From the NCBI GenBank assembly GCA_963854735.1, contig OY978100.1, positions 1,302,001 to 1,366,000 of the forward strand: 64,000 nt of DNA, in the 5' to 3' direction. A program made the position numbers and the translations under genes. Positions 1 to 64,000 of this stretch are shown here, in pieces. The notes beneath the pieces were generated by a model, which was not told where the DNA came from, made no database searches, and saw nothing but the letters and a program-made list of their open reading frames with translations. Within the stretch, counting starts at the first letter, position 1. Each line of letters opens with the position of its first letter. This DNA comes from Marvania coccoides (taxonomy: Eukaryota > Chlorophyta > Trebouxiophyceae > Chlorellales > Chlorellaceae).

Positions 1-313
1 TGGGAAGCTCAAACGCGAGCAAATTGCCGATGGCTGCGCTGCTTTCTTCTGGTGACGGTGAAGCTGCTGCCGCTTCTGCTACAAACGCTGCCGTAGAAGG
101 TTCGCTCTCCTCCAAGGTCTCTGCGGAAGGCGACAGCATGGAAGGCAAATCGCCAGAAGCCGCATCCAGGTCGTCAGTCAGCTGGGAAAACTGCTGGGGC
201 AATGGTGCCTCTGCCGCCACGCCCAGCTCCTCTTCGCCATCCACCTCTGTCTCGACGTCAGACAGGGACAGACCCCCAACAGAGAGCTCTGCGTCACTCT
301 CTGAGGCCTCCAT
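1..313 (-). CDS. N-terminal part of an unidentified acidic protein (runs off the window)
   Basis: The minus strand has an ATG at 313 and stays open for 104 codons to the window edge. The peptide begins MEASESDAELSVGG and is rich in Glu, Asp, Ser and Ala, with no hydrophobic segment, so it looks like a disordered acidic N-terminus. The plus-strand frame over the same bases is a Ser/Ala-rich shadow. It is divergent from RPT3 across a 517-nt AT-rich spacer. No family can be named from this fragment, and whether the exon continues beyond the edge is unknown. Confidence 0.55.
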   Translation of the reverse strand, partial: MEASESDAELSVGGLSLSDVETEVDGEEELGVAAEAPLPQQFSQLTDDLDAASGDLPSMLSPSAETLEESEPSTAAFVAEAAAASPSPEESSAAIGNLLAFELP

Positions 314-830
314 GGCCGACGAAAAGCCTACAAGTGAAGCATGGTTTTAGTGTGAGGGAAAAAAAGTGATCTTGAAATCTTGCAGTCACACAAGAAAACC
401 ACGAAGGTTGCTCGCTTGATTGCTCACTATTGGACAAGTTATATATATATTTATCAAATCCAAAGCTCCATGAGGGCTCCTCTTCACTGGAGACCTTGAT
501 CTATTTTGTTTTCTCCTCTAAGAGAAAAGGCCCTTTTCTCTGCGAAACTCACAGAGGAGACTGTGTAAAGCACATATATTTATATATATATATATATATT
601 TACAAATTTTATTAATAAACACCTTCTCTGTTCCTTTTATTGTTTTTCCTCAAATTTGTTTGGTTTTGGCCTCAAGAACGAGTCTCTTAGAGGTTATTTA
701 AAAAAACAATACTATTTTAAAGGGATCGACATCTTAGCTTTGAAACAGAGCCTCTGTTGCCCCAAGAAATTTCGTTGGTTTTTTTAATTCTGATCCTCGC
801 AGCTTCAACTCGCTCTCTCAGGCCCTCGCC
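314..830. other. Divergent intergenic region, AT-rich
   Basis: This spacer lies between the start codons of the partial acidic gene (-) and RPT3 (+), so it should hold both promoters. It contains an (AT)n run near 574-602 and long T/A tracts. No specific binding motif could be supported. Confidence 0.4.
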
Positions 831-2201
831 ATGTCGGCCGCCGTTGCCACGGCCAAGCCGTCCGACGTAAAGGTCGTGGACGAAGGAATGCTGGTGGACA
901 TCGCAGCGGAAAGCTCTCATGATCAACAAGACCTGTACACGCGGCTAAAGACATTGCAGCGCCAGCTTGAGTTCCTGGAAATTCAGGCGAGTATCCATCC
1001 ATTTGAATGGCAGGGTAAAAAATGCGCACCCCAACCTCACTCTCTCGATCAAATAAAAATGCAATTCCTTGCTGTTCTCAACAACCTCTCTCCCCCTGCC
1101 TTGCCCCTGCTGCAGGAGGAGTACATCAAAGAGGAGCAGAAGAACCTGAAGAACGAGCTGCTGCGGGCGCAGGAGGAGGTGAAGCGCATCCAGGCCGTCC
1201 CCCTTGTGATTGGCCAGTTCTTGGAGATGGTCGACAACAACACGGGCATCGTGGGCTCCACCACCGGCTCCAACTACTACGTCCGCATCCTCTCCACCCT
1301 CAACCGCGAGCTCCTCAAGCCCTCCGCCTCCGTCGCCCTGCACCGCCACTCCAACGCCCTCGTCGACATCCTCCCGCCTGAGGCCGACTCCACCATCTCC
1401 ATGCTGGGCGAGACCGAGCGCCCCGACGTCAGCTACCAGGACATTGGCGGGCTGGACATCCAGAAGCAGGAGATTCGCGAGGCGGTGGAGCTTCCGCTGG
1501 TGCAGGGCGACCTCTACGAGCAAATCGGCATTGACCCGCCCCGCGGGGTGCTACTCTACGGCCCCCCTGGCACCGGAAAGACCATGCTGGCCAAGGCTGT
1601 AGCCCACCACACCACCGCCTCGTTCATCCGCGTCGTAGGGTCGGAGTTTGTGCAAAAGTACCTCGGGGAGGGGCCCCGCATGGTGCGCGACGTGTTCCGG
1701 CTGGCGAAAGAGAACTCGCCGTGCATCATCTTTGTGGACGAGGTGGACGCCATTGCCACGGCGCGGTTTGACGCCCAGACGGGCGCCGACCGCGAAGTGC
1801 AGCGTATCCTGATGGAGCTGCTCACGCAGATGGATGGGTTCGACCAGAACACCAACGTGAAGGTCATCATGGCCACCAACCGCGCGGACACGCTGGACCC
1901 GGCGCTGCTGCGCCCGGGGCGACTGGACCGCAAGATTGAGTTTCCGCTGCCGGACCGGCGGCAGAAGCGGCTGGTGTTCCAGGCCTGCACCTCGAAGATG
2001 AACCTGTCGGAGGAGGTGGACATGGAAGACTACGTGGCGCGGCCGGACAAGATCAATAACGCGGAGATCGCGTCGATCTGTCAGGAGGCGGGCATGCTGG
2101 CGGTGAGGAAGAACCGCTACGTCATTCTGCCCAAAGACTTTGAGGACGCGTACAAGAACGTGGTGCGCAAGACCTCTGAAACGTTTGAGTTCTACAAGTA
2201 G
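831..2201 (+). CDS. RPT3: 26S proteasome regulatory AAA-ATPase subunit RPT3 (PSMC4 / 6B type)
   Basis: Exons 831-986 and 1116-2201 give 413 aa, close to the family length of about 410-420. The protein is one of six ATPases in the 19S base ring that unfold substrates. Visible features are the N-terminal coiled coil, Walker A GPPGTGKT (about residue 201), Walker B IIFVDEVD (about 256), the second region of homology [17 protein letters not shown], and the C-terminal FEFYK with an HbYX-type tail (FYK). The block from [10 protein letters not shown] to the C-terminus matches RPT3 rather than its paralogues. The 129-nt intron has a GC donor (CAG|GCGAGT), a length divisible by three and no stop, so a naive translation carries 43 spurious residues between LEFLEIQ and EEYIKEEQ; the join restores the conserved sequence. 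Confidence 0.97.
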
Positions 2202-2738
2202 GTGGCGTGGTAATAAAATAATGAAGGGTGCGCAATTGATTGTATCGTGTGTGATTTTCAGCGGAAAAGAGTGGTGGAAATCGCTCTGTGGTACGTGTTT
2301 GAGTGTAATCTAAGAAATAAAGATACGAGGAGCAAGAGCGGTGCGGATGAGCGAGTTGAATTGCTAGCTAACTATAGGGCAAGGGCTTTGCAGAGCGGGG
2401 TGCTGCAGAATTTCTCTTGCCGGGAGTGAGTGAGTGGGGTTCCCACCAGTCCATCGCCCCAAAGCCTTGAGGGGGCTAGCTACGACACTCTGCCTTTCTC
2501 GAAACGTTCGGCGGGAAGGCAAGCCGGGAAACTTTCCACCACAACTCCTGGTTCCGGCACGTGCCAACAAAAAAAAACTTTCCCTCGCCGATTGAGGCAT
2601 CAAAACCATGCAGCCTGCTGCACGGTTCCTCATTAATACTATATATTCGGCCCTTTTCATCTCATAGATCGCTAGAAAGGAATTTTACGGCCCACTGGTT
2701 CACATTTCATTTTCAATTCAACGATTGTGCCCTCAGAA
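2202..2738. other. Intergenic region between RPT3 and the SBP2-like gene
   Basis: It holds the RPT3 3' end, with AATAAA-like strings near 2210-2220 and 2315-2325, and the promoter of the next gene. A somewhat GC-rich patch at 2330-2560 has open frames but no recognisable protein. Confidence 0.3.
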
Positions 2739-4195
2739 ATGGAGAAATATTACAGAGACAGAACGTGCTCAAATGTCGAAACAAACATTCACACCGTAAG
2801 TGCCACGTTGCGAGCCGCTTATTCACATTTTCCCCCCTTTTCAACACTTGCGACCAAACGTCTGATTTATTGGCTAAGATTGACCGCACTTTTTTGCAGC
2901 AGGTGCCATCCCCGTTCAACACCGTGGAGAATCTTGACGTATCCAACAGGGACCAGCGCCTTCAGCCCCCCTCCACTCCAGCGGAGGGCATAGGCATCCA
3001 GCCTGCTGCTGTATTCACCACCTCTGCTTCGGGCCACCTGGATGAGGCGCTGGTGGCAAAGCTCCTCGAGTCGCTGCATTCGCTGAGGATCCCGGCGTCC
3101 CCTCACTCCTCGCTCAGCTCCTCCACTGTGAGCTCGTCGTCAACGGCAGAAGGCGACTCCATCCGGCCTGCGTCGCCAGCTGGCGTCCTCCCTGAGATCT
3201 GGTGAGTAGCAGCTCTCTTCTTCCGGCTCTAAAAGGAAACCCCGAAAACATGCATATTATTATTCTCAAATTCTGACCCCCCACGACGCCTTCTCCCCCT
3301 TTCCAATGCATTTTGCAGCCCCTCCGTTGGACTGACGCGCGAGCACAGCTCAGACTGCCTGGCCGCTGCCTTGCGGCAGCTCTCCATCAACCAGACCCAC
3401 GGCTTTACCCAGAGACCCCCCCCCACCGCCCATTTCGGCTTTTCTTCTAGCCAGGCCACCCACATCGGCACCGGCGACCTTCAGCCCTTAATGCCCCAGC
3501 CCGCCCCAATATGGCCGCCCGCTTGGCTGCCGCCGCCGCCTGCTTACGGATTTGCTGGAAACGACCGCTTGATGCCCCCCGGCGCCGCCTTCCAGGCTTC
3601 TGCAGCGTACTGGCAGCTCCACTCTGCCGCGCTCACCCCCTGCCGCACGCCCCAAAGCGCGATGGGCCCTGGAATCTACTACCCCGAAAACGAGTGCTTG
3701 GCAGGCCCTCAGGGGTGCTACCAGAGCTACTGCCGGCAGTTCATCAGCCACAAAGCCAACGACGCCGCGCTGCGCCTGCTGCACAGCGTGAAGGCGCAGC
3801 AGACGGCCGACCACACCAATCAGCCCTTCTCCAAATCCCGGCGCTTCTGCTGTTCCCTCAAGGAGGTGTCCAAGGTAGTGGGCGAGTCCAAGCTGCTGCT
3901 GATCGCCCCCGATATCCGCCCCTCCAACAACGCCCGCGTCAGGCCAGTGGAACTGCTGCAGGCGGTGATGGACACCGCCGCCGCTGCTGGCGTTCCCTAC
4001 GTCTTCTGCCTCTCCCGCCGTGGCGTCGGCAGCGTCTTCGGGCGCGAGAAAAACATGTCCATCGTCGCCGTGACCAACCTGGAGGGCGTCGAGAGAGATT
4101 ACGCCACCCTGCTGCATGAGGCTGCCTTGGGGCGTGAGCAGTACATTGCGAGCCACGCGTCGCTGAGTTCCGGCCTCCATTTTTGGCGCAGGTGA
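2739..4195 (+). CDS. SBP2: SECIS-binding protein 2-like protein (L7Ae/L30e RNA-binding domain)
   Basis: Exons 2739-2795, 2900-3201 and 3319-4195 give 411 aa. The start at 2739 was chosen because it gives a phase-0 junction; the ATG at 2773 does not. The first two-thirds are Ser/Pro-rich and low complexity. Residues about 285-390 form an L7Ae-type domain in the SBP2 arrangement: CRQFISHKANDA, then RFCCSLKEVSKVV, LLLIAPDIRPSNN, GVPYVFCLSRRGVG and ALGREQY. Animal SBP2 recruits the selenocysteine elongation factor to SECIS elements so that UGA is read as selenocysteine. The protein is about half the length of human SBP2. Another L7Ae protein is possible, but the flanking helices favour SBP2 or SBP2-like. 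Confidence 0.8.
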
Positions 4196-4487
4196 TGCGT
4201 TGCAGCAAGTTTTCTTGATACAAATACAAATCGTCCCCCCCCCTGCAGCAAGTTTTTTAAATCGTCTTGCAGAAATGCGTCTAAGTCAGTACAAGCGGGC
4301 GGTGACCTTATGCCCCCGTGATAAAGTATCAATATAACATTAATTAAGATTATTTAATTCTCACCCATTTTCCTTTTTCTGTTAACCTGCACTATTGCTC
4401 TGATTTTGTTCCATATTCTAAATAATAAGGTTATTGGTTAGTTAGTCACCATAACTCGCAATTCGCCAGGCCAGAAACTCTGGAATT

Positions 4488-4556
4488 CGATCTGCCCCTG
4501 GGGGAGTGCCCTTGGGAGACCGTGCGGCGGCGGGATGGGTCTGGGAATTTACAACA
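4488..4556. repeat. Dispersed repeat fragment (GGCGGCGGGATGG family)
   Basis: The stretch from GATCTGCCCCTGG to GGGAATTTACAA closely resembles 60928-60980, and its core ggcggcgggatggg with gggaattta recurs at 25154-25175. All copies sit in spacers. Confidence 0.5.
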
Positions 4557-4849
4557 TTTTTCTCGCTGTTAAAACGCTACATCTGCTGATTTCATTCCTT
4601 TATATATTCCCTTCACTCATAAACAAACTATGCTCAATTTTTTTTAACTGCGAGGAAGGAATGTAGGGCAACAATTCTTACCCGTGTACTTCGTTGACGT
4701 TTCTCCCCCTTTTCAAAATTTAATTTCACCGAATTGGTTTGAACTTGCTAGCTGCCACAGCTGCATGAGTCGATTTCATTGTAATAATCTCACCTTTCCA
4801 TCACTTTCTTTTTTTACTATAGCCTGGCTTTCTTTCCGAACCCAGGCAT

Positions 4850-4936
4850 TTTTTCTTCTTCTTCTTCTTCTTCTTCTTCTTCTTCTTCTTCTTCTTCTTC
4901 TTCTTCTTCTTCTTCTTCTTCTTCTTCTTCTTCTTC
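4850..4936. repeat. (CTT)n microsatellite
   Basis: About 28 uninterrupted CTT units. They lie in a convergent spacer and no coding role is seen. Confidence 0.97.
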
Positions 4937-5143
4937 ATTTCCCATTTGGTGAATAATGATGAACTGATAATAGCGGGGAAAAATGAATTACAAAAAAAAA
5001 TGATTTTTTAAAACAAAAGAATGGCCATAATAATACAATAAACTATACAAGGCATTCAAACAAGGAGAAAACAATCAGCACGTATGCATAATTAGGATAA
5101 GTATGGTCTTCAGTACTTCAAATATACAGTAAAGGGCATTAAT

Positions 5144-6307
5144 TTACTCATGCAGGCAGTCTGGCCGCCGTTGCCAGACTCCTGCGAAATGCCGGGCCAG
5201 TAGCGTCATGCCTGCCAGCCCCGTCCTGCCAGCGAACGACAGCGCCCGAAACGGCGCTGTCGCGCAGTCCAGCGCACCCCTGGCCATCCCAGTCACCACT
5301 CCTGCGTAAAAGCATATCAGCGCCAGGTCCAGAGCCTGGAAGCAAATGCCGATGCCTGCGAGGAAGGGGAGGTTAATACGAGGTTATCACGGGTCGAAAC
5401 AAAGAAGTCAGAGGAGCCAGAGTTAAATAAATAAATTGTTACCCCGGCCGGGCGGAATGAAAAAAATTACTATGCACTAATGAAAACGTATTTTTTATTT
5501 AATTATTATGTTTGTTCTTGCCTTTGGGGATCCACAGCGCGGCTGCAGCGATCCGCTGCAGGCTGGGCGGAAGAGCCGGGAGGGCCGCTGCCTCCACCAT
5601 CCTCGCTGTGGCATCCACCACCCACCCCGCTGCAAAGAACGCCACCGTCTCCACGTGAAACCACACGTCAGGGGTGGAAGCCAGCAGCGGCTCCAGCAGC
5701 ACCGCCGCCAGGAAGCGCGGCGCAAGCGGGCGCAGAGCGGCGACGGGCTCCCGCCGCGCGTGCGCCAGCAGCCGCGGCATCGCCACCGAGTGGCTCGCGG
5801 CAGAGACGGCCCCAGTGATGGCGGTGTACAGCGAAATGGTGTTGAGAGCAACTCGGGCAAAGGGCCCAGCAGGCCCGTTCATCAGCTGCTGCCACACGGC
5901 CAGTCCCATGCGGACTGCGCGCTGGTCTAGGCGCTCCGTCACTGCCAGCGCCGGCGGGAGGTTGCGGTATCTCGCCGAGCAGACATCGCAGTGCTGCGCG
6001 GCGTAGCACCCTTTGCTGGCGCGCTGCGTGGCGACCCACATGGCCAGGCAGCGGCAGTGGACGTGCTCGGCGGTGCCCTTGCAGCTGCATGGCGCCAGCA
6101 GCTGGCCGCCTGCAAGAAGAACGAATTGCCCAGGGAGAGGCAAGGTTTCATAACATGGTGGGACGAGCGTGGAAATTTCTGGGACGCCGCAAACTCACCC
6201 TCAGCTCCGTCAGCCTCTCCAAAACAAAAGCGGCATATGTGCAACGCCACCTCTGAAGGGTCGGGGAAGGCTGGGAGGCGCTGAGGCTGGAAGGCCCGAT
6301 TGGACAT
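5144..6307 (-). CDS. RING-CH (RINGv, MARCH-type) zinc-finger membrane protein, probable E3 ubiquitin ligase
   Basis: Exons 6307-6199, 6109-5522 and 5355-5144 (minus strand) give 302 aa. An upstream in-frame ATG at 6379 would add 24 residues; 6307 is preferred because a TATA-like AATATAAG at about 6386-6393 leaves room for a leader. The RINGv signature is complete: C25-x2-C28, C44-x-C46-x7-H54-x2-C57 and C77-x2-C80. Downstream, hydrophobic stretches around ARVALNTISLYTAIT and IGICFQALDLALICFY look like membrane segments, as in MARCH ligases. The second intron has a GC donor (AAAG|GCAAGA). Skipping that splice would end the protein shortly after WIPKGKNK and lose the last hydrophobic segment. 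The substrate is unknown. Confidence 0.85.
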
Positions 6308-7297
6308 GGATGCCCGCAACCTTCTGGCCCGCAATCGACGCCTTATTGGGACTGGGGCCTCCTGCAAGGCGTCCCCCATCCTTATATTCGTAAAAAATTA
6401 AAATAAGTCGAGAAATAATAGCTGTATTGAGCGAAGAGCTTGCTTAAAGGATTAAAGGAGTCTCCTCCAAATCCTCCTGCAGGTGAGACGCACACAATTT
6501 ACACACACAATTTACATTAAAATTTTAATTACAGATGGTCGAGTCGATTGCCGCAGCGTATTTTGTTGCTGCAAGGCTGAATTTAGTCTAAATATTTTTG
6601 AAATTGAATGTTGTTTTGTATTTTATTCTGTTCCTCCTCCATTTCCTCGCCAGAAGGCGTTGAGCAAGGCATGCGAATGCGTTTACGGTGTTTTTTTATT
6701 GCAATGCTCGGCAACGCTATTACCAGCTGAACCCACAAGGCAACGGTTGTCACAAGCGTCACAAGCGCTTACATAAGTTTTCTTGCGCTTGATTGCGCCA
6801 CATAAATACTGCGGCTATAGAGAACCTGCACTCCAGGCACTGGGGCATCACAGCTTGCTGTTGCTTTTTCATTCCCACCGCCCTCTTGAAGAGCGGAAAA
6901 AAACTGGTCACACTGCTGGTGAAACCAGCTTGATAAGAACAATCTTTACATTGCGCATTGCGATGGAGATCTTAATAAGTGCAGAAAGAGAAACAAAACA
7001 AAATCAGGCGAATACGGGAAGGAAAGAAATGAAGAAGAAAAAAAGAACGGCCGTCATCAACAAATGTGGCACACCAGCGTTCTCTCTCCCTCCCTCCCCT
7101 TTCCTTGCCTCAAAGTGCGGAGAGGAAAGAATGACAAATGAATAAAACCTCAAAGCTCAAAGGTGCTGGGGGGTGGTGCTCAGTGCCTCCGCGCCACCCA
7201 AAAGGAAAGAAAGAAAACCACCACCCACACTATAAATCAATACATTTTCTTCAATAAAAAAAAGTCGTGTAGCTGTTATTTGTTTCCTTTTCTTTCT
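6308..7297. other. Intergenic region between the RING-CH gene and plastid E2
   Basis: An AT-rich spacer of nearly 1 kb between two minus-strand genes. Open frames at 6483-6776 and 6783-7145 lack coding-like codon use or similarity, and nothing in them is supported. Confidence 0.4.
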
Positions 7298-9201
7298 CTA
7301 GAACACCAGACCGTCGGGCTTCTCGATGATGCCCTTGAGCGTCTGCAGGAAGTTGGCGGCATCAGCGCCGTACACCACGCGGTGGTCGCAGGTGATGTTG
7401 ACGGTCATCTGCTTCTCCACACCCATGCGGCCGTTGGCGTCCACGCCCACCACTGCCTTGGACCCGCCCACTGCCAGGATGGCGGCGGTGCCGGGCGGCA
7501 GGATCGCGTCGAAAGAGTCGACGCCAAACATGCCCAGGTTGGAGATGGAGAAGGTGCCGGTGGTGTACTCGTCGGGGGAGAGCTTCTTGGCGCGCGCGCG
7601 CTTCACCAGGTCGGCCCAGTCCCTGGCCATGGTGTAGATGTCGGTAGCGTCGGCGTCCTTGAGCACGGGGGTGATGAGACCGCCGTCAGACATGGCCACG
7701 GCCATGGCGATGTTGATGTGCTCGTTGTAGGTGATGCCAGAGCCGTCGGGGGTGCAGGAGGCGTACAGCACGGGGTGCTGCTCCAGCGCCATGCCGCAGG
7801 CCTTCGCCAGCAGGGCGGTCATGGTGACGCCCTTGGGCTTGAGCTTCTTGTACAGCGCGTCCAGGGCGTCGGTGCGGATGGTCATGGACACGCGAAACTC
7901 GGGCACCTTGAGGGACTCGATCATGTTGCGGGACACAGCCAGCTGGAGGGAGGAGAGCGGGACGGTGGTGCCTTTGAGCTCGGAAACAGAGGTCTTGGCG
8001 GGGGCGGCAGCAGCCGGGGCAGCTGCAGGGGCAGCGGCGGCCGGAGCGGCGACTGCCACAGGGGCAGTAGCGGCAGCGGCGGCGGGCTTGCCGGCGGCAC
8101 GGTTTTCAACGTCGGCGGCGGTGATGCGGCCGTTGGGCCCAGTGCCCACGATGGAGTCCAGAGCCAGGCCAAGCTTCTTAGCGAGGGTCTTGGCGTAGGG
8201 GGTGGCTATGATGCGTCCGTCAGCGCGGGGCTGGGGCACGGCCACCGGCGCAGGGGCGGCAGGCGCCGGCGCAGCAGCAGCGGGGGCTGCGGCAGGGGCG
8301 GGCGCCGCGGCGGCGGGCGCAGGGGCAGCCGCAGCCGGGGCGGGAGCAGCCGCGGCGGGGGCCGGGGCGGCAGCAGCCGGGGCAGCACCTCCTCCGCCTA
8401 CAGAAAAAAAAAACAAAAAAAACAAAATCAAAAAATTATATTCAGTATATACAGAATTGTTCTTCCTTGCGGCTATAGAATGGCGACACTACAAAGTGTA
8501 CGGTCCCAGCTTCTCAATCCCAACCAAACAGTAGCTTCAGTCCTTCCAAAATAAACTCACCGGCCTTGGCCTTGGCGGCCTCCAGATCGGCATCGGTCTC
8601 TGCGATGTAGGCGATGGCATTGCCCACGGTGGCGACCTCGCCCTCCTGGGTGACGATGCTGCCCAGGATGCCCTCGGCAAAGGACTCCACGTCCATGTCG
8701 GCCTTGTCAGATTCCACAACCACGATGGACTCGCCCTTCTTTACGTGGTCCCCAGGGGACTTGAGCCAGCTCACGATCTTGCCCTCAGTCATGGTGGAAG
8801 ACAGCGCGGGCATGAAGACCTCCTTCACCGCGTTCATGGGCTGCACAGAGCGCCTGCAGAAGGAGCGGGAGAGGTGGTGGGGTGAGGGAGATGGAGAGAC
8901 GTTTCTGGCACGCTGCGATGCGATCGGCGTTTCGCGATGCTAGCACGCGGGGGTGAAGGGTGCGGGGATCTAGCACATTGTGTGCGCAGCGCTCTCTGCG
9001 CGAGCGACTTGCTGGCAGCGAGATGGGATGCGACGAGGCCTCGCCGATTCTGGCGCATTGAGGTCAGATGGCGGCTAAAATTTCTTATATTATCGAGACG
9101 ACTCACCGTGCGCGAGGGATAGCCACGCGGGCCTTGCCTAATAGACCACTGCCGGCGATCTTGGTGGATACCATAGAATTGATGCCGGACTGAGACGCCA
9201 T
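7298..9201 (-). CDS. DLA2: Plastid dihydrolipoamide acetyltransferase, E2 of the pyruvate dehydrogenase complex
   Basis: Exons 9201-9107, 8853-8561 and 8397-7298 give 495 aa. E2 transfers acetyl groups from lipoamide to CoA, feeding plastid fatty-acid synthesis. Residues 1 to about 34 (MASQSGINSMVSTK onward, basic and Ser-rich) look like a transit peptide. One lipoyl domain carries the lipoylated Lys in ESDKADMD. It is followed by an unusually long Ala/Pro linker, the E3-binding domain (ATPYAKTLAKKLG to GRITAADVE) and the catalytic domain ending with DHRVVYGADAA, which holds the active-site His (about 468). The single lipoyl domain and CDHR-V-YGAD motif match plastid rather than mitochondrial E2. 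The gene symbol follows algal usage. A long reading frame on the opposite strand is an artefact of Ala/Pro codons. Confidence 0.96.
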
Positions 9202-9809
9202 CGTTCCGCAGCAGCCTCTCGATCAACAACAAGAGTAATACGATGCTAACGACACGACTTCAACGATGAAAACCTTTGATCAGAAGACGCTAGCTGGGAG
9301 CACTTACTTTCTTTTCACGATGCACAGATGAGCTAGCTGGTTTGGTGCAACAAAGGAGTTCTCGTTTGCCACAAACTCCAGTTTTTGCAAAAGAGGAGTA
9401 GGCAGCCCTTCATGCTGCTGCAGGGCTTCTCCCTCGGTGGGTTTTTTCATCTTCCTTTACATGCAGTATGCTCATGCAAGGCCGCCGCTCAACACAGGGC
9501 GCCAAGAGAGTTCATGGGGGAAGAAAGACCATGTATGGAGACCTTTTGAAATATTATTTGAAAAAGAATAACATCAAGGGCTTATTCACGCGTGGTGTAC
9601 GATTATTATTATTAGGGAGAAACAGAAGAAGGGAAGAGAAGCAACACGCTTATATCAAAATGGATGAGTACAGGGTGTAAGCACGCCGTGACAGTAGAAA
9701 GAAGAGAGAAGGAGAGAAAAAAACGGGTAACAAGAGGGGTTGCAGTTTATTTTAAATCCTAACTAAGTCAGTACGAGGTAGGCGCCTATAAAAACTAAAA
9801 ACGATCGAT
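9202..9809. other. Intergenic region between plastid E2 and the GT47 gene
   Basis: It holds the E2 promoter side and the GT47 3' end. A short plus-strand frame at 9468-9680 has no similarity, and no other feature is seen. Confidence 0.4.
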
Positions 9810-12471
9810 CTACTGGGTGTTTCCGCCTCCTCCAAACAATGACCAGCCCGAGCCCTGCAGCGGCCGCTGCACCACCGACGCCTGCTTGATCTGGACGTCG
9901 CTCTCCGAGATGTCCACACCCTGCGCCTCCGCCGCCGCCAGCCGCCGCTTGCTGCCTGCCGCCCGGCGGCACATCTGCTGCATCAGGATCTCCACCAGCG
10001 CAGAGGTCTTGCCGTCGCCGCCAAACGCCGGCGGCACGGGGCCGTAGTACAGCTTCCAGCGCTCTTCCAGCGCCCGTCGCCGCTTGGCCGCCACCGCCGC
10101 CTCCGGCATCGCCCGCAGGTACGCCACAGCTTCTTCCAACGAGTCCACCGTCACCATCTCCTTCTCCACCTTAGGGTCGTCCAGCCGCCACACCCTGCCC
10201 ACCATGTGGTTGTGAAGGTAGTCTGGCGACGAGTCGTTAATCCAGGAAGGGTTGGAGATGTTGATGAACACCCCCATGCCCGCCCAGTCGATGTGCTGCG
10301 CCAGGGGGAGGGTGTGGAAGGGCGGGCCCAGGAATACGGGCACGCACCCCGCCAGCACCACCTCGCTGAGGCGGCGCGACGACTGCACGTTGGACGGCAG
10401 CACCGGGCAGAACCGGGCGTTGCGGTACGCCTCCTGCACCTCGGGGTGCGGCATGTGGTTGTCGCATATGTCACACGAGCACTCGGCGTCCACGTCCTCG
10501 TCGCCCAGCGCGTCCAGCGCCGCCACCAGCTCGTACCGCAGCATCTTCCCTGCCGCAAACAGCGACCGGATGGAGGGGTCGGGGTGGCCGCACCCGCCGC
10601 GGTAGAACAAGAAGATCTCTCGCTGCACGTCGTTGAGGTCGTTCTCCAGGTCCAGGTCCAGCGAGGAGACGTAGGGCACGATGGCGGACTTGCCCTCGGC
10701 CGGGGAGTCGGGCGTCCAGATGCACAGCGAGGAGCGCTCCGGCACCATGTTGTACACCGATGCCAGGTCCTCGCACATGGCCTCCTCGCTAAAGAGGTCC
10801 CGCATCACGGGGTTGGGGTGCACCAGGCCAAAGTCGCCGCCCTTGGAGTTGCGGAACCTGAAAAAGACGATGAGAGAGCGAAGAAGACTTGGTGAGCATA
10901 CGCAAGGGTGGTATTTGCAGTGATAATGGACATTTTGATTTAGGCATATCGTATTAGACGAGGTGGTGGACCAGGTTGCAAAGTGTAGCAGCATATAAAA
11001 AAACAGTAATACCAGCTGTTATCTGCATTTATCTCACCTGTCCAGCTTGACCAGGGCGTTGAGGCTGCGCCGCACGTATGGCTCGGGGTTTGAGGTGTTC
11101 CTGTTGCCCAGGGGGTGGATGTAGGCCAGCCACGCCACGTGGTAGCACCACAGATCCACAAACACAAAGTCAGCAGCGTCGATGCTGGCAACGAACCGGG
11201 AGCTGTTGCGAATTGCCTGCGTGATCCAGTACTCCTGCGAGTACTGGTAGTCCTCGGGCTGCAGCGTCTCCACGCCGTCGATGCCGTAGCGGTGGCGCGA
11301 GAACGGCCACACCCGCTTATAGTGCAGCTCGCACTGCCGCGTGCCGATATTGTGCGCCATGTCCGCGCTCACGTCCAGTACCGCAATCTTGCACTGCCCC
11401 TCGTCCGGCGCCAGCTCCCCGCCTTCCACGCCCTCCACCAGTGCTTGGGCAGTGGCCATGGCGGCGGTGGGGCGGGTAAACTCGCGCAGCGTGGGCGCGG
11501 CGCGCTCCCCCCTGGCCGTGATGACGTCTGACCACCACGCGTGCTGCTCCGGCCCAGAGGGCTCCAGGTCTTGGCTCTCAAGCCCGTCAGACATGACGTT
11601 CAAAAACGTAACGCGTGCAGCGTCCACTACGATCTCCTTCACCTCCCCAGAGCTGAATCGCTGGGTCACGGTGACGGCAGAAGCTTTGCGCGCGGCCAGG
11701 GCGTCTTCGGGCTTGTCAGAGGCCTGCCCCTCCGGCGGGGCTGTGGTCAGAGGCTCTGCCAGGTTGGCTGCCACGCTGCCGCCCCCGGCCACCAGCTCTC
11801 CCAGCTCGCCCTGGTGCGGGCGGGCAGTAGAAGCCACGCGGGTGGTGTGCAGGATCCTGTCCGCTATCTCCAGCGCCTCCCGCTGCCGCGCTTCGCTGTT
11901 TTCGACCGCCGATCGCTGCCGGGTAGGTCCCATCTCGCCCGGGGTCTCAAAATCAGACACCACGGCGCTGCCGGGGGTGTTGGAGTACATTTTTGTGACG
12001 AGCACTCTGCGGTAGTATGTTTCTGTGCGGGCCTGCCCCGCGTCCCGCCCAACGAACATGTATCCTGCAATTCGAAAGGTCGGGCAGTGAGTGGCGGCGG
12101 CAAATGCGCTGGGGGAGCTGGGTCATGAATTAGACCCAGCTGGGGGTGCCAAGGCACCGAATAAATCTTATAGTGAGACTCTGGGTTCAGAGCTCACCTA
12201 AGACGATCATGCATAGTAAACAAGCTGCATAAAAGCTGAGGGGACGGCGCGGCATTCCCTTGCTCTTGCTGGGAGTGTTTGGCTCATCGTCGCCGTACTG
12301 GGGTCCGGTCGCTCTGCATTTGGAAAGGGTGTTTGTCATGTTATCAGGCGAGGAGGTGGGCATCGCGACAGCGCGAACGACCAGGTGCTGAGGCATGTCC
12401 AGAAAAGCAAAAAAAACAAAAGCCAACAAACACGCGGGGGGGGGGGCTCACCTGATGTGCTTCAGCGACAT
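9810..12471 (-). CDS. Exostosin-like glycosyltransferase (GT47 family), type II membrane protein
   Basis: Exons 12471-12452, 12313-12198, 12064-11038 and 10857-9810 give 736 aa. The short cytosolic tail (MSLKHIRATG onward) leads to one signal anchor at about residues 31-50 (LSFYAACLLCMIVLG), as in Golgi glycosyltransferases. A variable stem follows, then an exostosin domain (about 300-640): HRYGIDGVE, the FRNSKGGDFG segment, and the family core SSRRLSEVVLAGCVPVFLG with LAQHIDWAGMGVFI. GT47 enzymes build glycans such as pectin, hemicellulose or heparan-like chains; the acceptor here cannot be told. The tiny first exon (20 nt) is joined in phase 2. A Gly-rich tail (SGWSLFGGGGNTQ) ends the protein. 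Confidence 0.88.
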
Positions 12472-12953
12472 GTGCGGCCTCCCACCCGAAGCGATCATCC
12501 TCCTGCTATCTTCTCCTCTGATTATCAATTTCCCGGGCGAATATTTTGCAATACGCTGTGCGGGGAATTAGCGATCAAGTGCCATCACCAGCATGCATTT
12601 ATTCCATTTCAATGAACCAGGTAGCGGAATGGGGGCCCAGACGGCCGAGGGTTGCAAACTATGAACTCGATCTTTTTTTTCTTCAACTGTCAATGACAGA
12701 ACTGAGAGTGACAGGCGTCTGGGGTATCTGTGGTTGTTCCTCTATATTTGAAAACAATTATTAAGCATAAACCAAGTTGATTCAATTTAATACCTTGCTC
12801 CGCATCGGCAACCTACACCTTTTTTCCCCTACTTTTCTTCCAACTCCAAATGGTCTCGCTCGGTTTGACCATTGTGAAGCGTTTCGCAGGCCAGGGGAGT
12901 CAGCCCTGCACATTTTAAACAGATAAATAACCGAGGGTGGCAGTTGGCCAGCG
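12472..12953. other. Divergent intergenic region, GT47 / coiled-coil gene
   Basis: A 482-nt spacer between opposite start codons, presumed to hold both promoters. No motif could be assigned. Confidence 0.4.
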
Positions 12954-15900
12954 ATGGCCACCTGTACCGTGCTAGAGGGGGTGGCACCCAACCACCTCAA
13001 GTGGGACCCCAAGATGGTGCTTCGCAGAGTCAGCCCCGAATTGGGAGACGCCCCGCACCCAACCTTCGTTGACGCAAGCCGAGTGGGCGAACAGGCACAG
13101 CCCAGCGCCGACGGCCACGTCCAGGAGCTGCACACGGCCTTGGCTCGGGTGAGCGTGAGCGAGGCCGCTGAAATTTCAAATTGGAAAAGTCGGTTGAAGC
13201 CAAGTTTATTAACGCCTGAATCACATTTTTGAGTGCAGATCGCCTGCATCACGCAAGAGGCTTCGTTGCGGCAGCACGAGTGCGACCAGCTGCGGCATGA
13301 CTTGCACACAGCGGCTCTCTGCCACGACAAGGCTGCAGCTGCGATGCGGGCGGAGCTGGCGCAGCGCGAGGACCGCGCTGCTGCCGCTGAAGCTGCCGCC
13401 CAGGCGGCCACCGCCCGCGCGGTGCAGTTGGAGCGAGACCAGGAGGGCCTTCGCTGCAAGGTCCGCAGCCTGCTGGCGACTGGCGCCCAGTGCCAGGCTG
13501 GTGAGTGGTTGTCATCGTTACTATATAAGTCTGGCAGTTCTCTGGGTTTAAATTATGTAGTTTGCAATGTATTATGCGTTATTTCTATTATTTGTGCAGT
13601 TGGAATGAGCGTTGGCGACGTGGCAGCCTGCTTTGAGGCCATCGCCCCGCTGAGCCCCCAAGCTTCGGGCGCTGTGGCCGCAGCCTTGCCCAAGGGCGGA
13701 ATTTCGTTGGTCAAGGTGGCGGCGGCGCGCGTGGAGGCGCTGGAAGCCGAGCTGGCGGGGGCAAGAAAGAAATTTGAGGAGCAGCAGGAGCTGGCAGCGG
13801 CGCTGCAAGAAGCTAGCGCCGCCAAAGACGGCGAAATCACCGATATGAAGGCGCGTATGGCGGCGATGAAGGCCTCCACAGACTATCAAGCGTTCAAAAA
13901 GCTCACTCGCCACGCAGAGGCGCTGGCTGTGGAGCTCAAGACGCTGCAGCAGCGCACGCCAGCTGCCGACGCCGCTGCTGCGGCTGCCGGGAAGGAGCTG
14001 GCGGCGGCTGAGGCGCGCGCCGAAGCGGCTGAGGCTGCCAAGTCCCGCGTGCTGCGGGAGGTTGCCAGCCTGCGCTCTGAGCTGGCGGTGTTGCAGCGAG
14101 ACGCCACCAGTGTGGCGGCCATGGAGGCAAGCCTGTTTTCCTTTCTTATGCTTCTGCTTTCTCTAATTAATTATGTATTTATTCTATTTACACTCATCTT
14201 GTTTTTTGACACAATTGCACTGTTTTTTTGGATTTTGTTCATTGAGTTGATCCATTTTTTGCAGGGCAAAATTGCAAAGCTGAGGGTAACGCTCGACGAT
14301 GCCAGGGCGCAGGAAACCGCCGCCAGAGCAGCCGCAGAGGTGGCCGAGGGGCGGGTTGCGGAGCTGCAAGACCGCCTGGACCGCCGCGCCGGCGCGCTAA
14401 TCAAGGCCCAGGGCCGGTGCAGAGCCCTGGAGGCGGAGCTGCGGGGACTCAAGGTGGCCAAAACGACAGCGGTGGCAACAGGAAGCTCTGGAACTGCTGC
14501 TGCTGCTGCCCCGCCAGCATCTGCGACTGCTACTCCCGCGTCAGGGGCAGACGAAGAGAGCATCAAATCAATGGCAGAACATTTGCGGGGCGCGGTGCAG
14601 CTGCAGGAGGAGGCAACGCTGGAGCGCGATGAGGCCAGAGCTGAGGCCGACAGGCTGCGGGAGCAGCTGGAGGAGGCACAGCTGGAGCTGCAGGAGGCTG
14701 CGGCAGCGGCTGCGGTGGCGCGGCAGCGTATTAACTCCGCCGCCGCCGCTTCTCCCGCGGCTGCAGCGGAACCAACCCACCATGCCAGCAGCCCTAACCT
14801 GGCTGCCGCCTGCGCTGACAGCGGCTTCGGCCTGCATGACGTGCTGCACCACCTGCAGACCGCGGATTTTGAGCGCGCTGAACTGGAAATGGTGGCTGCC
14901 CAGCACAACGAGGTCCAGCAGGCGCTGCAGCGCCGCTGCGCAGAGCTGGAGGCGCAGCTGGGGTCCATGGCGCACGCCCACGCTGCTGCTACCTCTCCGC
15001 CAACGACTGGGACCTGGACTGCCTCCCCCAGCTCAAATACAGGACCGCATTTCAACGGTGCCGCTCTGCAAGCGCAGCTCGGCGAGAAAATTCGCGAGTG
15101 CGAGGAGCTGGCTGCCGCGGGGCTGCAAGCGGACGCGGCTCTGCAGACGTGCTTGTACCAGCTGCGCGCTGTGACCTCCGATCTGCATGAGAACCGCGCT
15201 GCAGCAGCAGCCACGCTGTCAGAGCTTCACGGCCGTGAGGCGGAGCTGCGGTCAGCGCACAGCGCAAAAGAGGCCCTTGGCGCTGAAATCAGCGCGCTGC
15301 AGCTGCAGATGGCCAGCGCCCGCGCCGCCACCGAGCAGCAGGCTGAGGGAATGGCTGCTGCTTTTGCTGCAGAGCGGGAGGCCGCTGCCGCTGATTTTGA
15401 GTCTCTGCGCGCCGATCTACGGGCGCTGTCGAAGGAGTACCAGGATGTGTCCGCTCGGGCCGCACAGGCGCAGCGCGAGCGGGACGCTGCAGCGCAGCAG
15501 AAAGAGCATGCCGCCACTGAGGCAGCGTACCACGAACAGGCTGCCAGGGCAAAAGAGTCAGAGCTGGAAGAAAGCGCAGCCGCGTGCAGGGCGCTGGTGG
15601 ATGACAACCGTCGGCTGCAGGAGGCGGTGGTGGAGCTGCAGCGGGAGCTGGCCTCTCAGGCGTGCAATGCTCGGTTTGGCAGCGAGCGGGCGCACGCGGC
15701 ACTGCAGCGGCGCGCTGCCGCGGCGGAGGGCGGGTCTGCGCTGCTGGAGGCCCGTCTAGTGGATGCCCAAGCTGAAGCGGGGTTGCTGCGCCAGCGACTG
15801 ACTGCTGAGCAGGGCCGAGTCGACGAGCTGGAGGGGCTGCTGGCCGAGGTCCGGGTGAGCCAGTTTCAGCGGGAATCGTTGAATGCAGGGGGAGAGGAGG

Positions 15901-16268
15901 GGGAGGCTGCGGCGTGTATCGATGCAGTGGACGAGGCAATGCAGGAGCGGCTGGCAGAGTTGGAGACCGGGTGTGTGCGGCTGCAGCAGGAGCGGGACGC
16001 TCTGGCCGCGCAACTGCAGGCCCAGACTGCACGCGAGAGGGAGGGCGAGGGCCAGCAGCGCTGCGACCGCGTGGACCTGCTTGCTGAGCTGGCGCAGGTG
16101 TCGGCCAGCTTGCAGGAGGAGCGGCAGCGGCGGGAGGCGGTGCAGGAGGCGGCACAAGCGGCGCTGGAGGCGGCAAGGCCTCGCAGCGGTGGGGTAATTG
16201 CACCAAATCCAGTGCGACAGCTGCAGCGGATTGCCGACGAACTGCAGGGTCTGGGCTGTGATGTTTGA
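12954..16268 (+). CDS. Large coiled-coil protein of unknown function
   Basis: Exons 12954-13148, 13239-13500, 13600-14126 and 14265-16268 give 995 aa. Nearly the whole protein is Glu/Ala/Leu/Gln/Arg-rich heptad sequence typical of long parallel coiled coils. Breaks occur near an Ala/Thr/Pro linker (about 465-490) and a Ser/Pro/Thr stretch (about 645-665). No catalytic motif is seen. Architecture alone would suit a centrosome/basal-body, Golgi or cytoskeletal scaffold, but no family could be recognised. Introns 2 (99 nt) and 3 (138 nt, GC donor GAG|GCAAGC) are divisible by three and stop-free, so unspliced translation shows a false hydrophobic segment (LFSFLMLLLSLINYVF) that should not be read as a membrane helix. 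Confidence 0.8.
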
Positions 16269-16665
16269 TTTTTTTTTTTTTAATTAATTAATTAATTAAT
16301 AATTATTAAAAAAAAATCAGCGCCCAGACGGGCTTTTGTAATGGCCCAAATGGCATTTGCAGACTATGCATTTGTGTAAGTAATGAATTGATTTGAAAGC
16401 CTGATGTGCCTGTGTGCTTCATTCAGGTTTTGTGTGTCTTGCTCTTATGTGTCGCTGACGAAAAGAAAGTGTTCTAAAAAAACAAGCTCCGACGGCGATA
16501 TACGTAAATATCAACAGAGGACCACCCAGTAACATATATATCGGACGTAAAACTACTTGGTGAGCTCCTATTTCGGCCGCCTCTCGTCTACACAATTTAT
16601 GATCGCGAAATAAACGATTCAAAGCGTCACACTCACTGCTACGTGTTTTTCCCGCAGGACCCACC
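16269..16665. other. Spacer upstream of the secreted-protein cluster
   Basis: It contains a (TTAA/ATTA)n-like run at 16270-16300. Near the next gene there is a pyrimidine tract and cag at 16651-16657, probably a 5'-UTR splice acceptor 8 nt before the ATG. Confidence 0.45.
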
Positions 16666-17280
16666 ATGAACCTCCTCTTCCTTCTTTATACTATTGCTCT
16701 GGTCGCCCCAATCGCCCAGGTGGCCGCCCATTCTTTTACACCTCACCATCCTTATGTCCCACGGAAATGGAGGATTACCAAGTGGAGCCATAAGGTGGTG
16801 GTCCTCCCTCTCAAGGGCAAGTGGAAGGACGTGAAGATGATCGCCAAGAACAAGTACGAAGTCAGGAAGTCGGTGACCATAGTTGGAGGCAAAACTGGAC
16901 ACGCCAAAATTGCCGTCTACGCCGACTGTAACGCCTCCAAGACCAACCCCGTGAAGCTTAGTTTCTACCCGCAATCTAAGGTCATCAAGTTCAAGATCGG
17001 CAAGGCGGAGGAATTCAAGTACAAGGAGATTGTATCGCTCAAGCCTGGCGTCGCCTTCAAGAAGCAGGCTCGATGCAAATCCTACATTTTCATCGACGGC
17101 AAGAAGCAGCCCACCGACATTGACGTGAGTTTATTTCTGATGGAATTATGCGCGGGGTTGGGCAGTCACAGTTATTCTTAGATAGTTCTTCTACTCACCA
17201 CACGATGCAATGCATCCCTCCTCCTGCAGACCATCATTTTCAACGTCCCTAGCAACCCCAGCGGTGCTCATGGCAAGTAA
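16666..17280 (+). CDS. Small secreted basic protein, tandem family member A
   Basis: Exons 16666-17124 and 17230-17280 give 169 aa. Residues 1 to about 21 (MNLLFLLYTIALVAPIAQVAA) are a signal peptide. The mature protein is Lys-rich and has no recognised domain. It shares with the three genes downstream a LP..G segment, a Cys followed by NASKTNP, a K-Y/F-K..(V/I)SLK.GV.FKK block, a second Cys (ARCKSY), and a C-terminal PSG. The middle intron of B, C and D is absent here, and the last intron is present at the same place as in B and C (after ...DID). A cag acceptor 8 nt before the ATG suggests a 5'-UTR intron. It is the most divergent copy together with D. Function unknown. Confidence 0.85.
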
Positions 17281-18804
17281 TTGACATATAATTTCGGCCC
17301 TTCGCTGAATCATTGCATATTTCTCATTTTTTCACCGCCTTTTGAGAGCTCATTGTTGCCCAACCGTGAAACCCTCCGCTGCCCAAACCATTGCCGCCCC
17401 GCCAAACCAATTGTTATTTGCAATAGTCCTATTTTTCTCATTATTACAAGGTGATGATATTCATTTCCCTTCTTTGAAAAGTCGGTTATTATTTAACAAC
17501 ACATTTGCTATTATATTCAAATTATATTCAAACAAATCTAGCACCTCTAAAACATTTCCCTCGGTATCTTTCATTCAGCCGTCTTTGCGCATGTCAATGT
17601 CAAGTAGTATTATGGTGCATGACGGGTTGGGTCGGTGCTGCCCTGGGCAGTTACTCTCGAATGGTGCAGCTTTCACGAAATGTGGTTGAAGCGTTACATT
17701 GCTTTCGTTCCCTTTCATGTTTATCCCTGCTAAATTTTCCCCCGTTCTAAGGTTTCAAGGTTCTACATATTCTAAACCATTTGTAAAACCTGAAAACCTG
17801 AATCATATCTAATGTTATCTTTTCATATTCTAACGTTATATTTTTTTCGTATCTTTAGCGCCGCCATCCATTTCTCTCTCAGCATTACTACATATTTTCA
17901 TTTTTATTGATATTTTCATACCTCAGTGATATTCTGCAAGAACGGCTGCGGGTGTAATTCTTTAATATACTTTTTTCCTTTCACATGCCCAGTGTGTTTG
18001 AAAGAGACCTGCCTTATACTGGCCCCAAGGCAATGGCATTCGTGAGAGAGCATAAAGGTAATGGAATCTGGCAATTCATTAGAGTGACCTCTGATTTTTT
18101 CTCGAAAGGCGTCCAGCCAAGGCCTCTCTCAAAGGAGATTTTTTTATTATCTCTCCTGAGCTTAGGCATGCATTCTTCCCTGGCTGCAACACCAGATTAA
18201 ACAGTAGGCGTAAAAATGTCTCACATGACGCCCTGCTTCGCAGCGCGCGCTTTTTCTGCCCCAAAGTGCCGGAGAGAAATATCGGGAGTATATAGAGGCG
18301 GGTCGCAACCGCGGCAATCCATCAAAAATTGACAACAAATCTGCTGCACATAGGGAGGGTTGTGAGAACAATGGGTTTGGGGGACCGACAGTTCATGTTT
18401 GACTAACCGATCACATTGAGCATTTCATCCTGCTATCCATGTAACTGTGCTAATTGCAATATATATGGAGTTGGGTTGTTATTTAAAGGGAGTGGTCCTT
18501 TTTATAATACGGAAATTGAAGCAGCTAAACATGATACGGAAGCTGACACCGGCATCGACGCGGCCCTTCGCTTCTCCTGTCCTCCACGTCGATCTTTAAA
18601 ACATTTATTTTGACTATCAGCAACTTAATTGCTTAATAAAAGCGAGGTGAGGGCAATTGCTGCCTGGTTGCATTGTAGCAGTAAAACAATTTGTGTCTAT
18701 ATCTCACAAGCTCGCCATTTTCACGCCGCTCGCCCGGTTTCACGTCTCCGCACAGTTGATGTGTTCTAACGTATCAAATGACCATGTTGCAGGCACACAG
18801 CACC
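17281..18804. other. Spacer between secreted genes A and B
   Basis: AT-rich and lacking long coding-like frames. Short plus frames at 17342-17689 and 17985-18200 have no similarity to the gene family. A possible 5'-UTR acceptor (gttgcag) lies 12 nt before gene B. Confidence 0.4.
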
Positions 18805-19506
18805 ATGAAGCTCTCGTTCGCCGCTCTCCTTCTGATCGCATTTGCTGCGCACGCAGCTGCTGGATCTGATGACCACCACAGCTCTGGCTGGTATCCTTCT
18901 CCTCCCAAGACTGTCAACATTACCCCCAAGCTCGTCGTCCTTCCCCCCTACGGCTCCAACGGCCCCAAGGGCTGTGACTTCAAGAAGGTTGGCGCCACCA
19001 AGTACACTGTGACCAAGACCGTCACCGTCAAGGGCCACTCCCACAAGAAGCTCTTGGTCAAGATGGTGTCCCCTTGCACAACCAGCAAGACCAACCCTCT
19101 GTCCATCACCTACGAACCGGCCTACAGAATGATCGAGTTCAAAGGTAGGGAGGGCTGTGGAAGCAGCACTGCGTGCTTTTATCTTGGCCAGTGGGAGCTA
19201 GGTTACACCCCGACCCTTTTGATTATTTTTAATGTGCGCAGGAGGATACACCGCCGTCAAGTTCAAGCAGATCATTTCTCTCAAGAAAAACGTGCCGTTC
19301 AAGAAGAACGCGGGGTGCAAATCACACAGCGTTGTCGGCAAATATGCGTTTAAAAGCATTACAGATGTAAGCAATTATTCCTCCTTCTGTTGGCTCAAAG
19401 TAAACCGCCGTCTCACCTAACCCCCCTTTTCTCCTTCTCCTTCTGTGATCTGCAGACCGTCATCTGGAAGAAACCCGTTGCTCCCAGTGGATACCACCAC
19501 GCGTAA
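18805..19506 (+). CDS. Small secreted basic protein, tandem family member B
   Basis: Exons 18805-19144, 19242-19366 and 19456-19506 give 171 aa. The ATG at 18805 is chosen because it starts directly with the signal peptide (MKLSFAALLLIAFAAHAAAG); the ATG at 18778 lies upstream of a likely 5'-UTR acceptor. The mature part begins with a short Asp/His/Ser stretch, then YPSPPKTVNI, PKLVVLPPYG, KYTVTKTVTVKGHSHKKLL, SPCTTSKTNP, VKFKQIISLKKNVPFKK, AGCKSH and a terminal VAPSGYHHA. Exons 2 and 3 are almost identical to those of C, showing a recent duplication. An extra Cys (GCDFKK) is not conserved in the other members. No known family recognised. Confidence 0.88.
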
Positions 19507-21206
19507 ATCCATTTTCGAGTGCACCCTTCTTCCCATCAGAAATTAATGAATAAATAATTAATCGAGTTTGTAGAAAATACGTTATTAGTTTATTTATTTT
19601 CCCCTCCCTGTCCATACATCTTTACCACGTGCCCCGAAAGTCCATACCATGAAATTGACACCACCTGTTTATACGTACTTGACATCTCTCTTTGAATGCC
19701 GTCCATGACCCCTTCCATTACTGCCACCGCCACCGCCGCTGCCGCCATTGCCGCAGCCGCCATTGCCGCCGCCGCCACAGCATGATCTACACATTTGCTA
19801 TCTTTTCTATTCTTGGAATAAGAATTAACTTCATCAAATATATCATTTGTTTTTCTCCTGAGTATGCTTTTCTTCCCCCGAAACATTCTTTTGTCCCTTC
19901 TTCTGTGGTAGTTGGCTCGCTCAACAGTGATATAGTGGGAAACCGCAGCTTTGCCACCGCCGATATTTGAGTAACTGTGCAAAATTTACATCTATCTAAG
20001 AGAAAAGAGACGGGGGAGGATTTTTTCATGCAGCCGCATTAAAGAAAACAAAGCATAGTCAAAATGCTTCCCCACGCACGCGCAACAATAATCTCTGCCT
20101 GGCACCTGCACCTGCGACCGCCAGACTGGCATTGCAAACTTTTTGATTTAGCAAGGTTCTAGCAACTTGCTTCAAGCCAAGGGATAGTTTCATCGCCAGG
20201 AGGCTCTAGGGACACCAGCAGAAGGTGCCGTTTTCTCTTCTCGTTCATCTTATAGTGACGCCTGGCTTTCAAAACAAAGAAGTCAGCTTTCAAACAAGAT
20301 TGTTCTCCGGTGCAGCTGATAGCACTACTTGGCTGTTAACAACAAGCATACACATACAAGTGTAGAAAGTTTACACTCCGCCCAGAGATGGCAACAAGGG
20401 CCACCAGCAGAGAGGCAAGCTTTGGTACGTGAACGGGCTCCCTGGGGAAGTTGGAATTTACAATACGTTGGATTCATTTTTCATATGGATCCTGCGGCCT
20501 CATATGGATCCTCCGATCCACATACCCCTCCCCACTTCGGGTGCCAACAACATATTCTTGAATATTGAAGAATTGAAACGGTGGGTGCGCATGGAGTCGC
20601 TTTCTCTTAGAAACGTCCCTGGCACCGTAATCTTTCCTCTCCAAAATAGAGACGATGACTCGGATCGCATGAGGGCTTGCTCGCGGGCCAGCGCGATCCG
20701 CGCGGCGGAGTCGAAAATTGCGTCGCAATAGAGGCAATGGCCAGCAATTTCACATACACAGATAAATCGTCTATTAAATATTTGAAAACTCGTTGATTCA
20801 TTACACCAATTTCTTCATGAACTCGCTCTTTCTCTTCTGGTTTCATGCTGAACCATCTCGGATAGACCAATTACCAATTGTTTGCTCGTTATAAGCTCGG
20901 GGGTTTGCGTTTTTAAATGGTCCTTGGCCTCTCTTCCCGCGTAAATTTGTACCGCACAACTGCATCGTCGATTAGGACCACCGAGGCGCTGCTTCCTCTG
21001 TATCTTTGTATTCCCATAATTTGTTGTGCAGCAGCTCCCTCGGTGAGTGCCCCCTCCCCCATAACATGGAACTGTTTCAAGGGCTGAAACTTGAATCTGG
21101 TTTTCGCAGCAAACGTTGCATCCATTTCCTCTCGCGCAATTCAATCCCCACGCTCCACCAATGCTTCTAACACACGAACTGGGTTCCTCTTTACAGGCGC
21201 AATAAG
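19507..21206. other. Spacer between secreted genes B and C
   Basis: It contains an imperfect GCC/ACC trinucleotide tract at about 19722-19785 and AT-rich sequence. A pyrimidine tract and ttacag at 21190-21196 form a probable 5'-UTR acceptor for gene C. No gene supported. Confidence 0.4.
19722..19785. repeat. Imperfect (GCC)n/(ACC)n trinucleotide tract
   Basis: About 20 triplets of gccacc/gccgcc/gccatt type in non-coding DNA. Confidence 0.75.
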
Positions 21207-21882
21207 ATGAACTCCTTCTCAATCCTAACTTTGCTTTTTGCCCTCGCCACTGTGGCAGCAGCTGGGGGCTATTATCCGTCTCCTCCCAAGACTGTCAACA
21301 TCCTCCCCAAGCTCATTGTCCTCCCCCTGTACGGCAACTACGGCCCCAAGGGCACCGACCTCAAGAAGATCGGCTATAACAAATACTCTGTCACCAAGAG
21401 CGTCATCGTCAAGGGCCACTCCCACAAGAAACTCTTAGTCAAGATGGTGTCCCCTTGCACCTATAACAAGAAAAACCCTCTCTACATCACCTACTACCCC
21501 ACTTATAAAATGGTCGAGTTCAAAGGTACGTCGGTGAACAAATTTGGGGAGTAAATGAGTTAGCGATAGCTCACCCATCCATCCTCAATTCAATTAAATT
21601 CTGCGGCGCAGGATCCTACACCGCCGTCAAGTTCAAGCAGATCATTACCCTCAAGAAAAACGTGCCGTTCAAGAAAAACGCGGGTTGCAAATCACATAGC
21701 GTTGTCGGCAAATATGCATTTAAAAGCATTACAGATGTAAGCAATTTTCCCCCTTTTTCTTCTTTCTTATGCGAAAAAGGAACTGCCGTCTCAGTGCCTA
21801 ACCCCCCCTTTTCTCCTTCTGTGATCTGCAGACCGTCATCTGGAAGAAACCCGTTGCTCCCAGTGGATACTACAACAATTAA
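21207..21882 (+). CDS. Small secreted basic protein, tandem family member C
   Basis: Exons 21207-21525, 21612-21736 and 21832-21882 give 164 aa. Residues 1 to about 19 (MNSFSILTLLFALATVAAA) are a signal peptide. The mature chain runs PKTVNILPKLIVLPLYG, KYSVTKSVIVKGHSHKKLL, SPCTYNKKNP, VKFKQIITLKKNVPFKK, AGCKSH and VAPSGYYNN. Intron positions and phases (1, then 0) equal those of B, and even the intron ends around exons 2 and 3 are conserved. A likely 5'-UTR acceptor lies 10 nt before the ATG. Two Cys are conserved across the family and could pair. Function unknown. Confidence 0.88.
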
Positions 21883-22600
21883 GTAAATGCGTGTTTGTGT
21901 TTTTGTGTTTCATTCCCGCGCGCAATCGTTCTGAGTAAGAATCGCTGTCGCAGATAACTACCGTAGTAATCTTCCATGTACTTTTTCGCACATTAACATA
22001 ATTCCGCAGTCGTGCGCGCATTGAACTGAATAGTTTCGTTAGGTAAACGAACCATATTTTTGGCCCTACATTTCATAGGGCCTTTACGCCATTTTCTATA
22101 CCGCCTCCGCCGTTTGTAGCATATATTAATTTATTTTTATATCTTTTGTTCTTGTGTTTGTGAAGATTAGTTTCCCTACTTATACAAAATTCTTCCTTTC
22201 TTTCAAGTGAATGAAGACCCCCCCCCCTCATTTTCCTCGTGTTTGTTTCGCTGAATAATGATCAGCGGGAAACAGAACTGCCATCGCCCCAGGTTTGATT
22301 TAATAAACAGAAAACGTGCACGCACTGAATTATTGCTAAGAATTATACCATGTAGCATTGCGATAAAGATAAATTATTACGTCTCAGCAGCAGCGCTCAT
22401 TGGCCTTCCTCGTTCAGGGCTTCCGCTGGTGCGCACTTGGTTCACACATAGAGAGAAAGGGGAGGAATTTCAGGGATCGCCTGCCGCCATGAGGAGGGTG
22501 TGGCGAAGAGATGAGGGCTAGCTTACTTGCTATAATAAACGAATTGATCAATTACAACAGATCTGGAGGCAAACACCGAGCAGCTGCAGATTGGAAAGAG
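21883..22600. other. Spacer downstream of secreted gene C
   Basis: AT-rich, with no supported gene. It leads into the palindromic repeat beginning near 22601. Confidence 0.4.
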
Positions 22601-23293
22601 TGCCACTCACCCTGCCACAGTAAGGCGGGGTACCCCCTTCCATCCGTGGGATCAACCTCAGGTACTGGGGGCGTACGGATACAGCATTACGCCGATACCG
22701 CACCGTCGCCCACAATGTAAGGCTGCTCTGGCCCCTGCCTTCCTGAGTCCCCCAACGGCGCGACCGACATGAATAAAAGAAAGGGAGGGGGGGAAATGGG
22801 GGGAAAGCAGGACTCTCCGGACGCCAAGCGGCCCGTCCGGTTGAGTGACCGCTGTAGATGGGAGGGGTGCTGGGCGGGCCAGCATTGCCCAAGCGCGAAC
22901 CACAAACCGGACGGGCCGTTTGTCGTCCGGAGAGGGCGGTATCTCACCTTTTCCATTCATGTCGGTCGCGCCGTTGGGGGACTCAGGAAGGCAGGGGCCA
23001 GAGCCTTACGCTGTGGGCGACGGTGCGGTTCCGGCGAGTGCAGTATCCGTACGTCCACAGTACCTGGGGTAGATCCCACCGGTGGAAGGGGGTACTCCGC
23101 CTTACTGTGGCGGGGTGAGCGGCACGTCACCTTGCAGGTCTCTATAAGAGCACCTTCTGTAGGAGACGTTACAACGATACGTTAAACCTTGTAAACCTTG
23201 TAAACCTTGTAAACCTTGTAAACCTTGTAAACCTTGTAAACCTTGTAAACCTTGTAAACCCGGTGTGGGGTTCGCGCTTGGGCAATGCTGGCC
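22601..23293. mobile_element. Palindromic SINE-like element (two head-to-head copies)
   Basis: The left arm (about 22601-22842) is the reverse complement of the right arm (about 22905-23125) at roughly 90% by eye, around a 62-nt loop. The right arm continues into a 3' end shared with 60240-60436 (CTTGCAGGTCTCTATAAGAG to TAGGAGACGT) and a 9-nt tandem tail at 23184-23260. A 25-nt segment of the loop (22877-22901) reappears exactly as its reverse complement at 23269-23293, just after the tail. The left copy lacks the tail. No protein is encoded; short frames inside are not real genes. Confidence 0.7.
23184..23260. repeat. Tandem AAACCTTGT repeat (about 8.5 units)
   Basis: A perfect 9-nt repeat directly after the conserved 3' end of the SINE-like element, at the place of a retroposon tail. 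Confidence 0.97.
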
Positions 23294-24009
23294 GAAAAGC
23301 AGAAAGTCAAGTGCTAAAAAGAAAGAAGGGCTTCGTTACCCCCCCGTTACTGAAGAAATTGTTTTAATACGTATAGTAGAGAGGTCTTAAAGTTCTAAAA
23401 TCTTAAAATAATTGAGTGTTGTTGTTGTGGGTGGTGTGCGTGAGGTTTTAAAAAGTTGCCCTGGCCGGGCCTTAATTGTTCCCCCTCCCCCCGTCCCAAT
23501 GCACTTGATTGCATATCACCCCGCCCTATTATGCAGAACAAGTCTGCTCTTCGCTCTAGATGATAATAAATCCACGCCAGTGTGAAGCCCTCTTATGCTC
23601 GATATGAGCGAATGGCCACTCCCTGCAAATTTAACTATACTGCAAAAAATATCTGCATTCAATTCGTCAGCTTGGTCGAGCTTGATTAATAAGCAAACCC
23701 CAGCGGCTGGGAATTGCGGCTATTCGACAAAAAATATACAATTGTTGACCCTGAACGTGACACGGCAATAAGGACCATGCCTGTGTGTCCCCAGCCCCAC
23801 CCAACCAAAAGTGGAGGGGGCATAGTAGCCCATCATCCACAAGCTAAACATGACTGTTTAATTCAAATATTATAAACTCCAATTGATTGCAACCGAGGCT
23901 GTAAGCATCTTTAGGTGAGGCAACGTTGTTAACTGCCCTCTGGAAATAGCAATATTAATGCTGCTGCACAAGGGTCTGAAATGGCGATGTGCTCTTCTCC
24001 GCAGTCAAA
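23294..24009. other. Spacer before secreted gene D
   Basis: AT-rich, with no supported gene. A pyrimidine tract ending in ccgcag lies 5 nt before the ATG of gene D, a probable 5'-UTR splice acceptor. Confidence 0.4.
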
Positions 24010-24613
24010 ATGAAGGCCGCGTCCATCGTCTGCCTAATTGCTTTGGTGCTGCAAGTGCACCAGGCGGCTGCTGGCCACATATACGAATTTAAACCAGTCC
24101 CGCAGCGCCGTCCCCCTCTCCGCGTTATCCGCATCACCCCTAGGGCGGTCTCTCTTCCTAAAGGCCCCGTGGGATCTTCCATGGTCAAGATCAGCAGCAA
24201 AGCCTACGCGATGACCACCACAGTGACCATCACCGGCTTTGGTTCCGCCAAGGTTGCCCTGAAGAACACCTGCAACGCTGACAAGAAAAACCCTATCTTC
24301 ATTGATTTTGTGCCCAACAGCAAGAATACAGTTGTCCGCGGTAGGTCAACAATTCGTGTTTGCTCAACGCATTCATGCTCAATGTTATTCCCGACATACT
24401 ATTGTTCTGCTGCTGTTGAAAAAAAACCACGTCGTGCCAATTGCAGGAACGGTCAAAGTTGCATTTAAACAGTTCATTTCCCTGAAACGTGGGGTTGTGT
24501 TCAAGAAGAATGCCAGATGCGATGTTTTTGCTTCCCTCAGCGGCGTGAACTTCCGCGGAGTGCGACAGAGGATTCTCTACAAGCCATCAGCTCCCAGTGG
24601 ACCTATTGGATAA
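24010..24613 (+). CDS. Small secreted basic protein, tandem family member D
   Basis: Exons 24010-24340 and 24447-24613 give 165 aa. Residues 1 to about 22 (MKAASIVCLIALVLQVHQAAAG) are a signal peptide. Shared family blocks are ITPRAVSLPKG, TTTVTITGFGSAKVAL, NTCNADKKNP, VAFKQFISLKRGVVFKK, ARCDVF and a terminal SAPSGPIG. It keeps the phase-1 middle intron of B and C but lacks their last intron, the reverse of member A. It is basic and Lys/Arg-rich. No recognised domain. Confidence 0.85.
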
Positions 24614-25333
24614 GCGATTGAGACATTTCGGAGCTGGAACAGCCGGTCCTTGATGCATTTTGTTTATCATGATTATGATTTGAGAATTCCCACGACCACC
24701 CCGCCGCTTTTAATTTACTTTCTGCTGCATGTGGAACAATCCACCCCCCATCTCTGCCGAATAAATAAATCGTCTGCTCCTATCTGATTATTACTGATGA
24801 AAGAATTTTTAAAATAAATTACAGCTTGTTGTCGCCAATTGTTCTTAGCAGCGTGCTTTTTGTCTCCTTCTGCATTGTTTACTCTCTAGGTCTTCCCGAG
24901 ATATAGATGACACTCATAATTTAAACTACTCAATTAGTAAACTTAGACGCAATATAACCGAAGAGCACATACCAGCAGTACTTCCTTCGGGCGACGGCGC
25001 TCTGCTGAATCCGTATCTTGGCGTCCAGTGCAAGCCCCTGATGATTTTAATGGTATAGTGTCAGTGGATTATTCTAATGCCATTCATGAGATATTCTTCG
25101 ATCTCAACCTAACTTGGCTCGCGAGGCAAGCTGCAAATAAAATATATACATTAGGCGGCGGGATGGGAATTTACAAATACACTAGATTTTAACGACCCTT
25201 TTTACAAATCGTGTATCATCCTTGGAACACTGTCTTTCTTATTTCACCTTCAAGATATAAGAAGCAGAGTTTCAACCAAGATGTATTTCGCTTTGATTGC
25301 GATTCGATTTGAAATCTAATCAAAAAAAATAAA
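24614..25333. other. Intergenic region, secreted gene D to amino-acid transporter
   Basis: AT-rich. A small dispersed-repeat fragment (ggcggcgggatgggaatt) lies at 25154-25171. No gene supported. Confidence 0.4.
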
Positions 25334-27137
25334 ATGGAAACCCGTGGCAAGGGCGACACACTGCGGCAGCCATTGCTTCAGACTCCCGCCGAAAATCCTC
25401 TCGAGCCGATCAGCGATGGCCGTCCGGGTGCTCACCCCCCTGCGCCTGAAGCTGCGGAGGTCTGCATCGCTGGCCTCAGCAACCATCCTCAGGTGCTCTT
25501 CCCTGGCAACACCGTTGCATTCAGCGTGATCCTGCTGGGGAAGGCCATTGTGGGCGCCGGCGCTGCCGCGCTGCCGACAGCGTTTGCCCGCTTGGGCGCC
25601 CTCACATCCATTCTCTTTCTCCTGGGCATAGGTAAAGTAAAACTACCAAACAATAAGACAACATTAAAGCTGCCTTATTTCAAGCTGCGGTTTGCCTGTT
25701 TTTTCGCAACCCTGCCGTGGTTTGTTTGCTTGTTTGTACGGGTTTTACCTTCTGACGCTAATTTTCTTGAGAATTTTCCTCACCTACTGCAGCGTTCATG
25801 ACGCACTTCAGCTTGGAGGCGCTGACCATGGGCATAGTGGCGTCCGGCCACTCAAACTACCCCGCGGCGGTCAGAGCTCTCATGGGTCGCCCTGCAGCCG
25901 CGTTCCTGGAGCTCTGCCTGGTCCTGCGCTGCGCGGGACTGATGATCGTCTACATTGTGATCGCCGCTGACATCCTGGCGGGGTCTGCAGCGCTGCCGGG
26001 CCTGCTGTGCGAGTTCAGCGGGGGGGAGGGGTGGTGCAGCGACCGCCACCTGGTGGCGGCGGCGCTGTGCGTCGCGGTTTTGGCGCCGCTGGTGAGCGCC
26101 CGTCGGCTGTCTTCCGCCAAGTGGACCTCCTTCATTGGGCTGGCCGCAGTCTGCGTGTGGGCAGCGGTCACCGTTGCTCTCGCGATTATAGCTGGAATGA
26201 AAGGATTAGCGCACCCGCTGGCGTGGCTGCCCGACGCAGAGGCGCTTGGCGGAGGCACAGTCGCCTCTCAGGTCACCGTAGCCCTGGCCACGCTGCCGGT
26301 GATCGCCACCGCCTTCACCTGCCAGATGACGATCGCCTTCATCGTGGGGGAGCTGCAGGACTTCAGCCCCTTCAAAATGTCAATGGTATCGGCGGCGGCG
26401 GTGGCGCTGTGCACGCTGGCCGTGTTTCTGCCGGTGGGGCTGGGGTCGTGCATTGTATTTGGCAGCCGGGTGCCTGCGGACGTGCTGGAAGACTTCAACA
26501 CCAAGTGAGATAGATTTGGTAGCTGCTGTTTATTTTATTTTTCAAATAATTTCTACACAGCAGAAACTGACGTTTGTGTTACTATTGGTACTTTGCCAGG
26601 GGCTTGTCGCACATCGTCGGCGCCGCAGCTGCTACCTCGCTGGGTTCTGCGGTGCGTCTCGGGTTCTTGCTTTCTATTCTAGCCAATTTCCCCATGCAAG
26701 TGCTGCCGTATCGCCAGTCGCTGCAAAGGCTGACGCTGGGGGACGAGCGGGAGTTTTCTGGAGTGGGGTTCTACGTCGTGACCTACTTCAGCCTCGTTCT
26801 GTTCTACTTTGTTGCGATGGCTGCCCGTTCTATCTGGGTGAGTAGAGTTCCACGCCTAGCCTACCTGCTTTCTTATAATTTATTTCTCCTGTTGTGTCAG
26901 ATATTTTTCACATGCCGTATGCCCCCCGCTGTGCTGCAGGTGCCCATTCAATTGGTGGGCGCAACCGCTGGCGCTGCCATTGCATTTTTCTACCCTGCTG
27001 GCGTCTCCCTGGCCGTGCTGCGGCTGGACGGGACCACCGCTGGGCATGGCTACTGGCGGTGGAATTCCTGGGGTTTGCTGGCTGTGGGAGCGGTGCAAGT
27101 CGTCACCGGAATTGGAGCAATTTTGTTGCACAAGTGA
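25334..27137 (+). CDS. Amino-acid transporter, AAAP (SLC32/36/38-like) family
   Basis: Exons 25334-25631, 25793-26504, 26600-26837 and 26940-27137 give 481 aa with about 10-11 hydrophobic helices. The family entry motif is in the first exon: NTVAFSVILLGKAIVGAGAAALP, the glycine-rich helix 1 of AAAP transporters. Later helices include VYIVIAADILAGS, TAFTCQMTIAFIVGEL and VQVVTGIGAILL. It probably moves neutral or other amino acids across the vacuolar or plasma membrane; the substrate cannot be told. The last intron (102 nt) is divisible by three and stop-free, so unspliced RNA would insert 34 residues (VSRVPRLAYLL onward). Confidence 0.88.
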
Positions 27138-27417
27138 AATTACGTGTAGAAAGACGGCCGGCCCTTTGATATATTAAATATAGTAGCTGGCTTTGCCACG
27201 GTCGTTCGTGCATTTATGGGTTTTGATTCGGCTGATATGTACATAAGGCGCAGCAGTACACCACTTTTGCATGAGTATAGTGCATGCTTGTGCATCGAAT
27301 GGGCTTGAGTGTTCCTCCCATCACACCCCTCCCCCCCCGCCCACCCAATGTCCTCCCAATGAATCATTTTGAACATGAAATACTTTCTACTCTTAATTCG
27401 ACTGATCTATATAAAAT

Positions 27418-28629
27418 TTAATACACGCAGTTTTTGATGGATTCTTTCGCTGCAGCCACTGCTTGCGGCCGGACTCCACAGGCTTCAGCTATCGCCCAAC
27501 AAAGCACCTCCTCGGCGCTGCTACCTCTTTTACGCTTAAGCAGGCCCTTCTCCTCATATTCACCGACCAGCGACTCTAACTCCACGGGAAATATCTTCTG
27601 CACGGCCGCGTGCAAAACCGTTGCAGCCAAGTTCTGAAACCGAATTCGAACGTACATTTCCACGCTGATGTTGGCAGCCCGCGCAACGTGCAGTGCTTCC
27701 GCTTCGATGCTGCGCCGCCTGGGGTGCTCGCACAGCGGCGGCACCGCGCCAACCACCTTGGAAATGACGATGGCAGTGAGGTCCAGCGCTTCACCGACAT
27801 TCTTTCTTTTTCTCTCATTCTCTGGTAGAAAGAGCTCCATGCCCCGCACCGCGAGGGGGTCTGCTGCCAGGACCTTCTCGGCCTTGAACCCCCAGTAATG
27901 ATACTCCCATTTTTCTCCTATTAAATCTCCGAGGTCGGCTTGCTCAATGGAATTTCGCAGCAGCTCTTGCCGCACCGCCTCAAAGTCGGGGAAAACCCAA
28001 GAAGGGCTGGTTTGCAACAGCTGCACCGCCTCCCTGACGTCGTGCTCATTTTTGCCTGCTCTGCAAGGATTCAAAGGGTAGGGAGGAAACCAATATAAAC
28101 TAATGAGTTCTTTTTCCTTTTAATAACGGAGTTAATGATTGAGCGACTTTTGAGGAGATAATCACTTGATTTCGTAAAGCCAGGCACTGATCGTTGCCAG
28201 GGGTGGTTGGAAGAGGAGGGGCGGAAAATCCAACACCATTTTCACGACGTCGAGCTCAGGCATTTCGTGCTTTAGGTCGAGCAGCCTCTGCATCACCGCT
28301 TCAGGGTCTTCAACCAGCGCTGCGCAGAACTCTGCATTGCACTGCGCGACCTGCAATTTATCCAAACCAGGGAGTATTCGGAACAATAGCTGGAGTTTCG
28401 TTTCCACGGCAGCGGTGTCTTCATTCAGGCGCGCTGCAACTTTTTCGCATGGAAATGCTAGCAGCGCGTTTAACGGCTGGCGTAAGTCTTCGAACGGCCC
28501 ATTCCCATCCTGGAACGCTTGCAATGAGCTGAGAACTGAGATACGATGGCTGAGAAAGTTTGGGCGGCGACAGTTATGGTGTAGACACAATGGTCCAGAA
28601 GAAACGCCATGCTTTGGGAAAGTCATCAT
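27418..28629 (-). CDS. mTERF-like helical repeat protein (probable organelle protein)
   Basis: Exons 28629-28166 and 28060-27418 give 368 aa. Repeated units of the type LL..LP.LD...V and MPELDVVKMVLDFPPLLFQP are characteristic of mTERF repeats, which bind nucleic acid in mitochondria and plastids. The N-terminus (MMTFPKHGVSSGPLCLHHNCRRP) is basic and could target an organelle. The C-terminal third (SAEEVLCWAIAEACGVRP) is less typical, so the family call is moderate. It is convergent with the amino-acid transporter and divergent from the DJ-1 gene (371 nt). Confidence 0.6.
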
Positions 28630-29000
28630 TTAGAAATATGGAATAGCGTACGAAGTATTTAAATCCTTGAACTTTGAATTAATTAACTGATTTGAGGTTG
28701 CCTGCAAATGCATCTTAAAATTTCGGAAAAGATCAGCACTGCTGCACCCATCTACAAATTATTTTAACATGCGATAAAAAATAGTTCTGGCTATTGAAAT
28801 CGAAATCAAATTTAATGTTGGGTGGTCAACTGCAGTTTATTATTTTTATGATGCAAATTTTGTGCATTTGCAGGCAATTAAAAGCTTAACCCCAATAGAA
28901 AATAAACTTTTTATCTGAAGTGCCCATCCTGCAGGCCATAAACTGTCGGATTTTGTCCTTCGGAAGAACTGTCTCACTTCGATTTCGATCACCCAACAAA
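28630..29000. other. Divergent intergenic region, mTERF-like / DJ-1
   Basis: A 371-nt AT-rich spacer presumed to contain both promoters. No motif assigned. Confidence 0.4.
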
Positions 29001-29693
29001 ATGACCAAAATTTTGCTTTTGGTGGGCGACTACGTCGAGGACTACGAGGCCATGGTGCCATTCCAGACTCTCCTGACCCTTGGCATCGATGTGGACGCAG
29101 TGTGCCCTGGGAAAAAGGCAGGAGACAAAGTGAAGACCGCCGTTCACGACTTTGAAGGCGGTCAAACATACAGCGAAAAGCCTGGGCACAACTTTGCCAT
29201 CAACAATGACTTTGACACCCTCCAGCTGGATGACTACGCCGGAATCGTCATTCCTGGGTGGGTAATTGCCCCGCATTTTGCCCCGCTGGTGTTATTCTAA
29301 TTACTATACTATAACGCTTTCTTCCTCAAATTCTGACGCTGAGCATCCTATTTTCTGAATTGATGCTGCAGCGGTCGCGCCCCCGAGTACCTCCGCCTGA
29401 ACCCGCGCGTTCTGGAGGTCGTGAAGCATTTTGCCGACACCCAGAAACCGATCGCGTCGATCTGCCACGGCGCGCAATTGCTGTCGGCCGCTGACGTCCT
29501 CGTGTCCAGGAAGCTGACCGCCTACCCTGCCTGCGGGCCGGAGGTGACTGCTGCTGGGGGGTGCATGGTGGACGTCGGTGCTGACGGTGTGGTGATCGAA
29601 GGAAATTTAATCAGCGGCGCTGCATGGCCCAGCCATCCCAAGGTCATGGCGGCGTTCATCGAGGCTCTGGGATACGCGATCGTCAAAAAATGA
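29001..29693 (+). CDS. DJ-1/PfpI family protein (DJ1D/glyoxalase III-like), single domain
   Basis: Exons 29001-29257 and 29372-29693 give 192 aa. The fold is visible from [21 protein letters not shown], with the Glu of DYVEDYE, to the nucleophile elbow [10 protein letters not shown], whose Cys is the catalytic residue of DJ-1/PfpI enzymes. [11 protein letters not shown] and VCPGKKAGD resemble plant DJ1D proteins, which convert glyoxals to hydroxy acids. Plant DJ1D proteins have two such domains in tandem; here there is one. The first ATG after an untranslated leader (acccaacaaa) was used. Confidence 0.9.
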
Positions 29694-29810
29694 GGGCGCA
29701 AAGGATAGTTTACATGTAGAAACCGCGAAGAACGTCAAAATCATGATGCACGTCAGAAAAAGTAAAAAGTCAGAAGGAAAAAGGGGTCAATAGTGGTTTA
29801 AGTGGGGTAT

Positions 29811-30130
29811 TCAGTACTCGTGGGCGGGCTGCTGGGTGGGCAGCAGGCCAAAGCGCCTCTTGCAGGTCACCCGCTCCCTTGAGAATTTGTCATCGGGGGA
29901 GAAGCGGGCGGGGTGGGCAGAGTGGGTGGGGGTGCCCTCAGGGGAGACCTTCTGCGGGGATGAAAACATCTTGGAAATATTAATCGATTGCGCTCTCACC
30001 GATTGAAGAATACACTTGACACAGTGGGGGGAAAAACTGATGCATGCGATTATTATATTATTATACTGTTGCGCACCTTGAGGGTATACACCCGATCCCC
30101 CTTCTCATTCTCATAATACATCAAGTACAT
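29811..30130 (-). CDS. NOP10: H/ACA snoRNP subunit NOP10
   Basis: Exons 30130-30077 and 29951-29811 give 64 aa, the usual length of NOP10. It begins [18 protein letters not shown] and contains the invariant core [19 protein letters not shown] followed by [11 protein letters not shown]10 is a core protein of H/ACA snoRNPs, which pseudouridylate rRNA, and binds the Cbf5/dyskerin subunit. The 54-nt first exon joins in phase 0. The 3' ends of DJ-1 and NOP10 converge with only 117 nt between stop codons. Confidence 0.96.
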
Positions 30131-30626
30131 CTCGTTTTTGTTTAAATCGGAGTGCGGCGAATAGTGCGGCGAATTGCGGCGAATTAAATCGGGGTGCGGA
30201 GAATTTATATATTATGCTTTGTCTCCTCTCTTCTGTAGTGGCTGCGTGTTTTTTTACTAACTTTTACTAATAAAACTGTTTAGATTTAAAATTGCAGACC
30301 GCCTCTCATGACAGAGTTTCTTCAGATGGGCCATGGCCCCCCAAAATAACCTTTCGTATGGAGCCACCAGCCACCCCCAGAGAAAGCGCGGTGAATTCAG
30401 CTGGATCCCAACGTCAATATTTAGAAGGGAGCCGCACACCGGCCCATTAGCCGTTAATGGATCCACTCAAAACCTCCGCCGCCACTGCTCTTCTTCTCAT
30501 ACAGTCATCACGGATGCAATCGTTGATACATGGGCGGAAATACATCGTTTCTTAGGCGTCAAATTAATTATAAATGAAAATAAATTAGTACACTCGTGTC
30601 AACCCTTTTCTTATCCAAAAAATAAG
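30131..30626. other. Intergenic region between NOP10 and the vacuolar sorting receptor
   Basis: A short direct reiteration of GTGCGGCGAAT(T/A) and AATCGGGGTGCGG appears at 30150-30200. A minus frame at 30257-30466 has no similarity and is not called. Confidence 0.4.
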
Positions 30627-32881
30627 TCACACCCCATCGCCATTTCTCTGAGACAGCAACCCCCTGACCTCCCCACCACCACTAGCAGGGTCGCTATCCC
30701 CCAGCGGCATGTACTGCGCCATTATCGCGCGCACCTCCGCCTGCATCAGCCCCCGCATGTACAGCCGGTACGCCAGGAACCCTCCCGCCGCCACTGCCGC
30801 CGTCAGCACCACAGAAATGGCCACAATGACGCCAGCGCTGACGCCCCCTGAGCCCCCTCCAGGCTCCGCGTGACACACCCCGTACTCCAAGTCGCAGTAG
30901 TCCAGTTTGCAGCGGGGTTCGCAGGTGACGACCCCCCGCCGCTCCACCGCTGAAAAGCACGCAGGGCAGCTGCAGTTGTGCAGCGGGATCTTGTCCACGG
31001 GCTGTCCGTGAGACAGCGCGTCGCGGTACGCCGGCAGATTGTCGTGGCATGCTGAAAACGTCACTTTTTTGCCCTTAACGGCGGCGTCTGTATGCCAGCA
31101 CCCCCCGTAGGTGTTGGCGCACTCGTCGGGGATGTCCTTCACGCATTCGTACCCCCCAAACTTGTTCTTGCACGCGCACCGCTCGCAAGTGCAGTCGGGG
31201 TCCAGCTGTGAGATGGAGAGGCACTCGTTGATATCTAGACATGTCTCGCTGCCGTCAGCCTCCTTGTGCGAGATAAACCCTTGCCCGCACGTGCAATTGT
31301 ACCCCGAGAACGAGGAAATGCAGGCGGTCTTGCCGTCGGTGCGGGCAGCGCAGTCGGCGTAGCCTTTGGCGCCCACCATGCAGGCATCGTCCACTGCTTT
31401 ATCGCACGCTGGGGGGCGGTTGCCGACCTCAAACCCGGCGCACAGCGCGCGCAGCACCTCCCCCACCGCCAACTTCCCTCGGTACTGCGCCCCGTTGACG
31501 CGCAGCGTGGGCAGGATGAAGACCTCGCCCTCGGCGCCGCCCCCCGCCTGCGCCGCCAATTGCTCCTCCATCACGGTGTGCGGGGTGTTGTCGTCGCGCG
31601 ACCCGATGCAGCGGTGCAGCTCGTCGGGGGAGCTCCACTTCTCGGTGTTCACCAGCTCAAACACCTCCTCTGCACACTCTGCACCGTACTTTTTGGACTC
31701 CATCGTGCACTGCTCCCCAAACCGCGTCACGTACTCCCACCATACCCACGGCCTGCCCGTGGCGTTCGCCAGCCGGTGCACGCACAGCTGCCGCAGGTTC
31801 TCCTGCACCACGTCTGCCCCCGAGTAGCCCTCGTGGATGGAACCGTCGGGATCAGGCACGCAGTACCGCCCGTGGTGGATGCACTGGCTCCTGCACTCCT
31901 CGGAGTCTCGGTACGACTCGGGGCAGGTCCACACGATGTAGTGAGGGGTGAACTTTGTCCACCCAGCAGCATCGAACTCCTTGGCAACGGGGACAAATGC
32001 TTTGATGAAGTCGCGCTGCACGTCGCACACCGGACCGCACTGGTCGTTGGAGTTGGTCCAGAACTCCCACTCCACCTGCTTCTGCCGCGGCAGCGCGTCC
32101 GTCCAGTCCATGGAGACGTAAACTTTGGCAGGGCCGGCTACGGCGCCGCGCAGCAGCGTCTTGAGCGCCTCTCCCGAAGACTTGGTGATGAAGGTGGCGG
32201 GGATGGTGATGTTGCGGAGATAGCGGTAGTTGACCTCGTCGTCGTCGTCGGGAGCCTCCATGGTGGTCATGCGATCGTCGTAAGAAACGATGACGGCGCC
32301 GCGGGCACCCGCCACCTGAGCGTTCCACACCTTTTGCGCAAACTTACAGGCGGTGGTGCCCGATTCGTTGGGCCCCCTGTCTATCAGCATGATGTACGTC
32401 TCCTTGTTGGGGCTGTCCCGGAGGTTGAGCCGCGGGGTGGCAGCGGTGAAGTCCTGGCAGGCGTACCGACAGGCGGGGGAGCAGGTGTAGTCCTGCCCAT
32501 ACTCCTTGTCGATATAAATCAGCTGGCCCCTGCGATAACGGAGGAGAAGGTTGGTGGAAGTGAGAAACGAGCAAGAAGACAGAGGACGGGCTTGGGCGGT
32601 GAAATGTGAAGGATGCTTCGCTCACATGAGGGCGCCGCCGTATTTGGGGGCCCCAAAGTTGGCCAATGCCATGTCGAACCCGCCAGGGTATTTGGTTTTG
32701 GCATCCGGCGGAAATGTGATCTGCAAGAGAAGGAGAGAAAAACCTGTGAGAATGTTGCAAGGAAAAGTTGAGCAGCATGTGGCAAGCTCGTTCGCACCTT
32801 TAACCCTCCCTGCTCAATAACAAAGCGAGCGGAACAACACACCACCACGCTCAAACACAATATCAGGGCCAAAAATCCCAT
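30627..32881 (-). CDS. VSR: Vacuolar sorting receptor (BP80/VSR type)
   Basis: Exons 32881-32798, 32720-32626 and 32529-30627 give 693 aa. VSRs carry soluble hydrolases from the trans-Golgi to the lytic vacuole. Order: signal peptide (MGFLALILCLSVVVCCSA), protease-associated domain (ITFPPDAK to about 160, including ARGAVIVSYDD), a Cys-rich central domain (VEWEFWTNSNDQCGPVCDVQRDF), EGF-like repeats with the calcium-binding DINECL, one transmembrane helix (GVSAGVIVAISVVLTAAVAAGGFLAY) and a short cytosolic tail with the sorting signal YMPL (YxxPhi). Length and architecture match plant VSRs. Confidence 0.97.
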
Positions 32882-33305
32882 CCTGCAAATTTACAGCTTT
32901 GCAAACTACAATGGCTTTAGGAATAAGCTGGAAATAACATTGCAAATCTTGAAAAAAGTGAAAAAACGAGTCTTTATTTTTTTATGATGGCACTGCCGTG
33001 CGGAACGAATCCAATCGAATGACCGCGTTGTAACTGCGAAAACGCTCTGTAAATATCTTGTTATAACACGGTATTATTACACGGCGTTTAATCGTATCGT
33101 AATCTCAGTGAAGCGAGTCTGTCCGTGAAATGAAAAAAAAAACCGACAAAATTAAATCAACGAAAATTTGAAAAAAAGGCTCATATCGATACCATTCATA
33201 CGTAAATGTGGCATTTAAATTTCCCCCGTGCTCTCTTAGTTAGAGAGCCACCACTGCCACGTAAAGGTTCGTTTTCTCATTGCTAAATAGGCGGTGGACA
33301 AGCCC
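32882..33305. other. Intergenic region between VSR and the SOUL gene
   Basis: AT-rich. It holds the VSR promoter side and the 3' end of the SOUL gene. No other feature seen. Confidence 0.4.
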
Positions 33306-34709
33306 TCACCACAGCTGGAAGCGCTCCTCGTCCAGCGGAATCATCACCTCGTTTCGCCTGAACGGCGGGAGCGTGCCTGGGTCGTTCCACCTCGCCAGCA
33401 CCCAATTCTTCGCCGCTTTTCCATTTCCATCTCCCGCCGCCGCCAACACCGGCAGCCCGTCTGCTGCCACCAGGCGCTCCAGCTCGGCAGCTTTCCGAGC
33501 GCCGTCCACGTCAGTTGCTATCCCGCTGAAGGTCGCAACCGCAAACAGCCCGCCGGGGCGCTCCTTCACCTCCACCGCAGCGCTGATCGGTTTCGGCGCC
33601 TTCTCCGCGGTTGCCCCGCCCCCAATGTAAAATTCCATGCGGTCGGTGGTACTGTAGACAGGCGTGGTCATCGCCATGCGCTGTGAATCCGCGTTCTTTC
33701 CAAAAATGTACCCCGCCAGAACGCCAAAAGCGCCCATGCCGCCCGACACCTCGGGCCGATCGTAGCCCGCTTCCGCCACCAGGAAGGGGTCGTACCGCCT
33801 CACCTCGTACTGTGCTTTCTTTTTAATGACGGTGTACGGCGGCGACTCTAGCCCCAGCGGCACCCTTCGAAGGTCTCCCACCTGGCTCATCATGTGGCTG
33901 AAAGCCTCCAGGCTGAAGAACGCCTGGTTTTCCACCGCGTCCCAGGTGTCGGCGTGGGAGCAGAACTTGCCGGTGGCGGGGTTCACACCCATGATGCTGC
34001 AAAATTATGTGTACCAAGAAAAAGGAAGGGAGAGTTATAAAAATATAATTATAAAAATATAATACAATATTATTCAACAGAGAAGGGTAATATACCCTTA
34101 TAACTTTTTGCTCTGCATTACGTGGGTTATTTGTTACCTGGTGCCTGTGAATTTGAGCACGGGGTTCCAGACTCGCTGGAGGGCTGGCAGGCGCACAAAA
34201 GTTGGCGCCATTGTCATCGACCACCGAGTGGTGATCTCCATGGGCCCAGACTGCATGATGCCCAGCAGCGTGAACGTGGGATCGAAAATGGTCTTCAAGA
34301 AGGCAATGTTCAGGAGGTAACCTGAGCCCAAGGACCAAAAATAAAAACGAGTTCCTCTGCGGTGAATATTTATTGGGGGTTTGAAAGAATGTTAACTAGT
34401 ATGGTTCTTCTTACCTGTCAAGCTGGTGTGGCGGGTTATGGGGTCTTCGAACATGACGTTGGGTTCGTACATGGAGGCGTCGATGCCTTGGTCGTCAAAG
34501 AGGTGGGGAAGGTCAGCTTTTAAAAATTCAATCTGGCTGGAGAGGTCCAGGGGAGAGGAGGTTTTCTCCGCAGCGTTCTGGGTCGTCTGAACAGCGCGTA
34601 CGCTAACGGTTCGGAGAGGCGCAGGTCTCTGCACCTGGCACTTCCTCCCACCAGTTGATTTAATATGCGGAGCAGTGCTCTGCACCACGTGGACTGTGGC
34701 AGCGCGCAT
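33306..34709 (-). CDS. Plastid DUF2358-SOUL heme-binding family protein
   Basis: Exons 34709-34415, 34321-34138 and 33996-33306 give 389 aa. The N-terminus (MRAATVHVVQSTAPHIKSTGG) resembles a plastid transit peptide. A DUF2358 domain follows (FLKADLPHLFDDQGIDAS, MFEDPITRHTSLTG, ITTRWSM), then a SOUL domain (YTVIKKKAQYEVRRYDPFLVAE, GYIFGKNADSQRMAMTTPV, FRRNEVMIPL). The same two-domain order occurs in a plant plastid family that includes Arabidopsis HBP5-type proteins, which bind tetrapyrroles or sit in plastoglobules. Its start codon is only 161 nt from that of the divergent CRM gene. Confidence 0.9.
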
Positions 34710-34870
34710 TGTGTTTGGCTTGCAAAATGTAGTTTATTACATAAACAAATCAGGCGGACACCGAGTTTGACGACTTTCTGGCTGAAATTTGAACTTCCCG
34801 AAGTTCGTTTTGGACTGCTTTCGCAATCAATCCCCAGAAAATAGATTGCATAAAAAATAAATAAATCATT
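34710..34870. promoter_or_regulatory. Probable bidirectional promoter, SOUL / CRM genes
   Basis: Only 161 nt separate the two divergent start codons, and both products are probably plastid-targeted. Promoter and leaders of both genes must lie here or overlap the coding ends. Core motifs were not identified. Confidence 0.5.
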
Positions 34871-35505
34871 ATGATGATAGCGAACATCACCATAGGGCTG
34901 CGGCAGCCCCCTCGGAATTTTTCAGTTCCACACATGCAAGTAGTCCCAAGAAGGCATTTCCTAACAATAGCTGCTGGACTCCAGCGTCCATTGACGTCAG
35001 GGGAGCGGAAAGAAAAGCGGGCGACGGCGGCGCGCCTCGGTAAAGATATTGTTTTGATTCAGCTGGGGAACAAAGGCGTCACGCCGGCATTCCTGGAGGG
35101 CCTGGGCTCTGCACTTGCTGCCAACGAGCTGGTCAAGGCAAGCACTTTTTTGCATTGTACTCATGAAACAAGAAATACTTCCCTGTCTCAATACATTGTA
35201 TTTCACCCTCCAATTTTTTCTTCTTCCCAAACACCGTGCAGGTACGCGTTGGCAGCGACGTTGAGATGGCGGAAGCAGGCGAGGAACTGGCGGAAGCGGC
35301 AGACTGCGTAGTGGTGCACAAGATAGGGCGGGTGCTGACGCTGTACCGTGATAAATCATTGGCCTGCGTTGCCGCTGATGGCACCGGCGAGGCAGAAATC
35401 GATCCTCTAGACTTGGGGGAGGATAAAAAGAAGAGGAAGAAGAGGAGGCCCCCGGTGGTGAGAGAGGGTCCACCGCCGCCGCCTGAGTTCACCGTCATAA
35501 ACTGA
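34871..35505 (+). CDS. CRM (YhbY-type) RNA-binding domain protein, probably plastid
   Basis: Exons 34871-35137 and 35242-35505 give 176 aa. The CRM fold is seen in LTSGERKEKRATAARLG, VLIQLGNKGVTPAFLEGL (the GxxG-like loop), ALAANELVKVRVG, and VVHKIGRVLTLYR. CRM proteins act in plastid group II intron splicing or ribosome assembly; a single-domain protein of this size resembles YhbY. The first 45 residues (MMIANITIGLRQPPRN onward) could be a transit peptide. A Lys/Arg tail and a Pro stretch end the protein. The intron has a GC donor (AAG|GCAAGC); failure to splice would break the conserved ELVK-VRVG segment. Confidence 0.88.
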
Positions 35506-36360
35506 GCTGTGGTAAAAAAAAATCTGTTTACATTACATTACATTAAATCTTTCTGCCGCGAAGAAAATAAGGTCATGCATAGAAAGGAATGGTGGGGCAT
35601 GCAATCAACGCAACAATCACGCGCATGCACGGGGCCCGCGCTTAGAAAATAGAATCGTTGCATCCGAAAATGGCTGTGCGGTAGAAGGTGAAGCATGAAG
35701 CCGAGGAAAACGAAAAAATTTGAAACTATTTCCATAATGGGAAGAGAAAAAAAAATACTCGATTCTGCAGTTGGGCTGATTTCATAAAATGAATAGACAT
35801 GTGCCAATTTATTGGCACGGAAAGCCTAACTGTGGTGGAAAAGTAGAGAACGGCGAGACTGAAGAAAACAAGGGAGGGGGGCAAAGAGAGCAGGAAGAAA
35901 ATAAATCATTCACTGTACTGTGCTGTATTGGAGAGGAGCATAGCTGTTAGCTGGCATTATTTATAAAACGAGCGCTCAAGAATCCAGCAAGCAAAACGAG
36001 TAAAATATTTCTTGAAACGAAGATCCAGCAATGAAAAACACCAGCAGGGTCTCTAAACAAAGGGGTGTGGATGAATTGTCAAGGAGCAGAAAGACAGAAG
36101 CAAAGAAACTACCGTATAATATAGTGGGGTGGGAGGGGGGTCTTTATCAACTAATGCGCCAAAAAGAAGATCAATTCTCGGGATTCTTTCCAATTAAGTT
36201 TCATGAGCTGCCTGCTGGAGGGCTGCCCGCGTCAGAAATGACTGATTGGCGGGACATGCCCCCTGGGAGTGCAGGGGACGGGGGAGGAAAGAAAAAAGGG
36301 AAAAAAGAAAGAGCGGGAAGGAAAAAGCACGCACTGCCGCCTGGCCGAACCTCGCCCTTA
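35506..36360. other. Convergent intergenic region, CRM / UBP1-like
   Basis: AT-rich in its first half, then purine-rich tracts up to the UBP1-like stop codon. The plus-strand frame from 36031 continues into the antisense of the next gene and is not a gene. Confidence 0.4.
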
Positions 36361-37959
36361 TCACTGAGATTGCTGGCCGGGGAAGAACATCTGGCCCATG
36401 CCGCCGTAGGTGGGCATCGCGTATGCCCCGTTGCCGGCGCTGTAGACCCCGTTTCCTCCGGCGTACAGGTGCTCCAGGGGCATCACACCACCCAGGCCGT
36501 CCTGACCGCCGCCCTGCATCTGCACGCCCTGCTGCAGCACGCCAGCGCCGCCTGCAGACGCCATCGGCATCCCCATCACGCTGCCCGCCATGAAGTTGCC
36601 CATCTGGGGCGGCATCAGCCCGCCCCCGCCCCCGCCCTGCTGCACTGCCAGCGGGCCGATGCCCGCCGCCGCCGCCAGCATGAGGCTGGTCTGCATGCCG
36701 CTGGGCGGGGAGTTGGGGTGGCGCCCCCAGCTGCACTTGACTGCCTTGCCGCCCAGCATCACGCCGTTCATCGCCAGGATCGCGCGCACCGCGTCCTCGT
36801 GCATCTTGTACCGCACGAATCCGAAGGCGCCCTTGCGGTGCAGCTTCATCTCAGCCAGCGGGCCAAAGGCGGCGAACGACCGCCGCACCTCAGCGTCCGT
36901 CAGCGCGGTGCTCAAGTTGCCGACGTACACGTTGGTGTTGGTGGGGTCGGTGCGGTCGATGGCGGAGGGTTCCATGGGCAGGGGGGTGTCGGTTTTGTGC
37001 TGCGCCCACCCGCAGCGCACCCTCCGGGGACCGACGAACTGGCCGTGCATCGACGCGATGGCGGCCTCCGCCTCTTCTACAGAGACGAAGGACACGAAGC
37101 CGTACCCCCTGGACCTGCCGGTAGCGTGGTCCCATTGCACGCGCGCGTCGGTGCAGCCGCGGCACGCCTGGAAGGCGCCCAGGAGCATGGCGTCGGTGAC
37201 GTCGGGGGCCAGGTCGCCCACGAAGACGTGGACGTGGTTGCCCAGCTCCTCTTGCTACGTAATTTTGGGGGAAATAGAAATGGAAAGAAGGAATAAGAAC
37301 GCAAACAATATATGAAAAGGAATTGTTCTAAAGTAGAGTAGAGATATATATTTATATAAACAAAAATGGCTTGAACAGGTTTAAAAATGGCAAGGGAAAA
37401 TTGCAAAAGGCATAAAAACACCAAATAAACTGACCTGCTCTTTCAAAAATGCCCAGTTGATGCGCATTTCTGTGCCGTAGAGCATCGTTTTGTTCACAGC
37501 GTCCAGGGCTGTCTGCGCAAACGGCTGGTCAGTGAACTTGGCGAAGCCGTAGCCCGCCGACACCCCGGTGGCCTTGTCCTTGATCACCTTGAGCTCGGTG
37601 ATGCCACCCAGCCCCGCAAACACCTCCCTCAGGTGCACCTCGGTCACAAAAGGATGCAGATTGCCTAGGTAGAGGGTGCGGTTGCGGGCGGATGAGCTGG
37701 TGGCGGAGCCAGAGGCGGTGGCGGATACGATGGAGCCCCCTGCGCCGGCGCCCAAGCTGCTGGCGGAGCTCACGGAGAGGAGGCCGTTGGATGCTTCGAG
37801 GAGGTGGTGGGGGTTGCTGTCAATTGCTGGGGCTGTGCCGTTGGAGGTCGCCGAAGGGACTGCGCCCGCCAGCTGCACCGTCTCCTGGTCAGGGAGCGTC
37901 AGTGGCTTGATCGGGGCGGTTCCAGCAGCCCCAGGCTGATCCTGCTGCGGTGAGGTCAT
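36361..37959 (-). CDS. UBP1: UBP1/TIA-1-like RNA-binding protein with three RRMs
   Basis: Exons 37959-37435 and 37254-36361 give 472 aa. After a low-complexity N-terminus there are three RRMs: RTLYLGNLHPFVTE with GYGFAKF; HVFVGDLAPDVTD with GRSRGYGFVSF; and NVYVGNLSTALTD with GAFGFVRY. The arrangement and the GDL-PDVTDAML and KCSWG segments match plant UBP1/RBP45-47 and animal TIA-1, which bind U-rich RNA in splicing and stress granules. The C-terminus is Gly/Met/Gln-rich and probably disordered (MGNFMAGSVMGMPMA). The intron joins exons in phase 0 at EQ|QEELGNHVHVF. Confidence 0.92.
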
Positions 37960-38691
37960 ACTGCCTACTTCGCGCGAAACTATGTATTGATGCCGCTAAA
38001 GGCTGGAAAAAGAGCAAGCGTGGGCCTGAGATGCCCAGGACTCCACTCAGATGTGTCTCTTGAACAAAAATGAAACCACTAGAGCGTCAGCCGGAAAGGG
38101 TTTTTGTCAGTTCCGCTCCTCTTACTATCTAGCAGCGATGGAAACGACGTATCGCGCGTTAACCCTGGCCAGGCTTGAATAATTTTGGTCTGCGTGAACA
38201 CAAGAGGATGACATGAGCCAAATTAAGTTCGCCAGGAGACGCGATGGGGGCTTCCTCTCAATCATATATGCAAATACAAACAAAAAGTCCCTCTTTTGTC
38301 GCACCTGGGGGCTTAATCACAGCTCAGATGGCGTCAACGATGCGATTTTTGAGTTGAATTTAATAATGGTCCCGCAGAGCTCTCTCTAAAGCCGTCGCCC
38401 TCTTGCGGCGCTTAACACACAAAAGAAAAAATAATATAAATAAAATCCAAGGAGAGAGGTGGGGGAAAAAATCTGACAAGAACGGCGTACCAGCGTTGCA
38501 TACACGCAGCCTTTTTTTTTGAGGCAGACTTTTTCACGTCATCGCGACCAAAGTCTCCCCAACTTCATTCAACCCAGCATCTGTCAACAGCGTTTTTAAA
38601 TGCTCAGATTTACTAGCTTTACATTCGTTTCTTTGCCGTGCGGCATTTGTATTCGAAGGAGACCAATATTATTTCATGTCTTTCATTCTTC
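37960..38691. other. Intergenic region upstream of UBP1-like
   Basis: AT-rich, with no long coding-like frame. It contains the UBP1-like promoter and the 3' end of the nucleotide-sugar transporter. Confidence 0.4.
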
Positions 38692-40233
38692 TCATCTTGG
38701 CAGCGTGGCGGGCTGCAGCAGCGGCATGTTGATGCCCTCCCCTTCTTGTGCCGCTGCCAAAAACTCGCCCGCGCTCTGCACCCTGGACAAGCTCAGGTGG
38801 TCCATCGAGGGGGACACCGTCAGTCGCGGTTGGCTCTTCTTGTCCGTGCCCTTGCCTGTCCCTGCACAATAGTTACATCCAATCAAATCGTCAGCATGCT
38901 GCCGCAAAAGAAACTTCCACCAGCCCTCTATCATAATACATAAACTCACCCATGGTGAAGAAGAGGTGCATGGAGATGAAGACAATGGACACGCCGATGC
39001 AGAAGTTGAGCGTGAGGGCGTGGCCAAACAGCAGGGCGCTCATGAGGCCAGTGAAGATCGTGGCTATAGTGGAGGAGTATTTCTTTAGTATAGTGTCGGC
39101 AAACTTGAAGAAAAACGACGACAGGATGCCCTGCAGCGCGTTGTTCACCACCAGCAGCACCGTCACCCCCCTGAACCCCGTCAGAATGTTGCCCCCCACG
39201 GGGAGTCCCCCCACCGCCATGGTCAGCGCCAGTCCAATCAGGTTGAAGCAGGCGCCGTAAAAGTATAGAAAGAAGTTCTGCAGCAGCACGCTGGTCTCCA
39301 TGTGCCGCTTCAGCGCGAACTCGTTGTAGACGGACGCCAGCGAAGGAATGGTGATGGAGCCAAAGGTGTAGGCGATGGCGGCCGGCGCCAGCACGTCGCC
39401 CCCGAACCCCCCTGAGCTGCAGTAGTTGAGCTGGTTGACGGTGATGCCCGCCACCAGCAGGAAGAGCGCCTCCCACTGGTGCACGGTGAATGTTCGCCGC
39501 AGGACGGAGCGCATGAGCAGCGCAATGACGATGATCTTGAGGTTCGACAGCATCTTGGCGGTGGTGGGCTTGAAGTACAGCTGCATGGCGAACTTGAGGT
39601 AATTGTTGACGGCGTACAGGGCTGCGGGGACGACGAGCAGGCGGTTGTGGGAGGCGTCGCGGCCAAAGGAGGCGAGGCTGCGATACAGCGGCGGCCCGGG
39701 GCGGCCGCTGCCGTACAGGACTAGTGTGCCCAGGGCAAAGACGGTCTTAACCACCTCAACCAGCAGGTTGACGCTGATGGGGCTGAAGGCGAACTTGCCT
39801 TGGTCGTCCTTGGCCATGTGCACCAGGACGGGGGCCAAGCCTGAGAGGGAGAGGGGGGTGAAGCAAAGGAAGGGTGAGGAGGGCGTGATCGAGGGCATTA
39901 CCAGGCGGGATTTGTGGGCAAACACACTCAGCGTGCACTTCATTATGGCTCGATCAGTTTTATTGGCTCACCGATCAAAAAGCAGTCCCCGCAGACGAGC
40001 CATATCTTCCAGGCGTTCCCTCGCAGTGCTGGTGGTCGAGCCCTGGTGGTGTCATAAGCCGCAAATGAGACGCTCTGATGGAAAAGGAGACGACAAGTGA
40101 GCAGTTCATCATAGCTTAAAATTCACCTGAAATAGCGACCCAGACCTACCGCAGGGCTCCGCACTTTTGGTGCCTGGACCGATGGGCTTCCATATCGTTC
40201 CAAATGCGGTGTTCCGTTTGCCCGGCTGGTCAT
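38692..40233 (-). CDS. Nucleotide-sugar transporter (SLC35A / CMP-sialate transporter-like)
   Basis: Exons 40233-40150, 40074-39972, 39840-38950 and 38861-38692 give 415 aa. About ten hydrophobic helices start with WKIWLVCGDCFLIGLAPVLVHMA. Family motifs are FSPISVNLLVEVVKTVFAL, ALYAVNNYLKFAMQLYFKPTTAKMLSNLKI (the Asn-rich loop before the TAKxL..LK signature), and NNALQGILSSFFFKFADTILKKYSS. Such proteins import nucleotide sugars into the Golgi for glycan synthesis; the substrate is not predictable. The N-terminal 50 residues and C-terminal 57 are hydrophilic. The first junction (GCG|GTAGGT) was chosen for phase; a longer first exon would break the frame. Confidence 0.88.
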
Positions 40234-40933
40234 AATTTAATCCAAAATGTCAGTTTCCTTCCTTCTGCTCGTTTACTGCTCAAATCCAGCGCTAGCACAG
40301 AGCATAACCATGATCGAGAAGGTCTCAAAGGCGTTCGATATCGAATAGAAGCTGCCTATTAAATCTAAAGTCAAATTGAATACAAGAAGAGGCTATTCGA
40401 AGAGAAGCAGCAGCATGGGGGCGGATGATGCCTGTAGGAACTAATAGAACATGTAAAAACAAATAAAAAATGACATTGATCGAGCCAGATCGTTCTTGCT
40501 TGCTTTCCTGTTTGCAGACTGCAGCCAACATGATAGTGTAAGAAACCTGAATGAATGATGACGTACAGCCTATATATCACTGTCCCCCGACCTGAATGAG
40601 AGCCGTTCATCCACGCGCTCAGTCCTGAGGCCTCACAGCGTTCACGAAGCCCCCATATAAAAATTACCGCCGCTATTCGCTGCTCGCAACTCCAGCCCTG
40701 CAGGGAGCTCTTTTGATGAATAATTTCTCTGCATTGTGAGATTAAATCCCTGTACATTCAGTTTATTCTGTTTCCTCCTCCGAGCCTCCTTGACCTCATG
40801 GAGGAAAGAAAGGCATAAAAAAGTGAACAGCAAAGTCTGACAGAAATCACCATGGAGCGCCTCAAGGCCCTCTCCCGTGTCTTAAGAACGATTCTAAACC
40901 CTTCTGTGCGCCCTCCCTTGCCCATACAACCCA
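40234..40933. other. Intergenic region between the nucleotide-sugar transporter and SERRATE
   Basis: It holds the transporter promoter and the SERRATE 3' end. Overlapping minus frames at 40325-40833 lack similarity and splice context and are not called. Confidence 0.4.
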
Positions 40934-43022
40934 CTACAGGTCTCCATAGTCCAATACTTGCCGGTTGTTGCGAGGAGCATCCAAGTCGTAATACTGTGCG
41001 TCAGGCGCAGCAGCACCCACCATCAGGGGCCCTGCGAACCCACCGCGCCCGCCTCCGCGGCCCCCTCGCCCTCCCCTCATTCCACGGCCGCCCCTGCCAC
41101 CGCCTCCCATTCCCATCATCATTTCCATACCCATGGGGGCCATGATCATGGGGCCCATGCCTCCTCCCGCAGGAATGATCACTGGGCCCCCCATCATGCC
41201 CATCATAGAGGGGTCCATCACCATCATTGGGCCGCCGCCGACCATCATCTGTCCTCCGCCCCGAGGCACGCCACGGCCGCCACGACCGCCCCCCATGCGA
41301 CCTCCGCCCATGTGGCCACGGCCCCCGTCGAATCCGAACCTCCCCGCGCCCCCGGCGCCGTAGCTTTTCTTTTCCTCTTCCCTCGCCGACCGGAAGTTGT
41401 CGAAGAAGATGTCGTCGCGGATGCGCTCGCGCTGCTCCTCCACCACGTGGCCGTGCTTGTTGCGGATGTGCTTGAGCACAAACTCCCGCGACACGAACAT
41501 CTTCTGGCTCAGCCGGTTGCCCCACTTTTTGTCATCGTGCTTGATCACTTGGCGGTCAATGAACTCGTCAATCTCGTGCTCCATGCGGTCCACCTGCAGC
41601 AGGCGGCCCAAGGGGTCGCCACCCTCGCACCGCTCGCGCCACCGCTTCACCACGCGGTCGTCGTACACCCGCCGAGCCCGCTCAAGGTCGACAGGCGTCA
41701 CAAGCGACGTCGCAGCCACACCACCACCAGCAGCAGCAGCAGCAGTGGGAGCAGCAGCGTCACCATCTGCTGCCGCACCCTCGCCCTCTTTTGGCTCCTC
41801 TCCCTCCCCACCACTAGAAGCAGCAGCAGCGGCGGCTGCTGTGCCTTCCGCTGCGTCGGCGTCGCCGCCGCCGCTGGCTGTTGGGGCTGCTGCTGTTGCT
41901 GCTGGAGCTCCTTCCACGCCGGGTCGCTCCTCTGGACGGACCGTCCTGCGGGCGGTGGCCCTCGCCTGGTCGTCAGGCCCCCCAAATTCTTTACCGCCGT
42001 AGTAATCAACGCCGTGAACTACCCACAGGTACCGCAGCAGCGAGTCCAGAGCCTCCACGCGCCCCTTGGCGCCCAGCACGACGTCTGCCTCCTCCTCCGC
42101 CGCCTCCGCCGCCTTCAGCCGCTCCTCTTTCTCCTCGCCGCTGGGCTCCTCCTCGCCGGCGTTAATAACAGCCGTCAGCGAAGGCACCAGCGGGTTATCC
42201 ACCACCCCGCGCTCCCCATCTAGGGTCCTGGCCAGGCGACGCGCTAGCGGCAGGTCAGCAGCCACCACTCCGTCCTCCCAGGCAATCGCCGGGGCCTTGG
42301 GGGCAGCAGCGCCCATCGCAGCGCCACCGCCAGCCTCAGGCAGCGCCTCCGGCGCCAGCCCCAGCGGCCCGGGCGGGCACAGGTCCGCGTCGGGTGCCGC
42401 GCCCTCTGCGAGCTTCGCTGCTGCCTCCCGGACAGCGGCGTTGCGGGCGTCCACCAACGGAGCAATTTCACGAGGATCGTACAGCTTGCGCAGCTCCGGG
42501 TCGGCCTTTTTCTGCTCAAACTCGGCGCGCAACTCGTTGCCCCAGAAATCCGCCAGGTAGCGATCGTACTCGGCCTTGGCGCCGTCGGGGGTGACTGAGT
42601 CGGGGAGCTGCGCCATGAACTGGCGGAAGTTTATGGGCTGCTTGGGTTGACCAGGAGTGGGCTGGGCGTGGCGCGCGTCGGGTGCGCCGCTGCAGAAAGA
42701 GAGAAGGACGAAAACCGGGAGAGAAAATGAGCAAGGAACGTCGAAATTGAAGACGGAGAAAAACAAACCCCGGAAATTATCAGCAAAGCAAATTTAAAAC
42801 TGCGGCGTGAGAGGCGAGGGGGGCTTTTGAATGGCGCATGTAGGTTGGCTGTTCTTACTGGTCCTGGAAGTCGTCCTCCCTGCGGAAGCGCTTTGAGGGC
42901 GGCGGCGGGGAGCGGCGGTAGCCGGGAGGCGACCTGCTGCGACGGCGAAATCTGTCGGTCCCGCCGCCATGGAAGCGCCTGTCATCCCCACGGTGCGGCG
43001 GAGATCCGCGACGCCTGTCCAT
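40934..43022 (-). CDS. SE: SERRATE/ARS2 homologue, nuclear RNA-processing scaffold
   Basis: Exons 43022-42859 and 42689-40934 give 639 aa. SE/ARS2 links the cap-binding complex to microRNA and mRNA processing. The N-terminus is Arg/Ser-rich (MDRRRGSPPHRG). NFRQFMAQLPDSVTP with YLADFWGNELRAEF starts the conserved core; LDSLLRYLWVVHGVDYYGG and WGNRLSQKMFVSREFVLKHIRNKH follow; a Gly/Met-rich tail ends with YYDLDAPRNNRQVLDYGDL, like the plant C-terminus. The segment before HIRNKH lacks the Cys pair that makes this a C2H2 finger in Arabidopsis SE. The middle has Ala/Glu/Gly low-complexity inserts. Confidence 0.93.
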
Positions 43023-43434
43023 GTCTGTGCCTGAGTTGATGAAGATCTTGAAAATCGGTGTGGGTGTGCGGCGGACACCAGTCTGCAGACCCCAGGCTGG
43101 CGCTGCATCACAAAAGCGATGTCCATGGCACTGTCAGAATGATCAGACACAGGCGTTGCAAGCACACGATGCTACGACCTTTAAATCAAATCAAATAAAG
43201 ATGGAGCTCGCGCACAAGGGGCGGCTCTTCTGCCCAGATGGATCACGCACCTGATGAAGAAAATTTTAATGAAAAAAATATGCTGAACATCTTGCGGAAC
43301 ACGACGTTGAGCGAGTTTTTAAAAGAAATTTCGTTTTTTTTTTGTGTTTTGAAGCAGTTTTGGCCTCATTTATCGAGACACGTTTGAATTCCTATTCAAT
43401 CTACATTTTACATTTGAGCAGCCAGCCGCCCACC
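43023..43434. other. Divergent intergenic region, SERRATE / DRE2
   Basis: A 412-nt spacer between opposite start codons, presumed to hold both promoters. No motif assigned. Confidence 0.4.
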
Positions 43435-44199
43435 ATGCCCACAGTCCTGATTCTCGCGGCTTCCAGAGTAGCTCCCATCGAGCAGCTCACCGCGCTGCCC
43501 TCGCTGGCCGAGGTCCAGCTGAACGAGGCCACCATCGTCACTGGGTCCGGAACCCTGACCCCGCAAGACCTCGCAGGCGCCCCTCGGTTCGACTTGGCCG
43601 TTTCCACTGGCCCGTCTGGCCACCACTCTGTGGCCCTGCTCGGCACAATCAGCGCAGCGCTGGCCCCGGGGGGCAAGCTCGTAGTCCACGAGACGCCATC
43701 CGACGCCGCGACGCTGCAGAAGAACCTCATCTTGAGCGGTTTTGCCTCCCCCGCCCCGCTGCCCTCCGGCTCCGGCCTTTCAGCCTCCAAGCCCGCCTGG
43801 GAAACCGGCGCCAAGGCCGCCATCACCCTCAAACCCAAGGCCGCGCCTAAGAAGACGTGGACGCTGGCGGCAGACGACGAAGACGACGAGCTGCTGGGCG
43901 AAGACGAGCTCCTCACAGAGGAAGACCTGGCGAGGCCCGCTGCGCCTGCTGCCAACGACGACTGCGAAGTGGGTGCCAGCGGAAAGAAGGCCTGCGACAA
44001 CTGCACGTGCGGGCGGGCCGACGGCGAGGAGCGCAAGCTGACGAAGGAGATGGTCGAGAATCCAACATCGGGGTGCGGCAGCTGCGCCATGGGGGACGCC
44101 TTTCGGTGCTCGGGGTGCCCCTACAGGGGGCTCCCTGCGTTCGAGATGGGCAAGCGCATCGAGCTGCCCGCCGACTTCTTGCTGGCAGACCTGGAATGA
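43435..44199 (+). CDS. DRE2: Anamorsin/DRE2, cytosolic iron-sulfur assembly protein
   Basis: A single exon encodes 254 aa. DRE2 passes electrons from the flavoprotein TAH18/NDOR1 to the cytosolic Fe-S assembly machinery. The N-terminal half is a degenerate methyltransferase-like domain ([20 protein letters not shown]). An acidic linker ([21 protein letters not shown]) leads to the two C-terminal cluster motifs: [16 protein letters not shown] (CxnCx2CxC, 2Fe-2S) and [15 protein letters not shown] (Cx2Cx7Cx2C), then [15 protein letters not shown]. All cluster Cys are present. The ATG at 43435 follows a caccATG context; earlier frames lack another ATG before the conserved start. Confidence 0.97.
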
Positions 44200-44462
44200 G
44201 ATATAATTGGAGGAAGAGGAGGAGGAGGAAGGTGGGCAATGTTCTGGCTTCCCTCCCTACTCTGAGTAATAATAAATAGCAAAAAATGTACCTTCAATTC
44301 CGTGTTTTCTCCCCCTTTTAATTTAAGCAGTAGCCTTTTCAATGGACGCAGCAATGTGTATATGCGATACGTAGTCACCAGCCCACATTTTGTAATGCCG
44401 ATGTATTTTTTACACGAAATATTTGTCCCCAGTCAGTCAAAAAATGCATTTTTCAAAATTTC

Positions 44463-47067
44463 TCAAAACATTCGCCGCCTCAGCGCCTCCATCCCTCGGT
44501 GCATCCCCCTCTCCACCGTTTTCTTCACCACAGACGCCACAGCTCCCCCAACCACAGGGTCCACGTGATCAAGAATGCTGCCGCCGCTCAGCCCGCCCAG
44601 CCCGTTGCCGCCCCCAGCCGCCGCCGCCGCCGCCAGGGCGTCCGCGCCCATGATCTGAGGGTGCAGCTTCGCGCACATCTCGTCCAGAGCGTCCACTTTG
44701 TCGGCTTGGTGGTGCGAAAACCCAGCCAGCACCAAAAAGGCGATGAGGTGCAGCGCCAGCGCGTAGAACAGGATTGCGGACCGCGCCACCTTGCTGCCGC
44801 TCACCAGGGCCGACCCCAGCGCGAATGCGGCGCGCTCCTGCAGCGGCATTCCCTTCCGCCGTGCCTCCCGCTCCCGGGAGCGGAAATCGCTGAGCGGGTT
44901 GAGCCGCTCGTCATACTCCTTCATGTAACGCCCCACCACTAAGCTCCCGGCCTCAGGGTCCGCGGCGGAGGCCCGCGGCACGGCACTCGCGCCGCCGCCA
45001 GCGTACGCATTCTTCACATACCGCAGCTGCTCCACCAGCACAAGGTTGTCCGCGCGCGCAGCCGCTACATCCTGCTTGGACTGCGCCACTGCCGCAACCG
45101 CGGCGGCGGCCGCCGCCTCCAGCTCTGCCACCCTTGCCCGCAGCCGGTCGCGCTGCCCGCTCAGCGCTGACACCATCGCCTGGCCATTTTCGTCGCTGAA
45201 AGTGCGCGCCAGCACCCGCGTCTCCGAGTCCTCCGCTTCCAGTCCGCCTAGCGCGTCTGACGACGCCTCCCCGCCCCCGCCGCCGCCAGCCGGCAGCGTC
45301 GTTCTCTCCGCAGCCACAAAATCCTCCTCCAGCCGCGCCACCAGCGCCTTCTGCCGCTCCAGCTCCGCCTCCACCGTCGCCAGCTTTGAGGTGGCCGCTT
45401 CAGCCGCTGCCTGCGCCTCTGCAGACTCCAGACGCACCATCGTCAGCTTGTGCTCAAGATGCCGATTTTTAGCCAACAGGGCGGACTCCAACGAGCCCAC
45501 CGCGTGCCCGTCGCCGCCCCTGGCGTCGGTGTTGAAGTCCTCGCCCAGGGCGTTGTGCACCACCGCGCCCAGCTCCCTGATCTGCTGCCTTGCTTCCTCC
45601 AACTCTTGCCGGGTGGGCCGCCCCGCCAACTCCGCTTCCAGCGCCGCAGCGTGGACCTCCGTGGCCTGCAGTGACGCCTGCAGGCCTGCGATTTTGGTGG
45701 CGGCGGCGGTGCCCGCGTTCTCGGCGCTGCGAGAGGCCGCCGCCAGCTCCGATTGCAGGCGAGTGGTGACGTCACGCTGCGTGCGCAGCTCCTCCCGCAT
45801 GGCCACCACCGCGGCGGTGTCTGCATCCTCGTGCGCACCGCCTCCCGCAGCGCCCCCCCCTCCGCCATTCTCCTCTCTGCCCACCTTCTCGAGCAACGCA
45901 TCCCGCTCCCTGGCGAGCAGCGCCAGCCGCTCCTGAGCGCGCTCCACCTCGATGGCAGCCAGCTCAGCCTCGGCGCGCGCCGCCTCTGCCGCCTCCTGCC
46001 CCTTCTCCTGCATGCTGAACAGCTGGCCTTGCGTAGACTGGTGCATGCGGCGCATCGCCTCCAGCGCAGCTTCGGCCCGCCCCAGCTCCGCCTCCAGCCG
46101 CTCCTCGCGCGCCCGAGCCTCGTCCACGCTGCGGGCCTCCAGCTCCGCAGCTGCCGCCCGCCTGGCGGCCTCCACTTCGTTTTCTTTGGCCGCCACATCC
46201 CCTTCCAACGATCGAATTTTTTCTTCAAGGCGGCGAATGGTCAGGTCCTGGTTTTTTAGCTCCTTGGACTCGGCCTTGTACTCCGCCAGCTCCTGTGCGG
46301 TCTTGGCGGTCTGGGCCTCCAGATCGGCGGCCCGAGACTTGATTTCCTGCAATAATAATTGCAAAGGGAGAAGAATTAAAAATTTCAAATTCTACTGTAT
46401 TGCTTATGCACAGAAACGACTAATACCCAAAATATCATAAATTACGCTTCCTATATCCACATATATGTGATAGTGCAGTCAATTTCTAACTCACGAGGCC
46501 TTCTGCGATGGCGGGGGTAGGGTCAGGTGCTTCGTAAACGCGCTTGAAGACCTCGAGGAAGGCGCCCTCCCCCAGCTTTGCGCGCGTGGTGAGGGAGTCG
46601 ACCTCCTCCTGGTAGGCCTTGAGCAGCGGGCCCAGCTGCTTGAACAGCTCAGGGGGTACCGAGCGCTTGAACTCTGAGTTGTTATAAAAATAAAGAAAGG
46701 AAGTAGTTGGTTGGTTACTTTCTGTTGACGTAAAGAAAATTCGTTCGAAAGTACGCAGGGGGTGCAATGGGCATTTCTACAAATTTTACTTGCCTTTAGT
46801 TTTCTCTGCCAGCTGCTTGCGAGACTTGACCGAAGATTCCTGGCTCTCGGCGATGGCCATGCCTTTTTCATCCAGCTTGCCTCGCAGAGCCTCCAAGTCG
46901 AACTCTGCAGGGAAAAGGGGAGGATGGAGACGTGAGTCGGGGGCGGTGAAAATTGAACAGCCTTTGCGGGGGGGGGCCTGACGGATCCGATGCATACCTT
47001 TCCAGTAGTTATACACCGCTGCCAATGGCACGACCGGCTGGTCGCTGAAAGCAGGCTCTCCCGCCAT
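44463..47067 (-). CDS. CASP: CASP, C-terminally anchored Golgi coiled-coil protein
   Basis: Exons 47067-46998, 46904-46794, 46673-46495 and 46346-44463 give 747 aa. The N-terminal block is diagnostic: AAVYNYWKEFDLEALRGKLD, IAESQESSVKSRKQLAEKTK, AYQEEVDSLTTRAKLGE and VYEAPDPTPAIAEGL, as in plant and animal CASP. A long coiled coil follows. Near the C-terminus one membrane anchor (SAILFYALALHLIAFLVLAGF, about 642-662) sits after FRSREREARRKGMPLQERAA. Unlike most CASP proteins, about 80 residues follow the anchor, including a Gly/Ala-rich stretch. CASP tethers vesicles in intra-Golgi transport. Intron 2 has a GC donor (AAAG|GCAAGT). Confidence 0.93.
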
Positions 47068-47726
47068 AGAGTGTTCACAATCTGAAATTATATGTCTATA
47101 AAAAGGGGATTATGAATGTAACCTGCTTGCCGATGGTTCAGCAGCAGATAACTCAGCTGCAATCAGTATTTTGGATTCAAATGTCTTGTAAATTGTTCCA
47201 CTCCTGATTGAGGGGCAACATGAATGTGCCTAAAATTCCCAGAATTTCAACGCTTGGCTTTCAATAATCTAGATAAATCAGGCGTGTACAAACACTTGTA
47301 ATTTTGATTGGTACAAAAAACAAAAAAAGTCTCATGGTGTGGAGAACAGGTGGGAGAGTTTTTTCTTCTTTTTTCTTGTTCTCCATTCCTAAACAGCAGT
47401 CCCCCAGAAAGCATATCAGAAGTTGTGGAAGCTGCCATGCAGCACAGCTCTCTCATCCCCAAACGTGTTTCTCTTCTCACAACCAAGCCGACCGTTGACT
47501 GTTATTTACCAAAATTAACTGTCAGAAAAAACTTTTGAGGCATACAAGTACTAAAAAATATAACCGAGGGACCGAGAGAAAGAAAAAAATACCGAGGCAC
47601 ACTTGAAATTCATTAGTTACGGTATGAGGAGGCAAAAAAAAAAATGTTTACTTCAAAACTGCGATGATGAAATGCTGGTCTTGCCGCTGAATTCCTTCAC
47701 TCCGACTGTCTGTCAATTATGTAAGG
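47068..47726. other. Intergenic region between CASP and DUF506
   Basis: AT-rich, with no supported gene. Short plus frames at 47304-47538 and 47603-47788 have no similarity. Confidence 0.4.
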
Positions 47727-49216
47727 TTACCGCCGGGCACGCAAGTCGCCGCTGCTGTCTTTTCGCCGTATTCCCGGCATGCTGTTGAGTCCCTTCGCCA
47801 ACAGCGATACCATCTTGCCCCGTCGCTTGGGGCCCTCGCTGGAGGCCATGGACTGGGCGCCTGCTGACGGGGTGGGCGAGGATTTGCCCTGCAGGTCTAC
47901 GCTGGATGCCAGGGGGTGAGACGGTGACGGCGTTTCTTTAATTGTGGCCAGGTCTGACCACCCTCCTGACCTCACTCGCGCCATGGTTTCCATGCCCATT
48001 CCATTGCTGCAGGATGAAGGAGAAGGGGGCGGGGTAGAAGAGGAATCAATAAAAGAAGCGCAAACCGATTTTTTCCCCTCCCCAAAGCAATGTTTTTGCT
48101 CAACCATTGCTGTGCTAATGATAACCTAAATAATTGCATAATTTCGTTGATAAACTGACCTGGGGGCTGCTGCAGGGTCGCCTCGGTCGTTCACCGTCAA
48201 GCGCCCCGCTGCCGCCAACAGAAACGGGTCTGGCGGCGGCGGGCCCGCGCCCCTGCTCGCGCTCCCAGCCCCCGCCACGTCAAACCAGCGGCTGAGCATC
48301 GCGCCCGACCGCCGCCACGGCGGCAGCGGCAGCTGCTGCTCCGCGTACACTTCGGCGATTTCCCGACACAGCAGCTCCGCCAGCGTCTGCAGCCGCAGCG
48401 GACTGCCCACAAACTCCGCCTGCAGCACGTTTATCGCACCCTCGTACGCCGCCGACGGCTGCCCTATTCGAAACTGGTCCTTAAACTGGGGATCCACCAG
48501 GCAGTAGTGCGCCGACCTGCCATCGGTGAAACCGGTGCACACTATGAAGGAATGCCGAAGTTTATCCAGGCAGGCGGCGTCCGAGGAGGAGCTGACGCTC
48601 ACGTGGTCGCCCCCCGCCGCCGCCGCGGGGTCGTTGTACTGCAGCGAGCAAGCGTAGCCCAGTTTGAGGAGCTCGCCGGCGAGGCGGGGCAAATCGACGT
48701 CGCCGTCAGGGCTGGAGCAGCCACCGCGCTGGGCCTGGACCTGGTGCAGCAGGTCCATTTCGAAGCCGGCTACCGGGCGCGCCAGGTAGGCGATGCGCTG
48801 CAGCTTGGCCTCCAGTTCGATTGCCGCAGCATGGGCCATTCGGTCTTCGATAGAGATCCGTGCTGGGCCGCGCTGGGAGAGCTCCAGGTCGAAGAGCGCG
48901 GAGTGGGTGGAGGAGTCTTTGCCCACCGAGTAGTCAGCATCCTGCGATTATTTCAATCAATTTATAGATCGAGTGGGAGAAAAATGATAAGAGGCAATTA
49001 TTATCGGAATACAATTCATTTCCAGGTCCAGTTCATTAGGGATTTGTTGAGAATTGCTGCGATGATGAAGAAAGAGAACAGTAAGCGCACCGTGTAGCGC
49101 CTGCCCCGCCTGCTACTGCCATCCTCTGAGTACTGGCGGCGGCGGCTGCGGCGGAAGAGGTTGTCGAAGAAACCGCCGCCCGCGAGCTTCTTGACGACTG
49201 CCGGGGGGGAAGCCAT
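47727..49216 (-). CDS. DUF506 (PDDEXK-like) plant-type protein of unknown function
   Basis: Exons 49216-49091, 48941-48160 and 48006-47727 give 395 aa. The DUF506 signature is clear: YCLVDPQFKDQFRIGQP, EFVGSPLRLQTLAELLCREI, and LPLPPWRRSGAMLSRWF. This family is found in plants and algae and is distantly related to PD-(D/E)XK nucleases, but its activity is not established; expression in plants responds to stress and phosphate. N-terminal residues are basic (FFDNLFRRSRRRQYS), and the C-terminus is Ser/Pro-rich and basic. Divergent from the ATP synthase g gene. Confidence 0.9.
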
Positions 49217-49810
49217 GTCAGATGGAGGGCATCGTGGGGGGCACTACGGGGTGTTTTCGGTGAGAGGTCTCCAGTAGAAGCGAGAGAGGGGAGGAGGTTG
49301 TATATCCACCGTCACAAATTGAAGGGAAAAAAAGAGAAACCGAAGCAGGGGGGGGCAGTGGTCGACCACAAAAGCGTAAAATAGACGAGGAATGGGTTGG
49401 CAACGCCGTTTTCAAAGAATGGCGTGAGAAAATATAGAACGGGTCCCCTCAGGTGCAAAAGGCGAGAGCGTTTGCCAATTCCATGCGCTGTGCGCGGCAA
49501 TGCGGCAACCAAATGGCTGATTATTACAAAAATGATTATTACAAAATTACTGGTGCTCTCTTTTGGGGGAAAAAGCTCGTGCAAAAAAACTCTTGATTTT
49601 CTTCCAGCGGTCGGCGATCTTCGCGTTTCTTGGGCGGATAGGTCATCCATTAATCGATTTCACAAAATTAAAAGTGTGTCCAGCCTGCGCCTTGGCCTGA
49701 CGCCTCGCAGGTCTATCACTCAGCCCCTTCAATTTCTCCCAATTTTGCACATAACCCCTTGACAAAACCTCAATCAAAGGGCTGGTTGGCAGTGCAGTTT
49801 CCTCGCAGCC
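49217..49810. other. Divergent intergenic region, DUF506 / ATP synthase g
   Basis: A 594-nt spacer holding both promoters. A minus-strand frame at 49312-49650 has no similarity and is not called. Confidence 0.4.
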
Positions 49811-50466
49811 ATGTCTCAACTGAACAAAATAACGCAGCTATTGGGAAAGGCTTCCAAAGCTGCCGAACCCATTTACAACACTTTGCGTTCGCAGACCGTG
49901 AGGCAGTATGATAATTTGATGGCCGGCGGTACGGAATATGTGGTGAAGGATAAAGCTGCGGCCGACAAGCTCTTGAAGCAGTGGTTTTACACCAACATGG
50001 CCAAGTAAGTGTTTTTTGGGGGGGAGCGGGCGGTCAACCCACCTTGCCTTCTCTATTTTCTAGGAAACGCTCTCGTTATTCCCACTCACATCGCCTCTTT
50101 TTTGGTTTCTCTGCTGCAGAGTGCCTGTCACCATTGCGGAGGCGAAGCAAGAGGCCGGCGTCCTGCGCAGCCGGCTGGCAAACTTTCGCGAGCTGCCAGT
50201 GACAGAGGTGAGAGAGAGAGAGAGAGCCAGGGGTCCAGGGGCAGCAGCAGATTATTGGGCGTGCAGGCTTTTCTCCTAGAGGTTCAATTGCGGTTTGGGG
50301 CAATACGGTTGGGGCAATGGAACAGATTCTAACCACTGCTGTTTCCATGGCTGAATCTCTCTTGCAGATGGCCACATACGTTGGCTTTGGAGCGGAATTG
50401 TACGCCTGGTTCTGCATCGGTGAGATTGTGGGCAGGGGCGGCTCCATTGCGGGCTACAGCGTTTGA
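49811..50466 (+). CDS. ATP20: Mitochondrial F1Fo-ATP synthase subunit g
   Basis: Exons 49811-50004, 50120-50207 and 50368-50466 give 126 aa. Subunit g is a small membrane protein of the Fo part that helps dimerise ATP synthase. The order of segments fits the family: a helical N-terminus (MSQLNKITQLLGKASKAAEP), a central ELPVTEMATYVGFGAELYA, and a single membrane helix with the GxxxG-type WFCIGEIVGRGG near the C-terminus. Yeast subunit g also places a GxxxG motif in its membrane helix. The gene symbol follows yeast. Confidence 0.85.
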
Positions 50467-50754
50467 GTGGCGGCAGAGGCAGAGCGATATGTGCTCGCTG
50501 GCGGCAATATTGCATTTAGATTGGGTAGATTGTGTAACTAACTGAGGTGTAACGACGTAGCTGGACGAGTATAAAGTTACAACTTGTTAGAGAACAAAAG
50601 AGGAAATTGATTTTCAGACATCCTCCGAAAAATGTACAGCAAAAGCAAAATAGGAAAGGCAGCAAAATGGGCAAACGCGTATACAGAACCGCCCAACAAA
50701 TAAACTAGGGAGTAGATGAAACGTCATATATTTCAGAATTCCAACTCTTGATTT
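50467..50754. other. Convergent intergenic region
   Basis: A 288-nt AT-rich spacer between ATP synthase g and the microprotein gene. Nothing seen. Confidence 0.4.
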
Positions 50755-50996
50755 TCAGCCGCTTCCCTTGGGCGAAGGCGAGGTCTTGCGCGGCCGCCGC
50801 TTGGTGTTTGTGATGATGTGTGCCAGATCCTCCTGCGAACCGGAACGAAACGACAGAGAATTAGATGGATGGTCCAAGATAGATCAACCAGAGATGAAAC
50901 TCTTTCCACGCAAGTCTTCCTCACCTCTATTTCCTGCTGCAGCAAGACCAAGTTGTAGAACGGCCGCCTGTAGGGGAAGGCCGCGATAATTGGCAT
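50755..50996 (-). CDS. Putative 49-residue protein (two exons)
   Basis: Exons 50996-50925 and 50832-50755 join in phase 0 to give 49 aa: MPIIAAFPYRRPFYNLVLLQ, then QEIEEDLAHIITN and a basic tail (TKRRPRKTSPSPKGSG). Both splice sites are good (GAG|GTGAGG and ttcgcag|GAGG) and exon codon use matches neighbouring genes, while the intron is AT-rich. Predominantly one helix with a basic C-terminus. No family recognised. It is divergent from FAM98 over 302 nt. It could be the 3' part of a larger gene, but no upstream exon was found. Confidence 0.45.
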
Positions 50997-51298
50997 TTTG
51001 AAGGAGGGCTCGGGTCGTCAAATGCCGGCGAAAAAAGAGAGTGTCTGTTGTTTGAGGCTGTGGACTTGGGGGAGCGGCGGGTGGCGCGGAAGTACTTGCT
51101 AACAATATGCAGAATAAAAAATAATGCAGAGAGAGAGACTCTCTTTGCCTCTCGGGCCGGTTTCTATTTCTCAAATTTTTTGACCGAACTCTTATTGTTG
51201 TCTCGCTTTTGCAAATTAAAACAACTCCTAGTGTCGCCGCATACTCTTACGCCAGCGCCGTAACCCACAGATCGTGTTTTTTTTTTGTGGTATTTAAA
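50997..51298. promoter_or_regulatory. Divergent promoter region, microprotein / FAM98
   Basis: 302 nt between opposite start codons. It should contain both promoters if the microprotein gene is real. No core motif identified. Confidence 0.3.
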
Positions 51299-52498
51299 AT
51301 GGCTTTGGACGATGAACGGGCTGCAGACTTGCGGGAACGGATTGAAGAACTAGGGTATGTTTTTGCATTTCCCAATTGATTGCCATCGCACCCATATGCG
51401 TTCAACTCTGCCCTCATCTTCCACTCATTTTTTAGGATGGGCGACGGCTTGGTGGAAGACGATCTCCTGGGCGGCGCCCCTCGCGAGCCCCTGCGCTCCT
51501 GCTGCATCCAGCTGGTGCGAAAACTATGGGGGGTGCTACACCGCGCCGGGGACCCGGCCGTAGACCTCGCGGCGGTGCGTTCAGTGGCGGTGGCAGTTCA
51601 AGACGCTGCCAACACCGATGCAGCAGCCAGAGAACACTTGGACCGCGCCCTGGGGCAGGTGGTGGCCGCTGTGGGAGGGGTGTTGCCGGCGGAGGGGCAG
51701 GCGGTGCCGCGGCTGGACGCTTTAGAGGCGATAGTTGGGGCGGTGCAGGCGGCGGCAATGCTGGAGGCCCAAGAGGAGGCAGCTGCGCCTGATGAGATGG
51801 CATGCGACGACCCCGACACCCTCCAGATGTCCAGCGCGCTGCAGAGCGCGGCTCAGACGGCGGGAGCGGCGCTGCGGCGGAATGGCAGCGGCATGGAGGC
51901 AGCAACTGCTGTAGCAGACGCAGTGGATGCGCTGCTGGCGCGCCTCCCCCCAGGGTTCTTCGAGGCCATCATCCCCGCAGGCATCCTGTCCGACCCGCAG
52001 GCCGCCAAGCTGGCGGAAGTCAACGAGGCGCTTCACGCTGAGACGGCGCTGCGCCGTCGAATGCTCATCGAGCGCGCCACCGTCACGCTGCAGTCGTTCT
52101 CATGGTCGCGCCGCCTGGATGTGGCGTCCGGCTCGAAGGCGGCCGCCGAAGCGGCGGCAAAGGCAGCCCTGTGCGGCATGTCTCCCACGCCTCGAGTGTC
52201 GGTTGCTGACGTCTTTACTGCCACCCTGGGGGACGTCCTCTCCCTCACCGAGCGCGCCACAAGCACCGCCGCGGGGCCCGACGCCCCGCGCTCCCGCGTG
52301 AAGAACGTGCTGATAGGCAGCGTGCCGGACCGAGGGGGGCGCACCGCCGCCAGAAGGAAGGCAGACATGCCGGAGTGGAGCGCCCGAAAGGTGACAGCGG
52401 GAGGGGCAGGGGGAGGGCGAGGGGGTGGCAAAGGCCGGGGAGGGGGCAAAGCGAAGGGAGGAGGCGGAGGGGCCCCGTCGAAAAAGGCCAAGACATGA
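51299..52498 (+). CDS. FAM98: FAM98-like protein (tRNA-ligase-complex associated family)
   Basis: Exons 51299-51354 and 51436-52498 give 372 aa. The first exon (MALDDERAADLRERIEELG) starts the N-terminal calponin-like helix bundle. Diagnostic segments are LRRRMLIERATVTLQSFSWS, matching the FAM98 KRLDVTVQSFGWS block, and VLIGSVPDRGGR with MPEWSARK, matching the LMGRVPDRGGRP..MPPWQKR block. The C-terminus is Gly/Lys/Arg-rich (GGGRGGGKGRGGGKAKG), as in animal FAM98 proteins, which act with DDX1 and RTCB in tRNA splicing and RNA transport. Convergent with MRT4 (179 nt). Confidence 0.82.
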
Positions 52499-52677
52499 AT
52501 TTGAACGTTTTTCTATTTTTACGGAAAAACGGAAGCAATTATCTCGTTTTTCTGTTGTTGGTGTTGGCGTTGCATCATTGTAACTTGAAAAAAACAAACT
52601 TCGCTTACAAAAAGAAACCAAGATTAAATAGATTATCGAATCCTGCTTCATTTTTCATGCATTTTGCTGCCATTTTT

Positions 52678-53602
52678 TCAGTCGCTGAACTCTGCGTCAT
52701 CGCCGTCGCTTCCTTCCGCGCCCGCAGCCTCCGCTAGCGTCGTGTACTCGTCGTTCTCCCACACCCCCAGCACCTGCATCGTGAACGCCGCCATCTTCAC
52801 CCCAAACACCCGCAGCAGCGCTGCCTGGTTGGGTGCCAGCGTCTGCCCAGCGGCGCACACATCGTAGTCGCTCACCAGCTCAACCACGCCCTTCACCAGC
52901 CGAGTGGGCATGCCGTGCTGCCGCAGAGTGGGCTCCAGGGTGTGGGCAATGGGCAAGTCGTACTGCAGCACGGGCCCAGCCGGCAGAGAAAAGTCCTCGG
53001 TGGCCTGAGTCCCGGCCCTGGCGAAATCGAGAACTTCAAAGGTGTTGATGGTGGCCTCGACCTCCTCCCGCGGGAGGCTGGTGAACAGCAGCCCCACGCT
53101 GCCCTTGATGTGTTCGGAGAGGTGGCTGAGGTTGGGGCGGGCCTCGTCTGCTGCGTCGGAGCCAAGCGCCACCCGAAGCACCTTGTTGGAGCCCAGGCAG
53201 AACCGGCTGGACCCCCGCAGCTTCTCCCGCAGGTCCTTGAACTTGTCGTTTCTGAAGTTTTCGTACTCGATGAGGTATATGGAGGGGTACCTGTGGAGGG
53301 AAGAGGGGCAGAAGAATGAGAGCGGTGGTGGAATTTTGAAATTCATATTGGTGTGGGGAGGATGGGAGGGGTCTGCTGGCTGGCTCACTCTTCAACGTAA
53401 TTTTTTATTTGTTCAATCAGGCCGCCCTTCCACTCCTTGGTCTTCTTCTTCACTTTTGTCAATGAGACTGCAATGTGGGGGAGGAGAGGGAGGGGTCAGG
53501 GCTTGCATACATATTTAAATGCAATGTATGTATATTTGGGGGTATTATTCAGCAGTCCATTCGTTGAAACTGACCAACTTTATTGCGTTTTGATTTCGGC
53601 AT
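52678..53602 (-). CDS. MRT4: Ribosome assembly factor MRT4 (P0-like)
   Basis: Exons 53602-53575, 53467-53389 and 53290-52678 give 239 aa. MRT4 occupies the P0 site on pre-60S particles and is later replaced by stalk protein P0. Family segments: MPKSKRNKVVSLTKVKKK, YPSIYLIEYENFRNDKFKDL, RFCLGSNKVLRVALG, GSVGLLFTSLPREEV, RQHGMPTRLVKGVVEL and VCAAGQTLAPNQAALLRVFG. The acidic tail (GSDGDDAEFSD) is short, as expected for MRT4 rather than P0, which has a long stalk-binding tail. The tiny first exon (28 nt) joins in phase 1. Confidence 0.95.
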
Positions 53603-54242
53603 GGCTGCAAAACAAGGTATTTGTTTAATTTACGATGCTTGGTTAAGTAATATACAATGTTAATACTTTTTAATATGCTTTGCTTGATTTAAATTAACTT
53701 TCTATGCACAATATTCTCAGCCGCCGTGAGTTGGCTGCTGAGACGAATACCACGCTGAAGTCAAAGTTTGAGACAACTTTCGCTGGTCTCCTTGGTGCAG
53801 ATTGCCGCGAGGGTGCAGGACTGCTGCCACACCAGCTCAGCCAGAAGCTCTTTCCCTTGTAAAATCATCAGCAGGCGGCGATAGCAGGAACCCCGCTCAT
53901 TCATGAGCGCAGCTCCCCAACGCTCTCTCTCCTCATTCTCTGGACGTCTCAAGGATTTCCGGTAACATGTAGATCAATCGCAGTAATGTTCGGTCAACGT
54001 TAATAAATCACCACAGCTTGCAGGTTAAAAAACCCAAAGCGGCGGCCACAAAATGAGAGAAGCATACAAAGAGAGGGAAAGCAAGCGAGTTGGGACAAAT
54101 GCTTGAGTTTAATCGTATCGACGGTTAAGTCGGTCTGTCCAAATGAAAAAAAGGGATAAAAGAAATAAATCTCTGAAGAGAAAACAGTGCAAGCAACCAA
54201 GATCCTTCGATCCATCCATCAACCGAAAAGCTTAATATTTAA
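53603..54242. other. Intergenic region, MRT4 to the anchored protein
   Basis: A minus-strand frame ending at 53761 (MNERGSCYRRLLMILQGKEL onward) is more GC-rich than its surroundings but has no recognisable similarity or clear splice partner. It is left uncalled. Confidence 0.35.
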
Positions 54243-54932
54243 TCACCACTTGAACTTTTTCGCGGGGGCGACCTTCACCGGCGCAGGCTCCGGCTTCTTG
54301 CTGCCCTTGGCGAACACAAGGGCTGCCACCACGGCGGCCACGCCCACCAGCGCGCCAATCACGGCCTTGCCAGCACCGCCCTCGGTTTTCGGGGCGACGG
54401 CCTCCACGACGGCCTCCACAGGCTTGGGCGCCTCCTCCACGGCGGTCTCAACCGCGGCGGCAGCCTCTTTGCCCATGCGGGACACCTCGGCCTTGACCTC
54501 CTCCACTGCTTTGACAGGGGCGGCGGGGGGCTTGGGCAGGTCAGAAGGGACGGCTGCTGCCACGGTCTCCTTGACCTCGACGGCAGCGGACTCGACGGCA
54601 ACAGGGGCGGCGGCGGCGGACTCGGCGGCCTTGTCGGCCATGGCGGCCAGGTTGGTGGCAGAAGAAGAGGTGGAGCGGGGCGTCACAATGTTCTGAAAGG
54701 AGGAAAGGAGAAAAAGATAGCGAGGGATAGTACGGGGTACATTTGGAGAGGTGCGAATCAGAGGAGCGTTAATTGGTAGAGGATGAGAGGGGGGCGAGGG
54801 GGGGATTGCAGCATTCTGGCAGCCCACCTTGAACGTCGAAGCAATTTTTTTGGACAGGCTCTTCTTCTTGTCCAGAGTCGCCGCCGATGCCTTGTCCAGG
54901 TCAAGCGCGGGGATGATTGGCTGTGCGGGCAT
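54243..54932 (-). CDS. Ala/Val/Pro/Glu-rich protein with a C-terminal membrane anchor, unknown
   Basis: Exons 54932-54828 and 54692-54243 give 184 aa. The N-terminus (MPAQPIIPALDLDKASAATL, then KKKSLSKKIASTFK) is basic and could target an organelle. The middle is a low-complexity Ala/Val/Glu/Lys helix (ADKAAESAAAAPVAVESAA), and the end has one hydrophobic helix (AVIGALVGVAAVVAALVFA) followed by a basic tail (KGSKKPEPAPVKVAPAKKF). Topology suggests a tail-anchored or single-pass organelle membrane protein. No family recognised. Confidence 0.65.
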   Translation of the reverse strand: MPAQPIIPALDLDKASAATLDKKKSLSKKIASTFKVGCQNAAIPPSPPSHPLPINAPLIRTSPNVPRTIPRYLFLLSSFQNIVTPRSTSSSATNLAAMADKAAESAAAAPVAVESAAVEVKETVAAAVPSDLPKPPAAPVKAVEEVKAEVSRMGKEAAAAVETAVEEAPKPVEAVVEAVAPKTEGGAGKAVIGALVGVAAVVAALVFAKGSKKPEPAPVKVAPAKKFKW

Positions 54933-56165
54933 TTTAAAGATTTTAGTGCTGCGTGTGGGGACGAAGGGAAAAAAGGAGCAAGATTAATTTTATGTTTTGT
55001 TAAGCAGCAAAGCGAGGCCTGCCGCGGTCTTGGCCGCTTCATAATATCTGACAATTTCACTGCGATATCGTAGCTGGCATTTTCGATTTCACGAGATTTT
55101 TTTAGCGAAGCACTCGGCGATAACTCTCTCACCCTTTTTAAAGGAACACAGGTGAGACCAATCGGCAGAGATGTAAGGACTAAATTAAAATATGGTTTAA
55201 ATAGGAAGAATAGACGACGCAGCTGCGGCCAAAAAGAAGCATCGCGAGTGTTAAAATTTTGAATTTCCCCCACAGTTTCTTTTCATTCTCCCCCCTGCAG
55301 GACGCAGCTGTGTGGTTGTTTTCATGTGCCCAATAAGCACCGAGGATAATTAAGCTCAGTCTTATTTCTCAACAGAAATAAGATTTAAATATGTATAAAA
55401 TTGAGTTTTTACACTCGATATTTTTTACATCTTCACGGAGACTGGAAACACCGTGGGGCTCGCGTTGAGCTCGAACCTGGCCGAAAAACTAGCCAGATCT
55501 GGAAGATCTACCTAGGATGTCGGCCGTCGGCACCATCCTGCGCCCTCCGTCTTCCGAGAGCTGTCTACGCCTGGACGTTAAATGGCGTGGGGCGGCAGTG
55601 CGGCTGGCGCTCGAACCTGCCGACATACTAGCAGCGGGCGGCGTGGAGGTTAGCGATCGGCGCAATGGGCATCCAGGGCGAGAGCTGCGGCTGGCATTTG
55701 GGCGGAGCTACGGCTGGCGTTCAGCGATCGGCGGTGATGCGGCTGGTGACCGGCGTTGATGACCTGCATGCATTTGCCTTTTATAGGGGCGATTTATCGC
55801 CCCTTTAGTCACCCCTTTGGGGTCTTTGTTTTGTTTTGTTTAAAGAGACCCCAGAGGGAGGGCGCCTATAGTAGGTGCACAGTTCCTACTCGAAAAGGTT
55901 TCCCTCATCCAGGTGTTGAATCCCTCCCCGCTAGATGTTTACAGCATGCAGACACAGGTTGGTTGGAAAACGCAAGCCATTACCACGATCTTTTTTGCGA
56001 AGGGAAATAGGGGGCGGAGATGGCAACTTTATATTTATAGACGGCGTCACGAAAAACAAGGTTTATACATGCATACACACAATACAATAGCAAAGCAAAC
56101 AGGCAGCACGATACAAAAAAAACAGAGAAGAAAAGCTGGATACGATATAACCAAAATTTATACGA
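54933..56165. other. Intergenic region with a GC-rich island
   Basis: It includes a dispersed repeat at 55321-55370 and a GC-rich island at about 55440-55760 whose sequence repeats GCGGCTGGC and GATCGGC-type words. The open frames in the island have no similarity. No gene called. Confidence 0.4.
55321..55370. repeat. Dispersed repeat (TGCCCAATAAGCACCGAGG type), copy 1
   Basis: Nearly identical over about 45 nt to 62592-62642, with a shorter match at 56771-56787. Confidence 0.75.
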
Positions 56166-59100
56166 CTAATGGGCGCAGTTCATCAGCATGGCGTTCACAA
56201 CTTTCGCCGACGGCCGCAGCTCGGGTTCTTTCAGCAAGCACCTCGTGATGACCTCCAGCACCCCCCTGGGGCACTCTTCAGGGACGGACGGCATGCGGGT
56301 GCGCCCGCGGGAGGGGGGCTCGCCGGTGCACATTTCTTGGAGAAGGACGCCAAAGCTGCAAACCCCAATCAGAGGCCTGGGGTAACTTTTATGGTGTTAT
56401 GGTCTCTTATCGTGCCTTGAGGTAGTCAACTTGCCTGTAAACATCTGCGGCACTGGAAATAGCGTTGTTGCCGCCCAGCAGCACCTCGGGCGCCATCTGC
56501 ATGCATGCGCCGTGCGAAAAATGGTTTAAAAAACTGCTTTTTCTCGGCGAGCGAGCACAAAATGGGCCTACTTACGTACGCCAGCGTCCCAATCCTGCTG
56601 GAGCCTGTGGATATCATCGAAGACAGTACCTTTGTGAAGCCAACATCGCTTAGTTTCGGCGAAAAGTCCCTGCATTATTTATTTTATTTATTTTTCCATA
56701 AATTAAAACAACGCCGCAAAACTCGCGTACTCTGTGAAGGGGGTCACAATGCCCGGCACCGGGCCGGTATTTCATATGCCCAATATACTCCGAGGGCCGG
56801 TATTGAATTACCTGGTCAGTAAGACATTGGAGCTTTTTACGTCCATGTGTACCATGCCGATGGAGTGTAGAAAATGGAGGGCCTGCACAACGCCCAGAGC
56901 GACACGCTTGCCCTCCGCGTACCAACCCACCACCCTGCTACCATCACGTCAACAATCGGGGACGAAAACTGACTTTTACAAGGCAACAATACGAGGCGGT
57001 GATACCACAATGAGTTCTTATATTTTGCAGCCGTACCTTTCTTCTGTCCTTTCGGTTCCGCGGCGGGTCTCTTTGGCAAGATTCCGCTGCAGCTCTCATC
57101 ATCTTGGGGTGGAGACGGGGCGCTACATTACATACATACATACATTACAGGTTTAAAGTCCGCACAAAGAAGCAGCTAAGGCAACATAGCAGACTGGCAC
57201 CGAAGTGCAAGCAGAAATAATAATAATAAATTGATGAATGAAAATGAGAATAAAGAAAGACCAAAGAAAAACCAACCGCTAAAAGAAAAAGAGAAAAGAA
57301 TAACAAAGGAAAAGAAAAGAAAAGCTTTTTTTGGGCGGCCGCATTCGCATCGGACATGCCGCTTGTGCGCTTCTGGTTCTTGCGAGGACGAAGAGCACAT
57401 GGTTTTTCATTGCACATGCCCTTCGTTGGTAGCAATGCGGGCATCCTACCCATCTTTATTCCCTGACGCGCCATCTTCTTCTTCGTCTTCCCCTTATTCT
57501 CCTTTGAATCTTTTTCAGTTTCTGCAGCAAGCTCCGAAGCAGGTTGCTTCTTTCATTAAAGCCAGCCATGACGCTGGCGAGTACGAGAAGCTGCGTGGTT
57601 GGATATAAGCTTTTCTTTTCTTTTCCTTTGTTATTCTTTTCTCTTTAGCGGTTGGTTTTTCTTTGGTCTTTCTTTATTCTCATTTTCATTCATCAATTTA
57701 TTATTATTATTTCTGCTTGCACTTCGGTGCCAGTCTGCTATGTTGCCTTAGCTGCTTCTTTGTGCGGACTTTAAACCTGTAATGTATGTATGTATGTATG
57801 TACTGTACCGTAGCGCCATTTTATCGTGCAAGCTGCCACCCTCCATGAGCTCCATCAGAAGAATGCCCTGCCTTTCGTGGATGCACACCCCGTGAAACTG
57901 CACTACGTTGGGGTGGCGCAGGTGGAACAGGGTGGAGACCTCTCTGAGGAAGACGCGCCCAGCGCTGTCGCTCTCTATTGGGATAACTTTGGCAGCCACC
58001 ACCAGCGTCTTGTCCAGCAAAACCCTGAGTTGGCGCCAAACGGTCAGCGCCGGATTGATTAATAACACAATGTGGCTATCACACAGCTTAATGCCGAGAT
58101 TATTATTATTATTAATTATTATTGATTATTATTAATCAGCCAAAAAGAAGAAGAAGAAAAAACGGACCTGTACACCGTCGAGAAGCTGCCGCTGCCAAGC
58201 TTCCAGGGCGTTCCGTCTGGGCGGCGCGTCCACTGAATGGCATCGTAGTCGATGGAGTAGTGCGCCCAGTCTGCGCTCTTGATGGCCTCCATCACGTGGG
58301 CTGCGCTGGTGGAAGAGGTGGTGCCAGGCTGCCCCATCTCAACATCCTGCGAGAGCACAAAAATAAGGAGGTTGCTGAGAGAGAATTCACGTGATAAAAT
58401 GACGAAAACAAGCATCTTAACAAGATGTCAAAACTGTGCAGGAAAAAAATGTCGCAATGATTTTTCATTTCCTTTTCTTTGTCTGACCTGGCTTCCCAAG
58501 TGCACGCTCTTTCGGGCTCTCTGCCCACTGCTGGTCTCTGTGTCGCTCTCTTCCGAGGAAGGCAAGATGATGGGGCTCTCCTTTGCTCGCTTGGGCATCG
58601 ACTGCTGAGATTCTGCAGACCCAGTGCCAGCCCTCGTTGCCTCGGACGCGCTGACGAAAACGTAGGGGTTGCGCACGTCCATTCCTGGGGTAGGAGCGCT
58701 GGCAGAAAGGAAGGGAGAGGGAAGGCTGGGGGGCTGAAACGGAGGCACAATTCGAACAGAAGGACTCCTTGGAGCTACAGTGGCCACTACGCCATTGCTG
58801 CCTCTGCTGCTGGCGGCGGGGCTGGGTGCAGGGTTAAGCGCCTCTTGAGAAGAGCCTGCAGAGTAAGCGGCCTGCTCTGCGTCGCGGGCCGCCAGGTGCT
58901 GCCTGCGGTTGCGGGGGAGGACCACAAACACGAAGAGGGCGGCGCCCGCTGCGACTCCAAATGCGATGCTGCCCAAAACTATGCCTGCAGGTACATTAAA
59001 AAGGGAAGCATTGATTTATTTCTGGTAAAATTTTGCATCGAGAATTTTTGGGGCTTTCTTACCGGCTATGGCTCCTGCTGAAAGGCCGTCGTCGCTGCCG

Positions 59101-60031
59101 CTGACGGACAGCCGCCTCAAGTTGACATACGACACGGCGTGGGGGTTGAGGTTGGCGCTGGATTGGTTGATGGGCAGCGCCTCTAGGCCCCCTTTGAATA
59201 TCGTAATGTTTGGGCCGAGGTCTTCCCGGCCCTCCGGATAATAAACCATGAGCTTGCAGCGATGCGAGATGAGGCAGTCCTTGAGTAGCGCTGCTGGAGA
59301 GCCGCGAACGACGCAGATCCCGTCCAGCAGACTCCCGCGGCAGGTGTAGTCATAGAGGCCGTCAAAAGATGACGCAAACAGCACGGAGAACTCGGGAACA
59401 GGGGGGCTGTTTGAACATCAACGCTGAAGATGGGAGAACCTGCATTTTTAGTATCGTACCAAAGAACAAAATGAAAAAAGTCGATGCGAAGTATTTTAAA
59501 CAGTGGCAATATTCAACGACTTGCCGCTGCTCAAGTAGGGCATGGCGGGGTCTGGGGAAGCTAAAAATGGGAAGATTCTGTTGGGGAGGGCCTCAGCTTG
59601 GAAAAGGAGCGCACAGCCACGCTCAGGGAGGTCTTCCATGCAGCTGCCGCCTCCAGGGTTACAGTAAATAAAAGCATTGCAGCCCCCAGTGGCTGCGCAT
59701 GCGCGGCTGCAATTGATAAAAGATGACTGAAGGTTGGCTGCCCCTCGCGTGACCACGGCGTCGATTTTTGGCAGGCGCCTGTGGGCGGCAATGAACGACG
59801 AGCCGTCGCTCAAATTGCCGTTGATGTGCGGGCCGCTGACAATTGAGCCTTCGTACACTAGGACGGGGGTATAAGGCTCGCCCTGCGCCGAAGGTAAAAG
59901 AGGTGGTTTAAAGGTGCGCGAGTTTTTTTTTTTTTTTTGCTTTGGTTTTACGCAGTTACCTCTGAAAAAAATGCTGGATTGACCTGCCCAACCGCCAAAC
60001 TGAAGCATGCAAGGAGAGCGAAAACAAGCAT
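56166..60031 (-). CDS. Receptor-like protein kinase, single-pass, with Cys-rich ectodomain
   Basis: Ten exons: 60031-59960, 59882-59521, 59406-59063, 58984-58488, 58346-58168, 58024-57809, 56934-56812, 56669-56576, 56496-56435, 56355-56166; 712 aa. Signal peptide MLVFALLACFSLAVGQ; ectodomain with a PAN/apple-like FINCSRACAATGGCNAFIYC; one membrane helix (GIVLGSIAFGVAAGAALFVFVV, about 260-282); Ser/Pro-rich juxtamembrane region; kinase domain with GSGSFSTVY, the Lys of VAAKV, Glu of LREVSTL, HMDVKSSNVLL, DVG (for DFG), MAPEVLL and DVYSFGVLLQEM. All catalytic Lys/Asp residues are kept, so it may be active. The loop has HMD rather than HRD. Intron 6 carries a retroelement, and the last intron has a GC donor (CAG|GCAAGT). 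Two donors (GTCGTT, GTCCGT) are weak and were chosen by phase. Confidence 0.85.
56771..56787. repeat. Dispersed repeat, short copy 2
   Basis: ttcatatgcccaata, followed by ctccgagg, matches the start of the repeat at 62592. It lies within an intron of the kinase gene. Confidence 0.4.
57127..57805. mobile_element. Palindromic LINE remnant in a kinase intron
   Basis: Two arms of about 185-190 nt (57131-57324 and 57608-57800) are almost perfect reverse complements, differing mainly by one 7-nt indel. Between them, plus-strand 57325-57607 encodes the C-terminus of a non-LTR retrotransposon protein: TCRLCASGSCEDEEHMVFHC, then LLxFLQ-type and ASFIKASHDAGEYEKL segments, then a stop at 57606-57608. 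The right arm is thus the 3' UTR ending in a (TATG)n tail; the left arm is an inverted copy of the same 3' end. Two 5'-truncated copies lie head to head. Confidence 0.75.
57325..57608 (+). pseudogene. C-terminal fragment of a non-LTR retrotransposon ORF
   Basis: The frame encodes about 93 residues with a Cys/His cluster C-x2-C...H-x4-C, typical of the zinc knuckle after the reverse transcriptase of algal LINEs (RLCASG, EDEEHMVFHC, PSLFP). No reverse transcriptase or endonuclease domain is present, so it is a dead 5'-truncated copy. Confidence 0.65.
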
Positions 60032-60227
60032 TGTTTGAAACAGCAGCAGAAGAAACGGTCCACTGTTTTTTACGAGACCAACGCCAATTCTGCGAGTAAA
60101 TTTACTCCGTTCTTCATTGCAAAAACTGTTTCAATGGAAACAAAACACATTTCAAACGAGTCCAAGGCCATTGCACACAAAAACTCAAAAATAAAATCTC
60201 CACATCTTTCCATTAACCCATTAACCA

Positions 60228-60436
60228 TTTGTGGGCGGCGGAGCGGTCACCGGCGTAGTGGCAGTATCCGTACGTCCACCGTACCGGGGGTCGATCCCAG
60301 CGGATGGAAGGGGGTACCCGCCTTACTGTGGCGGGAAGTGGCACGTCGCCTTGCAGGTCTCTATAAGAGCACCTTCTGTAGGAGACGTAACAAACAGATG
60401 TAAACCCATTAAACCCATTAAACCCATTAACCCATT
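60228..60436 (+). mobile_element. SINE-like element, single copy with tandem tail
   Basis: About 160 nt shared with the right arm at 23000-23180: GGCAGTATCCGTACGTCCAC, then GTCGATCCCAGCGG, GGAAGGGGGTACCCGCC, CCTTACTGTGGCGGG and the 3' end GTCTCTATAAGAGCACCTT to GGAGACGT. TAGTGGCAGT and GGGTCGATCCC, about 40 nt apart, resemble box A and box B of a tRNA-type promoter. A tail of AAACCCATT units (60402-60436) follows. Confidence 0.65.
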
Positions 60437-60924
60437 CTTTAGCTTTTATCGAAACTTTTTCCTTCAAATTTGCTGCTTTTGGGAGAAAAATACTCTAAAT
60501 GACGTACTATATGCAAGGCATTGCTGTGTGTTTGATACATCTGCTCGTCTGGTAATGAGGGAGTCGAGAGCATCGCCGGCACACTCAGTTACCGCATTTG
60601 CATGGATTTTCGGGCTAAGAATGCAATGTTTGATTATGCATCCTCGTCGTGCTTTCTCCCTTGCTCTCTGGTCTATTTCCTTTACCTTTCTCTTGTGCCA
60701 CTGCATTCTCCGCAGCAGGCATCCCAATGTGAGTTTGCCTGAAGGATTTCTCAGCTCTCCAAGCACAACCCAGCGCCAAGCACCTTATATTAGTCGCTAA
60801 TAAGCTGTATGGGCAGCACCCACGTTCTTTAACCTATCCAGGAAGCTGGCCATTCAGCATCTCTGATCCACATCATTTCCCCCAGGGAGGTGCCCCCACC
60901 AAATGTATTGCATCTCTGACATTA

Positions 60925-61080
60925 GATCTGCCCTTGGGAGATTGCAAAGGCGGCGGGATGGCCCTGGGAATTCACAAATGCATGAAGGGCTCTGCCTTAC
61001 TGTGGTGGGGTTTGTGGCACGTCGCCTTGTGGATCTCTATAGGAGCGTACCTCAGTAGGAGACGTTAACCCTCTGTAAAA
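60925..61080 (+). repeat. Composite repeat: GGCGGCGGGATGG fragment joined to a SINE-like 3' end
   Basis: The first part (60928-60980) matches 4488-4556. The second part (CTGCCTTACTGTGGTGGGGT to GTAGGAGACGTTAACC) matches the 3' half of the SINE-like element. Confidence 0.55.
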
Positions 61081-61219
61081 CCTTGAAGCAATATATTTGT
61101 TATATAACAAAGAAATAAACCAGCCAATCTACAGTTAAAGCTCGTTGCTCGTTTGTTAATCCCAGCAAACAAATAACTAACTAGCACTAGCACTGCTAAA
61201 AAACGAGCATTTGCTTAAC

Positions 61220-62566
61220 ATGCGCATGCTACACATGGTACGCATGCTCAGCATGATGCTGCAGCTAAGTAATGTTCGTGAGGCAAGAGACTCTCTTGAA
61301 GTGAGCTATTCGCTATTTTACTTTAACAATAATGCGTTGACGTTGCAAGAGTCAATGCTGTTCGATACAGGTCCCTTGCTGGGGCTGGGGCCTCATGAAG
61401 GGGAGTACCGAAATTACATCGAAAGCGCCCGATTGAAAACGTTCGACGCCAGTCTCTTCACCATACATGTACGCTATCTATTTCAATTGTATTTGAAATT
61501 TGACACCACTTTTAGATTATTATATTATAATCACCCCCTGCCTCCCGCCGCTTTAGTTCTTAATTTAGTCTCCTAATTTCAATGCACCGCAGGCGATGAC
61601 CATGATATCTGGATCTGTTCGCCTTGGCAATGTCGGCAGCCTTTCGCCCGCATACGTGAGCCCCTGAGCTGAGCACAGCCATGTCTCTTTCTCGCCTTTT
61701 AACACGGTGCATTTTTTTGCACACCGAATTTACGCCTGGTACCCTACTGCATTGCAGCTGGCTGTCGCCTGGGTTTCCACTGCGGTGGTTGTGATGTGCG
61801 CAGCCTTCACCTGTGTGTCATCCAAGCCCCAGCGTTCGCATTCTGGGGATTCATTCAGGATCCCCATGCACATTGCTGTACAGTTAATTTACGTTGTATG
61901 GTTCTTAGTGGTCAGCCATACGCCCGACATGATAATGTGCTCGGCGATTTGGCCGGGTTACTGCGCCATCGAAGCTTTTGGCGCCCACCTGGCGTCTCCG
62001 TCAATCTACCCGCTTTTGAGCGCAATGCCGCTGGGAACGGCCATCCCCCTGCAGATAGTCGTGTTTGTCATATACCTGTTTGCCAACCCGTCGATGTGCA
62101 GCGCTGCTTTGGCGTGTGAGGGGGCTGTGCGGCAGTACCCGATGCTGTATGGCGAGCTCACTTCGCTGGCCAATGCGCTACCGTTTGGCATCGGACTGGG
62201 AACCGTAAGGAAGCTGACCTATGGAGTTGCATGCTCAACCGTTTTGGCGATGGTCGAGGTGCGCGCAGCTTTTTTTCTTATCCACAATAGAAAGCGTTAG
62301 CTACAACCACCTTTTTCTTAATCGTTTGCCCTTTTCCAACACCGCAGTTTCTGTCGATTATTCTCATTTCTTTCTACTCTGCATCCCTGGTGGAGCTGTC
62401 TGGCAGGATGGCTTTTACTCGGCAAGAGGGCCTGCACTTTCTCACTGCAGAGTTGCAGCGACAAAGGCCCTTCTTCTGGCAAGTCATCGGGGAAATGATG
62501 GTGGCATGCATCTTGCTGATCAACGTATTTGGGCTGGTCCACGATCTGATCAGTCTGGCACCATAA
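61220..62566 (+). CDS. Multi-pass membrane protein of unknown function
   Basis: Exons 61220-61468, 61593-61655, 61758-62258 and 62348-62566, all joined in phase 0, give 343 aa. The N-terminal soluble part contains DSLEVSYSLFYFNNNALTLQ and GPHEGEYRNYIESARLKTFD. After it come about five to six hydrophobic segments: LAVAWVSTAVVVMCAAF, HIAVQLIYVVWFLVV, ALPFGIGLG, FLSIILISFYSASLVEL and MMVACILLINVFGLVHDLI. No transporter or enzyme motif was recognised. The Met-rich start (MRMLHMVRMLSMML) is suspicious; upstream exons may be missing. Convergent with the WD40 gene. Confidence 0.65.
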
Positions 62567-62889
62567 AAAATAACACCTTTTACTGACGATTTTTCATATG
62601 CCCAATAAGCACCGAGGATAATTAAGCTCAGCCTTACTTCTCTCTTTTTCTCTGACGATATGTATTCCACTTCATTTTTTAATTTACTATTTCTTTAGTG
62701 TTGAGGAAGATTGATTACCATTGCTTTGCAACTTTCTTTTTTTCCTTTGCTACGGCGGCACCATCCTTCCCTTACGAATTATGGGTATTGTATTCAACTC
62801 CATATTCCCCCTGTTTCATGTATATCTCTAAATATAACACAGCATTTTCTATATTTGCATTCATTTTGTAACAACATCATTCACGGAGC
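62567..62889. other. Convergent intergenic region with a dispersed repeat
   Basis: A 323-nt AT-rich spacer; the repeat copy begins about 25 nt after the stop codon of the membrane protein gene. Confidence 0.4.
62592..62642. repeat. Dispersed repeat (TGCCCAATAAGCACCGAGG type), copy 3
   Basis: Shares catatgcccaataagcacc and the following gaggataattaagctcag with 55321-55370, differing at few positions. Confidence 0.75.
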
Positions 62890-64000
62890 TCAAGCGTGCT
62901 CACCAGGGATGCTGGCTCGCCGCTTTTTGCCGCCCCTCCCCTCCGCCGCCCTCTGCGCACTGAGCTTGACCTTTCTCGCCTTTTTGCTCTGTCGCTCCGC
63001 GTCCTTCTCGTCCACAAAGCTCACCACGCCGTCTCTCCGCCGCTCCACGCCTCTCTGACCACCATCGCTCTCCTTCTCCTTTAATTTGCTCTTTTCCACA
63101 ACAACAACACGCTGCTGCTGCACCCGCTTCTCCTTCTCCTCTTTTTTTTTCATTGGCCGTGCGTCGCCCCCGCCCGCTGCCGTAACCGCCGCGCTCTTCC
63201 TTTTCGCGTGCTTTTTTACCTTTGCTGCCACCACACGCGTCTCCGCCTCCTCCCTCTGCCGCACCGCCATCACCTCGGGAGAGTCCACCGCACACAGCGT
63301 GGTAAGCCTCGCCCGCGTCTCCGTCTGACACAGCCGAGCCCCCTCTCCGCCCCCCTCTGGCGCTTCGCTGTCCCCACTGTCTGCGGCCGCCGCCACCGCC
63401 TGCCGCAGGAGCCACACCTTGATCACCCCATCCGACGACGCAGTGGCCACCATCTCGGGCACCGCTCCCCCAGTGTCAGCTCTCTCGGCTTCGCCTTGCG
63501 GCGGCAGCGCTGCTATTGCCTTTATCCTCACGGCGTGTGCCTTTGGGATGTGCAGCAGCACTCTCCCAACGACGGCATCCCACACCCGCAGCGCCCCGTC
63601 GTCCGTGCCAGTCACCACCACCCCGTCCTCCCCTCCAAACGCCATGGATATCACAGGACGGGGGTGCTCCAGTCGCACCGTCGCCGTCTCATCGCCCTCC
63701 ACAGCCCCCACGGGGCGCACCACCACCGCGGTGCCCACCCGCAGCGCGTAGTTCGCTCCACTGGGCGCAAACTCCACCCCTTCCGGCTGCCCCTCCACTT
63801 TCGTGGTGAACGTTGCCCGCCCTTTCACCAGATCCCACAGCCGCAGAGAGTTGTCGCGCGCGGTGGTGAGCGCCACCCGCCCAGAGGGGTGCACCGCGAT
63901 GCCGGTCACCTCGGCACGGTGCCCCCGCAGCGTGCGCATGCACTCCCACCCCCCTCCGGCCCGCCACACCGAAATTGTGCCATCAGAGCACCCAGCCAGC
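62890..64000 (-). CDS. WD40 ribosome-biogenesis protein MAK11/PAK1IP1-like (5' end outside window)
   Basis: The minus-strand frame is open from the window edge to a stop at 62890 (at least 370 aa). WD repeats are visible: LAGCSDGTISVWR, LRGHRAEVTGIAVHPSGRVA with SLRLWDLVKGR, VVTGTDDGALRVWD and VATASSDGVIKVWLL. The GH..VT.IAVHPSG..ALT...D.SLR-WDL.KGR pattern followed by EGQPEGVEFAPSG is characteristic of MAK11/PAK1IP1, a 60S assembly factor. A long Lys/Arg/Glu-rich tail (KVKKHAKRKSAAV, then KKKEEKEKRVQQQR) suits nucleolar location. The start codon lies beyond the window. Confidence 0.85.
   Translation of the reverse strand, partial: LAGCSDGTISVWRAGGGWECMRTLRGHRAEVTGIAVHPSGRVALTTARDNSLRLWDLVKGRATFTTKVEGQPEGVEFAPSGANYALRVGTAVVVRPVGAVEGDETATVRLEHPRPVISMAFGGEDGVVVTGTDDGALRVWDAVVGRVLLHIPKAHAVRIKAIAALPPQGEAERADTGGAVPEMVATASSDGVIKVWLLRQAVAAAADSGDSEAPEGGGEGARLCQTETRARLTTLCAVDSPEVMAVRQREEAETRVVAAKVKKHAKRKSAAVTAAGGGDARPMKKKEEKEKRVQQQRVVVVEKSKLKEKESDGGQRGVERRRDGVVSFVDEKDAERQSKKARKVKLSAQRAAEGRGGKKRRASIPGEHA

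What the first reader, a model, noticed from the sequence alone, without database searches (positions are those of the whole stretch)
16666..24613. Tandem cluster of four small secreted basic proteins with no recognised family
Genes A-D lie head to tail on one strand over 8 kb, and each encodes 164-171 aa with a clear signal peptide. Shared features are an LP..G segment, a C-x5-NP block with the first Cys, (V/I)SLK..V.FKK, a second Cys, and a C-terminal PSG. They are Lys-rich and lack other known motifs. Tandem expansion of a secreted family is typical of cell-wall, gamete or host/microbe interface proteins; that role is inference.
Basis: partly seen in the sequence, partly recalled or inferred. 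Interest (0 to 1): 0.75.

Follow-up and report, generated by a model that had tools for sequence, protein, structure and literature searches.

The report
Orphan secreted protein family, green alga
Four neighbouring genes in a small green alga make related secreted proteins that belong to a twelve-gene family with no relatives detected elsewhere so far; they probably fold as small antibody-like beta-sandwiches and may bind the cell's outer coat, but what they do is untested.

The parts
16666..17280 (+). Gene A, 169 aa; exons 16666-17124 and 17230-17280; one intron (phase 0, site 2)
18805..19506 (+). Gene B, 171 aa; exons 18805-19144, 19242-19366, 19456-19506; introns at sites 1 (phase 1) and 2 (phase 0)
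21207..21882 (+). Gene C, 164 aa; exons 21207-21525, 21612-21736, 21832-21882; both introns. Its closest relative in the tree is gene E on contig C10; 79% identical to B in protein
24010..24613 (+). Gene D, 165 aa; exons 24010-24340 and 24447-24613; site-1 intron only
22600..23293 (.). Nested inverted-repeat (foldback-like) element between C and D, with a 9-base tandem array at 23183-23254; a multi-copy repeat, not part of the gene family

Best explanation
A-D are four members of a 12-gene family of small secreted proteins that looks restricted to this lineage. Shown: shared ancestry, conserved gene structure, intact frames, two invariant cysteines in the mature chain, and no relative detected outside this genome. 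Predicted: each is exported through the secretory pathway and folds as one Ig-like beta-sandwich. Inferred: the two conserved Cys form a disulfide that holds the sandwich; the variable His/Pro/Lys-rich N-terminal linkers and short tails face outwards; and the strongly basic branch (A-E, net charge +19 to +24) sits in the cell wall or extracellular matrix by binding acidic polysaccharide, while the near-neutral paralogues bind other surface ligands or serve as structural coat parts. Tandem duplication, a move between the cluster and C10 (C and E), and possibly exchange between B and C supplied the variants.
For: Family and homology: genome searches; models of E-J; leave-one-out profile scores clear of shuffles for 10 of 10 distinct members tested (F2 and G2 left out as near-copies). 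A-E and F-J profiles recognise each other with hhalign probability 99.5. Introns: site 1 (phase 1) in 7 of 12 genes, site 2 (phase 0) in 8 of 12, at least one of them in 12 of 12. Purifying selection: dN/dS 0.30 (B/C), 0.57 (B/E), 0.37 (C/E), 0.36 (F1/F2), 0.44-0.48 for A/B, A/D and D/B where dS is near saturation (G1/G2 identical, so no ratio). Export: hydrophobic N-terminal segment in 12 of 12 and no later stretch of membrane strength (largest 19-residue mean 1.23). Fold: all-beta model of A residues 1-153, mean pLDDT 70.1, pTM 0.60, seven strands; Ig-like domains among the top structural matches. Charges. Expression, secretion and binding were not tested.
Confidence: 0.4

Rival explanations
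1. Defence proteins: the basic members are secreted against bacteria, fungi or competing algae, acting on negatively charged surfaces, and diversify by tandem duplication.
For: Net charge +19 to +24 in A-E, tandem arrangement, no relatives detected outside, dN/dS up to 0.57 between B and E.
Against: Only two conserved Cys and a predicted beta-sandwich of about 16 kDa rather than a short amphipathic or Cys-knotted peptide; no sign of positive selection over whole genes (dN/dS below 1 in the 7 of 8 pairs where a ratio could be computed); near-neutral paralogues exist.
Confidence: 0.15
2. Sexual-reproduction or cell-cell recognition proteins, displayed or released by gametes.
Against: The HAP2 match is tied with many unrelated Ig-like domains; moderate dN/dS; no membrane-strength hydrophobic stretch after the signal.
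Confidence: 0.1
3. Metal- or phosphate-handling extracellular proteins: the His-rich linkers and tails of A, B and E and the acidic tail of G bind metals.
For: Six His in A, eight in B and eight in E by the crude mature chains, several of them near the termini; G ends with an Asp run and three Arg.
Against: C, D, F1, F2, G1, G2, H, I and J have one to four His, so it cannot be the shared function.
Confidence: 0.08
4. Wrong gene models or decaying pseudogenes, so that no protein is made.
For: No transcript data; the region is AT-richer than its surroundings and carries a repeat insertion.
Against: All 12 spliced frames are open (for E-J, for A-D); introns sit at matching sites; dN/dS is below 1 where computable.
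Confidence: 0.03

Closest known systems
PapD-like / major sperm protein (MSP, PF00635) Ig-like domains
   Different: No PF00635 match by sequence; hhalign with this genome's own MSP-type protein gives probability 0.2%; known MSP/VAP proteins are cytosolic or face the cytosol (recalled), these carry signal peptides
C-terminal Fn3-like domain of plant subtilases (cucumisin, SBT3; fn3_6, PF17766)
   Different: Here the domain is a stand-alone protein with no peptidase part; no PF17766 match
Chaperone-usher pilins and their chaperones (FimG, FimF, PapG, PapD)
   Same: Incomplete Ig-like sandwich; several of the best Foldseek rows
   Different: Bacterial; the resemblance may arise because the model lacks its last strand; no sequence match in the PDB
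Algal non-specific lipid transfer proteins
   Same: Small, basic, secreted (PMC9832785, passages read)
   Different: Those have an eight-Cys motif and fold as helices (same passages); here two conserved Cys and beta strands

Membership tests
MSP/PapD-like (PF00635) | Sequence profile match | tested here: not met
   No Pfam match to PF00635 for A-D at E<=5 or for the 10 members at E<=10 (HMMER's filters drop most weak matches); hhalign probability 0.2% against the genome's own member
MSP/PapD-like (PF00635) | Seven-stranded Ig-like beta-sandwich | tested here: inconclusive
Plant subtilase Fn3-like domain (PF17766) | Sequence profile match | tested here: not met
   No PF17766 match. The genome-wide search for PF17766 rang nowhere, not even in the 14 controls, so it says nothing about the genome
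Plant subtilase Fn3-like domain (PF17766) | C-terminal to an S8 peptidase domain in the same protein | tested here: not met
   Gene models are single-domain, 147-217 aa
Non-specific lipid transfer protein | Eight-cysteine motif | tested here: not met
   Two conserved Cys in the mature chain in 12 of 12, a third only in B
Non-specific lipid transfer protein | Helical fold | tested here: not met
   The model's only helix is four residues in the signal region; the rest is strands and loops (moderate confidence)
Chaperone-usher pilin | Assembly by donation of a strand between subunits | not testable with these tools
   Needs a full-length structure and biochemistry
HAP2 domain 3 | Ig-like domain inside a class II fusogen | tested here: not met
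   Stand-alone single-domain gene models; only the fold resembles it

The most novel reading that the evidence does not exclude
The family is a self-assembling extracellular coat or fibre of a green alga: Ig-like units whose conserved C-terminal segment, ending in PSG in 11 of 12 genes (ASG in I) and carried on a separate last exon in 8 of 12, completes a neighbouring unit's sandwich, with basic and acidic-tailed paralogues as different layers.
Probability: 0.04. Interest if true: 0.75.

Novelty: new variant of a known kind. Interest (0 to 1): 0.36.

Why it matters
The proteins of the coats and matrices of Chlorella-like algae are, to my general knowledge, much less known than their sugars (the review PMC10762512 was seen in passages only, and is not cited for this). 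A 12-gene secreted family with intact frames, matching introns and a clean signature gives a ready list for secretome work, and a test of how an orphan extracellular family arises from a common fold. If the basic branch binds wall or mucilage polymers it would be a new handle on algal surface biology; if not, it is one more lineage-restricted secreted family.

Tried and rejected
Sequence routes with no result: Pfam for A-D at E<=5; Pfam for 10 members at E<=10, three matches of one member each, best E 0.2; NCBIfam at E<=1, four matches of one member each, best E 0.08; PHROGs at E<=0.1, two matches of one member each, best E 0.014, families without a name; PDB sequences, none at E<=10; protein collection with A-D, 1575 candidates, none at E<=1; with 10 members, only the 7995 candidates sharing most words scored, none at E<=10 (the KPA repeats of F1 may have filled that list, so this search is weaker than it looks); viral contigs with B, 4 pattern matches, none confirmed; bacterial and archaeal contigs with B, 186 pattern matches, none confirmed (both answers warn that records of or near this genome may be left out).

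A control for the empty protein searches used the neighbouring vacuolar sorting receptor-like gene: 160 proteins at E<=1e-20 among the 7992 candidates scored, 120 of them listed; named green algae reach 64% identity, unnamed fragments 78%. So the collection holds proteins of Chlorella, Parachlorella, Micractinium and Coccomyxa, and this one gene shows no near relative of the species. A diverged secreted orthologue sharing no 5-letter word would be missed.

Gene conversion between B and C: silent third-position differences at conserved residues are 18 of 75 in exon 1 and 4 of 53 in exons 2-3 (permutation p 0.012); B/E 17 of 67 and 5 of 45 (p 0.053); C/E 17 of 79 and 8 of 44 (p 0.42). Suggestive only. 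A leader intron ending just before the ATG: a CAG or TAG lies within 16 bases upstream in 10 of 12 genes (not F1 or J); no control set was run.

Papers: eight searches were run; two returned nothing, and two listed only part of what they found (10 of 29, 10 of 22). PMC10762512 and PMC9832785 were read in passages only; the rest were seen as titles and abstract openings. None of those listed appeared to describe this family. An attempt to name the species from the literature led nowhere.

Full report
What is there. The window lies at G000:C4:1302001-1366000 in a 22.46-Mb, 15-contig genome. A neighbouring gene, a vacuolar sorting receptor-like protein, is closest to Parachlorella kessleri and Chlorella sorokiniana (64% identity each over 93% of the query) and to unnamed fragments at up to 78%, so the organism is most likely a green alga near the Chlorella group; that rests on one gene. 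Between a long coiled-coil-like frame ending at 16268 and a transporter-like frame starting at 25334 (both names are my reading of the sequence), genes A-D lie head to tail on the + strand. Their models use GT-AG introns and give 169, 171, 164 and 165 aa.

The family is larger than the cluster. Searches of the genome with B, A, D, F1, G, I, H, J and a family consensus together gave 12 genes at seven loci: A-D; E on C10 at 265492-264797 (-); F1 and F2 on C10 at 854346-853540 and 858083-857289 (-), a tandem pair 97% identical in protein; G1 and G2 on C3 at 1308890-1308185 and 1307238-1306533 (-), identical in coding sequence; H on C6 at 743191-743748 (+); I on C9 at 750755-750226 (-); J on C4 at 675611-676361 (+), whose start codon is uncertain. 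The consensus search at E<=5 listed 19 pieces, which touch each of these 12 genes and nothing else. Two weak matches elsewhere (C1:613263, E 0.83; C4:781024, E 0.03, which reads to me as a diacylglycerol kinase-like frame) were not taken in. The tool says its counts are lower bounds.

Homology is firm. Profiles built from the other members, on chains cut after the signal region, score the ten distinct members tested at 65.7-116.1 bits; the best of 2000 shuffles per member was 8.1-20.5 bits (F2 and G2 were left out as near-copies). The A-E and F-J profiles match each other at hhalign probability 99.5. Site-1 introns (phase 1, in a loop of variable length just before the strand that carries the SLK-type motif; the match is good to one or two residues by eye) occur in B, C, D, E, G1, G2 and H, 7 of 12; site-2 introns (phase 0, just before the last segment) occur in A, B, C, E, F1, F2, I and J, 8 of 12; every gene has at least one, and J has one more of its own. 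In the ten-member alignment the invariant columns after the signal are the two Cys, the Pro of the LP motif, a Val and a Gly of the second strand, one Leu and the terminal SG. dN/dS is 0.30-0.57 in the 7 of 8 pairs where a ratio exists, consistent with purifying selection.

High charge belongs to a branch: A-E have net charges of +19 to +24 in the mature chain, J +12, and F1, F2, G1, G2, H and I +1 to +6. N-terminal linkers and tails vary most: KPA repeats in F, His-rich ends in B and E, an Asp run in G. The tree (11 rows, G2 left out) supports B, C and E as one branch, with C and E closest, so a copy moved from the cluster to C10 or the reverse. The four window genes are not one clade, because E lies among them; the tree does not resolve A, D, H and I.

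How it most likely works. Shown: a conserved, intact gene family with a secretory-type N-terminus. Predicted: one small sandwich domain. Inferred: a disulfide between the two conserved Cys, export to the wall or matrix, and charge-based binding of acidic polysaccharide by the basic branch. Seven less basic members argue that the shared property is the scaffold, not the charge. Defence, recognition and metal binding are kept as rivals at lower confidence.

Novelty. No Pfam, NCBIfam, PHROGs or PDB sequence match of weight and none in a collection of about 5.8 billion proteins, which does hold proteins of several Chlorella-group species. That supports an undescribed family on a known fold type. 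It does not show absence from other algae, because the search needs shared 5-letter words and the second of the two searches was capped. Eight literature searches listed nothing that appeared to describe it (titles and abstract openings only, apart from passages of two papers). Interest is moderate: real, clean and testable, but lineage-restricted secreted families are common.

Noticed in passing
window 22600-23293: A nested inverted-repeat element with a 9-base tandem array sits between C and D. Related copies are spread over the genome: 267 candidates in the first look, 40 scored, 138 matching pieces; copies also lie about 2 kb upstream of gene E on C10 (267328-268074).
   Followed up: partly
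window 60225-60450: An open frame here reads like the same repeat element (shared peptide-level text with the copy near gene E).
   Followed up: no
window 16001-26000: G+C drops to 46-50% over the gene cluster, against 57-65% in the 4 kb upstream.
   Followed up: no
L035, C3:1306533-1308890: G1 and G2 are identical in coding sequence and in the 60 bases upstream, with starts 1652 bases apart: a very recent tandem duplication, or an assembly duplicate.
   Followed up: partly
window 30627-32621 (-): A vacuolar sorting receptor-like gene in one long frame; 64% identical to Parachlorella kessleri.
   Followed up: partly
upstream of the start codons of the family: A CAG or TAG lies within 16 bases of the ATG in 10 of 12 genes, hinting at a leader intron that ends just before the start codon; no control was run.
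   Followed up: partly
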